From NCBI GenBank assembly GCA_003166795.1, contig PMUS01000080.1:1-46149 (forward strand): 46,149 nt of DNA, written 5' to 3'. The notes below the pieces were generated by a model that saw only the letters and a program-made list of their open reading frames with translations, had not been told where the DNA came from and searched no databases. Within the stretch, counting starts at the first letter, position 1, and each line of letters begins with the position of its first letter. Shown in pieces: positions 1 through 46,149 of the stretch. The DNA is from Acidobacteriota bacterium (GTDB lineage Bacteria > Acidobacteriota > Terriglobia > Acidiferrales > UBA7541). A program made the position numbers and the translations under genes.

Positions 1-399
1 GGGTGCCTGCTTTCGGGCGACGGCGATTACGGCATCCCCACCACCCTGCCGTGGGGCATGAGTTTTCCGAACGGCCTTGTGCCGACAACCGACCGCGTGC
101 ATCCCACGCCGATCTATGAGTTCATTGCCGCGTGCGCGATCGCGTGGATCCTGTGGCGGCTTGGCGCCCAGCAGATGAAGTCTCGCCGCGAGACGGACTC
201 GCTGCGGCCGGGCAGCGTCTTCGCTGTGTATCTGATCCTCACGGGCGTGGCGCGATTTCTGGTGGAGTTCATTCGCATCAATCCTCGATCGTTCCTCGGA
301 TTGACGAACGCGCAGGCGGCGAGCGTCGTCTCGGTGATCGTAGGCGCCGCGCTGTGGTGGCACGTGGCGAAGAAATCGCCGCGGCCCACGGTTTCGTAG
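1..399 (+). CDS. lgt: Prolipoprotein diacylglyceryl transferase, 3' part
   Basis: Inner-membrane enzyme that moves diacylglycerol from phosphatidylglycerol to the lipobox cysteine of prolipoproteins. The frame is open from base 1, so the gene begins before the window and about 132 C-terminal residues are visible. The stretch GCLLSGDGDYG followed by LPWGM and then VHPTPIYE matches the conserved part of Lgt that binds the phospholipid headgroup and holds the essential HPTQ/HPTP-type motif. Two hydrophobic segments follow (IAACAIAWILW and a later AASVVSVIVGAALWW), with a basic C-terminus. The conserved Arg-Phe-Leu-Glu-Phe-type motif appears as ARFLVEFIR. The tail is followed by a repeat-rich gap and a convergent gene. 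A lipoprotein substrate encoded in this window would be Pal. Family assignment is secure; only the N-terminus is missing. Confidence 0.93.
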   Translation, partial: GCLLSGDGDYGIPTTLPWGMSFPNGLVPTTDRVHPTPIYEFIAACAIAWILWRLGAQQMKSRRETDSLRPGSVFAVYLILTGVARFLVEFIRINPRSFLGLTNAQAASVVSVIVGAALWWHVAKKSPRPTVS

Positions 400-466
400 G
401 GGCGTGGCGCGCCGCGGCGCAGATGCTTGGCGAGATATAGACAATCCAGCTCGTACCGCGATTCGC

Positions 467-568
467 CTGTCATTCCGAGGAGCGCAGCGAGGAGGAATCT
501 CTCTTCGCGTTGCCGACCGGCGATGCCTTCACACGAAGAGATATCCCTCGCTCCGCTCGGGATGACAG
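467..568. repeat. Palindromic repeat family C, full copy
   Basis: An element of about 100 bp with imperfect terminal inverted repeats: CTGTCATTCCGAGGAGCGCA at the left end and CCTCGCTCCGCTCGGGATGA at the right end are nearly complementary. The right half recurs at 2236-2278. It looks like a REP-doublet or MITE-like non-coding element. It lies in the convergent gap between lgt and the leftward gene at 784, where it could also end transcription. It carries no ORF of its own. Confidence 0.7.
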
Positions 569-617
569 CTCTCAATTGAGTGAGTCTCTTTCAAGCATGG
601 CGTGACGGGCGAATCCG

Positions 618-656
618 TAGGGCTGGCGTCCCGCCGGCGAGACGCCGGAGCTGCAA
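618..656. repeat. Palindromic repeat family B, degenerate copy
   Basis: GGCTGGCGTCCCGCCGGCGA followed by GACGCCGGAGCTGC resembles the paired GCTGGCG and CGCCGGC arms of the elements at 5809-5876 and 7925-7994. The T-run is absent here, so no terminator function is claimed. It sits between the family C copy and the family A copy of the same gap. Confidence 0.45.
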
Positions 657-684
657 GGCTTGTGTTCGCGCGAGTGGCGAGATC

Positions 685-735
685 TCGCCAAGCATGTTTG
701 CCGGGCGTAGTCCGCCGCGGCGGACCCCTACAAAA
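685..735 (+). repeat. Palindromic repeat family A, copy 1
   Basis: Carries the family left flank GCCAAGCATGTTTGCCGGG, the hairpin core TCCGCCGCGGCGGA and the right flank CCCCTACAAAA. Part of the right hairpin arm has been lost compared with the copy at 7320-7381. It lies between convergent genes. Confidence 0.75.
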
Positions 736-783
736 CCATCCACGATTCCCGCGGCGGCTGGTGCTTTCCCTCGCGGATCAATG

Positions 784-1467
784 TCAGGAATTGATTTTTG
801 GCATGCGGATGGCGAGGAGGCCGTCCGCGACGACCGCGATAGAGCTGGCGGCGTTTACGTCGGCGGGCAGTTCCATGATGCAGACGGATTTCGATGGCGG
901 GCGATCGTCTTCCATGTGCGGGCCCGTTCCGCGCCCCGTGTCCGAACCCGCTTCCCAGCGGCCACTTACTTCTGCGCCCCGCGCTTTTCGGCGGCGGACG
1001 GACGGGCCCACAGCGGAGCTCTGCGTGACGTCCGGGTCGTTTTCCGCTCGGCGGGTTTGCGGGGTAAGCGAGGGCTGCGCCAGAATTACCAGCCAGCGCG
1101 ATTCAATGCCGATTTCCAGGCGCGCGGCGGTGGCGTCGGGAATACTAGCCATCGCGTAGACGAACTCCGTCGAATCGTGCACGTTGATCGTAAAATCCAG
1201 CAACAATTCACGCTCGGCGCGAACCCAATCCTCAAGTTCCCCGCCTGGACTCAGCCCCCGCGCGAGAAAATTTTCATAGGCGCGACGCGCCACACAATCG
1301 TAAGCCTCGAGCAGGCAGTCGGTCAGATCGGTCAGGGCCACGCATTCGCGCTGCGGCTTTCCCGGCCCGCGCGATATCCGTTTGCGGATGGCGTTGCGGC
1401 CACCCGCAGGTGAGTCCACGACAGCGTACGTTTTCACGGCAGCGCTCCTCTCCTTCACAGACTTCAA
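784..1467 (-). CDS. DUF2934 plus Hsp20/CS-like domain protein
   Basis: A 227-residue soluble protein with no signal peptide. Roughly residues 50-75 (RAYENFLARG, then LEDWVRAERELL) match the short DUF2934 helix, a motif common in acidobacterial and proteobacterial stress proteins. It is followed by a beta-rich segment (LLLDFTINVHDSTEFVYA ... ICIMELPADVNA ... GLLAIRMPK) shaped like the alpha-crystallin/CS fold, with a long polar insert of about 60 residues. The ordinary reading is a small-heat-shock-like accessory protein, but no chaperone activity can be claimed from sequence. The start is a TTG that overlaps the stop of the upstream gene (TTGA), which implies translational coupling. The domain order is visible; the function is inference. 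Confidence 0.72.
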   Translation of the reverse strand: MKSVKERSAAVKTYAVVDSPAGGRNAIRKRISRGPGKPQRECVALTDLTDCLLEAYDCVARRAYENFLARGLSPGGELEDWVRAERELLLDFTINVHDSTEFVYAMASIPDATAARLEIGIESRWLVILAQPSLTPQTRRAENDPDVTQSSAVGPSVRRRKARGAEVSGRWEAGSDTGRGTGPHMEDDRPPSKSVCIMELPADVNAASSIAVVADGLLAIRMPKINS

Positions 1468-2099
1468 ATCGGCACGTGATCCCTGTCTCTGTACTTGCGC
1501 CGCGTCAGTATTGGGCGCTGAGTGGTCGCTGAGCCCGGCAATGCGGTCACGGGCCGCAGCGATGTCCCGGACTGAAACGCGGCCATGGCCCGCAGCACCG
1601 TCGCTGTCGGGGGATGCGCATTTGTCTCGTGCCCAAGAGTCGTCGCGTGCCGGGGAGTCGCCGAGTGCATCTGAACGGCGCGCGGGCCCGCGAGCGTTGA
1701 ATTACTGGAGACGGCGCTCGCATTGTCACCAGCGCTTCTAAGCAATAATCGTTCCATCTCCGCTTCGAGCATTTGCGCGTTGAGCGCGCGCCTTCCCAGC
1801 ACGGAGACGCCGCGCTCGACAACCGGCAGCCACAGGCAGCTTTCCGAAAGCGCCACGCCGACCAGCAGCGTCCGCGAGTGCCGCTCGATCGGTGCGGCGA
1901 CGTCGTAGCCGCGGCCGTCCGGAAGAGTCTCCGTGGCCAGCACGATATCGAAATCGAATGTCTCCAGCAGGTCCTGCGCTTTTTGTACGGTCAGCACCTG
2001 ACGCGATCCCCATCCTCGATCGGAAAAACGCCGGAGAATCTCGACGGTGCCGGCCGAAGGCGTTCCAACCACTAGAATTCGCATTGCGATTACAGTCAT
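1464..2099 (-). CDS. Degenerate receiver-like regulator protein
   Basis: A 211-residue protein starting with MTVIAMRILVVG. A GGAAG-type RBS lies about 9 bases upstream of the ATG at 2099, which is why this start is preferred to the in-frame codon at 2162. The first 120 residues resemble a response-regulator fold: a beta strand RILVVGTPS, then VLTVQKAQDLLETFDFDIVLATETLPDGRGYDVAAPI. The usual phosphoacceptor Asp position reads VLATETLPDGRG, so the Asp appears to be Thr or Glu and the acidic pair after strand 1 is missing. Signalling by phosphorylation is therefore unlikely. The C-terminal 90 residues are low-complexity and rich in Thr, Ala and Arg. It is co-transcribed with the DUF2934/Hsp20-like gene by a 4-base overlap. 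The fold is inferred from pattern only. Confidence 0.6.
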   Translation of the reverse strand: MTVIAMRILVVGTPSAGTVEILRRFSDRGWGSRQVLTVQKAQDLLETFDFDIVLATETLPDGRGYDVAAPIERHSRTLLVGVALSESCLWLPVVERGVSVLGRRALNAQMLEAEMERLLLRSAGDNASAVSSNSTLAGPRAVQMHSATPRHATTLGHETNAHPPTATVLRAMAAFQSGTSLRPVTALPGSATTQRPILTRRKYRDRDHVPI

Positions 2100-2235
2100 T
2101 GTGTTTCTTCCTTCCGCGCACAGCGCCCGTAATCCCAACGGCGAGCGGCGCTCACGCGCCATCGCCTCGGTCCTTGGGGAGTGCGGTTCGTCCTGCGCGA
2201 ATGGCGAGGGCTCGCCAAGTTCGCTTCCCGGGCGC

Positions 2236-2278
2236 CCGGCGATGCCTTCTCCCTCGCTCCGCTCGGAATGGCAGCTCT
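2236..2278. repeat. Palindromic repeat family C, partial copy
   Basis: GGCGATGCCTTCTCCCTCGC followed by TCCGCTCGGAATGGCAGCTC matches the right half of the element at 467-568, with the central part deleted. It lies in the divergent gap upstream of the response-regulator gene. The rest of that gap (2100-2613) shows no gene I can support. Confidence 0.6.
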
Positions 2279-2613
2279 AAAGTGGGGCGACTCATTCGCA
2301 AGCACGTTAGCCAGGAATCCGCCGCGAGAGATCATGCCCCGACAAAACCACAGCGCGTTTCCTTCCCGAGTATGAATCTGAACCAAATCGGGAACCCGCA
2401 GGAGAACCGAAAATGCACCAATAATTCCCGCGCATGCCCTGATGTCTATATCGGGAAGCTCGGGCGAAACGTTAGCGAAAATATTGCCTTCCAGTCTTGC
2501 GGAAAACGCAGCGTTTCACTACGCATGGTTCGACAGGAAACACTACTGCATTTGACTTGCGGGACTTGCCAATACACTGCGTACCTCTTCGCCCCGGTTA
2601 AGCTGTAAGTTAC

Positions 2614-2643
2614 TTGACGACATGATAGCGAGCGAGCTACAGT
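2614..2643 (+). promoter_or_regulatory. Predicted sigma-70-type promoter of the response regulator
   Basis: TTGACG (2614-2619), an 18-base spacer and TACAGT (2638-2643). Transcription would start near 2650 and leave a leader of about 80 bases before the ATG at 2733. The upstream in-frame codon at 2622 lies inside this promoter, which argues against using it as the start. Confidence 0.5.
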
Positions 2644-2732
2644 ATCGCCCTGTTATGGGATGGCGCCGTGGGCATCTTGCCGCAACTGGATATCGCGACA
2701 GTCGCCGCGAGGCGCCCGATCGAGGGGTCAAT

Positions 2733-3482
2733 ATGAAAGACAAGGCCAAAGGCCCCGCAGAGAATCCTGAGTCCAGCCGGCCCGAGTCGCCGCTGCCGCC
2801 CGCGCTACCCTCCAGATATTCCAGGCCGTATCGAGTGCTCGTGGCGGACGATCACCCCGTGGTACGGCGCGGGCTGCGGGCAATGCTGGAATCGCAGCGC
2901 GGCATCGAAGTTTGTGGCGAGGCCTCCGACGGCCTCGCCGCCGTGGACCTGGTGAAAAAGGGCAAGCCGGATCTCCTCCTGCTGGACCTGACCATGCCGG
3001 AGATGAACGGCCTGGAGGTCACGACGGCCGTGCGGGAGTGTTCGCCGGAAACCGAGGTGCTGATTCTGAGCATGCATTTTTCCGAGGAGCTTGCGCGCGA
3101 AGTGCTGCGCTGCGGAGCGCTCGGATACATGCTGAAATCCGACGCGGATGCGGAACTGCTCGAGGCGATTGATCGCGTCCGGCGGCACCAGCCGTTTTTC
3201 ACCAGCAAGCTGGCCAGCGCCATGGCGCAGAACTTCATGGACGGGACGCCGGAAGCCGGCGTGGACGAAAAGGGTAAGCCCGCTTCCCCGCTCACGGACC
3301 GCGAGGTTCAGGTGGTGCAGTTGCTCGCGGAAGGAAAGAGCAACAAGGAAGTCGCGGGGACGCTCGGAGTCTCGACGCGAACGGTCGAAAGCCACCGGAA
3401 CCACGTCATGCACAAGATGAATTTTGGAAGCTTCAGCGAATTAATCCGCTTCGCGGTCCGCAGCAGCCTAGTCGCGCCGTAA
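2733..3482 (+). CDS. NarL/FixJ-family response regulator
   Basis: A two-component output protein of 249 residues. After a proline-rich leader of about 30 residues comes a receiver domain: acidic pair D39-D40 (VADDHP), phosphoacceptor D85 in LLLLDLTMPEMNG, and the conserved Lys135 in YMLKS. The C-terminal LuxR/GerE helix-turn-helix (about 187-245) contains LTDREVQVVQLLAEGKSNKE, then the recognition region GVSTRTVESHRNHVM. All catalytic residues are present, so it should be a phosphorylation-controlled DNA-binding regulator. The ATG at 2733 is chosen because GAGGGG sits seven bases upstream and a promoter lies over the longer alternative. No sensor kinase is adjacent, so this is an orphan regulator with unknown targets. 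Confidence 0.9.
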   Translation: MKDKAKGPAENPESSRPESPLPPALPSRYSRPYRVLVADDHPVVRRGLRAMLESQRGIEVCGEASDGLAAVDLVKKGKPDLLLLDLTMPEMNGLEVTTAVRECSPETEVLILSMHFSEELAREVLRCGALGYMLKSDADAELLEAIDRVRRHQPFFTSKLASAMAQNFMDGTPEAGVDEKGKPASPLTDREVQVVQLLAEGKSNKEVAGTLGVSTRTVESHRNHVMHKMNFGSFSELIRFAVRSSLVAP

Positions 3483-3498
3483 GTAAACGGTTTTTCCC

Positions 3499-3530
3499 CG
3501 TAGGGGCGTAGTCCGCCGCGGCGGACCACA
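3499..3530 (-). repeat. Palindromic repeat family A, copy 2
   Basis: CGTAGGGGCGTAGTCCGCCG followed by CGGCGGACCACA is the reverse-orientation core of family A. It lies 16 bases after the response-regulator stop, in a gap between convergent genes. A stem-loop here could end transcription from both sides, but there is no T-run. Confidence 0.7.
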
Positions 3531-3690
3531 CCCGTGCAAAATCAGCTGCCGATGGTCATGGATGGGAAAACGCGCCATTCGCGGAAACGGCCCCCACGCT
3601 TGACGCGATGGAGGCCGTTCGATTGCGATATTTCGTTACCCTGGGACTCGTGCAAAAACGCCGGCGAGACTCGGGCGCTACGACTTCCCG

Positions 3691-3906
3691 CTAGGCTTTT
3701 TTGGCGGTTTTGCGCCGGCCGCGGCGCTTCGTTGGACGCTCCGTCGGCGGCTCGCCGATCAGTTCCGCGCTCCAGATGGAGGTGACGAATTTCTTCATGC
3801 CGTGGTTGTCGAAATCAATCGTGGTGCGTTCGCCGTTTGATTCCGTGACGACGCCAAGACCGTATTGGTCGTGACGAATAGCCTGGCCCTCAACGAGAGT
3901 CTGCAC
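3691..3906 (-). CDS. Small PcrA-C-terminal-like (Tudor-type) protein
   Basis: A 71-residue protein. Residues 1-50 (VEGQAIRHDQYGLGVVTESN, then GERTTIDFDNHGMKKFV) have the pattern of the small beta-barrel found at the C-terminus of PcrA/UvrD helicases, where the hallmark is a His near Gly-x-Gly-x-Val followed by a phrase like DFxxxGxKKF. The last 15 residues are a Lys/Arg tail (RPTKRRGRRKTAKKA) suited to nucleic-acid or RNA-polymerase contact. The helicase itself is not present. The gene is followed 45 bases later by the cold-shock gene's stop on the same strand, but its own start lies downstream of csp, so a common transcript is possible. Function unknown; a nucleic-acid-associated role is inference. 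Confidence 0.7.
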   Translation of the reverse strand: MQTLVEGQAIRHDQYGLGVVTESNGERTTIDFDNHGMKKFVTSIWSAELIGEPPTERPTKRRGRRKTAKKA

Positions 3907-3951
3907 GTTGCCTCCTGGGATATCGAAAAAGCGATGAAGTCCTGACAGGTT

Positions 3952-4158
3952 CTAGAGGGCGGTGACGCGCTCGGCCTGCAAACCCTTCGGACCCTGCTTC
4001 ACTTCGAACTCGACGGCCTGTCCTTCGTTGAGGCTCTTGTAACCCTCGGACTGAATCGCCGAGAAGTGCACGAAGACGTCCTCACCGGACTGGCGCTGGA
4101 TGAACCCGTAACCCTTTGCTGCGTTGAACCACTTGACTGTGCCCTGTTCTGTAGCCAC
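3952..4158 (-). CDS. CspA-family cold-shock protein
   Basis: A 68-residue single-domain OB-fold RNA chaperone that binds single-stranded RNA or DNA and melts secondary structure. Both nucleic-acid motifs are intact: RNP1 as KGYGFIQR and RNP2 as DVFVHFSAI. The N-terminal [14 protein letters not shown] is the family signature, and the length is typical. The start is GTG at 4158, with AGGAG eight bases upstream. The 3' neighbour on the same strand is the small Tudor-like protein at 3691. A hairpin with a T-run about 80 bases upstream of the start separates it from the monooxygenase transcript. Paralogue identity (CspA, C, D or E) cannot be decided. Confidence 0.95.
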
Positions 4159-4238
4159 GATACTGCTCCTAATTAATTCATAAGACGACGGTTAGTCGCC
4201 CAGAAGGCTATCTGGTGCCCCCGCTTGCCTGGCCCGCC

Positions 4239-4274
4239 AAAAAAAAGGCCGTCGGACACCTGCCCGGCAGCCTT
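4239..4274 (-). terminator. Intrinsic terminator upstream of the cold-shock gene
   Basis: Read on the minus strand, AAGGCTGCCGG pairs with CCGACGGCCTT (11 positions, one G-T wobble and one mismatch) around an 8-base loop, followed by eight T. It should stop transcripts arriving from the monooxygenase gene at 4668-5693. It lies 80 bases before the cold-shock start, so it could alternatively be an attenuator in the csp leader if the csp promoter is further upstream. Confidence 0.65.
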
Positions 4275-4483
4275 GTGAGACGCGTCAAAAGCGACACAAG
4301 AGCAACAAACGCATAGAGATAATACCACGGATTAGAATCGAAAACAACGGGGGGTCAAAACCCGAAAATCGCCCCCGAAAAATGCCCGCCAAAGCGTTCG
4401 GTTTCCCTTCGTAAGCGCACGATATTTCGTGCCGGTATAAACCACTCCAAATTTGTCGCCGCGCCGCGCCGGGCCGGCATTTT

Positions 4484-4538
4484 CTTCGTAGGGTCGTAGT
4501 CCGCCACAGCGGACTACGACCGGCAAACGCACTTGGCA
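4484..4538 (-). repeat. Palindromic repeat family A, copy 3
   Basis: A reverse-orientation full-length copy. It starts CTTCGTAGGGTCGTAGTCCG, has the core CCGCCACAGCGG, and ends with GGCAAACGCACTTGGC, the complement of the conserved GCCAAGCATGTTTGCC flank. Both hairpin arms use GTCGTAG/CTACGAC rather than the GGCGTAG/CTACGCC of other copies, which is a compensated change. The gap 4275-4667 holds this copy and the next one and no gene I can support. Confidence 0.75.
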
Positions 4539-4608
4539 GGCTGTCGCCATTCCCCAAAACACGACCGCCCGCGACGATGTACTCCTGGTTAATTCGAGGC
4601 AACGCCGC

Positions 4609-4642
4609 ACCGGGCGTAGCGGTGCTACGCCGCTACAAAACC
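4609..4642 (+). repeat. Palindromic repeat family A, copy 4 (short centre)
   Basis: CACCGGGCGTAGCGGTGCTA followed by CGCCGCTACAAAAC keeps the CCGGGCG left side and the CTACAAAA right side, but the centre is GTAGCGGTGCTAC instead of the long CCGCCGCGGCGG core. It lies just after the stop of the monooxygenase gene. Confidence 0.6.
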
Positions 4643-4667
4643 ATCCGGAATCTTTCGCCTCGGCGCG

Positions 4668-5693
4668 TTACGAGGGCTGTAAACCAAACGCTTCGGCGAG
4701 GAGCTCGTACGATCGCCGGCGGTCGGCGTGCTCGTGCGTCATTGTGGTGATCATGATTTCGTCCACGCCGCCCTGATCGGCGAGCGCCGTGAGCTGCGCG
4801 CGGACCTTCGCGGGCGTGCCGACGAAAGAGCGATCGCGATTCATCTCGACGATTTGCAGTTCCTCGGGCGAAAACTTGTAATTCGTGGCTTCCTCGATGC
4901 TCGGAAAGCGCCCCATTTTGCCGGAGCGGAAACGCAGCAGTGTAAGCGCGAGCGGCCGCGAGAGTTCCTCGGCGCGCGCGTCCGTCTCCGCGCAGACCAC
5001 CGATACGCCGATCAGCGCCTCCGGCTTCGCCAGAAATTCCGACGGCCGAAAATGATCGCGGTAAAGGCGCAGCGCGCCCACGGCCGGCCACGGCTGGATG
5101 TGGTGCGCGAAAGCGAATCGCAACCCCATCTGCGCGGAAAGCTCGGCGGAAAAATCGCTCGAGCCGAGCAGCCATACGTCCGGCATGGGGACGTCGTCCG
5201 GCATCGCGCGAATGCGTTCGAGTGCATGCCCCTGCGGAAAGCCGTGATCGAGGAACGCCAGCAGGTCGTTAAGGCGCGCGGGAAAATCGTCGGCGCCGAG
5301 CAATTCGCGCGAGCGTCGAAGCGCGAGCGCGGTGAGCGAGTCCGTGCCGGGCGCGCGCCCGATGCCGAGATCCACGCGGCCGGGATGCAGCGCCTCGAGG
5401 ACGCGAAACGTCTCCGCCACTTTCAGCGGCGTGTGATTCGGCAGCATCATTCCGCCGGAGCCGACGCGGATCCGCTGCGTGACGTCCGCCACGTGGCCGA
5501 TCATGATTTCCGGGGCGGAGCTCGCGATCAGCGGCGTGTTGTGATGCTCGGCGAGCCAGTAGCGTGTGAAGCCCAGCCGGTCGGCGAGCTGCGCCAGGTC
5601 GAGCGTGTTGCGCAGCGCTTCCGCGCTCGTCGAGCCCGACGCCACCGGCGAAACATCCAGCACGGACAGCCGATAGGATTTTCCCGCGGGCAT
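4668..5693 (-). CDS. YhbW-like flavin-dependent (luciferase-family) monooxygenase
   Basis: A 341-residue cytoplasmic TIM-barrel protein of the bacterial luciferase-like family, which uses reduced flavin to oxidise small organic substrates. The YhbW/MsnO8 signature is clear: LSVLDVSPVASG near the N-terminus, YWLAEHHNTP (about residues 40-50), GSGGMMLPNHTPLKVAE, and then HPGRVDLGIGRAPGTD. The substrate is not known for this branch. The ATG at 5693 is preferred because AAGGGA lies six bases upstream; the longer in-frame start adds an Arg-rich leader with no homology. It is a single gene flanked by repeats on both sides and by a terminator downstream. Family certain, substrate unknown. Confidence 0.9.
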   Translation of the reverse strand: MPAGKSYRLSVLDVSPVASGSTSAEALRNTLDLAQLADRLGFTRYWLAEHHNTPLIASSAPEIMIGHVADVTQRIRVGSGGMMLPNHTPLKVAETFRVLEALHPGRVDLGIGRAPGTDSLTALALRRSRELLGADDFPARLNDLLAFLDHGFPQGHALERIRAMPDDVPMPDVWLLGSSDFSAELSAQMGLRFAFAHHIQPWPAVGALRLYRDHFRPSEFLAKPEALIGVSVVCAETDARAEELSRPLALTLLRFRSGKMGRFPSIEEATNYKFSPEELQIVEMNRDRSFVGTPAKVRAQLTALADQGGVDEIMITTMTHEHADRRRSYELLAEAFGLQPS

Positions 5694-5808
5694 TGGTTCC
5701 CTTCTCCGAGACGATTCGCGCGGCGATTCGGGTAATGCGCGCACGACAATTGTTACACATCGGAGAAGCGCAGGCCACGGGCGCAGTGTTCGTCGCGCCA
5801 GTTCGTGG

Positions 5809-5832
5809 CGCCAGCGTCTTGCTGGCGTTTTT
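5809..5832 (+). terminator. Repeat family B hairpin with T-run (rightward)
   Basis: CGCCAGC, loop GTCTT, GCTGGCG and then TTTTT form a perfect 7-bp GC stem plus U-tract reading rightward. It belongs to repeat family B and has a near-identical copy at 7925-7948. Confidence 0.65.
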
Positions 5833-5851
5833 GTCGTGCGCGCGCAGGAGT

Positions 5852-5876
5852 AAAAACCGCCGGCACGATGCCGGCG
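5852..5876 (-). terminator. Repeat family B second hairpin with T-run (leftward)
   Basis: On the minus strand the CGCCGGC and GCCGGCG arms around the loop ATCGT are followed by GTTTTTA. Together with the hairpin at 5809-5832 this makes a two-way terminator-like element in the divergent gap between the monooxygenase and the PilZ gene. Confidence 0.5.
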
Positions 5877-5909
5877 CTGCGAACCGCACGCCCGTGCCCG
5901 GAATTTACT

Positions 5910-5947
5910 TCGTCGGGGCGTAGCGTTGCTACGCCCCTACAAAACCG
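5910..5947. repeat. Palindromic repeat family A, copy 5 (short centre)
   Basis: CGTCGGGGCGTAGCGTTGCT followed by ACGCCCCTACAAAACC: the arms GGGGCGTAGC and GCTACGCCCC pair perfectly around a three- to four-base loop. It has the same right flank as the other family A members. The rest of the gap up to 6146 shows no supported gene. Confidence 0.65.
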
Positions 5948-6146
5948 ACACGAATCGTTCGCGGCGTCTCGCGCGCGAAGCGCTGGCGAATGAGCCGGTA
6001 CCAGGAATACGATGGTACGGAAGTACCGCTAAAACGCGCGACCCCGGTACTGCCAGAATGTAACTTTGCCTCTACTGCTTCGGCAGCCTGCCCCCTGCTA
6101 TTGTTTCTCTTCGGACACGCACGCCACGAAGACGAGGCCCATCAGA

Positions 6147-7184
6147 ATGAGCGACACGTTTGACTTTTCGATCCCCGACCAGAACCACAGCAACAATCTG
6201 CGCGCTGACAATAGCTCCCCGGATGCAACGGGCCAGGCGCAGCCGTGCCCCGAAAACGGTTCCGCGGCGCTGAATTCGACAACCGATGGCGCAGCGGGCG
6301 CCAAGGCATCGCCGGGCGAACGCCGCAGCCGGCGCCGCGCGCTGATTTCCGCGCCCGTGCGCGTCCGCAGCGTGGACGTCACCGACGGCGGCCCCGACGA
6401 AATTTCGACGACCCTTGACGTTTCCCGCGGCGGCGTGCTTTTCGCGACCAAGAGTCCCAGCTTTGAAGTCGCCATGCCGGTGATGGTCACGTTTCCTTAC
6501 AGCAAGTCTCAGGTTGCGGTGCAGGCCGAACAGACGGGCCGCGTGGCGCGCGTCACGCAATTGCCGGACGGCCGCTTTTCCGTCGCCGTCGTGCTGCGAT
6601 CCGGCCCCGGTGACGATTTGGTGGACGCGGGCGGGCGCAAGCTCGACGCGAATGCGTCCGCGGAAACTTCCTACTCGTCCGAGCTCGTCGCGGAAAAGCC
6701 TCTCATCATCGCGGTAGATAAGGACCAGACTCTGCGCGATTCGCTGAAAGCGTATCTGACCGGCGAAGGCTACGAAGTGATCGTCCTCGCCAGCGCGGAG
6801 GAGGCGCATCATGCGCTGGAAATGTTTACTCCCGCACTGCTGATTGCGGAAATTGAGGGCGACGATCTGCCGGGCTACGAGCTTTGCGCGTACGTAAAGG
6901 CCACACCGAGGCTGCAAACCGTGCCGGTAATGCTGATGACCAGCTCGGCGTATCCGAGCGATTACGCAAACGCCCATTCGCTGGGTGCGGTCGTATGCAT
7001 CGCCAAGCCGTATCGCCAGGAACGCCTCGGGCATGTGGTGCGATTGCTCGCACCCACGCGCCAGCACAAGGAACAAACCGGACCCGCGCGTCCCGGCGAC
7101 GCCTCACGCAAAAGCTGCAACGGCAACGCCACGAGGAAATCGGTCGGCTACTCGCCCAATATCCGCCTCCGCCCAGGCTGGTAA
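6147..7184 (+). CDS. PilZ - receiver protein with Glu in place of phosphoacceptor Asp
   Basis: A 345-residue soluble protein. After a polar leader of about 60 residues, a PilZ domain (about 60-165) starts with GERRSRRRALISAPVRVRS, where the RxxxR-type arginines can bind cyclic di-GMP, followed by TLDVSRGGVLFAT, matching the D/NxSxxG motif. A receiver domain follows (about 190-310): PLIIAVDKDQTLRDSLKAYL, then LLIAEIEGDDLPGYELC, with the conserved Lys287 in CIAKPY. The residue at the phosphorylation position is Glu235, so it may mimic a constantly phosphorylated state. The C-terminal 40 residues are polar and not recognised. The ATG at 6147 has GAGG nine bases upstream. Probably a c-di-GMP effector; partners are not visible. 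Confidence 0.8.
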   Translation: MSDTFDFSIPDQNHSNNLRADNSSPDATGQAQPCPENGSAALNSTTDGAAGAKASPGERRSRRRALISAPVRVRSVDVTDGGPDEISTTLDVSRGGVLFATKSPSFEVAMPVMVTFPYSKSQVAVQAEQTGRVARVTQLPDGRFSVAVVLRSGPGDDLVDAGGRKLDANASAETSYSSELVAEKPLIIAVDKDQTLRDSLKAYLTGEGYEVIVLASAEEAHHALEMFTPALLIAEIEGDDLPGYELCAYVKATPRLQTVPVMLMTSSAYPSDYANAHSLGAVVCIAKPYRQERLGHVVRLLAPTRQHKEQTGPARPGDASRKSCNGNATRKSVGYSPNIRLRPGW

Positions 7185-7223
7185 GCCCTCGGGCGCGATA
7201 ACGCGCATCAGCACACGCAAGCC

Positions 7224-7257
7224 CGCACCGGGCGTAGCACCGCTACGCCCGGTGCGG
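7224..7257. repeat. Palindromic repeat family A, copy 6 (fully symmetric)
   Basis: CGCACCGGGCGTAGCACCGC followed by TACGCCCGGTGCGG. The arms CGCACCGGGCGTAGC and GCTACGCCCGGTGCG are complementary over about 14 bases. It lies after the PilZ-receiver gene in the same direction and may act as a transcription barrier. Confidence 0.65.
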
Positions 7258-7319
7258 CGCTACTCCGAATCAACCATGAGCAATGCGTCTCGGGCGTGAA
7301 TCCACATTCAATGGCGAAA

Positions 7320-7381
7320 CCTTGCCAAGCATGTTCGCCGGGCATAGTCCGCCGCGGCGGACTACGCCCCTACGAAGAAAA
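7320..7381 (+). repeat. Palindromic repeat family A, copy 7 (best full copy)
   Basis: Left flank TTGCCAAGCATGTTCGCCGG, core TCCGCCGCGGCGGA, and right flank ACGCCCCTACGAAGAAA. This copy gives the clearest view of the whole unit of about 60 bp. The remaining parts of the 7185-7555 gap hold copy 6 and a short promoter-like stretch before 7556. Confidence 0.75.
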
Positions 7382-7555
7382 TTCCCACAAACGCGAGCCA
7401 GCGCAAACAAGCACACGCTCGGAGAAGACCTAAAATCTTATGGCGCGGCGCTGCCATGCAGCGATCCTCCTGCCCCCGCGCCCGCTGTTAACCCTGTGGG
7501 CGCACGAAACACTCGCCGGGGCGCGCGCGGGCGTCCTTCCCGGTAAAATAGGCCT

Positions 7556-7873
7556 ATGAAATGCCCGAAATGCAGCGCCGACGCACGCGACATCGCGCGA
7601 TTCTGCCCGCGATGCCATGCCACGCTGCGTTACGAATGCCCTTCGTGCAAACACGAACAGCGTCAGGGCGGCCAATGCGAAAAATGCGGCGTTGATTTCC
7701 TGAAATATATCAACGCGGTCGTCGCGGGCAAGAAAATCGAGGCCGACGCGGCTCACGATCGGCTGGAACAGCGTTCGAGCCTGATGAAGAATCTCCTCTT
7801 CGTGCCGTTCACGCTGGGCATTCCCCTGATTCGCAACTTGCTGCTTGGATCGCGCAGAGACCGCGAAACTTAA
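7556..7873 (+). CDS. Double zinc-ribbon small protein
   Basis: A 105-residue protein with three zinc-binding CxxC pairs in its first 50 residues plus one more: MKCPKC, FCPRCH, YECPSCKHEQ and GQCEKCG. This arrangement fits a tandem zinc ribbon (DZR type). Residues about 80-98 (MKNLLFVPFTLGIPLIRNLLL) are hydrophobic and could anchor the protein to the membrane, with a basic end RRDRET outside it. No enzyme residues are seen. A TAAAAT box ends seven bases before the ATG and no Shine-Dalgarno is visible, so the mRNA may be leaderless. A repeat-B terminator follows at 7925. Function unknown; a scaffold or regulatory role is only a guess. Confidence 0.8.
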   Translation: MKCPKCSADARDIARFCPRCHATLRYECPSCKHEQRQGGQCEKCGVDFLKYINAVVAGKKIEADAAHDRLEQRSSLMKNLLFVPFTLGIPLIRNLLLGSRRDRET

Positions 7874-7924
7874 GCGACATCTGGCTCCCTCGACGTCCTG
7901 GTTGCGCCAAGCTGGTTCTTGTAC

Positions 7925-7994
7925 CGCCAGCGTCTCGCTGGCGTTTTTCCGCGCATCGTTTCCCGCAACAGAACCGCCGGCGACACGCCGGCGC
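7925..7994 (+). terminator. Repeat family B, full copy; terminator after zinc-ribbon gene
   Basis: First hairpin CGCCAGC-GTCTC-GCTGGCG followed by TTTTT (7925-7948) is a textbook intrinsic terminator 50 bases after the zinc-ribbon stop. The second hairpin, CGCCGGC-GACAC-GCCGGCG (7975-7993), faces the leftward gene at 8041. The element shares both hairpins and the GTTTTT with the copy at 5809-5876. Confidence 0.7.
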
Positions 7995-8040
7995 TACGAA
8001 ACGCGTGATCACTCCGGAGTGTACTTCTGCGAGGAGCGAC

Positions 8041-8433
8041 CTACCGCGCATTGAAATATCGCGACGGCGGATACAGCCCCGTGCGCGAAAATTCCGCACC
8101 GATCGCCCGCTTGACCTCGCGATACCAGTAATCGAACGTTCCCTCGGCCACGCCCACCAGACGAATCGCGCGACGGTATTCCGCGCCGCGCAGGAAATAC
8201 ACGTTGAAAAGTTTCAGCCTCCCCTTCCATTCCGGCCGGCGCAGCGCGTGACGCCCGATGCGTTCGAAGTCCGCGACGTAATCGCACGCCCGGGCGCGGT
8301 CCGGCCGCCACAGATATCCCGCCGAAGGCTTCTCGAAATCCAGCGAACGCACCGAGCCGGTCGAATCCGCTAGCCATTCGCGCAGCCCGCGGTAGCGGCC
8401 GTGGCACGCGTCGAATATTTCCGTGGATTTCAT
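8041..8433 (-). CDS. Hypothetical protein, accessory island
   Basis: I do not recognise this 130-residue protein. It is basic and aromatic, with phrases such as LREWLADSTG, GYLWRPDRARACDYVADFER and a C-terminal GTFDYWYREVKRAIGAEFSR that could form a helix-turn-helix (the wording is like a sigma-type or phage antitermination-type DNA-binding helix). There is no signal peptide or membrane segment. The ATG at 8433 is preferred over a TTG at 8445 because AGGAG sits 12 bases before it, and only 0 to 1 base before the TTG-based alternative. It is the last of a run of four leftward genes of similar style (8041-10189). Probably real given the RBS and codon use; function unknown. Confidence 0.6.
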   Translation of the reverse strand: MKSTEIFDACHGRYRGLREWLADSTGSVRSLDFEKPSAGYLWRPDRARACDYVADFERIGRHALRRPEWKGRLKLFNVYFLRGAEYRRAIRLVGVAEGTFDYWYREVKRAIGAEFSRTGLYPPSRYFNAR

Positions 8434-8587
8434 ATTTGAGATCAACTCCTAGTGGCGAGTGGCTAGCGCCTTGGCTAACGCGCCTGCCCCCCAGGTCGTC
8501 GCCGGTTTGAAATGGGCATGGCATGTCATGGCCGGTGCGGCGCCGGGTGCCCTGATACGAACCTGGCGATCGCGCATTCGAGACGGC

Positions 8588-8620
8588 TTCGTAGGGGCGT
8601 AGTCCGCCGCGGAGGACTCC
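8588..8620 (-). repeat. Palindromic repeat family A, copy 8 (truncated)
   Basis: TTCGTAGGGGCGTAGTCCGC followed by CGCGGAGGACTCC is a reverse-orientation core with a damaged distal arm. It lies between two leftward genes of the island, so the island shares the repeat family of the surrounding chromosome. Confidence 0.6.
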
Positions 8621-8647
8621 CTCGGGATGGCGATCCTGATCGGATCG

Positions 8648-9049
8648 TCAATTATCCTTCGGAAGCTTCGGCGTGTCGGTGAGCAGCGCGCCAATCTCCC
8701 ACGCATTATCCGAGCGCGTGAGCTCTTCCTCGACAGCAACGAGGCACGCATGAAAGCACTCGCGCCAGCCGATCAGATATCCGCGCGCATATTCGTCCGC
8801 CATGCGCTCGCGCTCGCGGTGTGTGCGCTGCATCTCGAACACCTGCGTGCACTCGATTTCCGGCGCGCGTACCGCCACGCGCAAGCGGTAAACGAGCTCG
8901 CGCACACCGCGCAGCACCCAATGCAGCGGCGCCGGGTAATACACGCCGATCCGGCGGCGCGGCTCGTACCACGCCATTCGCCATCCGCGCGGGATCATTC
9001 CCCCGTGCCCTACTTCCCTGCGCAATCGCATTTTTGAACGCGCCTTCAT
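8648..9049 (-). CDS. Hypothetical basic protein, accessory island
   Basis: A 133-residue protein rich in Arg and Glu, not recognised. Visible pieces are a basic N-terminus (MKARSKMRLRREVGHGG), a segment RRIGVYYPAPLHWVLRGVRE and a helical charged middle (EMQRTHRERERMADEYARGY). No signal peptide. Its ATG overlaps the stop of the upstream gene by ATGA, and GGAGG lies 10 bases before it, so the two genes are translationally coupled. Because it is coupled to a replication-initiator-like gene, an accessory role in the same mobile or cryptic unit is likely, but this is inference. Confidence 0.6.
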   Translation of the reverse strand: MKARSKMRLRREVGHGGMIPRGWRMAWYEPRRRIGVYYPAPLHWVLRGVRELVYRLRVAVRAPEIECTQVFEMQRTHRERERMADEYARGYLIGWRECFHACLVAVEEELTRSDNAWEIGALLTDTPKLPKDN

Positions 9050-9774
9050 GAACGTGGAACCTCCGGGCCGCTGCCTACGGCGAGTTCGCGCCGAATCGCT
9101 TCCTCGCGTTCCGCACGCATCAGTTGTTGGTGCAGGCGCGCTTCGAGGAAAAATTTGTTTTGGTGCTGGAGATGCGGCGGGGCCGGGAAATCAGGCCTCG
9201 CGCCTCGTCCGGGGTTCTGTGTTTGACCTAAACCGGAGGAATTTGCAGCTGGGGCTTGCGCTGGCGGCCGTTGATTTTGATTTTCTCTGTGGAAATTCCT
9301 GCGCAAACCTACCGGTATTGTTCTTTCTTGTGATCTTGCTATAGATGAACTACCTATCCCGCCCGCAGTCTGCTGATTCCACGCGGGATTCAACCCATTT
9401 GGTACGCGGCTTTGCGTGACGCCCCCCGAAACTTTGCGTACCCCGTACGCGGAATTGCGTCCACCTTGTGGAAATTTCTTGGCCTTGGTGATGCGCACAA
9501 TTACTCCGGCCGGGGCCGCTTCCGTCTCGATGTAACCGTGGCGCCGAAGCGTGTGCATCCAGCGCTCCAGCGTTCGGCAATTAAATCCTGTCTCTTCCTC
9601 GATTTCTCGATAGCTGATCGGAGTGCCGCCCAGGACCCAACCCACATCACCGTGTTGATGTGTCTGCCGCAGGACGAGCCATCCGTAGAGCCACAGCGCC
9701 GCGCCCATCCGCCGATGGTGCCGCGCCTCGAACAGCACCCCGCGCAATCCGGCGTTATAGTCTTTGCCTCTCAT
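9046..9774 (-). CDS. Winged-helix replication-initiator-like protein
   Basis: A 242-residue protein. Residues about 1-105 look like a winged helix as found in phage or plasmid initiator proteins: MGAALWLYGWLVLRQT, then GTPISYREIEEETGFNCRTL, then ERWMHTLRRHGYIETE, which reads as helix, recognition helix and wing. This is followed by a polar linker rich in Pro, Gln and Asn, and an end with a charged helix (LMRAEREEAIRRELAV). The pattern is the one seen in acidobacterial cryptic elements with a helix-turn-helix Rep-like protein, but no origin or iterons were seen. It overlaps the next gene by four bases. DNA binding is likely; the replication role is inference. Confidence 0.65.
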   Translation of the reverse strand: MRGKDYNAGLRGVLFEARHHRRMGAALWLYGWLVLRQTHQHGDVGWVLGGTPISYREIEEETGFNCRTLERWMHTLRRHGYIETEAAPAGVIVRITKAKKFPQGGRNSAYGVRKVSGGVTQSRVPNGLNPAWNQQTAGGIGSSSIARSQERTIPVGLRRNFHRENQNQRPPAQAPAANSSGLGQTQNPGRGARPDFPAPPHLQHQNKFFLEARLHQQLMRAEREEAIRRELAVGSGPEVPRS

Positions 9775-9835
9775 AAACTGACCGCCGGGAGCTGGCAGAA
9801 CACCAACGATTTCCTGCGCCCGAACTCGCCGTGCG

Positions 9836-10189
9836 TCAGCATTCGCCGCAGTAAGGAATACGTACTTCCACGTACCCGCGAGGTGCGTAGTCTCTAACTT
9901 CTAAGCGCATTACCCGCGTCACAGGCAGGCTCTTCCGGCAGAAGCCGCAAACCGGATCTCCGTAGTCGTCCGTGTAGGCACCGTGAACTCGTAGGGCGCT
10001 CCGCAACTTGCGTTCGTGGTGCCACCGCTCGCGATTCTCGCGTTCATACGCCTGATGCCTCGGGTCGGCGCGCCAATGGCGCATGTAGAGTCGGTTGTAC
10101 CTGCGGCGCTTTTCAATCAACGCCTTCTCCGCTCGTTCCGCGCGCCCGTGATATCCCAGGGAGATGGCCGAGAAACGACTGCAGTGCAT
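9836..10189 (-). CDS. Hypothetical protein with C-terminal zinc-binding motif
   Basis: A 117-residue protein. The first two thirds are strongly basic and helical (EKRRRYNRLYMRHWRADPRH, then ENRERWHHERKLR), similar in style to phage- or HNH-associated small proteins. The C-terminus has two Cys pairs, PVCGFC and PYCGEC about 30 residues apart, typical of a zinc ribbon. The start at 10189 has GGGAGG six bases upstream. It is the first gene of the leftward island run and diverges from the gene at 10335. No enzyme motif is seen, so no function is given. Confidence 0.65.
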   Translation of the reverse strand: MHCSRFSAISLGYHGRAERAEKALIEKRRRYNRLYMRHWRADPRHQAYERENRERWHHERKLRSALRVHGAYTDDYGDPVCGFCRKSLPVTRVMRLEVRDYAPRGYVEVRIPYCGEC

Positions 10190-10249
10190 TGCTGCCTCCC
10201 ACCGCCTCAGTTCGTTTTCGTTCGCCGCGGTACTACTACTCGGGTACCA

Positions 10250-10277
10250 TTGCGCTAAGTAATCTCTGTGTTATTCT
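10250..10277 (+). promoter_or_regulatory. Predicted extended -10 promoter for gene at 10335
   Basis: TTGCGC (10250-10255), a 16-base spacer and TATTCT (10272-10277), with TG one base before the -10 (TGtTATTCT). It drives rightward transcription away from the gene at 9836-10189. Confidence 0.5.
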
Positions 10278-10334
10278 GCGCCGTACCTTTCTTTTCTCCT
10301 GCTCTTGGAGATCGACGTCACCGGAGGCATTTTC

Positions 10335-11027
10335 ATGGGCGCTGCCCGTCCGCCGCTCAAATACTTGGCGACCTGTTCGCAGATGTCGCTTGAATCGGTG
10401 GAGCTGTCGCGCTTGAACCTTGCGGCGAATCTGCGTAAGGAATTTCAGGAAGTCCTGGACGAGTGGATTGACTCCGAGGTTGATGCGCAGCTCGCGCGCT
10501 CGATTCTGGAGTGGCGGCGCGAGCAGGACATTGCGGCGAGCATGCCCGCGCTCGAAGCTGCGAAGCCCCCTCAATTGGAACAGCTCGCCATCGCATTTCT
10601 TCCGGAATGCTCCGCGCTGCCGGCAGGTGATGCGGTTGAGCGCGATAGTCAATCGCTGCCGGAGGAAATACCGTCGAGGCGTGATGATTCGCCGCGCGAC
10701 TCGGTTTCCGAATACAGGTCGCCCGTGCGTCTCCGCGATGACAACGCCCCGATGGTAGGTAAGGAGTCCCGCTCGATCGCAGTCCTCGTCCCTTGCTCGA
10801 CGTCGCTCGCGAGAGCCGCGGCGGTGAATTCGGGCGCCGCCCAAGGTCTCGTCGAGCCGCTTTCCGGCAAACTGCAGGTCTATCGAAAGACAATTGCCTC
10901 GCCGAATGGCGCGCGAAAAACCGGGAGCAAACCGACCCCGATCCTCGCCGCGGAGAGCCCCTCCTGGGCCGTTCACATGCAGGCAGAATGCGCGGCGCAA
11001 TATTCCCGCGTGCGACGGGCCGGATGA
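10335..11027 (+). CDS. Hypothetical protein; conserved-looking N-terminus, doubtful C-terminus
   Basis: A 230-residue open frame. GGAGG lies seven bases before the ATG and a promoter lies 60 bases upstream. The first 90 residues read like a real soluble helical protein: MSLESVELSRLNLAANLRKE, then FQEVLDEWIDSEVDAQLARS, then ILEWRREQDI. Beyond about residue 100 the frame becomes low-complexity and rich in Ser, Arg and Ala, with no clear structure, and it merges into the gene-poor region. The true gene may have been shorter, and the frame may now run through decayed sequence. I do not recognise the family. Confidence 0.5.
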   Translation: MGAARPPLKYLATCSQMSLESVELSRLNLAANLRKEFQEVLDEWIDSEVDAQLARSILEWRREQDIAASMPALEAAKPPQLEQLAIAFLPECSALPAGDAVERDSQSLPEEIPSRRDDSPRDSVSEYRSPVRLRDDNAPMVGKESRSIAVLVPCSTSLARAAAVNSGAAQGLVEPLSGKLQVYRKTIASPNGARKTGSKPTPILAAESPSWAVHMQAECAAQYSRVRRAG

Positions 11028-11857
11028 CAGGGCCGTGCGCCGAGGCTGGTGGTCCAACGAGCCCGTGCTCAGCTCCTGTTTCGAGTCGCTCGGGCGCGCC
11101 GTCCTCACTTGAACGCGCCCCCTGATTGAAGTGCTCGAAGCGGTGACGCCAACCTCGTCCGCCGGCCCTGAATAAAGCGCGCAGCGCCGCCGAGCGAGCA
11201 CCACCGTCGCGCGCGCGGAAACAACGGCTCCAGCCCCTGCGATCCCGTTCTTTGATCGCGTCCCGGGAGCTGTGAAATGGCTAGCGGTCGTTCCATCGCC
11301 GGGCAGCCCACGCCGAGGGCGCATCGTGAAGCTTTTAGGCATCGTTGAAACCGCTGTGACAGGTTTTCGCGGCTTTGACAGGCCATCGTTGTCGCTCGAT
11401 CGAGCGGCACCACCTCGGCGCGCTCGCGCGATTCGCGTCGGACTCGTGCCGTCGCCATCTCTGGCAGCGAATTCGGCGATGCCGTGCCACGGAACGCTGC
11501 GATCGCATTGCCGATGCCGATTCGCTGGCGCTTTTCGACTACGTGCCATGGTCGTCGTTTCCATCAGTCGTACTCCGCAACGCAAATGCCTGATCGCCCC
11601 GCCTTCGTTAACGTCACCACGCGAGTCAATTCCCTCGCTTCCGCTCAGTCACGCACTCCGGACACGTCGCCAGAGACGGGTGCGCTTGCCGTCCAAATGT
11701 CAGTGCCGGCATGAACCACCGCGCGTGGCGCAAACCGCATTGCGCAAAGCGACTCCACACCGCTACATACACTGACAGCTTCACCAAATGCTCCAATCGC
11801 GGCGCTACCCGCTCCGAAATGACAGCTGCACTCTGCTCCGATCATTTCGCCACCGCA

Positions 11858-12265
11858 GCGCCCCACGAATCGGACGAAGCGCCCAACAAAAACCGCCACC
11901 GGAGCTGAGGCCCAAATCCAAGTGCTCCGCGCGGAGCGCCTTCCAATGCGCCCCGTCTGTCGCTGCGGGTATTTCGCGTGCAGCGCCCGAGAGAACCGCC
12001 GCGCGAGCTCCAGTTGCGACCCCAGTACGCGGCGCCGAGTGCCCTCCGATGCGCTGCGTCTGTCGCAGCAAGTGATCGGCCGCAGCACGCGAAAAAACCG
12101 CCACGGGAGTTCCATCTTCGACCCGCACAAGCATCGCCAGGCGTTCTCCAACGCGCTGCATCTATCGCAGCAAGTATTCCGTGCACAGCCTCCGAAGGAC
12201 TCACAGGTACCGCACTCTACGAAGCCGCGCTCAGGGGGATACACTCGCCGTTTGCTCTCGCCGTA
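11858..12265. repeat. Degenerate tandem repeat, unit about 102-103 nt
   Basis: Consecutive units end in a phrase like GCGCTGCGTCTGTCGC or GCGCTGCATCTATCGC (at about 12060 and 12165) and contain AACCGCC near their first third (about 11913, 11993, 12098). Two adjacent units measure 103 and 102 bases from the sequence. Four units can be followed, the outer ones strongly diverged. All three leftward frames show repeating peptide patterns, so the repeat was not clearly shaped as protein. Confidence 0.6.
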
Positions 12266-12274
12266 CGCACCCTC

Positions 12275-12705
12275 GATGCCACGTTCCCGTTTGCTCCCGC
12301 AGCAGCGAATTTCGCAGCGTCGAGCGCTTGCACTCTCACTTTGTACTTGGCATGGCCACCCGCGAGGTCGCCTTCCCGCTTGTTGGAGCAGTGCTGAATT
12401 TCACCGCAATCATCGCTCGTCCCCCGTGCAGCGCTTCGGCATCAGCACTCGACGTTTGCGCCTGGGGTCGGCAATCGCGAACCCCACGTTCCCGCAGGCA
12501 CCGCGCTAAGCGAAGCCGGACTCGGCGCTTGCATCGTCGTTCGCGCTCGCCGTTCGCACTCTCGGTGCCACGTTCCCCCACGTGCCGCGCTATGCGCAGC
12601 CGCACTCGGCGCTTGCACCCGCCATTTGCCCTCGGCGTCTGTGTTTGGCGTGGGCACTCGCGACGCCACCTTCCCGTTTCCTCCCACAACGGCGAACTCC
12701 GCAGC
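12275..12705. repeat. Second degenerate tandem repeat block
   Basis: Units begin with CACGTTCCC or CCTTCCC at about 12280, 12371, 12485, 12569 and 12669, so spacing varies from about 84 to 115 bases. The two best units share a segment with CCGCGCTA, GCAGCC/GAAGCC and ACTCGGCGCTTGCA. The block follows the first array directly and may derive from the same ancestral unit. Confidence 0.5.
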
Positions 12706-12947
12706 CCTTAACGCCTGCCCATCCCGTTGAACGCCCTCACCCGCGCCGTGATTGTTGAGTCCGCGAGTTCTCGACGTCGCCTTTTACGACGGCCTCCCAG
12801 ACAGCCTCTCAGCATGCGTGCCAGCAACTCCATTCGTCGCCCTCGTGGAGGCTCCCAATCGCCAGAACGTTCGACGTCGCGAGTCGCGCCACGCCGCACC
12901 CAGCACATCGAGCTCTCGCCGTTTCCCTGCTCCGCCGCACGTATGCG

Positions 12948-13094
12948 ATGTCTCTGCAAATCAACATAAGATATTCATTCGAAGCAAAGCGGCGCGAATG
13001 TGACGAGGCGCTGGGGCGACAAATCTTCGCGCATCTCGTCAGAAGGGGCGCGCCGGCGATTCGGTTTACGAATGGCAGGATGCAATTGCGATGA
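12948..13094 (+). CDS. Possible small protein (48 residues)
   Basis: A short frame starting MSLQINIRYS. Its second half (FEAKRRECDEALGRQIFAHL, then VRRGAPAIRFTNGRMQLR) looks more protein-like than its surroundings. There is no Shine-Dalgarno before the ATG, and the frame upstream stays open for some distance without a good start. It could equally be the tail of a decayed gene. Listed only so that it is not lost. Confidence 0.2.
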   Translation: MSLQINIRYSFEAKRRECDEALGRQIFAHLVRRGAPAIRFTNGRMQLR

Positions 13095-13817
13095 CTCGCG
13101 CAGGATATGAGATTTGAGGAAATGCGACCTGGGATCGCGACGGATATTGAGTATGGGTAATTTCTAATTGGAGTGGGCTTTGCTGCGACGTTGGGGACTT
13201 CGCTGGCATTCCTACACAACAGGCAGGGGAAAGAAACAACTTCCAGTCAGCGATTGTCGGGATTTGTTGCCGCTCAAGAACGGGGGTCCAAGTGCAGTCC
13301 AGGAGAACCAAGATTGCACATTATCAAGTGCGCTAGATACTCACGGCTTGCGATACGCTGGACGTCAGCGCGGGTCACTGCCGAGCCAACTGCTTAGTCG
13401 CACACGCGACTTATGATGCTCGGCACGATTTTTCGCCCGCCGTTCGTTTTGCATACGCTATGCCCTAATACTTGAGACCACTTTCGCTGCGATCGGTAGA
13501 TTCATTTGCTGGCGCACGACAACCAGTCCGAGGTGACGGCGATCATCTTAGGCTCGGGCGCCGGTCATATTACGGTACGTAGCGCGACTACCTAGGAGCC
13601 GCCACTCCAACGTGCGGCAAAACCAGTCGCGGCGCGCGAAAAACAGTACAGATCGGTTGCAATGATGACGATTGCTTTCGTCGGGGCCGCGACGGACTCT
13701 GTGCGTCCCAAGGGCGACGAACTCGGCGGCGGCGATGTCGGCGACTGTCATAGCGATGGCGCTACGATCGACGGGTTCGTCGGAGACGATGCCAGCGGCG
13801 AACTGCGAATTACGCGA

Positions 13818-14288
13818 TCAAGAAGCTGGTGTGCGGGGCGGCCACGGCTCGAGGAGCTGTTCCTTGCGGTAAATCATTGCGTTGATGTCGTACGGGGCCA
13901 AATCGATGCTGTGCCCGTGCGTAATCGCGTCAGTGGGGCAGGCCTCGACGCAATAGCCGCAAAAAATGCAGCGAGAATAATCAATATTGTAAACGCTGGC
14001 GTAGCGCTCGCCGGCGGAGATGCGCTCCGTGTCAGTATTCTCCGCGGCTTCAATATAAATGCAATTCGCGGGGCAGGCCGCAGCGCAGAGGAAGCAGCCT
14101 ACGCATTTCTCGAATCCGTTCTCGTCGCGCTGCAAAACGTGGATGCCACGATAGCGGGGCTGGACGCTTGCGGGAACGTCCGGATAGTTTTCAGTGGTCG
14201 TCTTGCGAAACATGGTTTTGAACGTGACGCTAAAGCCCTTCACAAGCGTCAGGAATGTTTCGCCAACTTCTCTTACGATTGAGGCCAT
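13818..14288 (-). CDS. nuoI: NADH-quinone oxidoreductase subunit I (isolated gene)
   Basis: A 156-residue ferredoxin-like subunit of respiratory complex I that carries clusters N6a and N6b in the peripheral arm, passing electrons towards NuoB. Two complete 4Fe-4S motifs are present: CVGCFLCAAACP (about 62-73) and CIFCGYCVEACP (about 107-118). The N-terminal helix (VREVGETFLTLVKGFSVTFK) and YRGIHVL are typical. The end is short and Pro-rich, close to the usual length. No other nuo gene is adjacent; the neighbours are a gene-poor stretch and ypdA. An extended -10 (TGcTACAGT) lies nine bases before the ATG, so this gene has its own promoter and probably a near-leaderless mRNA. Confidence 0.95.
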   Translation of the reverse strand: MASIVREVGETFLTLVKGFSVTFKTMFRKTTTENYPDVPASVQPRYRGIHVLQRDENGFEKCVGCFLCAAACPANCIYIEAAENTDTERISAGERYASVYNIDYSRCIFCGYCVEACPTDAITHGHSIDLAPYDINAMIYRKEQLLEPWPPRTPAS

Positions 14289-14297
14289 GAGTCACTC

Positions 14298-14306
14298 ACT
14301 GTAGCA
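14298..14306 (-). promoter_or_regulatory. Extended -10 promoter of nuoI
   Basis: TGC-TACAGT on the minus strand ends nine bases before the nuoI start. No clear -35 is seen at 17 bases. The predicted start of transcription is within about three bases of the ATG. Confidence 0.45.
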
Positions 14307-14429
14307 AATTTTAAGGTCCCGCGCTTCTGGCATTTCTGCGACAACGAGATAAGGCGCAGCAAGCAGCGCGTCTGCGACGCGGCCGTAAAGCGGCACGCGG
14401 GACTCAGCGAGCCATGCCGCACGCACGAA

Positions 14430-15479
14430 TCACTCTCCTGGTGGAGCGACGGGAGCGGGTTCTGGAAGCTTTCCTTTGCCGGTCATTGCGGAAATGATCT
14501 GGCGGCCGTGAAAGCGGCCATTTTCGATGAAGATGTCGGATGTTTTCAGGCCTCCAACGACGACACCGGCGACATAGATTCCCGGCACGTTCGTTTCGAG
14601 GCTGTCGGGATTGGCTTCGGGGCGGCGCGTCTCCCCATCGAGGTGAATTCCCTGCTGCTCAAGAAATTCAAAGTCGGGGTGGTAGCCAGTCATCGCAAAG
14701 ACCTGGGCGGCCGGGATGCTTTTCTCTGGGCCGGAGTTCTTCACCCAAACCTTGCCAGGCTCGACGCGCGTGACGCTGGTTGAGAACAGCGCATGGACTT
14801 CGCCGGCACGGATGCGGTTTTCGATGTCGGGTTTGACCCAGTATTTGAGGCTTTTGCCCATCTCGGACTGCCGATGAACGAGCGTGACGCGCGCGCCGCC
14901 GCGGAAAAGATCGAGCGCCGCTTCGGCGGCCGAATTTTTTCCGCCGATGACGACGACGTCCTGATTCCAATAAGGGTGGGCGTCGGTGAAATAGTGCGAG
15001 ACATGAGGCAGATCTTCGCCGGGAATTCCGAGGCGGTTCGGGCGGTCGTAGTAGCCGGTGGCGATGATGATTTTCCTGCCGTGATACTGGTGACGAGCGC
15101 CGGACTCGGCGAGCGTCTCCACGACGAACGCATCGTCCTTGCCGTGGATTTTTTCGACGCGTTCGTAGAGGCGGGTCTCGAGGCCGTAGTGCTCGACGGC
15201 GCGGCGGTAATACTTCAGAGCTTCGACGCGGGTCGGCTTGCCGCCGGTGGTGGTCATGGGGAGATCGCCGATTTCCATGCGCTCGGGAGTCGTGAAGAAC
15301 AGCATGTTGATCGGGTAGTGGTAGAGCGAGTTGCAGAGGGCACCCTTGTCTAGGACCAGCGAGCGCATCCCGGCACGCGTGGCTTCGATGGCACAGGCGA
15401 GGCCGGTGGGCCCCGCGCCGATGCAAATCACGTCGTAGAGGCCACGATCGGCGACTTGGGAGCCCTTAATTTCACTCAT
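14430..15479 (-). CDS. ypdA: YpdA-family bacillithiol disulfide reductase
   Basis: A 349-residue cytoplasmic FAD/NADPH oxidoreductase. Members of the family (YpdA, also called Bdr) use NADPH to reduce oxidised bacillithiol (BSSB). The FAD-binding GAGPTGLACAIEA (about 21-33), the family phrase NSLYHYPINMLFFTTPERME, the NADPH-binding VVVIGGKNSAAEAALD (about 175-190) and the C-terminal GIYVAGVVVGG all match. The usual CxxC of thioredoxin reductases is absent, as expected for YpdA. The start has GAGGGGG five to ten bases upstream. Bacillithiol synthesis genes are not in this window. It implies a low-molecular-weight thiol redox system other than glutathione in this organism. Confidence 0.88.
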   Translation of the reverse strand: MSEIKGSQVADRGLYDVICIGAGPTGLACAIEATRAGMRSLVLDKGALCNSLYHYPINMLFFTTPERMEIGDLPMTTTGGKPTRVEALKYYRRAVEHYGLETRLYERVEKIHGKDDAFVVETLAESGARHQYHGRKIIIATGYYDRPNRLGIPGEDLPHVSHYFTDAHPYWNQDVVVIGGKNSAAEAALDLFRGGARVTLVHRQSEMGKSLKYWVKPDIENRIRAGEVHALFSTSVTRVEPGKVWVKNSGPEKSIPAAQVFAMTGYHPDFEFLEQQGIHLDGETRRPEANPDSLETNVPGIYVAGVVVGGLKTSDIFIENGRFHGRQIISAMTGKGKLPEPAPVAPPGE

Positions 15480-15966
15480 GGCGCCCCCTCGTTTTCAGTG
15501 TCACGTAGATGGTACGTCCATCGTTTGTTTTCAATGAGTTAGGAGAAAATCTACTCGGCACGCTGTGTCGAGTAGATGTGCCGCAAACCGGACGAAACCC
15601 ACGGGCTTGGCGCGAGGAGAAAGTGGCCGACGAACCGGGCACACTGCTACGCAACCCGCGGCGTCTGGCTCGGACCGCGCGTTCGATCAAATGCTGGTTC
15701 AGGTTCTTCACGTGACCATCTTAGTACACGGGAGCGGGAGTGCAAGTGTGGATCCCTGTGGACTTTGAGCAAGCCTGAAAAACGTCCTCGCTCTCTCCCG
15801 GAAAGCGTCCAGGACGCAGGTCAGCCGATGAGACCCCCATCCGCCCAGTTACCCGTTAGGACAGGTTCTCTTGTGGAATCAGCCAGCGTGCGATGGTACC
15901 GACAGAACGCTACGCGTTTGATAGGCTGGCGCCAGGGTAGCAAGCGGCGTCAACGGAGGGATAGCA
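15480..15966. other. Divergent intergenic region, ypdA / TPR gene
   Basis: A 487-base gap between divergent genes. Open frames present overlap in all directions and have no RBS or recognisable product. It must hold the promoters of both flanking genes, but no -35/-10 pair stands out. The palindrome TTCACGTGA at 15707-15715 is noted. Confidence 0.5.
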
Positions 15967-18417
15967 ATGGCTAAATCATATGCGGGAGCGGCGATTGTTC
16001 TGGTTTTGTGCGCTGGCGCGGCGCTGAGTGGTTTGGCCGCGGAGCCTGTTTCCCAGCCGCTCCGGCAGACGGAACTTCTTGCGCTCGTGGCGGGCGGAGT
16101 CCTGCCCGAAAACCTGGTACGGGAAATCGGCACGTATGGCTTGGCATTCCATCCGGATGACCCGTACCGGTCGCAACTCAAGAACGCCGGAGCCGACGAC
16201 TCCATCTTGAAGGCGCTCGATAGCGCGAAAACTGTTGCCGTACGCCCCGCTGATGGGAACGCCGACGCGGCAATGCTGCAGCACATCAGTAATGCTGGGG
16301 CGTGGATGAAGGGCGAGCGCTATAACGAGGCTGCGCAAGAGCTGAATGCCCTTCTGACTGCCAGCTTTGACAAAGAAGAGGCGGGGTTCGTGATGGCCGA
16401 ACTGCTCCGCAGGCAGGAGCGATGGAACGAAGCGGAACTCTTGTACGAAAAGGTGCTGGAAGAAGCTCCCGATTTTCGGGAAGGACACACGAAACTGAGT
16501 TACATCCTCTATCGAGTGGGAGATTATGAGGGCGCGCTGCGGGAGAGCAAGAAAGCGCTCGCCCTAACCCCCGACAATTCCGAAGCGCACAAGAACAGCG
16601 GTCTGGCGCTTGAATACTTGAATAAACACGACGCGGCAGCCGCCGAGTATAAAGAGGCACTGCGACTTAAGCCGGACTACGCTTTGGCGCGGTATGACCT
16701 CGGGAATTTGCTACGCGAAGACGGCAAATTCGACGACGCGATCATCGAGTACAAGAAGGCGATACAGCTCGATCCGAAAGCTGCAGGCCCGCACAACAAT
16801 CTTGCTATCTCTCTCGATCAGAAGGGCGACCTCGATGGAGCGATCCGCGAATACCGGGAGGAGAAACGCATTGATCCAAAATCGTTTGATGTGCGCGCGG
16901 CCCTTGCGGCGGATCTTACGAGGCGCGGCATGGATGCCGAGGCGGTGACGGAATACCGCGACCTAGAGGCCATGTATCCGAACATGGAGGTGTGCCACGA
17001 CTGCCTTGGCAATGCGCTTTTCCGAACATGGGATTTCGACGGCGCAGAAAAAGAGTTCCGGAAGGCAATGCTGATGGATCCGACGGACTTCAGACCGCAC
17101 GTAGGACTCGGAAACATTCGCGAAAATCAGAACAAGTACGACGAGGCTCTGGAGGAATACCGGCGGGCCGAAGCGATAGACGACACTGCGCCGGACGCGC
17201 ACGTTGGCGCCGGAAGAGTCTTGCTGGCGAAAAAGAATTACGCGCAGGCCATCGTAGAGTTCAAGCAGGCCGAGGAGCTGAGGCCGGGCTGGGAAAACGT
17301 TTATGACCTTTGCGGCCAAGCTCTCGAAGCCTCGGGAAACGTTGACGGCGCAATTGCCGAGTATCGGCAATCCCTCGCGCTCAACGCCAAACAGCTTCAG
17401 GTGATAATCGAACTCGCCTTGGCGCTTGAGAAGAGTGGAGATTGGGTCGGGGCGATCGCGGAATATCGCGCGGCGGCCGGCGTTGACGCGAGCATGGATT
17501 TGCGAACCAAAGTCATACGAACCTCCGACCGCGATCCTCAAAAGGAATACGCCGCGGCGCAGGAGCGTTTTTCAGCGCATCTTGCTTCGTTGAAGGCGGC
17601 CGGGAAGACCGCCGAGGCAACGAGCCTGCAGGCGCGTGTTCAGAACATCAGTGTCTCATCCGGCCTTTCCGATAAGCTCGACGCCGCGATGCAAGCGGGA
17701 GCCAAGGCAAACTCCGAACGACGCTGGGATGAGGCACTCAAGTTCTATCAGGGAGCCGTGGATCTGGCCGAAAAGATCCAGCCGCACGACTCACGACTAA
17801 TCACGGCTCTGGATCATGTTGGAAACGAGAACCTGAAGCAGAATCCGGCCGCCGCACAGGCCGCCTTCGAACAGGAATTGAAGGTTTCCGAGGAGGTGTA
17901 TGGCCCACAAACTCCCGGGACGACACCGGCGCTGCAGTCCCTGGGCAACAATGCGATGGTGGAACAGGATTACGAGGGCGCGGCGAAGTATTACTTTCGG
18001 GCCGTGGACATAAACGAGAAGGCATTCGGTGAGGGCAGCGACGCTGTCGCAGAGAGTCTAAGGGTCGCTGCGACGGCATATCTGATGGAAAAAGATTACG
18101 CGAAGGCGGAGCCGTATTTCTTGCGAGCGCTCCGAACCGAGGAGTCGCTGCACGGGAACGACAGCATGAACCTCGTACCCCTGCTAGGCGAACTGAGTTA
18201 TCTCTACGATGGTTGGGCCAAGCCCGAAAAAGCCGAGCCTTATTATCACCAGACACTCAACGTGATCGAGAAACAATACGGCGAAAACAGCCCGGTGCTC
18301 GAAACGCTGCTGACCAAGGACGCCGCGGAGCTGCGCAGCCTCGGAAAATCAGATGAAGCCGATGCGTTGGACAAGCGGCTGGCGACGATCCGTGCGGCCA
18401 CGATGAAAACAAACTAA
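15967..18417 (+). CDS. Secreted TPR-repeat protein
   Basis: An 816-residue protein with a signal peptide (SYAGAAIVLVLCAGAALSGL, cleavage near AAAE). After it comes a module of about 60 residues (ELLALVAGGVLPENLVREIG, then YGLAFHPDDPY) often placed before TPRs in Acidobacteria. Then about ten classic 34-residue TPRs follow (about 110-510), with phrases such as YKEALRLKPDYALARYDLGN and YKKAIQLDPKAAGPHNNLA. The C-terminal part (about 620-800) has the longer kinesin-light-chain-type TPRs (LKVSEEVYGPQTPG, YFRAVDINEKAFGEGSDAV). It is a protein-protein interaction scaffold in the periplasm or outside. GGAGGG lies just before the ATG. Partners are unknown. Confidence 0.88.
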   Translation: MAKSYAGAAIVLVLCAGAALSGLAAEPVSQPLRQTELLALVAGGVLPENLVREIGTYGLAFHPDDPYRSQLKNAGADDSILKALDSAKTVAVRPADGNADAAMLQHISNAGAWMKGERYNEAAQELNALLTASFDKEEAGFVMAELLRRQERWNEAELLYEKVLEEAPDFREGHTKLSYILYRVGDYEGALRESKKALALTPDNSEAHKNSGLALEYLNKHDAAAAEYKEALRLKPDYALARYDLGNLLREDGKFDDAIIEYKKAIQLDPKAAGPHNNLAISLDQKGDLDGAIREYREEKRIDPKSFDVRAALAADLTRRGMDAEAVTEYRDLEAMYPNMEVCHDCLGNALFRTWDFDGAEKEFRKAMLMDPTDFRPHVGLGNIRENQNKYDEALEEYRRAEAIDDTAPDAHVGAGRVLLAKKNYAQAIVEFKQAEELRPGWENVYDLCGQALEASGNVDGAIAEYRQSLALNAKQLQVIIELALALEKSGDWVGAIAEYRAAAGVDASMDLRTKVIRTSDRDPQKEYAAAQERFSAHLASLKAAGKTAEATSLQARVQNISVSSGLSDKLDAAMQAGAKANSERRWDEALKFYQGAVDLAEKIQPHDSRLITALDHVGNENLKQNPAAAQAAFEQELKVSEEVYGPQTPGTTPALQSLGNNAMVEQDYEGAAKYYFRAVDINEKAFGEGSDAVAESLRVAATAYLMEKDYAKAEPYFLRALRTEESLHGNDSMNLVPLLGELSYLYDGWAKPEKAEPYYHQTLNVIEKQYGENSPVLETLLTKDAAELRSLGKSDEADALDKRLATIRAATMKTN

Positions 18418-18505
18418 GGCCTCGGCTATTTTGCGCCCTGCCCTTCCCCGCCACGGCCAGCGCCGAGAGTTCGATCGATTCAAAGCAAACCAGGGTGACG
18501 GCGAG

Positions 18506-18868
18506 CTAGCGGCGCGGGCTCTCTGCGGTGAAATGTTTCTTCCAAGGAAAACCAAGGACGTCTTTGCTAACGTCGTACTCCGTCGAGAGGTAGATGGATC
18601 CTACGATGCCCACCCCGGTGCGCTCCACGTTGATCTGCTCGGGTTCGAGATGAATCCCGTCCTGCGCGGCCTTGGCGATCACGAGGTCGCGAAATTCGGC
18701 GTCTGATCGCGGATCAACCAAACCGATTCGCATGCCGGTGAGTGACGAAAGGTCCTTCAGGTCGCCGGTCAGCTCGATGTTCGACAAATAGACCGAGCCA
18801 ATCTGCCAGCCAGCGATCGCCGCCAGCACAAGCAGGGAGAGTCCGACAATGGTTCCTGCATTTTTCAC
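18506..18868 (-). CDS. DUF4845-like single-pass membrane protein
   Basis: A 120-residue protein with one N-terminal transmembrane helix (GTIVGLSLLVLAAIAGWQIG) and a periplasmic domain. The domain pattern, YLSNIELTGDLKDLSSLTG, then DLVIAKAAQDGIHLEPEQIN and a closing STEYDVSKDVLGFPW, is like the DUF4845 family: a helical pair followed by beta strands. AGGAGG is placed well before the ATG. It stands alone, convergent to the TPR gene. Function unknown. Confidence 0.7.
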   Translation of the reverse strand: MKNAGTIVGLSLLVLAAIAGWQIGSVYLSNIELTGDLKDLSSLTGMRIGLVDPRSDAEFRDLVIAKAAQDGIHLEPEQINVERTGVGIVGSIYLSTEYDVSKDVLGFPWKKHFTAESPRR

Positions 18869-18956
18869 AGACCCCTCCTAGCCCTGAAGGAAGTGGGCGC
18901 CTCAAATTCAAGGATAAGCGAGCAAGAACTTAATTGGTACGGTACGTGCCAAAACG

Positions 18957-19115
18957 TTACCCATTCGGTCCCGCCACCGGCGGGACCTCAGGGCCAGAAG
19001 GCGGCTGATAGGAGATCAGAAAGAGGCGGCGATCCCCTCCTGCGGTCGCCAGGGCGAACTACGGCGGGACCAGAGGCGATCAGAGTCGCGCGCAGCGGTC
19101 CCGCGTGGCATGATG
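18957..19115. repeat. GGTCCCGCC inverted-repeat element
   Basis: The stretch opens with CGGTCCCGCCACCGGCGGGA (itself a hairpin), continues with GCGATCCCCTCCTGCGGTCG and CCAGGGCGAACTACGGCGGG, and closes with CAGCGGTCCCGCG. It has internal palindromes and no coding character. It looks like another dispersed non-coding element, but only one copy is seen here. It lies 35 bases before the alpha/beta hydrolase gene. Confidence 0.45.
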
Positions 19116-19149
19116 GGCGGCGATTTGCGAGTAATGACAGGAGTGAGCG

Positions 19150-19857
19150 ATGAGCACATTTGTTCTGGTTCACGGGGCGTGGCATGGCAGCTGGTGCTGG
19201 AAAAGAGTTCGCAAGGCGCTTCAGGCGCAAGGGCATGAGGTGTTCACACCGACGCTGACGGGAGTGGGAGAGCGGTCGCACCTGTTGTCGCCGCAGATTA
19301 ACCTCGAAACACACATCCTCGACGTGGTGAACCTGATTCGCTGGGAAGAGCTGTCGAATGTCGTGTTATGCGGGCACTCGTACGGCGGAATAGTGGTAAG
19401 GGGAGCGGCGGATCGCGTGCCGGAGCGAATCGGCGCGCTGGTCTATCTGGATGCATTTGTGCCCGAAGACGGGCAGAGCCTGCACGACACGCTTCCGCCG
19501 GAACAGCGGAACGCACAGCGCGAGGCCGCGAAAATGCACGGTGACGGTTGGAAAGTGCCGCCCATCACCGCTGAGCGGTTCAACGTAAACGCCAAAGATG
19601 CGGCGTGGATGGACCGGCAGTGCACGATGCAGCCGCTGGCGACATTTGACCAGCCGCTTCGGTTGAGCGGCGGAATTGACGCGGTGAAGAATGTGACATA
19701 CATCGTTGCTCCACGATTCGAAGGATCGCCGTTCGGGCAGTTCTACGAGCGAGCGAAGGCGAAGGGATGGAAGACGCTCAGTTTGGCGTGCGGTCATGAT
19801 GTGATGCTGGATATGCCTGTGGAATTGACGGCGGCGCTGGCGGAGGCGGCGCGGTGA
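19150..19857 (+). CDS. Alpha/beta-fold hydrolase (esterase, EstC/MES type)
   Basis: A 235-residue cytoplasmic hydrolase. The oxyanion-hole motif HGAWHGSWCW sits at residues 8-17, the nucleophile elbow GHSYGG has its Ser at about residue 76, and the catalytic His is in CGHDVMLDMP near the C-terminus. The pattern LVYLDAFVPEDGQSL and the CGHD...P ending place it with the methylesterase/EstC/hydroxynitrile-lyase-like group. The substrate is unknown. AGGAG lies 6-8 bases upstream of the ATG. It is a single gene between a repeat-like stretch and a family A repeat, with a convergent gene downstream. Confidence 0.88.
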   Translation: MSTFVLVHGAWHGSWCWKRVRKALQAQGHEVFTPTLTGVGERSHLLSPQINLETHILDVVNLIRWEELSNVVLCGHSYGGIVVRGAADRVPERIGALVYLDAFVPEDGQSLHDTLPPEQRNAQREAAKMHGDGWKVPPITAERFNVNAKDAAWMDRQCTMQPLATFDQPLRLSGGIDAVKNVTYIVAPRFEGSPFGQFYERAKAKGWKTLSLACGHDVMLDMPVELTAALAEAAR

Positions 19858-19907
19858 CAAGCAAGAAGCAACACGGCGGGCACGGACGCGAGCCCAATGG
19901 TCGCGAG

Positions 19908-19957
19908 CCGCCAAGCACTGGCGCCGGGCACGGCATGCCGTGCCCCTACGAAAAACA
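19908..19957 (+). repeat. Palindromic repeat family A, copy 9
   Basis: The flanks GCCAAGCACTGGCGCCGGG and CCCCTACGAAAAAC are conserved, but the hairpin is GCACGGCATGCCGTGC instead of the usual TCCGCCGCGGCGGA-centred arms. The arms are perfectly complementary. It lies between convergent genes. Confidence 0.75.
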
Positions 19958-19976
19958 ACCGACGACGACGATCGCG

Positions 19977-20303
19977 TTACGCGACGGGCAAAAGGGCGTT
20001 GACTAATTCGGCGGCGAAGGATTCCAGCTCGGCGGTGCGCTCGGGGCTCGCTTCAAGTTTGTCTTTCTTGCGGACGAACCAGTGGCCATCGGACTGGATG
20101 GTGCGGGCGCTAAGGCCTCCGGCGACGAGGTAGGACGGCTCGCCGTAGAGGGTAAAGTTGTCCGAGCCAGCCGGAGCGAGAAGCGCGCCGCAGTTCCCTC
20201 TTCGCACGCCGACGTAACTCTCGTACATAGGAAACGCGACGATTTCGAAGCCCCCTTGTTGGAGGCGGTTGAGGATTGCGAGCTGTTGGGGAGCTAATTC
20301 CAT
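19977..20303 (-). CDS. Hypothetical protein, about 108 residues
   Basis: A small soluble protein starting MELAPQQLAILNRL. Phrases like GGFEIVAFPMYESYVGVRRG and NCGALLAPAGSDNFTLYGEP give an alternating beta/alpha look, ending with a helix (ERTAELESFAAELVNALLPV). No enzyme motif or signal peptide. A longer in-frame start exists at 20366, but it runs into non-coding-looking sequence. No strong RBS precedes either start. It appears to be a conserved hypothetical acidobacterial protein; function unknown. Confidence 0.65.
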   Translation of the reverse strand: MELAPQQLAILNRLQQGGFEIVAFPMYESYVGVRRGNCGALLAPAGSDNFTLYGEPSYLVAGGLSARTIQSDGHWFVRKKDKLEASPERTAELESFAAELVNALLPVA

Positions 20304-20540
20304 GGCGCGATTAGGATACCAGTTTGGAGTTGAGAGTTCAGAGTCAAAGACAGGGCCGCAGGGCATACCACTGAGAGCACAGAGATCGGACCGGCACCAC
20401 CGAGAACAAAAAGCTCACCGCAGCGGGCGCAGAGAAGGCTTACCGATGGAACGCAGCGGTACTGGGTCGCGTCGAGTGATGACACGATTAGATCGGTTTC
20501 GGTGGTAAGCTTTCGCCACTTCACGGGGGTGAGGACGCCG

Positions 20541-21461
20541 ATGACCCGAAAAATGTGGTTCGCTGCAGCCCTATTGCTGGCGCCTGGCATTGCGCTTGCG
20601 CAACAGCCGCCGGACTTCTCGAAGGTCGAAATCAAAGTCAGCAAGGTTTCCGGGAACATCTACATGTTGCAGGGCGCGGGCGGGAACATCGCGGCGTCGC
20701 TGGGCGATGATGGAATTCTGATCGTGGACACGGAGTATTCGCCGCTGGCCGATAAGATTCAGGCCGCGCTGAAAGGCATCGGCATCACGGACAAGCCGGT
20801 GCGGTTCGTGATTGATACGCATTACCATAGCGACCATTCGGACGGAAACGCTGCGTGGGGCGCGCGCGGCGCGACCATCATATCGAATGAGAATTTGCGG
20901 AAGCGTCTGGAGGATGGAAGCGCGATCGGCAATGGTCCCGGCGGCGCGATAAACCTCAAGCAACCGGCGCAGCCGAAGGCGGCTCTGCCGATCATCACGT
21001 TTGACGACGGTATCACGCTGCATTTGAACGGCGAGGAGATCCGGGTGATGCATTTTGCGGCAGCGCACACGGACGGCGACGCGGTCATCTATTTTTCGAA
21101 GAACGACGTGGTGCATATGGGAGATGAATTCGTACGCTACGGGTTCCCGTTTGTTGATGTGAACGCCGGGGGGAGCGTCCAGGGGATGATCGCGGCCTGC
21201 GAGAAGGTGGCCGCGACGGTACCAGCGGACGCAAAGGTGATCCCCGGGCACGGCGAAATCGCGAGCATGGACGACCTGCGCGAATATACGAAGATGATGA
21301 AGGACACACTCGCCGTGGTGCAGAAGGCCATGGCCAATCACGAGACGCTCGATCAGATGAAGAGCGAGAAGATTCTGGCGCCGTGGCAGAGGTATTCCGG
21401 GGCGTTCGTCAGCGCCGATGCGTGGATCGAGACGATTTACAATTCGCCGAAGGGCAAGTAG
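20541..21461 (+). CDS. Secreted metallo-beta-lactamase-fold hydrolase
   Basis: A 306-residue exported enzyme with a clear signal peptide (MWFAAALLLAPGIALAQ, cleavage after ALA). The zinc-binding HxHxDH motif is present as HYHSDHSDG. Further metal ligands are in FAAAHTDGDAV, and VIPGHGEIASM provides the last His. The fold places it in subclass B3/quorum-quenching/cyclase-like periplasmic MBL proteins; the natural substrate is unknown and antibiotic hydrolysis should not be assumed. GTGAGG lies just before the ATG. Next on the same strand are a cytochrome P460 and a Tat-dependent dehalogenase, so the three may form an exported functional group, though gaps of 190 and 110 bases suggest separate transcription. 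Confidence 0.88.
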   Translation: MTRKMWFAAALLLAPGIALAQQPPDFSKVEIKVSKVSGNIYMLQGAGGNIAASLGDDGILIVDTEYSPLADKIQAALKGIGITDKPVRFVIDTHYHSDHSDGNAAWGARGATIISNENLRKRLEDGSAIGNGPGGAINLKQPAQPKAALPIITFDDGITLHLNGEEIRVMHFAAAHTDGDAVIYFSKNDVVHMGDEFVRYGFPFVDVNAGGSVQGMIAACEKVAATVPADAKVIPGHGEIASMDDLREYTKMMKDTLAVVQKAMANHETLDQMKSEKILAPWQRYSGAFVSADAWIETIYNSPKGK

Positions 21462-21652
21462 ACCGTCGAGTGGATACGCCCGAAAAGCCAGGGGCGGAAC
21501 TTTGCGGCCACGGTCACGGTAGATTTCATTGAGACATTCACGGTTCATGAACGCCCAATCCGGGATTGGTGCGTCCAAGGGCAGCAGGGACTGCCGCTCG
21601 GCGGTGCGTCGAGCGATGGCGCGGCGCGTAATTCAGGCAGTCCGGAGGAAAA

Positions 21653-22249
21653 ATGAAAATCGCCCTGGCATTCGCTACACTGGCGGTGATCGCGGCGATG
21701 TTCAGCGCGGTCGAGGCGCGGTCGGCGGCGACTGACACTAACGCCTCAATACCAGAGTACTCGGGTGAAAGGCTCGTGCGTCCGGAGGGCTACCGCGAGT
21801 GGATTTATCTTTCGTCCGGGCTTGGAATGAATTACAGCGCGAGCGCAATGGGCCCGGAACTTTTTACGAATGTGTTTGTGGCGCCATGGGCGTACTGGGA
21901 ATTCGTCGCGACCGGAAAATGGCCGGAGAAGTCCATATTCGTGGTTGAGGATCGCTCAGCGCAGACCAAGGGATCCATCAACAAGACGGGACATTTTCAG
22001 ACAGACCGCGTGGGCATGGCCGTGGAGGTGAAGGACTCGGCGCGATTCCCCGATAAATGGGCCTACTTTGGATTTGGAAACGACGACAAGACCTCCGCGG
22101 CGGCTCCAAAGGCAGCGTGCTGGCAGTGCCACGAGGATAACGCCGCCGTCGAACACAGCTTCGTGCAGTTTTATCCCACGTTGAAACCGATTGCGCAGAA
22201 GTTCGGAACCTACCGGCAGCAGGCGGAAGCGGTTCCAGCCGATCACTAA
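21653..22249 (+). CDS. Cytochrome P460 family protein
   Basis: A 198-residue exported protein (signal peptide ALAFATLAVIAAMFSAVEA). The c-type haem motif CWQCH is at about residue 160, followed by EDNAAVEHSFVQFYPTL, the characteristic end of the P460/cytochrome c'-beta family. Upstream, PEGYREWIYLSSGLGMNY and GKWPEKSIFVVEDR are also typical. In ammonia oxidisers cytochrome P460 oxidises hydroxylamine, and that requires a Lys crosslinked to the haem; whether this protein has the crosslink cannot be decided here. NO binding or detoxification is an alternative. GGAGG is placed six bases before the ATG. Confidence 0.9.
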   Translation: MKIALAFATLAVIAAMFSAVEARSAATDTNASIPEYSGERLVRPEGYREWIYLSSGLGMNYSASAMGPELFTNVFVAPWAYWEFVATGKWPEKSIFVVEDRSAQTKGSINKTGHFQTDRVGMAVEVKDSARFPDKWAYFGFGNDDKTSAAAPKAACWQCHEDNAAVEHSFVQFYPTLKPIAQKFGTYRQQAEAVPADH

Positions 22250-22360
22250 ATTTCAGAAGTTCAGGTGATTGGCGGCGAGCGGAGTGATACCCTACCGGGC
22301 GGTTGAATCACTATCGGAGCGATCCGCTGGTGTGCGACGGCGCGACGAGGAGAAGATTGC

Positions 22361-23194
22361 ATGCGCAGACGCGATTTCTTAGGAATGCCGGTTGCGCTCG
22401 GAGGATTGGCCGCGATGACGAGCGTGGGAGCGACAGATTCAATGGCGATGGCGGCGCAGCCGAATGCGCCTGCGCCAAATCCGCTGGGGGTGAAGGCGCT
22501 GGTGTTCGATACATTCGGCACCGTGGTGGATTGGCGCGGGTCCATCATTCGCGAGGCGACGCAATGGGGACAGGCAAAAAATCTCCAGATCGACTGGGGC
22601 AAATTCGCGGACAGCTGGCGCGCGGGATACGGGCCGTCCATGGACAAAGTGCGCAAGGGCACGTTGCCATGGATGAAGCTGGACGACCTGCATCGGATGA
22701 TCCTCGAAGATTTGCTGAAGCAGTACAACATCACGGGACTGACCGAAGAAGAGAAGCAGCACTGGAATAGCGTGTGGCACCGGCTGAACGGCTGGCCGGA
22801 CGCGGTGGAAGGACTGACGCTGCTGAAGAAGAATTTCGTGATTGCGACACTTTCAAACGGGAACGTTTCGCTGCTGGTCGAGATGGCGAAATTCGCAGGG
22901 CTGCCGTGGGACACTGTGTTCGGGTCGGACCTTTTCCACCACTTCAAGCCGGACCGCGAAGTTTATCTCGGCGCGGTGGACCTGCTTAGTTGCAAGCCGA
23001 GCGAGGTGATGATGGTGGCTGCGCATCCCACGGATTTGGCGGCCGCGCAATCGTTCGGGCTGAAGGCAGGTTACGTGCCGCGTCCGCTCGAAGGCGGACC
23101 GGACAGGAAACCAACGCCTGCCTCTGCTGCGACGCTCGCTTCGTTCGACGTGGTGGCTGCGGATTTCGTGGAACTATCGGCGAAGCTTTCGTAA
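22361..23194 (+). CDS. Haloacid dehalogenase type II with Tat signal
   Basis: A 277-residue HAD-superfamily hydrolase. The N-terminus MRRRDFLGMPVALGGLAAM is a twin-arginine-type signal, unusual because type II 2-haloacid dehalogenases are normally cytoplasmic. The catalytic nucleophile is the first Asp in ALVFDTFGTVVDW (about residue 50). The motif II Ser/Thr is in ATLSNGN, the catalytic Lys in HHFKPDREVY, and the motif IV region is VAAHPTDLAAAQ with the conserved Asp. The reaction in the family is hydrolysis of (S)-2-haloalkanoates to (R)-2-hydroxyalkanoates; the real substrate here is unproven. GAGGAG lies upstream of the ATG. Confidence 0.87.
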   Translation: MRRRDFLGMPVALGGLAAMTSVGATDSMAMAAQPNAPAPNPLGVKALVFDTFGTVVDWRGSIIREATQWGQAKNLQIDWGKFADSWRAGYGPSMDKVRKGTLPWMKLDDLHRMILEDLLKQYNITGLTEEEKQHWNSVWHRLNGWPDAVEGLTLLKKNFVIATLSNGNVSLLVEMAKFAGLPWDTVFGSDLFHHFKPDREVYLGAVDLLSCKPSEVMMVAAHPTDLAAAQSFGLKAGYVPRPLEGGPDRKPTPASAATLASFDVVAADFVELSAKLS

Positions 23195-23290
23195 CGCGGA
23201 GACGCCACGAAACGAAACCCACCGGTAGCCGACGCGACACTGGCGGTACGAACATTACTCGCGGGTCGAGCGCCAGATGGATGGCCGCGA

Positions 23291-23340
23291 TATTGCCAAG
23301 CATGTGTGCCGGGCGCAGCATGCTGCGCCCCTACGAAAGC
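23291..23340 (+). repeat. Palindromic repeat family A, copy 10
   Basis: Left flank ATTGCCAAGCATGTGTGCCG, hairpin GCGCAGCATGCTGCGC, right flank CCCCTACGAAAGC. The arms are again perfectly paired though different from those of the other copies. It lies between the convergent dehalogenase and parB genes, preceded by a decayed piece of family B (about 23225-23260). This is the last family A copy seen in the window. Confidence 0.75.
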
Positions 23341-23365
23341 GGCCTCGGTCGTGATTGCGAATGAA

Positions 23366-24217
23366 TTAGGCGGCGGAGGATGAGAGCGAGCCGGACTCGA
23401 TGCGGCGCAAGACTGCGCGCAACGCGGCAGCGAGTTCTTCGTTGCTGACATGGCTCTTGCGGAACTGCAGCCGCACGCGGAACGAACCGTCCTCCGACTG
23501 GAAATCGAAGTTGAAGGGCTGAGGCCGGGGCGCGGATTCGGTTTCGTCCTTCCGGGCGCGACGGGCTTCGTCGCGCGTCAAACCGCCCTGGACGATGCGC
23601 TGGACCATCTCGCGCATCTTTTTCTCGCTGGGCTGGCGAGAAACCTGAAGCAGCAGCGACTTCGAGGCAACTCCCTTTTCCACGCAGGCGCGGCGAACAT
23701 CATCCGGAATTACGCGAAGGGACATGGTTTCGGTGACGGAGGAACGCGCGCGACCGATCTTTTTAGCTATATCGTCGTGGGTGTAATCGAACTGATCGGC
23801 AAGGCGCTGCAGGCCATCGGCCTCTTCAAACGGAGTGAGGTCTTTGCGCTGGAGGTTTTCGATCAGGGCAAGCTCGAGCGTTTCGGCATCGTCCGCGATT
23901 TTTTCGATGCACGGCAATTCGTGCAGACCGGCCGCTTGCGACGCGTGGAAGCGGCGCTCGCCGGAGATGATGTAATACATGTCCTCGCGCGGCATGTAGC
24001 GGACCAGAAGCGGCTCAAGGACGCCCTTCTCGCGGATTGAATCGGCCAGCTCGCGGACGTCGCCGATAGTCTTACGGGGCTGATCGGGATTGGGCCGAAT
24101 CTTGTCAATCGGGATCATGCGCCCGATAGACGCACCGCTAAAGCTGGTCAGCGTTTCAACGTAATGCGCGTCATGCCGCATCTTGAGAGTGACGGGCAAC
24201 CCGATCCTCTTCGACAC
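23366..24217 (-). CDS. parB: Chromosome-partitioning protein ParB
   Basis: A 283-residue CTP-dependent DNA clamp that binds parS and works with ParA in chromosome segregation. The ParB/Srx domain shows IPIDKIRPNPDQPRKTIG, then PLLVRYM and the CTP-binding motif GERRFHASQAAG. The motif ENLQRKDLTPFEEADGLQRL and the helix-turn-helix (YTHDDIAKKIGRARSSVTET) follow. The C-terminal dimer domain is divergent. The start is GTG at 24217 with AGGAGG nine bases upstream, inside the end of parA (overlap of 47 bases), so the two are translated as a unit. No consensus parS was found nearby. Confidence 0.93.
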   Translation of the reverse strand: MSKRIGLPVTLKMRHDAHYVETLTSFSGASIGRMIPIDKIRPNPDQPRKTIGDVRELADSIREKGVLEPLLVRYMPREDMYYIISGERRFHASQAAGLHELPCIEKIADDAETLELALIENLQRKDLTPFEEADGLQRLADQFDYTHDDIAKKIGRARSSVTETMSLRVIPDDVRRACVEKGVASKSLLLQVSRQPSEKKMREMVQRIVQGGLTRDEARRARKDETESAPRPQPFNFDFQSEDGSFRVRLQFRKSHVSNEELAAALRAVLRRIESGSLSSSAA

Positions 24218-24986
24218 GTTGTATTACCTCCTGTGCGAGCTTTTTGTAGTCTTCGGCGCCGGAAGATTTTGGCGCGTAACTGAAAATGGTCTCTTTGTAC
24301 GCGGGACTTTCCTCCAGGCGGACATTCTTGCTAATACGCGTCTTGAACAGCGCGTTTCCGAACGTGGCGCGAATCTGTTCATGCGTGTCGCGAGAGATGT
24401 TCGTGCGCTTATCGAAAAGGGTGATCACCACTCCGAGGACTTTCAAATCCGGATTGGGGCGCGCGCGAATCCGGCCGTAGGTTTCGAGCAGGTCGTCGGT
24501 GCCCTCGATGGCGAAGTATGCTGCTTGAATGGGCACCAGCAAGTGAGTCGAAGCCACGAGAGCGTTCACCGTGAGAATGCCGAGCGCCGGCGGAGTATCG
24601 AGCACGATATAGTCGTAATTTTTGAGTATGGGAGCGAGCGCGTCTTTCAACTTGAAGGGCGCGTCGAATGCCCCGGCGAGCTGCTGCTCAAGCCTGGCGA
24701 GCGCAAGACGCGCGGGCGCGACGTGAAGATTAGGGTCCTTCGTCGGGCGAATAATCTTCGCCATTTCGACGGGATGCTCGGCGAAAACGTCGTACATGGT
24801 GTTCTGGATTTCGTCCGAGGAGAAAAATGCGATCGTAGCGTTGGATTGCGGATCGAGGTCAATCAAGAGCGTTCGTTTCTTCTTGATTGCGATAGCTGCG
24901 GCTAAGTTGATGGAGGTAGTGGTCTTCCCGACGCCGCCCTTTTGGTTGGCAATAGACAGGACGCAGGTCAAACCGTTGGCCCTCAC
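24171..24986 (-). CDS. parA: Chromosome-partitioning ATPase ParA/Soj
   Basis: A 271-residue Walker-type ATPase. The deviant Walker A KGGVGKTTT with signature Lys is at about residues 16-24, Walker A' is DLDPQSNAT, Walker B is YIVLDTPPALG. These are the Soj/ParA signatures, without the N-terminal helix-turn-helix of plasmid type Ia ParA, so a chromosomal type Ib protein. It binds DNA non-specifically with ATP and is stimulated by ParB. The annotated start is a GTG at 24986; a TTG at 24971 (five residues later), with GAGG eight bases before it, is an equally good choice. No mnmG/rsmG genes are nearby, unlike in many bacteria. Confidence 0.92.
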   Translation of the reverse strand: MRANGLTCVLSIANQKGGVGKTTTSINLAAAIAIKKKRTLLIDLDPQSNATIAFFSSDEIQNTMYDVFAEHPVEMAKIIRPTKDPNLHVAPARLALARLEQQLAGAFDAPFKLKDALAPILKNYDYIVLDTPPALGILTVNALVASTHLLVPIQAAYFAIEGTDDLLETYGRIRARPNPDLKVLGVVITLFDKRTNISRDTHEQIRATFGNALFKTRISKNVRLEESPAYKETIFSYAPKSSGAEDYKKLAQEVIQRVEEDRVARHSQDAA

Positions 24987-25176
24987 TCCCGGATGGCAAC
25001 CGCAGGCCTATATGTGGAGCCCGGTAGCCCCTTCGCCACTACGACTAGCGCCCACTCTACCTATTCTGCGGTGGGCAACGCAAGCACAATTTGACATCTC
25101 CGGCCGAGAGCACAGCGAATTTTGGCAGGCTTTGACGCTGCTGGCGGACTTGGTACACTCCAGCGCGAGATAGCGG

Positions 25177-25953
25177 ATGGGGGCAGGCGAAATGGCAAAC
25201 GGCGAAGGCGAAAATCCAGCATTGCAACCGACGATCCCGGCGGCCCGCGTGACGCCGGTTGCTGCTGTTTGGCACACGGTCCTATTCGTAGCGATTTTGC
25301 TGGGCTTCGCGCTGCTCCAGGGCCAGCCACAGCTTGTGAAGGGCGGTCACCTGCCGAGCCGGATGATCCTCTACCTTTCGACGGTCGCCTACGAATTCAT
25401 TTTACTTGGGTACGTCTGGCTGCTCGGGCTGAGGCGGTACAAAGTGACGCTGGGCGAAATCATCGGCGGAAAGTGGCTGCGCTGGCGGGATTTTTGGCGC
25501 GACGTGGGAATCGCCATCCTTTTCTGGATTGTCGTCGGTGCGATGCTGGTGGTTCTTTCGTTGTCACTGCACTTCAGCGGAATGGAAGCGGCGAAGTTCT
25601 TGCTGCCGCAGACAAGTTTGGAACTCACTGTATTTTTGGTGCTGGTGTGCTCCGCGGGATTTTGCGAAGAGGTGATCTTTCGCGGCTACCTACAGCGGCA
25701 GTTCACGGCGTGGACGGGGAATGTACCGGCGGGCGTTGCGCTACAGGGATTGGTATTTGGCGCGGCACACCTCTATCAGGGTGGGAAGGCCGTGATTGTG
25801 ATTTCAGTTTATGGCGCGATGTTTGGAATACTGGCCGCGATGCGCAAGAGCCTGCGCCCAGGCATCATGCAGCACACGGCGCAGGACGCGATGTCGGGAA
25901 TTGCCGGGATGTTTCTGACGAAATACAAATACCTGCAGATAATTAAATTCTAA
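25177..25953 (+). CDS. CPBP-family intramembrane metalloprotease
   Basis: A 258-residue multi-pass membrane protein (about six hydrophobic helices, e.g. TVLFVAILLGFALL, VGIAILFWIVVGAMLVVLSL, ELTVFLVLVCSAG). Motif 1 of the CAAX protease/bacteriocin-processing (Abi/CPBP) family is present as EEVIFRGYLQR, motif 2 as FGAAHLYQG and motif 3 as HTAQDAMSG, so the catalytic Glu pair, Arg and His are all intact. Members of the family process prenylated proteins in eukaryotes and peptides or unknown membrane substrates in bacteria. The start could be 25177 or the ATG 15 bases later. It diverges from parA and no substrate candidate is adjacent. Confidence 0.88.
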   Translation: MGAGEMANGEGENPALQPTIPAARVTPVAAVWHTVLFVAILLGFALLQGQPQLVKGGHLPSRMILYLSTVAYEFILLGYVWLLGLRRYKVTLGEIIGGKWLRWRDFWRDVGIAILFWIVVGAMLVVLSLSLHFSGMEAAKFLLPQTSLELTVFLVLVCSAGFCEEVIFRGYLQRQFTAWTGNVPAGVALQGLVFGAAHLYQGGKAVIVISVYGAMFGILAAMRKSLRPGIMQHTAQDAMSGIAGMFLTKYKYLQIIKF

Positions 25954-25979
25954 CGAGCCAGCGTGTGTGGCCGATAGGT

Positions 25980-26750
25980 TTAGGGCCGCACTGGAGCGCT
26001 ATCTTTAAAAGCGATCGCGACAAAGTGTCCGCCGCGATCGGATGCAGTCTGGAAGAGCGGTTTGGAACCGGTGGGCACCCAAAGCTCTCCGCCTCGCAGC
26101 GCGTTCGCCGAATCGAGCCCCGAGTTACCAGTAATTCTGACATCCGTCAGTCCAGCGATCAGCCTGTCCATGCCGTCATCCGGCGCGGGAATCGTGGCTC
26201 CGGGACCGACTTCCCAAGATTCCACCAGGATCTCGTCGGTCTCGAACAGGGGTGAGCGCCTCGACGGATTTGCCTGAGTCAGTTCGGACAGGGCGCAAGT
26301 TTCTCGCGGCTGATCGCGAAGGACCGCCGAGCAGCGATTGCGGACAGTTCCCTGCGGGCGGACCAATTCGACGGCCACGTTGCGCAATGTCACGTCGCTT
26401 GAATTCGTAACGGCGTGAGAGAAATTCCCCAACGCAAAGGCGACGCGCGCGAAGTTCGGCGTCGACGTGGAGCCTTCGGCGGGCGAAGGTGCGGCGTCAG
26501 CGCCTCCCGGCGGGACCGACACGTACGGGAAGTCATGATGGTGCAGCAGCGTGGTCTCGTGCGCAGGAATCTCGACGAAAAAGACTTTGACGTACTGGTT
26601 TGCTAAGACGAGGTGATGGTGACTTTCCTCACGCATGGGGATGCCGCCGCTGGTGTGAGGCGTGGAAGTCTGAGCGGTAAGAGCGAGTGCAGAGAGAGCG
26701 ACGGCCGCGCCGAGTTGCAGAACACGACGGAGACGTGAAAAGAAACGCAC
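25980..26750 (-). CDS. Secreted cupin-like protein
   Basis: A 256-residue exported protein; the N-terminus has a signal peptide (VLQLGAAVALSALALTAQ). The first half looks like a cupin-type beta barrel: HHHLVLANQYVKVFFVEI, AHETTLLHHHDFPYVSV with clustered His as possible metal ligands, and later FALGNFSHAVTNSSDV. The second half, with ESWEVGPGATIPAPDDGMDR, could be a second cupin. There is no clear substrate. The start is GTG at 26750, eight bases after the upstream bifunctional-nuclease stop, and AAGG lies in that gap. It is the third gene of the miaB operon by spacing and may be incidental to tRNA modification. Family assignment tentative. Confidence 0.65.
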   Translation of the reverse strand: MRFFSRLRRVLQLGAAVALSALALTAQTSTPHTSGGIPMREESHHHLVLANQYVKVFFVEIPAHETTLLHHHDFPYVSVPPGGADAAPSPAEGSTSTPNFARVAFALGNFSHAVTNSSDVTLRNVAVELVRPQGTVRNRCSAVLRDQPRETCALSELTQANPSRRSPLFETDEILVESWEVGPGATIPAPDDGMDRLIAGLTDVRITGNSGLDSANALRGGELWVPTGSKPLFQTASDRGGHFVAIAFKDSAPVRP

Positions 26751-26758
26751 GCGAGACC

Positions 26759-27244
26759 TTACATCTTGTAGCGGCCGAGATCGTCGTCGTTCAGGCCCTC
26801 GAGCCATTTGCGCAACTCTTCGTTGGAGGTTTTTTCGGTAACCACGCCGGCTTTGTTCGAATTTTTCAACACCTGGTCCTCGACGAAAATCGGGCAATCG
26901 AGGCGCAGCGCCAGGGCCAGCGCGTCGCTCGGACGAGAATCCATGGACATGGTCTGCCCGTCGCGCTCCATCCAGATCAAAGCGTAGAAAGTGTCCTCTT
27001 TCAAATCCGAGACGACTACTTTCTGGACATGCACGTCCAAGCCGATCAGAACATTCTTGAGGAGATCGTGAGTCTGCGGGCGAGGAGCTTCGATTTTTTC
27101 GATTTCGCGGGCGATGGCCTGCGCTTCCGGGACTCCAACCCAAATGGGAAGGACCCCGGTTCCATGCGTTTCCTGGAGGACCACTACAGGAGTGTTCGTC
27201 GCGGGGTCCATCATCAGGCCCCGAATTTTGACTTCGAGTTCCAT
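26759..27244 (-). CDS. Bifunctional nuclease family protein (DUF151)
   Basis: A 161-residue soluble protein. The DUF151/BFN signature is clear: LPIWVGVPEAQAIAREIEKI (about 32-52), RPQTHDLLKNVL, then DSRPSDALALALRLDCPIFV (about 102-121). Plant and bacterial members have been reported to have RNase and DNase activity; in bacteria the physiological role is open. A charged tail NEELRKWLEGLNDDDLGRYK ends the protein. It follows miaB by 16 bases and precedes the cupin-like gene by eight, so the three probably form one transcript, perhaps linking tRNA modification and nucleic-acid turnover. Family certain, role not. Confidence 0.9.
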   Translation of the reverse strand: MELEVKIRGLMMDPATNTPVVVLQETHGTGVLPIWVGVPEAQAIAREIEKIEAPRPQTHDLLKNVLIGLDVHVQKVVVSDLKEDTFYALIWMERDGQTMSMDSRPSDALALALRLDCPIFVEDQVLKNSNKAGVVTEKTSNEELRKWLEGLNDDDLGRYKM

Positions 27245-27260
27245 GGTGGTCTCCGCTGCC

Positions 27261-28700
27261 TCAAATCACCTGCTCGCCGACGAGACTGAACGGCGCGGCG
27301 CGGGTGATTCGCGCCTGAACATATTCTCCCAGAAGATTTTGATGCGGCGAAGTGAAATTAACGATCAAGTTGCTCGTGGAGCGCCCGGCCCATTGCGCGC
27401 GCGCGGCGTGATGCGTATCCACGAGCACCTCGAATGTCGCGCCGACCAGTTTATTATTGCGCTCGATCTGAATCTGGCGCTGGCGATCCTGCAGAACCGC
27501 GAGCCGTCGAGACTTCTCTGCCTCGGGGATCGCGTCGGGCATCGTCTTGGCCAACGTGTTGGGGCGCGGCGAGTACGTGAAGGCGTAAACGCCGTCGTAG
27601 CCCACCGCATCGAGTAGGGTGACGGACTCCTCGAAGTCCTTGTCCGTCTCGCCGGGAAAGCCGACGATGACGTCAGTGGTCACGCTGATGGGGCGACGCG
27701 CGGCGCGAATCCAGGAAATCTTTTCGAGATACTCGTCCCGCGTGTAGGTGCGGCGCATCGCGCCGAGAATGCGGCTCGAGCCGGACTGCACGGGCAGGTG
27801 AATGTGATCGCAAAGGGCTGGCGTCGAGTCAATGGCTTCCACAATCTCGCGGTGAAAATCATTTGGATGCGAGGTGGTGAATCGAACGCGGCGAATTCCT
27901 TCGACTGCCGCGACTTCGCGCAGCAGCTCGACGAAACCCAGCTGGCGCGAGGACGGATCGCGGTAGGAATTCACCGTCTGACCCAAGAGCTGAATTTCGG
28001 TGTAACCCGCGTCGGCGAGCCGGCGAGCCTCGGAAAGGACAGCTTCGCTGGGGCGGCTGCGCTCGGGCCCACGGGTATGCGGCACAACGCAATAGGAGCA
28101 GGAATAATCGCAGCCTTCGATGATGGTCACGTAGGCGCGGAGCGGATTGTCGCGCCGAGTGATTTCGGTTTCAAATGTTTCTTCCGTGTCGAGATCGAGG
28201 CCCATCACGCGGCGGCCGCCGGCTTCCAGCTCCGCGACCATCTGCGGAAGCTTTCGATAGCTCGCCGAGCCACACACCAGACTCACCCACGGCGCGCGCT
28301 CGAAAATATCCTCGCCCTCCTGCTGGGCCAGGCAACCGATTACGCCAATGATTTTGCCGTCCGCCATGCCCCGCCAGGCGCCGAGGCGCGAGAAAACCTT
28401 CTGCGCAGCCTTCTCGCGGATCGAGCAGGTGTTGTAGAGCACAACGTCCGCTTCGGCGATGGTTTGCGCCGCGCGATATCCTCGCGCGAGGAACACGCCG
28501 GCCACTTTCTCAGCGTCGTGGACGTTCATCTGGCAGCCGAACGTTTCGATGAAGAAGGACTTATTCGCCGCAAAGGACAATGACTCCGCATCGGGGTTGG
28601 CGATCTCAGCGCGAATAATCTCCGGGCCGCACCCTTCGGGAGTGACCTTCGCCGAAGGCAACGCCAGCGATTCAATCGTGATGTCGAACGATTTGCTCAT
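27261..28700 (-). CDS. miaB: tRNA-2-methylthio-N6-dimethylallyladenosine synthase
   Basis: A 479-residue radical-SAM methylthiotransferase that turns i6A37 into ms2i6A37 in tRNAs reading UNN codons. The N-terminal UPF0004 domain begins at FFIETFGCQMNVHDAEKV (about 48-65), with its cluster Cys residues at FGCQMN, NTCSIRE and IGCLAQQEG. The radical-SAM motif is CDYSCSYCVVP (about 192-202), and the TRAM domain closes the protein. The 47 residues before the UPF0004 domain are an extension not found in E. coli MiaB. The promoter is an extended -10 (TGcTAAACT) ending 12 bases before the ATG, so the leader is very short. Confidence 0.95.
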   Translation of the reverse strand: MSKSFDITIESLALPSAKVTPEGCGPEIIRAEIANPDAESLSFAANKSFFIETFGCQMNVHDAEKVAGVFLARGYRAAQTIAEADVVLYNTCSIREKAAQKVFSRLGAWRGMADGKIIGVIGCLAQQEGEDIFERAPWVSLVCGSASYRKLPQMVAELEAGGRRVMGLDLDTEETFETEITRRDNPLRAYVTIIEGCDYSCSYCVVPHTRGPERSRPSEAVLSEARRLADAGYTEIQLLGQTVNSYRDPSSRQLGFVELLREVAAVEGIRRVRFTTSHPNDFHREIVEAIDSTPALCDHIHLPVQSGSSRILGAMRRTYTRDEYLEKISWIRAARRPISVTTDVIVGFPGETDKDFEESVTLLDAVGYDGVYAFTYSPRPNTLAKTMPDAIPEAEKSRRLAVLQDRQRQIQIERNNKLVGATFEVLVDTHHAARAQWAGRSTSNLIVNFTSPHQNLLGEYVQARITRAAPFSLVGEQVI

Positions 28701-28712
28701 TACTAGAGCCTG

Positions 28713-28721
28713 AGTTTAGCA
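28713..28721 (-). promoter_or_regulatory. Extended -10 promoter of miaB operon
   Basis: TGC-TAAACT on the minus strand, 12 bases before the miaB ATG; predicted leader about five bases. No -35 at 17 bases is evident. Confidence 0.4.
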
Positions 28722-28795
28722 CAGGCGCTTGCGTCGAATGAGCCGTGGCGCTTAGACTCGCGATGTTGTCAGTCTTTCGCCACAGAACCATCGTG

Positions 28796-29728
28796 ATGCG
28801 ATTTAATCCAAAACGTCAACGACGCAGCCGTGCAAACGCTATAGTTCTGCTTCTATTTGCGGCGCTCGTTGTTGTCGCTCCGGAGCAAGCGCTCGCTCAA
28901 GCGCTTGATTTCGACGCTATCGCGTCGCGATTAGCCGATGCCATCTTGTCGTTATCCAGGGGGCTTGTGGTAAAACCGAGCGTCGTCGTTACGGAATTCG
29001 TCGAAACGCATGGCGGCTCAAGCGAGATGGGAGCGGAACTCGCCCGGCAGTTTTCCAAGTCGTTGGCCAAGAATGCGCGAGATTTCGTGATCGCCGATCC
29101 GAACAGCGAGTTCGACACATCCAGCGCCAGTCGGTTGCCTTCGCAGTCCGCGGCCGATGCGGCAGTGAACTGTTCTGCGGGTAAGCCGAAGCCAACCTTT
29201 GTCGTCGAGGGATATATGGATCAATTGCAGGATCGCGTCGTCATCAGAATCAAGGCCACGCGGACTGACGACAACAAGGCTATTTTCGACGAGCGGGTTA
29301 CGGTGCCGCTGACACCCGAGTTGCAAGCGCTGGAATCAAAACTGCCGTCTGCTGCCGGTAAGCTGTCCGGCGAGAACGGCCCCACTTGGGTGCGGCCCGG
29401 TTTTCACATCCCGGACAATGGGGCGAATGTTCCGTCGATGGACTCCGTCAGCAACTATACTCCGCCGCGATGTCTCGAATGCCCGCGTGCGGAATATCCC
29501 GACTCGGCCATGGTTGCGAAAATACAGGGAATGATCAGCGTCCGGGTCTTGATTGACGCGACAGGGCGACCCGCGGAGATTATCGTTTTGAAGGGACTTC
29601 CCTGCGGCCTGAACGAAAGAACCGTTGAAACGGTGGCGACGTGGAAGTTCGATCCGGCCCTAGAGCCCGACGGAAAGCCAGTGGCTGTCTGGCAAAACAT
29701 CGAGGTAAATTTTCAATTGTTCAACTAG
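28796..29728 (+). CDS. TonB C-terminal-domain protein
   Basis: A 310-residue exported protein with a signal segment (NAIVLLLFAALVVVAPEQALA, cleavage near ALAQA). Residues about 45-200 form a domain reminiscent of FlgO-like or beta-propeller-preceding modules (VVVTEFVETHGG, then LARQFSKSLAKNARDFVIAD, then FVVEGYMDQLQDRVVIRIKA). The C-terminal 95 residues are a TonB-C domain: CPRAEYPDSAMVAKIQGMIS, VRVLIDATGRPAEIIVLKGL and VETVATWKFDPALEPDGKPV. A TonB box receptor is not adjacent. Because the membrane anchor looks like a cleavable signal, this is more likely a soluble periplasmic TonB-C protein than a true energy transducer. A GTG at 28745 is an alternative start. Confidence 0.78.
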   Translation: MRFNPKRQRRSRANAIVLLLFAALVVVAPEQALAQALDFDAIASRLADAILSLSRGLVVKPSVVVTEFVETHGGSSEMGAELARQFSKSLAKNARDFVIADPNSEFDTSSASRLPSQSAADAAVNCSAGKPKPTFVVEGYMDQLQDRVVIRIKATRTDDNKAIFDERVTVPLTPELQALESKLPSAAGKLSGENGPTWVRPGFHIPDNGANVPSMDSVSNYTPPRCLECPRAEYPDSAMVAKIQGMISVRVLIDATGRPAEIIVLKGLPCGLNERTVETVATWKFDPALEPDGKPVAVWQNIEVNFQLFN

Positions 29729-29765
29729 CTTGCTTCCGTACCGAACGCCGACAAAGACGAAGCCG

Positions 29766-30761
29766 TCACCAGCCGAGAATATAGGCGAACATGAGCGGGG
29801 CGACGATGGTGGCGTCGGATTCGATGACGAAGCGCGGCGTGTCCACGCTCAGCTTGCCCCAGGTGATTTTCTCGTTGGGGACGGCGCCGGAATAGGAGCC
29901 GTAGCTCGTGGTCGAATCGCTGATCTGGCAGAAATAGGCCCAGAGCGGAACATTGGGACGCTTCAAATCCTGGTGAAGCATGGGGACGACGCAGATCGGA
30001 AAGTCGCCGGCGATGCCGCCGCCGATCTGGTAGAAACCAAGAGGCGTTTTCGTGGCTGTCTCCGTATACCAACGGGCCAGTTCCATCATGTACTCAATCC
30101 CGCCCCGCATGGTCGTGGCGGTTTTTACGTTTCCGCCGATGACTTGCGCCGCGAACATGTTGCCGAGTGTGGAATCCTCCCAGCCGGGAACGAACATCGG
30201 CAGGTTCTTTTCGGCGGCGGCCATCATCCAGCTATCTTTGGGATCGATCTGGTAGAACTGCTTCAGCTTCCCCGACAGGAGAACCTTGAAAAGAAATTCG
30301 TGCGGGAAGAATCGCTGCGAGGATTTGTCCGCGGTGTACCAGTCGTCCATAATCGCGCGCTCGATGCGGCGCATCGCTTCTTCCTCGGGAATGCACGTGT
30401 CCGTGACGCGATTCAGGTGATGATTGAGTAGCTCGACTTCCTCGGCAGGGGAAAGGTGACGGTAGTGAGGAACGCGCTTGTAATGGTCGTGCGCGACGAG
30501 ATTGTAAACGTCCTCCTCGAGATTGGCGCCGGTGCAGCAGATTCCGTGGACCTTGCCCTGGCGAATCATCTCGGCGAGCGAAAGCCCAAGCTCCGCGGTG
30601 CTCATCGCGCCCGCGAGCGTGACGAACATCTTGCCGCCGCTCGAGAGGTGCTCCACGTACGCTTCCGAGGCGTCAATCACCACGGCCGCATTGAAATGGC
30701 GATAGTGGTGCTTCACGAAGGACGTGATGGGACTTCCCGGTCGTGTCTCAGGCGCGCTCAT
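29766..30761 (-). CDS. Deoxyhypusine synthase-like protein
   Basis: A 331-residue cytoplasmic NAD-dependent enzyme of the deoxyhypusine synthase family. In eukaryotes and archaea this family transfers the aminobutyl group of spermidine to a Lys of eIF5A; bacteria lack eIF5A, and characterised or proposed bacterial relatives use free polyamines (homospermidine-synthase-like). The NAD-binding phrase FVTLAGAMSTAELG, CTGANLEEDVYN, QIGGGIAGDFPICV and the active-site Lys in EKITWGKLS are all preserved, so it should form the enzyme-imine intermediate. AAGGAGA precedes the ATG at 30761. It is isolated, divergent to the Tol operon, so its substrate cannot be read from context. Confidence 0.85.
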   Translation of the reverse strand: MSAPETRPGSPITSFVKHHYRHFNAAVVIDASEAYVEHLSSGGKMFVTLAGAMSTAELGLSLAEMIRQGKVHGICCTGANLEEDVYNLVAHDHYKRVPHYRHLSPAEEVELLNHHLNRVTDTCIPEEEAMRRIERAIMDDWYTADKSSQRFFPHEFLFKVLLSGKLKQFYQIDPKDSWMMAAAEKNLPMFVPGWEDSTLGNMFAAQVIGGNVKTATTMRGGIEYMMELARWYTETATKTPLGFYQIGGGIAGDFPICVVPMLHQDLKRPNVPLWAYFCQISDSTTSYGSYSGAVPNEKITWGKLSVDTPRFVIESDATIVAPLMFAYILGW

Positions 30762-31255
30762 GAAATCTCCTTGGGCCAGAATCGAGATGGAAAACACCCG
30801 TAACGGGTGAGCGTTCGCGTGACGAGAAGCGGCTAAAAGTAACTGGCCGTGTAGTTCAAAAGCCGGAAGAATTTATGCAGCGAGATATGAAATTGAAATG
30901 AAGCGCGGCAGAATCCACGAGTCACGGGGAATAAATAACACAGATGCAGGCGAACTGACTACGAAATTCTCGCGGCGGGAGAGCAACCACATGTTCCGGC
31001 GGCGCGCGGAGGTTCCGCAGGAACGGAACTTCAGCGGTTAAGGCCGGTCTCATCAAGCAGAGCCGATGTCGCCATTGAGACCACGACTTGCAAAACGTTT
31101 TAGAGTTCTCGCTCGTATTCCGGAGCTCCGATTCTCCTAGAACAGCCGACGATGAGGGGACAGTGGGGTAAATCCGGAAGGAGTCGCGCGGCAATATCAA
31201 GGCTCGGGTGTGTCGTTTGAGACAGCTTTAATCTTCGAATGCGCGTCTGATAAGT
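30762..31255. other. Intergenic region before the Tol operon
   Basis: About 490 bases between divergent genes without a supported gene. At 31011-31024 GGTTCCGCAGGAAC is a perfect short palindrome, followed by CTTCAGCGGTTAAGGCC, a phrase that resembles dispersed acidobacterial non-coding elements; only one copy is seen here. The promoter of tolQ follows at 31256. Confidence 0.45.
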
Positions 31256-31284
31256 TTGAATCTGCTGAGTGCGTGTGCTACGGT
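31256..31284 (+). promoter_or_regulatory. Predicted promoter of the Tol-Pal operon
   Basis: TTGAAT (31256-31261), a 17-base spacer and TACGGT (31279-31284), with an extended TGc before the -10. The transcript would start near 31291, giving a leader of about 35 bases to the proposed ATT start of tolQ. Confidence 0.55.
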
Positions 31285-31325
31285 AGTTTTGCCCGGCAAA
31301 ATTTCGTTCTTTCAAGGGGGAAACA

Positions 31326-32024
31326 ATTTCTGGCCTGGCGCTGCTCCTTTTTGCCAGCCCCCTCACTCTTCTGGAACAGACGAGTGGGGTGGCAAGAGTT
31401 ATCCTCGGAATACTTCTGCTACTTTCTGTTTTCTCCTGGGCGTTAATTCTCCAGAAATATTCCCAGCTTGGCGGGCTCGACAGTAAAACCTCGAAGTTTT
31501 TGCAGATGTTTCGGGCAGGCCGGGGACTTTCCGATCCGAACACGTTGCGCGCCGGCGTCGGCGTGACCCCGTTGATATCGGTGTACGCAGCTGGATACCG
31601 CGAACTCGAATCGCAAATCGGCGGCGCAAATCCTCGAGCAGGCGTGGCCGGCAAGCTGAGGAACGCGAGCGCGGTCGGCGTGGAGATGCAGGTGGCAGCG
31701 GGAGAAGAAGTTCGACGCCTTGAAAAGGGAATGTCCTCACTTGCCACGATCGCCTCGGTATCGCCGTTCATTGGATTGTTTGGTACGGTCTGGGGCGTAA
31801 TGGACGCGTTCGCGGGATTGGGCGACGCGGGCGCTGCAAGCCTGCGCGCGGTTGCTCCGGGAATCGCGGAAGCGCTGGTCACGACTGCCGCAGGGCTCTT
31901 TGCCGCCGTTCCGGCACTGATCGCCTACAACCACTACCTTCATGGCATCCGCGGCGTTGCATCGCGGATGAACGATTTCGCCGCGGAATTCGTGTCGAAA
32001 GTTGAGACGCTGTACAACTCGTAG
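31326..32024 (+). CDS. tolQ: TolQ/ExbB proton-channel protein, likely ATT start
   Basis: Inner-membrane subunit of the Tol-Pal motor; with TolR it uses the proton gradient to energise TolA during cell constriction. From 31326 it is 232 residues. The N-terminal stretch SGLALLLFASPLTLLEQTSG runs in frame into the first transmembrane helix (VILGILLLLSVFSWALILQK), as in other TolQ proteins. The other two helices follow: ASVSPFIGLFGTVWGVMDAF, with the channel Thr/Gly pattern, and APGIAEALVTTAAGLFAAVP. The first ATG/GTG in frame is GTG at 31389, which would lose this N-terminus and has no RBS. AAGGGGG lies 5-7 bases before the ATT at 31326, so ATT is proposed. A sequencing error cannot be excluded. 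Confidence 0.88.
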   Translation: MSGLALLLFASPLTLLEQTSGVARVILGILLLLSVFSWALILQKYSQLGGLDSKTSKFLQMFRAGRGLSDPNTLRAGVGVTPLISVYAAGYRELESQIGGANPRAGVAGKLRNASAVGVEMQVAAGEEVRRLEKGMSSLATIASVSPFIGLFGTVWGVMDAFAGLGDAGAASLRAVAPGIAEALVTTAAGLFAAVPALIAYNHYLHGIRGVASRMNDFAAEFVSKVETLYNS

Positions 32025-32033
32025 ACTACTGCC

Positions 32034-32456
32034 ATGCCGTCCATCGAACGCCAGACCGGCACATCGCTCTCCGAAATCAATATGGTGCCGTTTATTGACG
32101 TGGTGCTAGTGCTGCTGATTATTTTCATGATAACGGCGCCGATCCTGCAGTCGGGCATCGAAGTGGACGTGCCGAAAACGAAAACCGTGAAGGAGCTGAC
32201 CGAGGTGCGGATGGTCGTAACCATAGACCGCGGGCAGCGCGTATATCTGAACGACAAGCCCGTGAACATTCACGACATCGGCCAACAGGTTGTGGCGCAA
32301 TCTCCAGATCCGAAGAAACAAGCTGTTTATGTGCGCTGCGACGAAAGCGTTCCGTTCGGGAGCTGGGCGACGGTGGTTGACGCGCTTCGCCAGGCGGGAA
32401 TCCAAAATGTGAGCGTCGTAACGCAGCCGCTCAGCGAACGGCCATCGGCTCAGTGA
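32034..32456 (+). CDS. tolR: TolR/ExbD channel protein
   Basis: A 140-residue single-pass membrane protein that forms the proton path with TolQ. The hallmark Asp within the membrane helix is in MVPFIDVVLVLLIIFMITAP (about 17-36), preceded by SLSEINMVP. The periplasmic domain contains VDVPKTKTVKE, VTIDRGQRVYLNDKPV and a closing QAGIQNVSVVTQP, matching the ExbD/TolR fold. It starts nine bases after tolQ and is followed by the TolA-like gene one base after its stop, so the three are co-translated. Given tolB and pal downstream, TolR is preferred to ExbD. Confidence 0.94.
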   Translation: MPSIERQTGTSLSEINMVPFIDVVLVLLIIFMITAPILQSGIEVDVPKTKTVKELTEVRMVVTIDRGQRVYLNDKPVNIHDIGQQVVAQSPDPKKQAVYVRCDESVPFGSWATVVDALRQAGIQNVSVVTQPLSERPSAQ

Positions 32457-32457
32457 A

Positions 32458-33246
32458 ATGACAGCTCTCGCCGCAACTCGACCTAACGATTTGCTCAAGA
32501 CCTTCGTTTATATCTCGCTCATCGTTCATTTGACGCTGTGCGTTTTGGCCGGTCTCTATGCGTATTTCAATGGGCGGCAGGCAGATTGGGGAGGGCCGGG
32601 CGGCTCGATCACCGTGGGACTCGTCGGCAACGTGCCTGCGATCCCGCTTCCCCGCCCTGATGTGGTGTCGCCGAATCGCGTCGTGGATGACTCGAAAGGA
32701 CTGTTCAAGTCCGAACCTGCACCGGTGCCCAAGCCCGCGCCAGAAGCCATTCCGATACCAAAATTCGAACGGAACAAACCGCCGAAATATGTTACGCGGC
32801 CGTCGAAAGTGCTGGAAAATCCCACTCCGGCGCCACAAAACGCGATTCCCTACGGCGGAGGGGGGACTCCGACGGTGCCGACAACGTCTTTTGCGCTCGG
32901 TGCGGGCACGACGCAGGCCGGACTCGGATTTACGGGCACGGCGGGCGGTGATTTCGGTTCGCGATTTTCGTGGTACGTCGAGGCGGTGCAACGCCGCATC
33001 AGCGGCAATTGGCTGGCGTCAACAGTGGACCCCAGCGTAGCTACGGCGCCGCGCGTAGTCGTTACGTTCACGATTTTGCGGGACGGCACGGTAACGAATA
33101 TTCAGATGACCCAACGGAGCAACAACAGTTCAGTAGACAGCTCGGCGACCCGCGCCGTGCAGGATTCAAGCCCGCTGGCGCGGCTGCCGGCGGAATATTC
33201 GGGATCGAGTGTGAACGTGGAGTTCTGGTTCGATTTTCACCGTTGA
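32458..33246 (+). CDS. TolA/TonB-like energy transducer
   Basis: A 262-residue protein anchored by one N-terminal helix (TFVYISLIVHLTLCVLAGLY). A Pro/Lys-rich stretch follows (PAPVPKPAPEAIPIPKFERN, then KPPKYVTRPSKVLENPTPAP), as expected for a rod that spans the periplasm, and a Gly-rich linker. The C-terminal domain (about 165-260), starting SWYVEAVQRRISGNW and continuing VTFTILRDGTVTNIQM, is of the TonB/TolA C-terminal type. By position between tolR and tolB it fills the role of TolA, linking the TolQR motor to TolB and Pal. Its ATG is one base after the tolR stop. The symbol is left blank as the C-terminal domain is closer to TonB in pattern. Confidence 0.87.
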   Translation: MTALAATRPNDLLKTFVYISLIVHLTLCVLAGLYAYFNGRQADWGGPGGSITVGLVGNVPAIPLPRPDVVSPNRVVDDSKGLFKSEPAPVPKPAPEAIPIPKFERNKPPKYVTRPSKVLENPTPAPQNAIPYGGGGTPTVPTTSFALGAGTTQAGLGFTGTAGGDFGSRFSWYVEAVQRRISGNWLASTVDPSVATAPRVVVTFTILRDGTVTNIQMTQRSNNSSVDSSATRAVQDSSPLARLPAEYSGSSVNVEFWFDFHR

Positions 33247-33321
33247 TTGAGCTCGCGACGGAGACACTGAGGCATGCCAAAGATGGAACAATGATTGAAA
33301 TTCGGGAAGACCGAAGGGCAA

Positions 33322-34725
33322 ATGAAATCATCTAACCGTTGGCGATACAGCATTCATAAGAGGTGTCTATTGGCGATACGGACGTTTACACCGCTGTCAT
33401 TTCTGAAACTTACCCTGATATTGACTTTGGCATTCTCCGCGTTGGCGCGGCCTTCGGCTGCGCAGGATTGGTTCAAGACCGGCACGGGCCTAGGAGTCAC
33501 TAAGGCGCGGCTCGCGCTGCCGGAAACGGCGGCTCGTTCGACGTTCGCGCAGCCGCTGCCCAAGACTTTTCACGATGTGGTGTGGGCGGACCTCGACTAT
33601 TCCGGGATCGTTGATATGGTTAGCCCGAGCTTTTACCCGGTGCAAGTGCCGGGCCAGCCGAGCGAGCTGAAGGCGGAGGATTGGGCGGCCGCTCCAGCGA
33701 ACGCATACATGGTGGCATACGGCAACCTTTCGACGGACGCATCAGGCATCGCTTTCGCCGGGTATCTTGCCGACGTGCACAATCCGACGGCTCCGCTCGC
33801 GCTGCAAAAAATCTACCGCGGCGCGGCGACGGATGCCGACGCGAGGCGCATGGCGCATCAGTTTGCGGACGATATTATCGGCGTGCTGAGCGGCGGGCAA
33901 CTCGGTATCGCCCAAACCAAGATTGCTTATGCCAGCGCGCGGAACGGCAATAAAGAGATATGGGTGATGGATTACGACGGAGCGAACCAGCAGCAACTCA
34001 CGCACCTGAAATCCATTTCGCTCACTCCGCGGTGGTCGCCGGATGCCACGCGAATCGCGTTTACGTGCTTCGCGCCATACCGCGGCGTTACTTCAGCGCA
34101 GATTTGCATTTACTCGACCGCGTCAGATCGCTTGATAGCGTTCCCGCGGTATCGCGGAACGAATGGCTCGCCCGCATGGTCTCCCGACGGCTCGGAGATC
34201 GCATTTATGTCGAGCTTGAACGGCGATCCGGAAATTTACATCTCGGACGCAACCGGGGCGCATTTGCACCGTATTACGTTTGCCGCCGGGGTGAGCACGT
34301 CGCCGGCATGGAATCCGAAGACGGGCAAGCAAATGGCGTTCGTGAGCGACCGCGGGGGGTCACCGGTGCTGTATCTCGCGAATTCCGACGGGTCCGACGT
34401 GGAAAAGTTGAATCTGCCCGACATGGGATACGTGATCGATCCGGCGTGGTCACCAAATGGACAATTGCTGGCATTTAGCTGGCGACGTCCGAGCGGCAAC
34501 TACGATATCTACGCTATGGACATCGTGAGCCGACAACTGGTCGAGCTGACACGCGATGCGGGACGCAACGAGCGCCCCAGTTGGGCGCCCGATGGCCGGC
34601 ATCTTGTTTTCGAATCCACGCGCACGGGGACTCGGCAAATATGGTCCATGCTGGCGGATGGCAGCCAGCCGCATCAATTGACATTCGAAGGGCAGAATGA
34701 ATCGCCCAGTTGGTCGTCGAAGTGA
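33322..34725 (+). CDS. tolB: Tol-Pal system beta-propeller protein TolB
   Basis: A 467-residue periplasmic protein with an N-terminal signal region (LSFLKLTLILTLAFSALARP, cleavage near SAAQ). The N-terminal TolB domain (about 50-200) includes FHDVVWADLDYSGIVDMVSP. It is followed by a six-bladed WD40-like propeller made of repeated blades ending like PRWSPDATRIAF, PAWSPDGSEIAF, PAWNPKTGKQMAF, PAWSPNGQLLAF and PSWAPDGRHLVF. The propeller binds Pal at the outer membrane. The ATG at 33322 with AAGGG just upstream is preferred over a TTG at 33295. It sits directly between the TolA-like and Pal genes. Confidence 0.93.
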   Translation: MKSSNRWRYSIHKRCLLAIRTFTPLSFLKLTLILTLAFSALARPSAAQDWFKTGTGLGVTKARLALPETAARSTFAQPLPKTFHDVVWADLDYSGIVDMVSPSFYPVQVPGQPSELKAEDWAAAPANAYMVAYGNLSTDASGIAFAGYLADVHNPTAPLALQKIYRGAATDADARRMAHQFADDIIGVLSGGQLGIAQTKIAYASARNGNKEIWVMDYDGANQQQLTHLKSISLTPRWSPDATRIAFTCFAPYRGVTSAQICIYSTASDRLIAFPRYRGTNGSPAWSPDGSEIAFMSSLNGDPEIYISDATGAHLHRITFAAGVSTSPAWNPKTGKQMAFVSDRGGSPVLYLANSDGSDVEKLNLPDMGYVIDPAWSPNGQLLAFSWRRPSGNYDIYAMDIVSRQLVELTRDAGRNERPSWAPDGRHLVFESTRTGTRQIWSMLADGSQPHQLTFEGQNESPSWSSK

Positions 34726-34830
34726 CGGAGACGAATTATTTAAATGGCATAAGGAATATTGCCAGCACTAACGAGTAAGCGTATTCACGGCGAAGCCGCA
34801 GAGCCCTCTCGGCGCCGAAGGAGGCAATTC

Positions 34831-35580
34831 ATGCACCACAGTACTTTTCGAAAGTTCACATTGCTGTTCGGCCTCGTAGCTCTTGTCGCCATTGCCGGCG
34901 GCTGCAAGAAAAAGGTGGCGGCAACGCCGCCTGCGCCGCCCCCGACTCCAACGCTGCAGCCAACGGTGACGCTGAATGCTTCGCCGACTTCAGTGAATCC
35001 GGGCGGAACAGTAACGCTCTCCTGGTCGTCCACCAACGCAACGGACCTGGATATCGAGCCCGGCGTAGGGAAAGTTGCGCCGCAAGGCTCGACTCCGGTG
35101 AATCCGACGCAGACCACGACGTTCACGATTACGGCGACCGGCGCCGGCGGCAGCGCCACTGCGAGCGCGAACGTTGCGGTGAATGGTTCGTCGGCCCCGA
35201 CGGCGGAAGCGCCGACAGAGCAGCCGGGCGTCAACGAACTCTTCGAGCAAAATGTGAAGGACGCATATTTTGAACTCGACAAATCCGATCTTCGCGACGA
35301 CGCTCGCGCCGTGCTGACCAAGGATGCGGAGTTCTTCCGTTCGTATCCGCAGGTCAAGGTTTCGCTCGAGGGCCATTGCGACGAGCGCGGTTCGACGGAA
35401 TACAACCTGGGTCTCGGCCAGAGGCGCGCCGAGGCTGCGAAGAACTACCTGATCTCGCTCGGCATTTCAGCCGATCGGATCGAAACAACGAGCTGGGGCA
35501 AAGAGCGACCGTTCTGCACCGAGCATGACGAATCCTGCTGGCAGCAGAATCGCCGCGCGCACTTCGTTCTGGCACACTAA
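34831..35580 (+). CDS. pal: Peptidoglycan-associated lipoprotein Pal with Ig-like insert
   Basis: A 249-residue outer-membrane lipoprotein. The lipobox is AIAGGC, with the Cys near residue 25, then KKKVAATPPAP. An insert of about 80 residues (VTLNASPTSVNPGGTVTLSW, then STNATDLDIEPGVG, ending TASANVAV) looks like a bacterial Ig-like domain, not present in E. coli Pal. The C-terminal OmpA-like domain (about 140-249) starts at DAYFELDKSDLRDDAR and includes EGHCDERGSTEYNLGLGQRR, which binds meso-DAP-type peptidoglycan. GAAGGAGG precedes the ATG at 34831; the longer in-frame start is rejected. Fourth or fifth gene of the Tol operon; it requires Lgt for lipidation. Confidence 0.93.
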   Translation: MHHSTFRKFTLLFGLVALVAIAGGCKKKVAATPPAPPPTPTLQPTVTLNASPTSVNPGGTVTLSWSSTNATDLDIEPGVGKVAPQGSTPVNPTQTTTFTITATGAGGSATASANVAVNGSSAPTAEAPTEQPGVNELFEQNVKDAYFELDKSDLRDDARAVLTKDAEFFRSYPQVKVSLEGHCDERGSTEYNLGLGQRRAEAAKNYLISLGISADRIETTSWGKERPFCTEHDESCWQQNRRAHFVLAH

Positions 35581-35704
35581 ACCAATCGGCTCGCGCCTGT
35601 GTCAGCGATGGAGATCGCTTCGTCGCTGACGCAGGCCGGCCCGGACGCGGCAGGACGGCTGCCGCAGACCGAAAGCGGTCAAGTTTCTCCAAGGAGGTTT
35701 TCCC

Positions 35705-36637
35705 TTGCGCACACGATGGCTCGCGCTGGTACTTGCAGCGGTGTTCTGCGGCGCAGTCGGCGGGACGCTGTTCGCTCCCCAGCCTGCGGGCGCCGTCTCG
35801 AAAGAAATGATTGAGCTCCAGCAGCAGGTGACGCAGATTTTGCAGGCGCAGCAAGACCTGCGCAGCGCGGTGGACGGCAACAACGCCGCGCTGAGGACGC
35901 TGGTGCAGCAGTCGCTCGACTCCGTGAACAGACTCGACGGCGAGATGGGCTCGCTGCAAAAGTCGGTGCAGGAAGTGCAAGCGAATACGGGCGCCCGCAT
36001 TGACACCATGACGCAGCAGACGCAGGGAATTTCCGACAACATGCAGGACGTACAGTCGCGCGTGGCAAAGCTTTCGCAGCAATTGACCGACGTCCAGAAC
36101 CTGCTCCAGAGCATTGATGCGAAAGTTTCCGGTGGCTCGACGACGGGAGCTCCGGCGGCGATGAATGCGCCCGGCGGAAACCCGGACAACAGCGCGCCCG
36201 CACCACCGTCAGCGCCGGTGGGGCTAGCGCCGATTTCCGCGGACACGCTCTATCAAAATGGACTGCGCGACCTGACCGGCGGTAAGTACGACCTGGCGCG
36301 GCAGGAGTTCTCGGACTACATCAAGAATTTCCCTTCGAACGACCTGGCGTCGAATGCGACGTTTTATCTTGGCGAGATTGCCTACGCGCAAGACGATTTC
36401 AAGGGCGCTATCGCGTCGTACGACACCGTGCTGGCAAACTATCCCAAAAGCTTCAAGCTGCCGGCTTCTCTTTTGAAGAAAGCGATGGCCGAACTCGAGC
36501 TGGGGATGAAGGCGAGTGGAATACGCGATCTGCGAGAGGTTGACCGCCGCTTTGCCGGCTCGGATGAAGCGAGACGTGCGCAGGCGAAACTGCGCGAGCT
36601 CGGCGCGGCCACGACGACGCGCCCGTCCACGCGCTGA
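35705..36637 (+). CDS. cpoB: Cell-division coordinator CpoB (YbgF)
   Basis: A 310-residue periplasmic protein that in E. coli couples the Tol motor to peptidoglycan synthesis during division. It has a signal peptide (WLALVLAAVFCGAVGGTLFA), then a long coiled coil (about 32-140: KEMIELQQQVTQILQAQQDL and later QDVQSRVAKLSQQLTDVQNL) that trimerises the protein, a Pro/Ala/Ser linker, and three TPRs (about 180-300), starting LYQNGLRDLTGGKYDLARQE. The start is TTG at 35705 with AGGAGG seven bases upstream. It is the last gene of the Tol-Pal operon, as usual. Between it and pal there are 124 bases without a gene. Confidence 0.92.
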   Translation: MRTRWLALVLAAVFCGAVGGTLFAPQPAGAVSKEMIELQQQVTQILQAQQDLRSAVDGNNAALRTLVQQSLDSVNRLDGEMGSLQKSVQEVQANTGARIDTMTQQTQGISDNMQDVQSRVAKLSQQLTDVQNLLQSIDAKVSGGSTTGAPAAMNAPGGNPDNSAPAPPSAPVGLAPISADTLYQNGLRDLTGGKYDLARQEFSDYIKNFPSNDLASNATFYLGEIAYAQDDFKGAIASYDTVLANYPKSFKLPASLLKKAMAELELGMKASGIRDLREVDRRFAGSDEARRAQAKLRELGAATTTRPSTR

Positions 36638-36658
36638 AGACATCCCGATCTGGCGCTT

Positions 36659-37093
36659 CTATGCGCGCAGATGATCGGGCTGCCAGTCGCGAACCAATTG
36701 CTTGATGGCTTTGCGGTCCGTGACCTTATCCTGCAAGACTTTGCGGGCGAGATCGGGCAATTCCGCGTCGCTCGCAAACCGCAGCGCCACCAATTGGCCC
36801 ACCGTGAATTCCCCAATTCGTGGGCGCAGATCCACCGGCAGCATCTGTTGCATCCGCAGCAGCATTTCGAGGCGGATCACGCGATCCTGAACGGTAACAG
36901 TCATCATGCGCGCGGACAAAGCGAGCAAGAGCAGCGCGACAGCCACGAGCAACGAAAGCACGGCGCCCTTCGAAAACGAATACACCAGCCGGTCGATTTG
37001 CCACCCAAGATTCACTAGAAGAATAGGCAGCACAACGAAATGGAATGGGGGCACGAACTTCGTGTGGTTCTTGAAATTCTGAGTTTCACTCAT
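36659..37093 (-). CDS. DUF6526-like two-helix membrane protein
   Basis: A 144-residue membrane protein. MSETQNFKNHTKFVPPFHFV leads into two transmembrane helices (FHFVVLPILLVNLGWQI and AVLSLLVAVALLLLALSA), followed by a cytosolic helical domain (RVIRLEMLLRMQQMLP, then LARKVLQDKVTDRKAIKQLV). The N-terminal NHxKFVPxFHF pattern is the DUF6526 family mark, frequent in Bacteroidota and Acidobacteriota; function unknown. GGAGGTCC precedes the ATG at 37093, so the longer start at 37180 is rejected. It is convergent with cpoB and divergent with ssb. Confidence 0.8.
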   Translation of the reverse strand: MSETQNFKNHTKFVPPFHFVVLPILLVNLGWQIDRLVYSFSKGAVLSLLVAVALLLLALSARMMTVTVQDRVIRLEMLLRMQQMLPVDLRPRIGEFTVGQLVALRFASDAELPDLARKVLQDKVTDRKAIKQLVRDWQPDHLRA

Positions 37094-37217
37094 GACTGGA
37101 CCTCCGACGATCTCGATGGGTCTCCGCGCGCGCATGATATCAAAATTGCATGCTCCCGGCACGGCGACAGGCGTCTGCACGAAGCGGGTCAGTCGTTTCT
37201 GTTGACTGCGCGCTTTC

Positions 37218-37226
37218 TGATATACT
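37218..37226 (+). promoter_or_regulatory. Extended -10 promoter of ssb
   Basis: TGa-TATACT (37218-37226) ends seven bases before the ssb ATG. A TTGACT at 37202 is only 13 bases upstream of the -10, too close for a normal -35. No Shine-Dalgarno lies in the seven bases between, so transcription should begin at or one base before the ATG. Confidence 0.6.
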
Positions 37227-37233
37227 CCTGCCC

Positions 37234-37719
37234 ATGTCAGTCAACAAAGCCATACTGGTAGGGCGGCTCGGGCGCGACCCGGAGACGCGATATACGTCCG
37301 GGGGGCAGGCCGTGGCGAACTTCACGCTCGCGACCGACGAGACCTTTAAGGACCGCGCCGGCGAGCGCCAGAAACGCACCGAGTGGCATCGCATCGTATT
37401 GTGGGGAAAGCTGGCGGAGATTGCGCAGCAGTATCTGAAGAAGGGGATGCTGGTGTACGTCGAGGGGCGCATCCAGACGCGTCAGTGGGAAGACAAGCGC
37501 GACGGCCAGAAGCGCACGACGACGGAAATCGTTGGGAACGTGATGCGGATGCTGACATCGCGCGCGGAAGGCGCGGCCGCGGGCGCAAGCGCCGGCGGCG
37601 GGTCAGGCGCTGGAACGGGACACGGCCGCTCCGCTGATGCCGATTTTGATGTCGCCGGCCCGGCCATCGAGGAACCATCCGCCGGTCCGGAGATTTCGGA
37701 CGAAGATATTCCCTTTTAG
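37234..37719 (+). CDS. ssb: Single-stranded DNA-binding protein
   Basis: A 161-residue OB-fold protein that coats single-stranded DNA and recruits repair and replication proteins. [20 protein letters not shown] opens the OB domain (1-110), with the typical [20 protein letters not shown] and [18 protein letters not shown] Gly/Ala-rich linker follows, and the acidic tip ends DEDIPF, the conserved partner-binding tail. The ATG at 37234 has no Shine-Dalgarno but a close extended -10, so the mRNA appears leaderless. The open frame extends upstream to 37150, but that part lies in the promoter region. Neighbours are on other strands. Confidence 0.95.
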
Positions 37720-37815
37720 CCCTCGCGCGAAGAATTGCATAACGGGCCAGCCTCCCGACCCGATCGCTTAATTCCAGTGGACCGTCTCAAGAAGCTTGGC
37801 TGAGGGAATCCCGCC

Positions 37816-38688
<873 letters not shown>

Positions 38689-38747
38689 GGCGTTGCGCGG
38701 GATGCGGCTATGCTGGATCGAGATGGCGACGGAGCTTGAGAGCGATC

Positions 38748-39182
38748 CTAGTGACTGCTGGCGTCTTTCTTGCGCTGCTCGTCCAATCTCCGCTGCTCGT
38801 CCAGCTGCCTGAGAAAATCATCGAACTTGATCTGCTGATCGGGCGAGAGGACGGCGCGAATGCTGGCGCGGCCCTGCTGACGAATTGCTTCACGGGGAGC
38901 GTCCAGCGGGGCATAGAGCGATTGCCACTTCGAGAGCGTGTCGTCAATCACCGCACCAACCTGCTTCTGCTGTTCCGAACTGAGCTGGAGCCTCTGCGTT
39001 AGATCGTTCACCCTCTCATTGCGCGTCGGCTTGAGGTTCAGCTGCGCGGCGGTCTGCGCCTGCACCTGCCCCTCTACGCGTTCTTCCCAAAGATGACTGC
39101 CCACACCTCCCAACAGAATCCCCAGCACAAAGACGACGATTACGAGTACGGCTGCCTCGGTCCGTGCATTTTTAATTGCCAT
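38748..39182 (-). CDS. Spy/CpxP-like periplasmic protein
   Basis: A 144-residue protein with a membrane anchor or signal (AAVLVIVVFVLGILLGGVG) and a helical periplasmic domain. RVNDLTQRLQLSSEQQKQVG, then RASIRAVLSPDQQIKFDDF carry the twin LTxxQ-like motifs of the Spy/CpxP/CnrX fold, here as LQLSSEQQ and VLSPDQQ. Members act as periplasmic chaperones or sensors. The gene overlaps the anti-sigma gene by 11 bases, so it belongs to the sigma-anti-sigma operon and may modulate it, as CnrX does for CnrH-CnrY. The C-terminus is a charged helix (QLDEQRRLDEQRKKD). Family by motif only. Confidence 0.75.
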   Translation of the reverse strand: MAIKNARTEAAVLVIVVFVLGILLGGVGSHLWEERVEGQVQAQTAAQLNLKPTRNERVNDLTQRLQLSSEQQKQVGAVIDDTLSKWQSLYAPLDAPREAIRQQGRASIRAVLSPDQQIKFDDFLRQLDEQRRLDEQRKKDASSH

Positions 39183-39675
39183 GGTTGGTATCCGCCACCA
39201 TCATCAAGACTTCGTCCCTGTTTGACGGCGCATTCGCCGGGTCCGGAGAGAAAATGTCGCTCACACGAATAAGACGTGCGGTGGAGATGTTGGGTTGCAG
39301 GTGGCGCCCCCAGCCCGCGTCGTAGGTCACTAGAACGCCCAGAACGATCGTCGCTGTGGCCGCGAATCGCCATCCCAGACGCACGAGCGGCTGCCAGAAT
39401 CCAGTGCGCTCGGCCGACCGCTCCTGCTCAGCGCGAATCCGCGCCATCACCGTGCGCGCAAATGCCGGTCCCGGACCATCGGACGGCCCCGCCAGGCGAA
39501 ACAGTCGGACGCTCGATGCGGCCTGCTCGAGCGCAGCGCGGCACGACGCGCAGCTCTGCCAATGCTGTTCGGCAAGCTTTGCATCGGCAGCGATGAGCGC
39601 GCCACTGACGTAATCCTCCAATAGCGCCTCGTAGCTCTTACAGGCTTTGTTTCCGAACTCAGTGTCCGTTGACAT
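39172..39675 (-). CDS. Zinc-finger anti-sigma factor
   Basis: A 167-residue protein. The N-terminal anti-sigma domain carries the zinc-binding HxxxCxxC as HWQSCASC (about residues 38-45), part of zf-HC2. A single transmembrane helix (FAATATIVLGVLVTY, about 108-122) separates a cytosolic sigma-binding part from a short periplasmic part. It overlaps the sigma gene by 17 bases and is overlapped by the Spy-like gene. The expected action is to hold the sigma factor at the membrane until envelope stress leads to its release or cleavage. Confidence 0.85.
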   Translation of the reverse strand: MSTDTEFGNKACKSYEALLEDYVSGALIAADAKLAEQHWQSCASCRAALEQAASSVRLFRLAGPSDGPGPAFARTVMARIRAEQERSAERTGFWQPLVRLGWRFAATATIVLGVLVTYDAGWGRHLQPNISTARLIRVSDIFSPDPANAPSNRDEVLMMVADTNHGN

Positions 39676-40363
39676 GGCTATTGCCCTTCCTTTGCGCCGA
39701 GCGAGACCCAGCCGACTTGCCGCCAGGATCCATACGGCGCCGATAAACGTCCATGATTCGGCCGCGTGCGCGGAACAACCGCACTTTCACCGTGTTCACG
39801 TTGAGGTTTAGAATTTCAGCCAACTCTTGCACAGAAAACCCTTCCATTTCCTTCAACACCAGTAATTGCCGATCCTGCTCCGGCAACGCAGCGAGCATCC
39901 GGTCGAGAACCTCGCGGGTTTCGGCGCGGGCGCCCGCGCCCTCCGGCGGACGATCCGCGGACACGATGCCATCCAACCGCGAAACCTGCTCCTCGGATAA
40001 GTCCGCTTCGTACACCAGGGGCCGCACTTTCTTCTTCCTTAAATAATCCCAGCACTCGTTGACCGCGATCTTGTAGAGCCACGTTGAAAATGCCGCCCGC
40101 TGGTCGAACCGCTTAATCCCGAGATACGCCTTCAGAAATACCTGCTGCGCAACGTCCTCAACGTCTTCCGGCCGGCGCAGAATGCCGCCGACGAGCGCGA
40201 ACACGCGCTGCTGATGTCGCCGCACCAGCTCCTCGAACGCCGTCTCAGTTCCATTCTGAGACAGGCGCACCAGTTCCCTGTCTTCTTCCTTCTTTCCCTT
40301 TCGGTCCAGAGGAAGCGTGAGCGCCGGGGCGCTGGCTACCATAGTCTTTGGGACGTCTGCCAT
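39659..40363 (-). CDS. ECF RNA polymerase sigma factor (RpoE-like)
   Basis: A 234-residue extracytoplasmic-function sigma factor. Sigma-2 (about 30-100) contains TAFEELVRRHQQRVFALVGG, DVEDVAQQVFLKAYLGIKRF and AAFSTWLYKIAVNECWDYLR. Sigma-4 (about 155-215) contains LPEQDRQLLVLKEMEGFSVQ and ELAEILNLNVNTVKVRLFRA. A linker of about 50 residues and a 25-residue basic tail complete it. The ATG at 40363 is preferred to a TTG at 40402, because the latter coincides with the -35-like TTGACT. It heads an operon with its anti-sigma and a Spy-like protein, so it probably senses envelope stress. ECF group not assigned. Confidence 0.9.
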   Translation of the reverse strand: MADVPKTMVASAPALTLPLDRKGKKEEDRELVRLSQNGTETAFEELVRRHQQRVFALVGGILRRPEDVEDVAQQVFLKAYLGIKRFDQRAAFSTWLYKIAVNECWDYLRKKKVRPLVYEADLSEEQVSRLDGIVSADRPPEGAGARAETREVLDRMLAALPEQDRQLLVLKEMEGFSVQELAEILNLNVNTVKVRLFRARGRIMDVYRRRMDPGGKSAGSRSAQRKGNSHVNGH

Positions 40364-40370
40364 TCGCTTT

Positions 40371-40402
40371 AGGTTACGCTGAAAATTCCGACTGTGAGTC
40401 AA
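40371..40402 (-). promoter_or_regulatory. Possible promoter of the sigma operon
   Basis: On the minus strand TTGACT (40402-40397) and TAACCT (40376-40371) are separated by 20 bases, longer than ideal. The -10 ends seven bases before the ATG, so this would be another leaderless transcript. Autoregulation by the ECF factor itself is possible, but its motif is unknown. Confidence 0.3.
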
Positions 40403-40409
40403 TTTTTTC

Positions 40410-40438
40410 TTGCGAGCCTAACTGGTCCATGTGACAAT
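40410..40438 (+). promoter_or_regulatory. Predicted promoter of the XRE gene
   Basis: TTGCGA (40410-40415), a 17-base spacer and GACAAT (40433-40438) with an extended TGt before it. The -10 ends seven bases before the ATG at 40446 and no Shine-Dalgarno is present, so the mRNA should be leaderless. Confidence 0.5.
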
Positions 40439-40445
40439 ACCCGCC

Positions 40446-40817
40446 ATGATAATCGGCGACAGAATACGACTGCTACGAGAAACCAAAAAACTTTCCCAGG
40501 GCGACGTCGAAAAGCGCACAGGTTTGCTCCGGTGCTACATTTCGCGCGTCGAAAACGGCCACACGGTGCCGGCGATTGAAACGCTGGAGAAGCTGGCGAG
40601 GGCGATGGAAGTCCCGCTCTACCAACTGTTCTATGACGGCGAAGAACCGCCCGTGCTGCCAAATCTTCCGAAACGGAAGAGCGCGGATGATATCGCCTGG
40701 GGCAGTACCGGCAAGGACGCCCGTTACCTGGGGCGTTTTCGCCGCCTTCTGGGTAAAATAGAGGAGGGCGATCGCCGCCTGCTTCTATACATGGCCCAGA
40801 AAATGGCTAACCGCTAG
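40446..40817 (+). CDS. XRE-family helix-turn-helix regulator
   Basis: A 123-residue DNA-binding protein. Residues 1-60 are a Cro/C1-type helix-turn-helix: MIIGDRIRLLRETKKLSQGD, then VEKRTGLLRCYISRVENGHT and VPAIETLEKLARAMEVPLYQ. The second half (FYDGEEPPVLPNLPKRKSAD and later FRRLLGKIEEGDRRLLLYMA) is helical and might dimerise or bind a ligand. This arrangement recurs in Acidobacteria as a small conserved regulator. The ATG at 40446 is used; a GTG at 40431 is inside the predicted -10 region. The gene is divergent to the ECF operon, with the two promoters about 20 bases apart, so cross-control is possible. Target unknown. Confidence 0.88.
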   Translation: MIIGDRIRLLRETKKLSQGDVEKRTGLLRCYISRVENGHTVPAIETLEKLARAMEVPLYQLFYDGEEPPVLPNLPKRKSADDIAWGSTGKDARYLGRFRRLLGKIEEGDRRLLLYMAQKMANR

Positions 40818-40937
40818 CCGGTCGTTCCCACATCCGTTCTGCGAATCATGGCTTGCCGCTGCAAGCAGCGATTTGGCGCATCGGGCGTGCAACCTCGCCC
40901 GTGGCGATTCCGATACGAATCGGCGCCAGCCGATTCC

Positions 40938-42548
40938 CTACTCCCACTCGATCGTGCTCGGAGGCTTCGAGCTGATGTCGTAAACCACGCGATTGACGCC
41001 GGGAACTTCGTTCACAATTCGAACAGAAATTCTCTCGAGCACTTCCATGGGCAGACGCGTCCAGTCCGCGGTCATGGCATCGAGCGAATCCACTACCCGC
41101 ACCGCGATGGTGTCCGCATAGGTTCGGCCGTCACCCATCACTCCCACGCTTTGAACCGGTAGAAGGACCGCGAACGCCTGCCAGGTTTTTTCGTATAGCC
41201 CGGCGCGGCGAATCTCTTCCACCACGACCGCGTCTGCTCCGCGCAGAGTTTCGAGCTTTTCTCGCGTGATCGCGCCCAGTAGGCGAACGGCGAGCCCCGG
41301 ACCCGGAAACGGCTGCTTCACCAGAATCTCCTCCGGCAGCCCGAGTTCGCGGCCGATTTGCCGGACTTCGTCCTTGAATAGATCGCGCAAAGGTTCGATG
41401 AGAGCGAACGGCATGTCTTTCGGCAGTCCGCCCACATTGTGATGCGACTTGATGACTGCGGAGGGACCCTTCACCGAAACCGATTCTATGACGTCCGGGT
41501 AGAGCGTCCCCTGGACGAGGAACTTGACAGGAAGCCCCGCTTGCGCGCCGGCAAGAAGCTTGCGCTGTTCTTCGGCGAACACGGCAATGAACTCGCTTCC
41601 GATGATTTTGCGCTTCTGCTCGGGGTCCGTGACGCCTGCCAATTTCGTCAGAAACCTCTCGGATGCATCCACACCAATTACGTTCAAACCCAGGCGATCT
41701 CGAAGCAGCTCGAGCGTGTCGCGAAATTCATCGCGCCGCAGAAGCCCGGTGTCCACGAATACGTTTGTCAGCCGGTCGCCCATCGCGCGATGCACCAGCG
41801 CAGCCGCCACCGTGGAGTCCACGCCGCCGCTGAGCCCACAAATTGCCCGCGCGCCTTGGCTCTGTTTCCGGATTGCCTCAACCGTCTCAGCGATAAATCC
41901 AGCGCGATTCCAATTCTGCTTGGCACCGCAAACGGCGAAGACAAAATTGCGGAGGATATCGGTTCCCCGCTCCGTATGATTCACTTCGGGATGAAATTCC
42001 ACGCCGTAAAACCGCGACGCGGGATTTTCGACCGCCGCCACCGCATTGTCGGTCCGGGCGGTTACGTGGAATCCGGATGGCAACCCAACGACATGATCTC
42101 CGTGGCTGTTCCAGACGCTCAATTGCGCGGGTACTCCCGCGAAAAGCTTGGATTGGCATGCGATATCGAGCTGAGCGCGGCCATATTCACGGCGGTTCGC
42201 GGGTTCGACCTTGCCGCCGAGCGAGTGCGCGAGCCACTGCATTCCGTAGCAGATTCCGAGCACGGGAACTCCCAGCTCCAGTGTCTTTGGATCGCACACC
42301 GGAGCGTCCTTGTCATACACCGAGCTCGGGCCGCCTGACAGCACAATGCCGACGGGCTCCTGCGCGCGAATCTCCGCGACGCTGGCGGTGCACGGAAGGA
42401 TCGCGGAAAACACTTGCTGCTCGCGGATGCGACGGGCGATCAGTTGCGTATACTGGCCGCCAAAATCCAGCACGACGATTCCATGTTTCGTGCTCACCAT
42501 GCCTCCGTGCTCTTTTGCTGCCGCTGCGGCTCCGGGATTTGGCGCCAT
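40938..42548 (-). CDS. guaA: GMP synthase (glutamine-hydrolysing)
   Basis: A 536-residue enzyme that converts XMP, ATP and glutamine into GMP, the last step of guanine nucleotide synthesis. The class I glutamine amidotransferase domain (about 20-215) has GICYGMQW with the catalytic Cys, and the catalytic His/Glu in [10 protein letters not shown]. The ATP-pyrophosphatase domain contains the PP-loop [12 protein letters not shown] (about 235-246). The C-terminal dimerisation domain ends with the XMP-binding [11 protein letters not shown], complete. The length exceeds the usual 515-525 by a short leader; the ATG at 42548 has GGAGAG a few bases upstream. The SGNH hydrolase gene lies 26 bases upstream on the same strand. 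Confidence 0.97.
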
Positions 42549-42574
42549 TATCTCTCCGTCTGCGTTTTGGTCGT

Positions 42575-43843
42575 TTAGTGTTTCTTGTTGTTCTTGCCTT
42601 GGGTGAACAGCGCCAAATCAATCGCGTCGCCCATCGCCTTGTAACCCGCGTCGTTCGGGTGGAGGTGGTCTCCGCTATCGAACGCGGCGAGGCCCTTCGT
42701 AGGATGCTGCGGATCGCGCATAGTCGCATCGAAATCAATTACACCGTCGTACGCGCCACCGGTACGAATCCATGTGTTGACCGCCGTGCGTTTTGCTTCG
42801 CCATCGGCAGAATAGTAGGTCGCCCCCTCAAAGGGCAGCAGCGTGGCACCAATCACTTTGAGTCCGCGAACGTGAGCGCGCTCGATGAATTGACGGAGCC
42901 CGGCGATTACATCGTCGGCGCTGACTTCTTGATCCACCACGCCCGGAATATTCGAGAATCCGATGTCGTTGATGCCCAGGAGCACAATTACATCCCGCAC
43001 GCCCGCTTGCGCCAGGGCGTCATGCCCGAAACGCTCGAGAGCGTTGGGACCAATCATGTCGTGCCAGATCCGATTGCCACTGATTCCGGCATTCAGAACG
43101 GCGATCTGCGGAGCGTGGCCTGGACGAGCTAGGAGACGCTGCGCCAGCTCGCTCGGCCAGGTATGGTCGGTGTCCACCGTGGAGCGAGCGCCATCGGTGA
43201 TCGAATCACCGAACGTTACGACCGCTGCCGTATCATCCGGCGCAGTGACGTCAACACCCTCGATCCAATACCAGCAGGGCTGCGTGGTCGCGCCGGGGAG
43301 ATCCGCTTTTGAAGTAAAATCGCCCGGTCCCGAAATGTAGGTTGTGTGCAAACCGGTGGAGTGCCACGTCGGAGGACCGGTCTTGGCCGGCGCGTAAATG
43401 CTGATCGCCAAATTGCCCGAATGCGGAACATCGAGATCAACTGCGTCGCTGAGCACCTCCGCGCCGGCGGGAATCGTGATGGCCGCGCGTCCACTGAAGG
43501 TGAGCGGCCGGTCCGACGCCGGAATGATTGCCGAACCGCTGCCGCGTATGGCGAGATGCGCCGCCCCAACCGTTAGAGGAGTCGCGCCAAAAGCGTTTGA
43601 GACCCGCACTCGCACGCGGTGTCCGCCGATGGTCGTGTGCACGATCATGCGCACCGTCTGATTTTCGAATCCATCATTGGGAGCATTGCGGCCGGCGAAG
43701 CTGATTTGCCCATGCATCGAGGCGCTCCAAGTGCCGACCCAGTGCTCACTTTCCCAATTGTTCTGCGCGCGCGCCGCCGGCGCGATTGCGAGAGCGAGCG
43801 CCGCTACAGCCACCAACCAAAGTCGTCGTCCGTTGCCAAACAT
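42575..43843 (-). CDS. Secreted SGNH/GDSL hydrolase
   Basis: A 422-residue exported esterase-type hydrolase with a signal peptide ([19 protein letters not shown]). An N-terminal beta domain (about 35-195) is followed by the SGNH hydrolase fold. Block I is [11 protein letters not shown] with the catalytic Ser, block II GISGNRI provides Gly, block III GINDIG provides Asn, and block V DHLHPND provides Asp and His. This architecture is the pattern seen in secreted SGNH enzymes acting on esters of polysaccharides or lipids; the substrate here is not known. It lies between leuS and guaA on the same strand, with 26 bases on each side, so a shared transcript is likely although the functions are unrelated. 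Confidence 0.92.
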
Positions 43844-43869
43844 AATGCCTCCTGCGAATCGATTCGCCG

Positions 43870-46149
43870 TTAACGCAGCACGACGTTCACAAGTTTCTTC
43901 GGAACCACCACAATCCTCACGATTTCTTTACCGACTAGAAGCGGAGCGATGTGAGGGTCGCTCAGGGCGCGTTCTCTTGTCTCGTCCTCGCTTAGATTTG
44001 CATCCACCGACATCTTGCCGCGCAAACGACCGTTGATCTGAATGATGATCTCGATCTGATCTTCGCGCGTCAGATCCTCGCGGTACGCCGGCCACTTCTG
44101 CCGGGAGATTGTGCCTGAATTTCCAAGCATCTCCCACATCTCTTCGGCGATATGCGGCGTCATGGGCGAGAGCATCAGCACCATCACGGCGAGCACGCGC
44201 TTCAGGATCGCCGGCGAGACATCCTGATCGAGAGGCTCCTGGGCGTGGAGTTCGTTCACCAGCTCCATAACCAGCGCGATCGAGGTGTTGAAATGCCACC
44301 GCACCTCGAAATCATTCGTCACGCGTTTAAGCGTTTGATGCGTGCGACGGACAAGGATTTTCTCCTTGGCCGTTGCCTGAACCATATCCGTGAGCGAATT
44401 CCAATCAATGGAAACGCCGCGCAGGCGTTCGGCGTGCTTCTCGACCAACCGGTACACTCGATTCAGAAAGCGCGACGACCCTTCAATGCCCTGCTCGCTC
44501 CACTCGAGATCCTTTTCAGGCGGCGCCGCGAACAGCGTGTACATTCGCCCGGTGTCGCAGCCGTATTTATCGGACATGTCTATCGCGCCTACCACATTTC
44601 CACGCGACTTCGACATTGCCACTCCGCCCTTTTGCACCATCCCCTGCGTGAACAGCCGCGCGATCGGCTCGCCATGTTTCACCAACCCGAGGTCGCGCAT
44701 CACCTTGCAGAAAAAACGGGAGTAGAGCAGGTGCAGGATCGCGTGTGTGATGCCGCCGACGTACTGGTCAATGGGGAACCAGTAGGCGGCTTTCTGCGGG
44801 CCGAAGGGCGCCTTGTCGTTGTGCGGGTCAGTGTAACGATAGAAATACCACGAGGAATCAACGAAAGTGTCCATCGTGTCCGTTTCGCGGCGTGCCGGGC
44901 CGCCGCATTTCGGGCATTTCGTGTTTACGAATTCCGGCACGCTGGCGAGCGGCGACTGCCCCGCTGTCGCAATCGCCAGTTGCTCCGGCAAACGCACGGG
45001 CAACTGGTCGTCCGGCACCGGGACCATGCCATCTTTTTCGCAGTAAATCACGGGAATAGGCGTGCCCCAATACCGCTGCCTCGAGACGCCCCAATCCTTC
45101 AGGCGATACGTGGTCTCGCCCGTGCCAAACTTTTTCGCCGAGGCGTCGGCGGTCATTTTCTCGATGGCCTGGTCGGTGGTGAGGCCGGAATACGGGCCCG
45201 AATCGGCGAGGCGTCCATGCTCGGTGTAGGCCTCGTTCATCCGATCGGCGCGCAACGGCGCGCCCTGCAAAGGTTGGATTACAATTTTCACGGGCAAGCC
45301 GTATTTGTCGGCGAATTCGTAGTCGCGCTGGTCGTGCGCCGGGACGCACATCACCGCGCCTGTTCCGTACTCGGCGAGGACAAAATTCGCCACCCAGATC
45401 GGCACTTGCTCGCTGGAAAATGGATTCACGGCGAAGCGGCCGGTAAAGAAGCCTTCCTTCTCGGCCGTGGCGACGTCCGCGGCGCGCGTGCTTTTCTGCC
45501 GCATAGCCTTGAGGCGAGCGTCCGTCGCAGTGCGCCCCGGCACTCCCTCGAGCAATTTGCCCAATTGCGGATGCCCGGCGGCCACAACGATGGCGGAGGC
45601 GCCGTAAATCGTGTCCACGCGCGTCGTGAAAACCTCAAGGCTCATGTCGGACATTCCCGCGACGTCGAATCGCACCCGTGTGCCTTTCGATTTGCCGATC
45701 CAGTTTCGCTGCATCACCAGAACGCGCTCAGGCCATCCGGACGCGAGTTGCGTCATATCCGCGAGCAGCTCGTCCGAATACTTCGTGATTCGCAGGAACC
45801 ACTGCTCGAGTTCCTTCTGCTCGACCTGCGTCGTCTCATGCCGCCAACAAAAGCCGTCAATCACCTGTTCATTGGCCAGAACAGTGAGGCATTCGGGACA
45901 CCAATTGACCTTGCTCTTTTTGCGGTACGCGATTCCCTTCTCGAGCATGCGCAGGAAAAACCATTGGTTCCACTTGTAATACTCCGGCTCGCAAGTGGAA
46001 ATTTCGCGGCGCCAGTCGTAGCTGAATCCGAAGCGCTTCAGGACCCGGCGGAACTCCTGTATGTTTGCGTTCGTCCAATCGCGCGGGTGAATTCCGTTCT
46101 TGATGGCGGCGTTTTCCGCCGGCAATCCGAAGGCGTCCCAGCCCATGGG
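43870..46149 (-). CDS. leuS: Leucyl-tRNA synthetase, 3' part
   Basis: Class I aminoacyl-tRNA synthetase; about 759 C-terminal residues are visible and the frame is open at the window edge, so the start lies outside. [19 protein letters not shown] at the edge is just after the HIGH-type motif. The zinc/insert region has [16 protein letters not shown]. The CP1 editing domain (about 200-420) includes [13 protein letters not shown] and [13 protein letters not shown]. The KMSKS loop is MSKSRGN. Then comes the anticodon-binding helical domain, and the C-terminal domain ends [15 protein letters not shown]. All catalytic parts in the visible portion are intact. The bacterial LeuS-type editing site with [12 protein letters not shown] is present. 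Confidence 0.96.

Follow-up and report, generated by a model that had tools for sequence, protein, structure and literature searches.

Results and Discussion

The Tol-Pal Operon and the Start Region of tolQ

The window, by which we mean the whole stretch of 46,149 nucleotides that was analyzed, contains a Tol-Pal operon in the order tolQ, tolR, tolA/tonB-like gene, tolB, pal, and cpoB:

31326-32024, plus strand: tolQ, first gene of the operon, 232 codons plus stop
32034-32456, plus strand: tolR (ExbD/TolR; PF02472, 1.4e-30), with its ATG 9 nt after the tolQ stop
32458-33246, plus strand: tolA/tonB-like gene (TonB_2, 4.6e-16)
33295-34725, plus strand: tolB (TIGR02800, 5.6e-100), frame as listed, start may differ
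34759-35580, plus strand: pal (TIGR02802, 6.5e-41, above cut-off), frame as listed
35705-36637, plus strand: cpoB/ybgF (TIGR02795, 3.5e-27, above cut-off), frame as listed

The tolQ product contains a MotA_ExbB domain (PF01618, 5.3e-32) and matches E. coli TolQ structures at 2e-31. Its best NCBIfam match is TIGR02796 TolQ (1.4e-55), and because the score of 188 bits falls below the 221-bit equivalog cut-off, the name TolQ rests on this best match together with the operon context. A deoxyhypusine/homospermidine synthase-like gene (29766-30797, minus strand) lies divergent from tolQ.

The tolR gene of the window has no evident Shine-Dalgarno (SD) sequence in front of it, whereas outgroup loci of the same order (family f3) carry a strong one, GGAGG or GGGAG. 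Given this difference and the 9 nt gap, tolR may depend on the translation of tolQ, and translational coupling of the two genes in the window is probable. The junction varies by lineage (L012, L014, L015, L026-L028, and others), from the 9 nt without an SD seen here to long gaps elsewhere. Coupling of tolR throughout the family was not upheld, since tolR is not close to tolQ in every genus and several loci have such long gaps.

Direct reading of the DNA upstream of tolQ gave the following features:

31256-31284, plus strand: promoter, TTGAAT (31256-31261), 17 nt, and extended -10 element TGcTACGGT (31276-31284), predicted from sequence and conservation
31284-31286, plus strand: in-frame TAG stop that closes the tolQ frame upstream
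31314-31320, plus strand: Shine-Dalgarno AAGGGGG, separated from ATT by the 5 nt spacer AAACA
31326-31328, plus strand: ATT start codon of tolQ, assigned from family conservation, the homologous codons of sister families, and the tree
31389-31391, plus strand: GTG, first in-frame canonical codon (residue 22), probably the automatic but wrong start

A sequence-only reading of this DNA had proposed that tolQ starts at ATT, and its description of the letters was confirmed. After the TAG, the tolQ frame reads TTT TGC CCG GCA AAA TTT CGT TCT TTC AAG GGG GAA ACA ATT TCT GGC CTG, with no canonical start codon (ATG, GTG, or TTG) from the stop at 31284 up to the GTG at 31389, and AAGGGGG stands just before the ATT as claimed. 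The proposed promoter is likewise present, with transcription predicted to start near 31291, about 35 nt before the ATT. In 14 of the 15 loci of the genus, its TGTGCTA stands 49-55 nt ahead of the ATT (the 15th is cut by a contig end), and TTGA(AT/CC) with TGTGCTA recurs at equal spacing to the ATT throughout the genus as well as in other genera, for example in L017, L027, and L111. An RNA element or structured leader at the tolQ start was rejected: Rfam gave no match, and folding of the region was not clearly stronger than that of shuffled sequences (z 0.54 and -1.21).

Translation from the ATT would give a TolQ with the predicted N-terminus (M)SGLALLLFASPLTLLEQ. The earlier reading had this N-terminus run directly into the first TolQ helix, which needs a minor correction, as the stretch is not helix throughout: its first residues, about 14 in number, match nothing in E. 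coli TolQ, and the segment LLEQTSGVAR that comes next aligns with E. coli TolQ from residue 9.

Conservation of ATT across the Family

The window belongs to a family of soil acidobacteria, and we compared the start region among the 80 tolQ loci of this family with a readable 5′ end, which come from separately assembled genomes. ATT occupies the start site in 74 of these 80 loci, representing 10 of 13 genera, and in all readable loci of the window's own genus, as expected if the proposed start is genuine. The family loci carry an SD-like GGGGG, GAGGGG, or GGAGG 5-10 nt before the ATT. Nearly all of the genomes are metagenome assemblies, and related loci are not independent. The remaining loci have TTG (L029 and L112 of genus g6, L030 of g11), GTG (L022 and L169 of g10), or, in one g5 genome, ATG (L113), and these codons sit at or next to the homologous start codon. 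Sister families have canonical codons at the homologous place: four f3 loci carry ATG, and the f2 locus carries GTG. A few loci are ambiguous because another codon, no more than two codons from the ATT, could serve as the start: L111 and L197 read ATC GTC ATT, L208 has a TTG two codons upstream, and L211 has an ATG two codons upstream. In L212, the tolQ frame contains the ATT and not the ATG that stands near the SD.

The uniformity of this codon is unlike that of ordinary isoleucine positions. Neither ATC nor ATA occurs at the start site in any of the 80 family loci, whereas other conserved Ile columns of the tolQ alignment mix ATT, ATC, and ATA, and among 92 other conserved columns, use of a single codon peaks at 88%. 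On a quick family tree with SH-aLRT support only, and with an alignment near the start judged partly by eye, the start codon changes three times in the family and once within the ATT clade; Ile columns conserved in more than 70 loci change 8-26 times on the same tree. A codon this uniform, free of synonymous change where other Ile columns vary, does not behave as an ordinary internal isoleucine.

The stretch from the ATT to the GTG at 31389 also appears to be translated. Among loci of the genus, differences at the three codon positions are 0.27/0.11/0.49 in this stretch and 0.27/0.13/0.60 in the rest of tolQ, compared with a flat 0.70/0.65/0.57 further upstream of the ATT. With the same third-position excess as the rest of the gene, the ATT-to-GTG stretch evolves as coding sequence. 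The features that mark a conserved AUU start are thus found together: no canonical codon in frame ahead of the conserved N-terminus, in the window as in most relatives; a codon kept without synonymous drift; and a strong, well-spaced SD. From these comparisons, the assignment of AUU as the tolQ start, kept by selection, appears close to proven.

AUU is not indispensable, as L113 has ATG and g6, g10, and g11 have TTG or GTG. On the tree, the GTG (g10) and TTG (g6 and g11) lineages form an unresolved fork at the family's base, and ATT is the codon of every other genus. The data would be explained if ATT arose once and later changed to ATG in L113; g6, g10, and g11 may either never have had ATT or have lost it.

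Alternative Readings of the Start

The GTG at 31389 is the first canonical codon in the tolQ frame, and translation could in principle begin there, leaving the open stretch upstream as an untranslated leader. Several observations make this very improbable. Nine of the 15 genus loci have GTG here; of the other six, three have GTT, two GTC, and one CTG. The pattern of change in the 20 codons before this GTG is that of coding sequence, and there is no SD at a usable distance before it (score 0). The GTG also lies inside the conserved TolQ alignment, such that a start there would remove conserved residues: even with E. coli TolQ, homology begins 7 residues before 31389, and within the genus it reaches the ATT instead of beginning at 31389. 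A start at another near-cognate codon nearby (CTG at 31335 or 31341, or a codon further upstream), with the ATT an ordinary isoleucine, seems similarly remote. CTG is a possible weak start and often occupies the position of 31335 in the genus, but 31335, 31341, and the upstream codons are not conserved in relatives, the ATT shows no synonymous change, and the SD spacing fits the ATT best among the nearby near-cognate codons. The window itself comes from a single metagenome assembly, and the sequence-only reading had allowed for a base error in the contig, with ATG, GTG, or TTG at 31326 in the true genome. An error of this kind is refuted by 73 other family loci that have ATT there in separate assemblies, and we give it a negligible chance. 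The check suggested with that reading, a search for a conserved ATT in several genomes, thus found it in 74 of the 80 loci and 10 genera.

An AUU start could be real and yet neutral, if drift fixed a weak start once and the SD compensates fully, so that output is ordinary. A strong SD does adjoin the ATT, and a single origin explains the tree. Nevertheless, ATG is one substitution away from ATT, and gains of AUG are favored in prokaryotes (PMC5622118), but only one probable return to ATG was found in the survey. Moreover, in S. aureus, conserved AUU and AUA starts with extended SDs still give only about 10% of the AUG output in reporters (PMC13009471). Neutral fixation therefore appears improbable to us, albeit less so than a start at a different codon. 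Less probably, ATT might owe its retention to some other constraint on the RNA sequence.

A Weak Start as a Proposed Brake on the Tol Motor

Having weighed these alternatives, we consider the likely reading to be a real and selectively kept AUU start that would put a constitutive, IF3-sensitive brake on tolQ, at the head of the operon tolQ-R-A-B-pal-cpoB. Retention of ATT across 10 genera suggests that TolQ production may be deliberately throttled, and we infer lower output, IF3 sensitivity, and coupling to tolR. In the proposed mechanism, the initiator tRNA would pair imperfectly with the AUU at 31326, and the strong, close SD would compensate enough for initiation to proceed, at a low rate. 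This would place a fixed brake on TolQ. In the window's genus, where tolR follows closely and has no SD, the brake would probably reach the whole motor. AUU is a poor initiator that IF3 rejects, with infC and pcnB of E. coli as the classical cases (PMC9410913), and the brake should for this reason vary with IF3 activity, tightening or loosening with it. A further-reaching idea is that AUU serves as a regulatory input tying assembly of the Tol-Pal motor to IF3 activity, and thus to growth or ribosome state, throughout the family, with tolR translated only by ribosomes finishing tolQ in the window's genus; this is tentative, and we think it rather unlikely.

Weak initiation at tolQ may predate the ATT. 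Of 41 tolQ loci from class outgroups, about 22 most likely start at TTG, the commonest start there, by a reader's judgement with several loci ambiguous. TTG starts were assigned to 46 of 624 genes (7%) in scanned DNA, mostly from the same-genus genome G001, using a simple start-choice score. Because TTG is common at tolQ of the class compared with 7% of genes, weak initiation seems to be an old property of tolQ in the class, with ATT as its extreme form. A weak start that limits TolQ would be consistent with both this class-wide TTG preference and the AUU efficiency measured elsewhere. In close genome triplets, a switch of start codon from AUG to AUU is extremely rare, affecting one of 61,358 AUG starts (PMC5622118).

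The stoichiometry of the Tol motor, which the earlier reading had offered as the target of a weak start, is doubtful in that role. TolQ outnumbers the other subunits of the motor, and tolR of the genus often follows closely without an SD of its own, making the whole operon a likelier target than the ratio of subunits.

The infC gene of these genomes served as a positive control. In the window's family, infC starts at ATC, typically behind GGAGGTGGGTTT, with no canonical start at the conserved N-terminus. This ATC lies behind GGAGGT in the same genomes, which points to the use of near-cognate starts there. Across the class (L136-L165), infC of other families appears to start at ATA or ATT, or at ACG in f3, mostly with a strong SD. 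The IF3 gene is present in 38 of 41 genomes, and hence the machinery for discriminating such codons exists.

The closest known systems share features with tolQ. The E. coli infC gene starts at AUU (its counterparts at AUC, AUA, or AUU) and, like tolQ, has a near-cognate ATN start behind an SD that is conserved across genomes. It is autoregulated, its own product rejecting AUU, whereas TolQ is part of an envelope motor and, to our knowledge, has no role in initiation. E. coli tolQ belongs to the same protein family and operon type as the window tolQ and has a canonical ATG start. The AUU start of E. coli pcnB limits translation, according to Binns and Masters (2002) as cited in PMC9410913 and PMC13009471; pcnB resembles tolQ in being an AUU-start gene that does not itself encode an initiation factor and differs in gene and function. 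In S. aureus, ccpN (AUA) and cvfC1 (AUU) have conserved non-canonical starts with a strong SD and an output of about 10% of that with AUG, and cvfC1, like tolQ, is the first gene of its operon (PMC13009471). These two encode a Firmicutes regulator and a small protein and were shown experimentally, whereas the tolQ start was assigned here by comparison.

The kind of device is therefore known (infC, pcnB, ccpN, and cvfC1), and the gene and lineage are new; among the papers searched, none brings together tolQ, start codon, and AUU. Beyond infC, only a handful of genes are known to us to have conserved AUU starts. In tolQ, the start codon itself is under stabilizing selection across a bacterial family, in the gene for a membrane motor and not for a translation factor or regulator, and the role of weak starts becomes testable by a one-base change. 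Gene callers limited to ATG, GTG, and TTG will truncate or misplace the TolQ N-terminus throughout the family.

Other Candidate Non-Canonical Starts

A genome-wide relaxation of start codons was rejected. A scan of about 0.85 Mb and 625 genes, mostly from G001 plus the window, gave no excess of ATT over other codons; its sensitivity was limited, the strict setting having missed tolQ and infC of G001.

The scan also yielded individual candidates. A secreted protein of G001 (L245, contig C13, 9206-10475 in minus-strand coordinates, minus strand) has its signal peptide after GGGAGGTTTCC-ATCATC, no canonical start nearby, and a candidate ATC start; its relatives have different N-termini. A Ser/Thr kinase gene (L281-L290, L295, and L296; G001:C21:244427, G000:C98:68063-68962, and G000:C68:68883-69776) possibly represents a second non-canonical start. 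In most members of the genus, there is no ATG, GTG, or TTG at its conserved N-terminus, x-PGDQLDHYRI, and the start region reads GAGG, 6-8 nt, and then GTC, GTT, GTA, or ATT. The kinase gene is often preceded, at a distance of about 50 nt, by a gene for a probable PP2C-type phosphatase, identified only by its C-terminus, and the outgroup locus L291 has an ATG three codons upstream.
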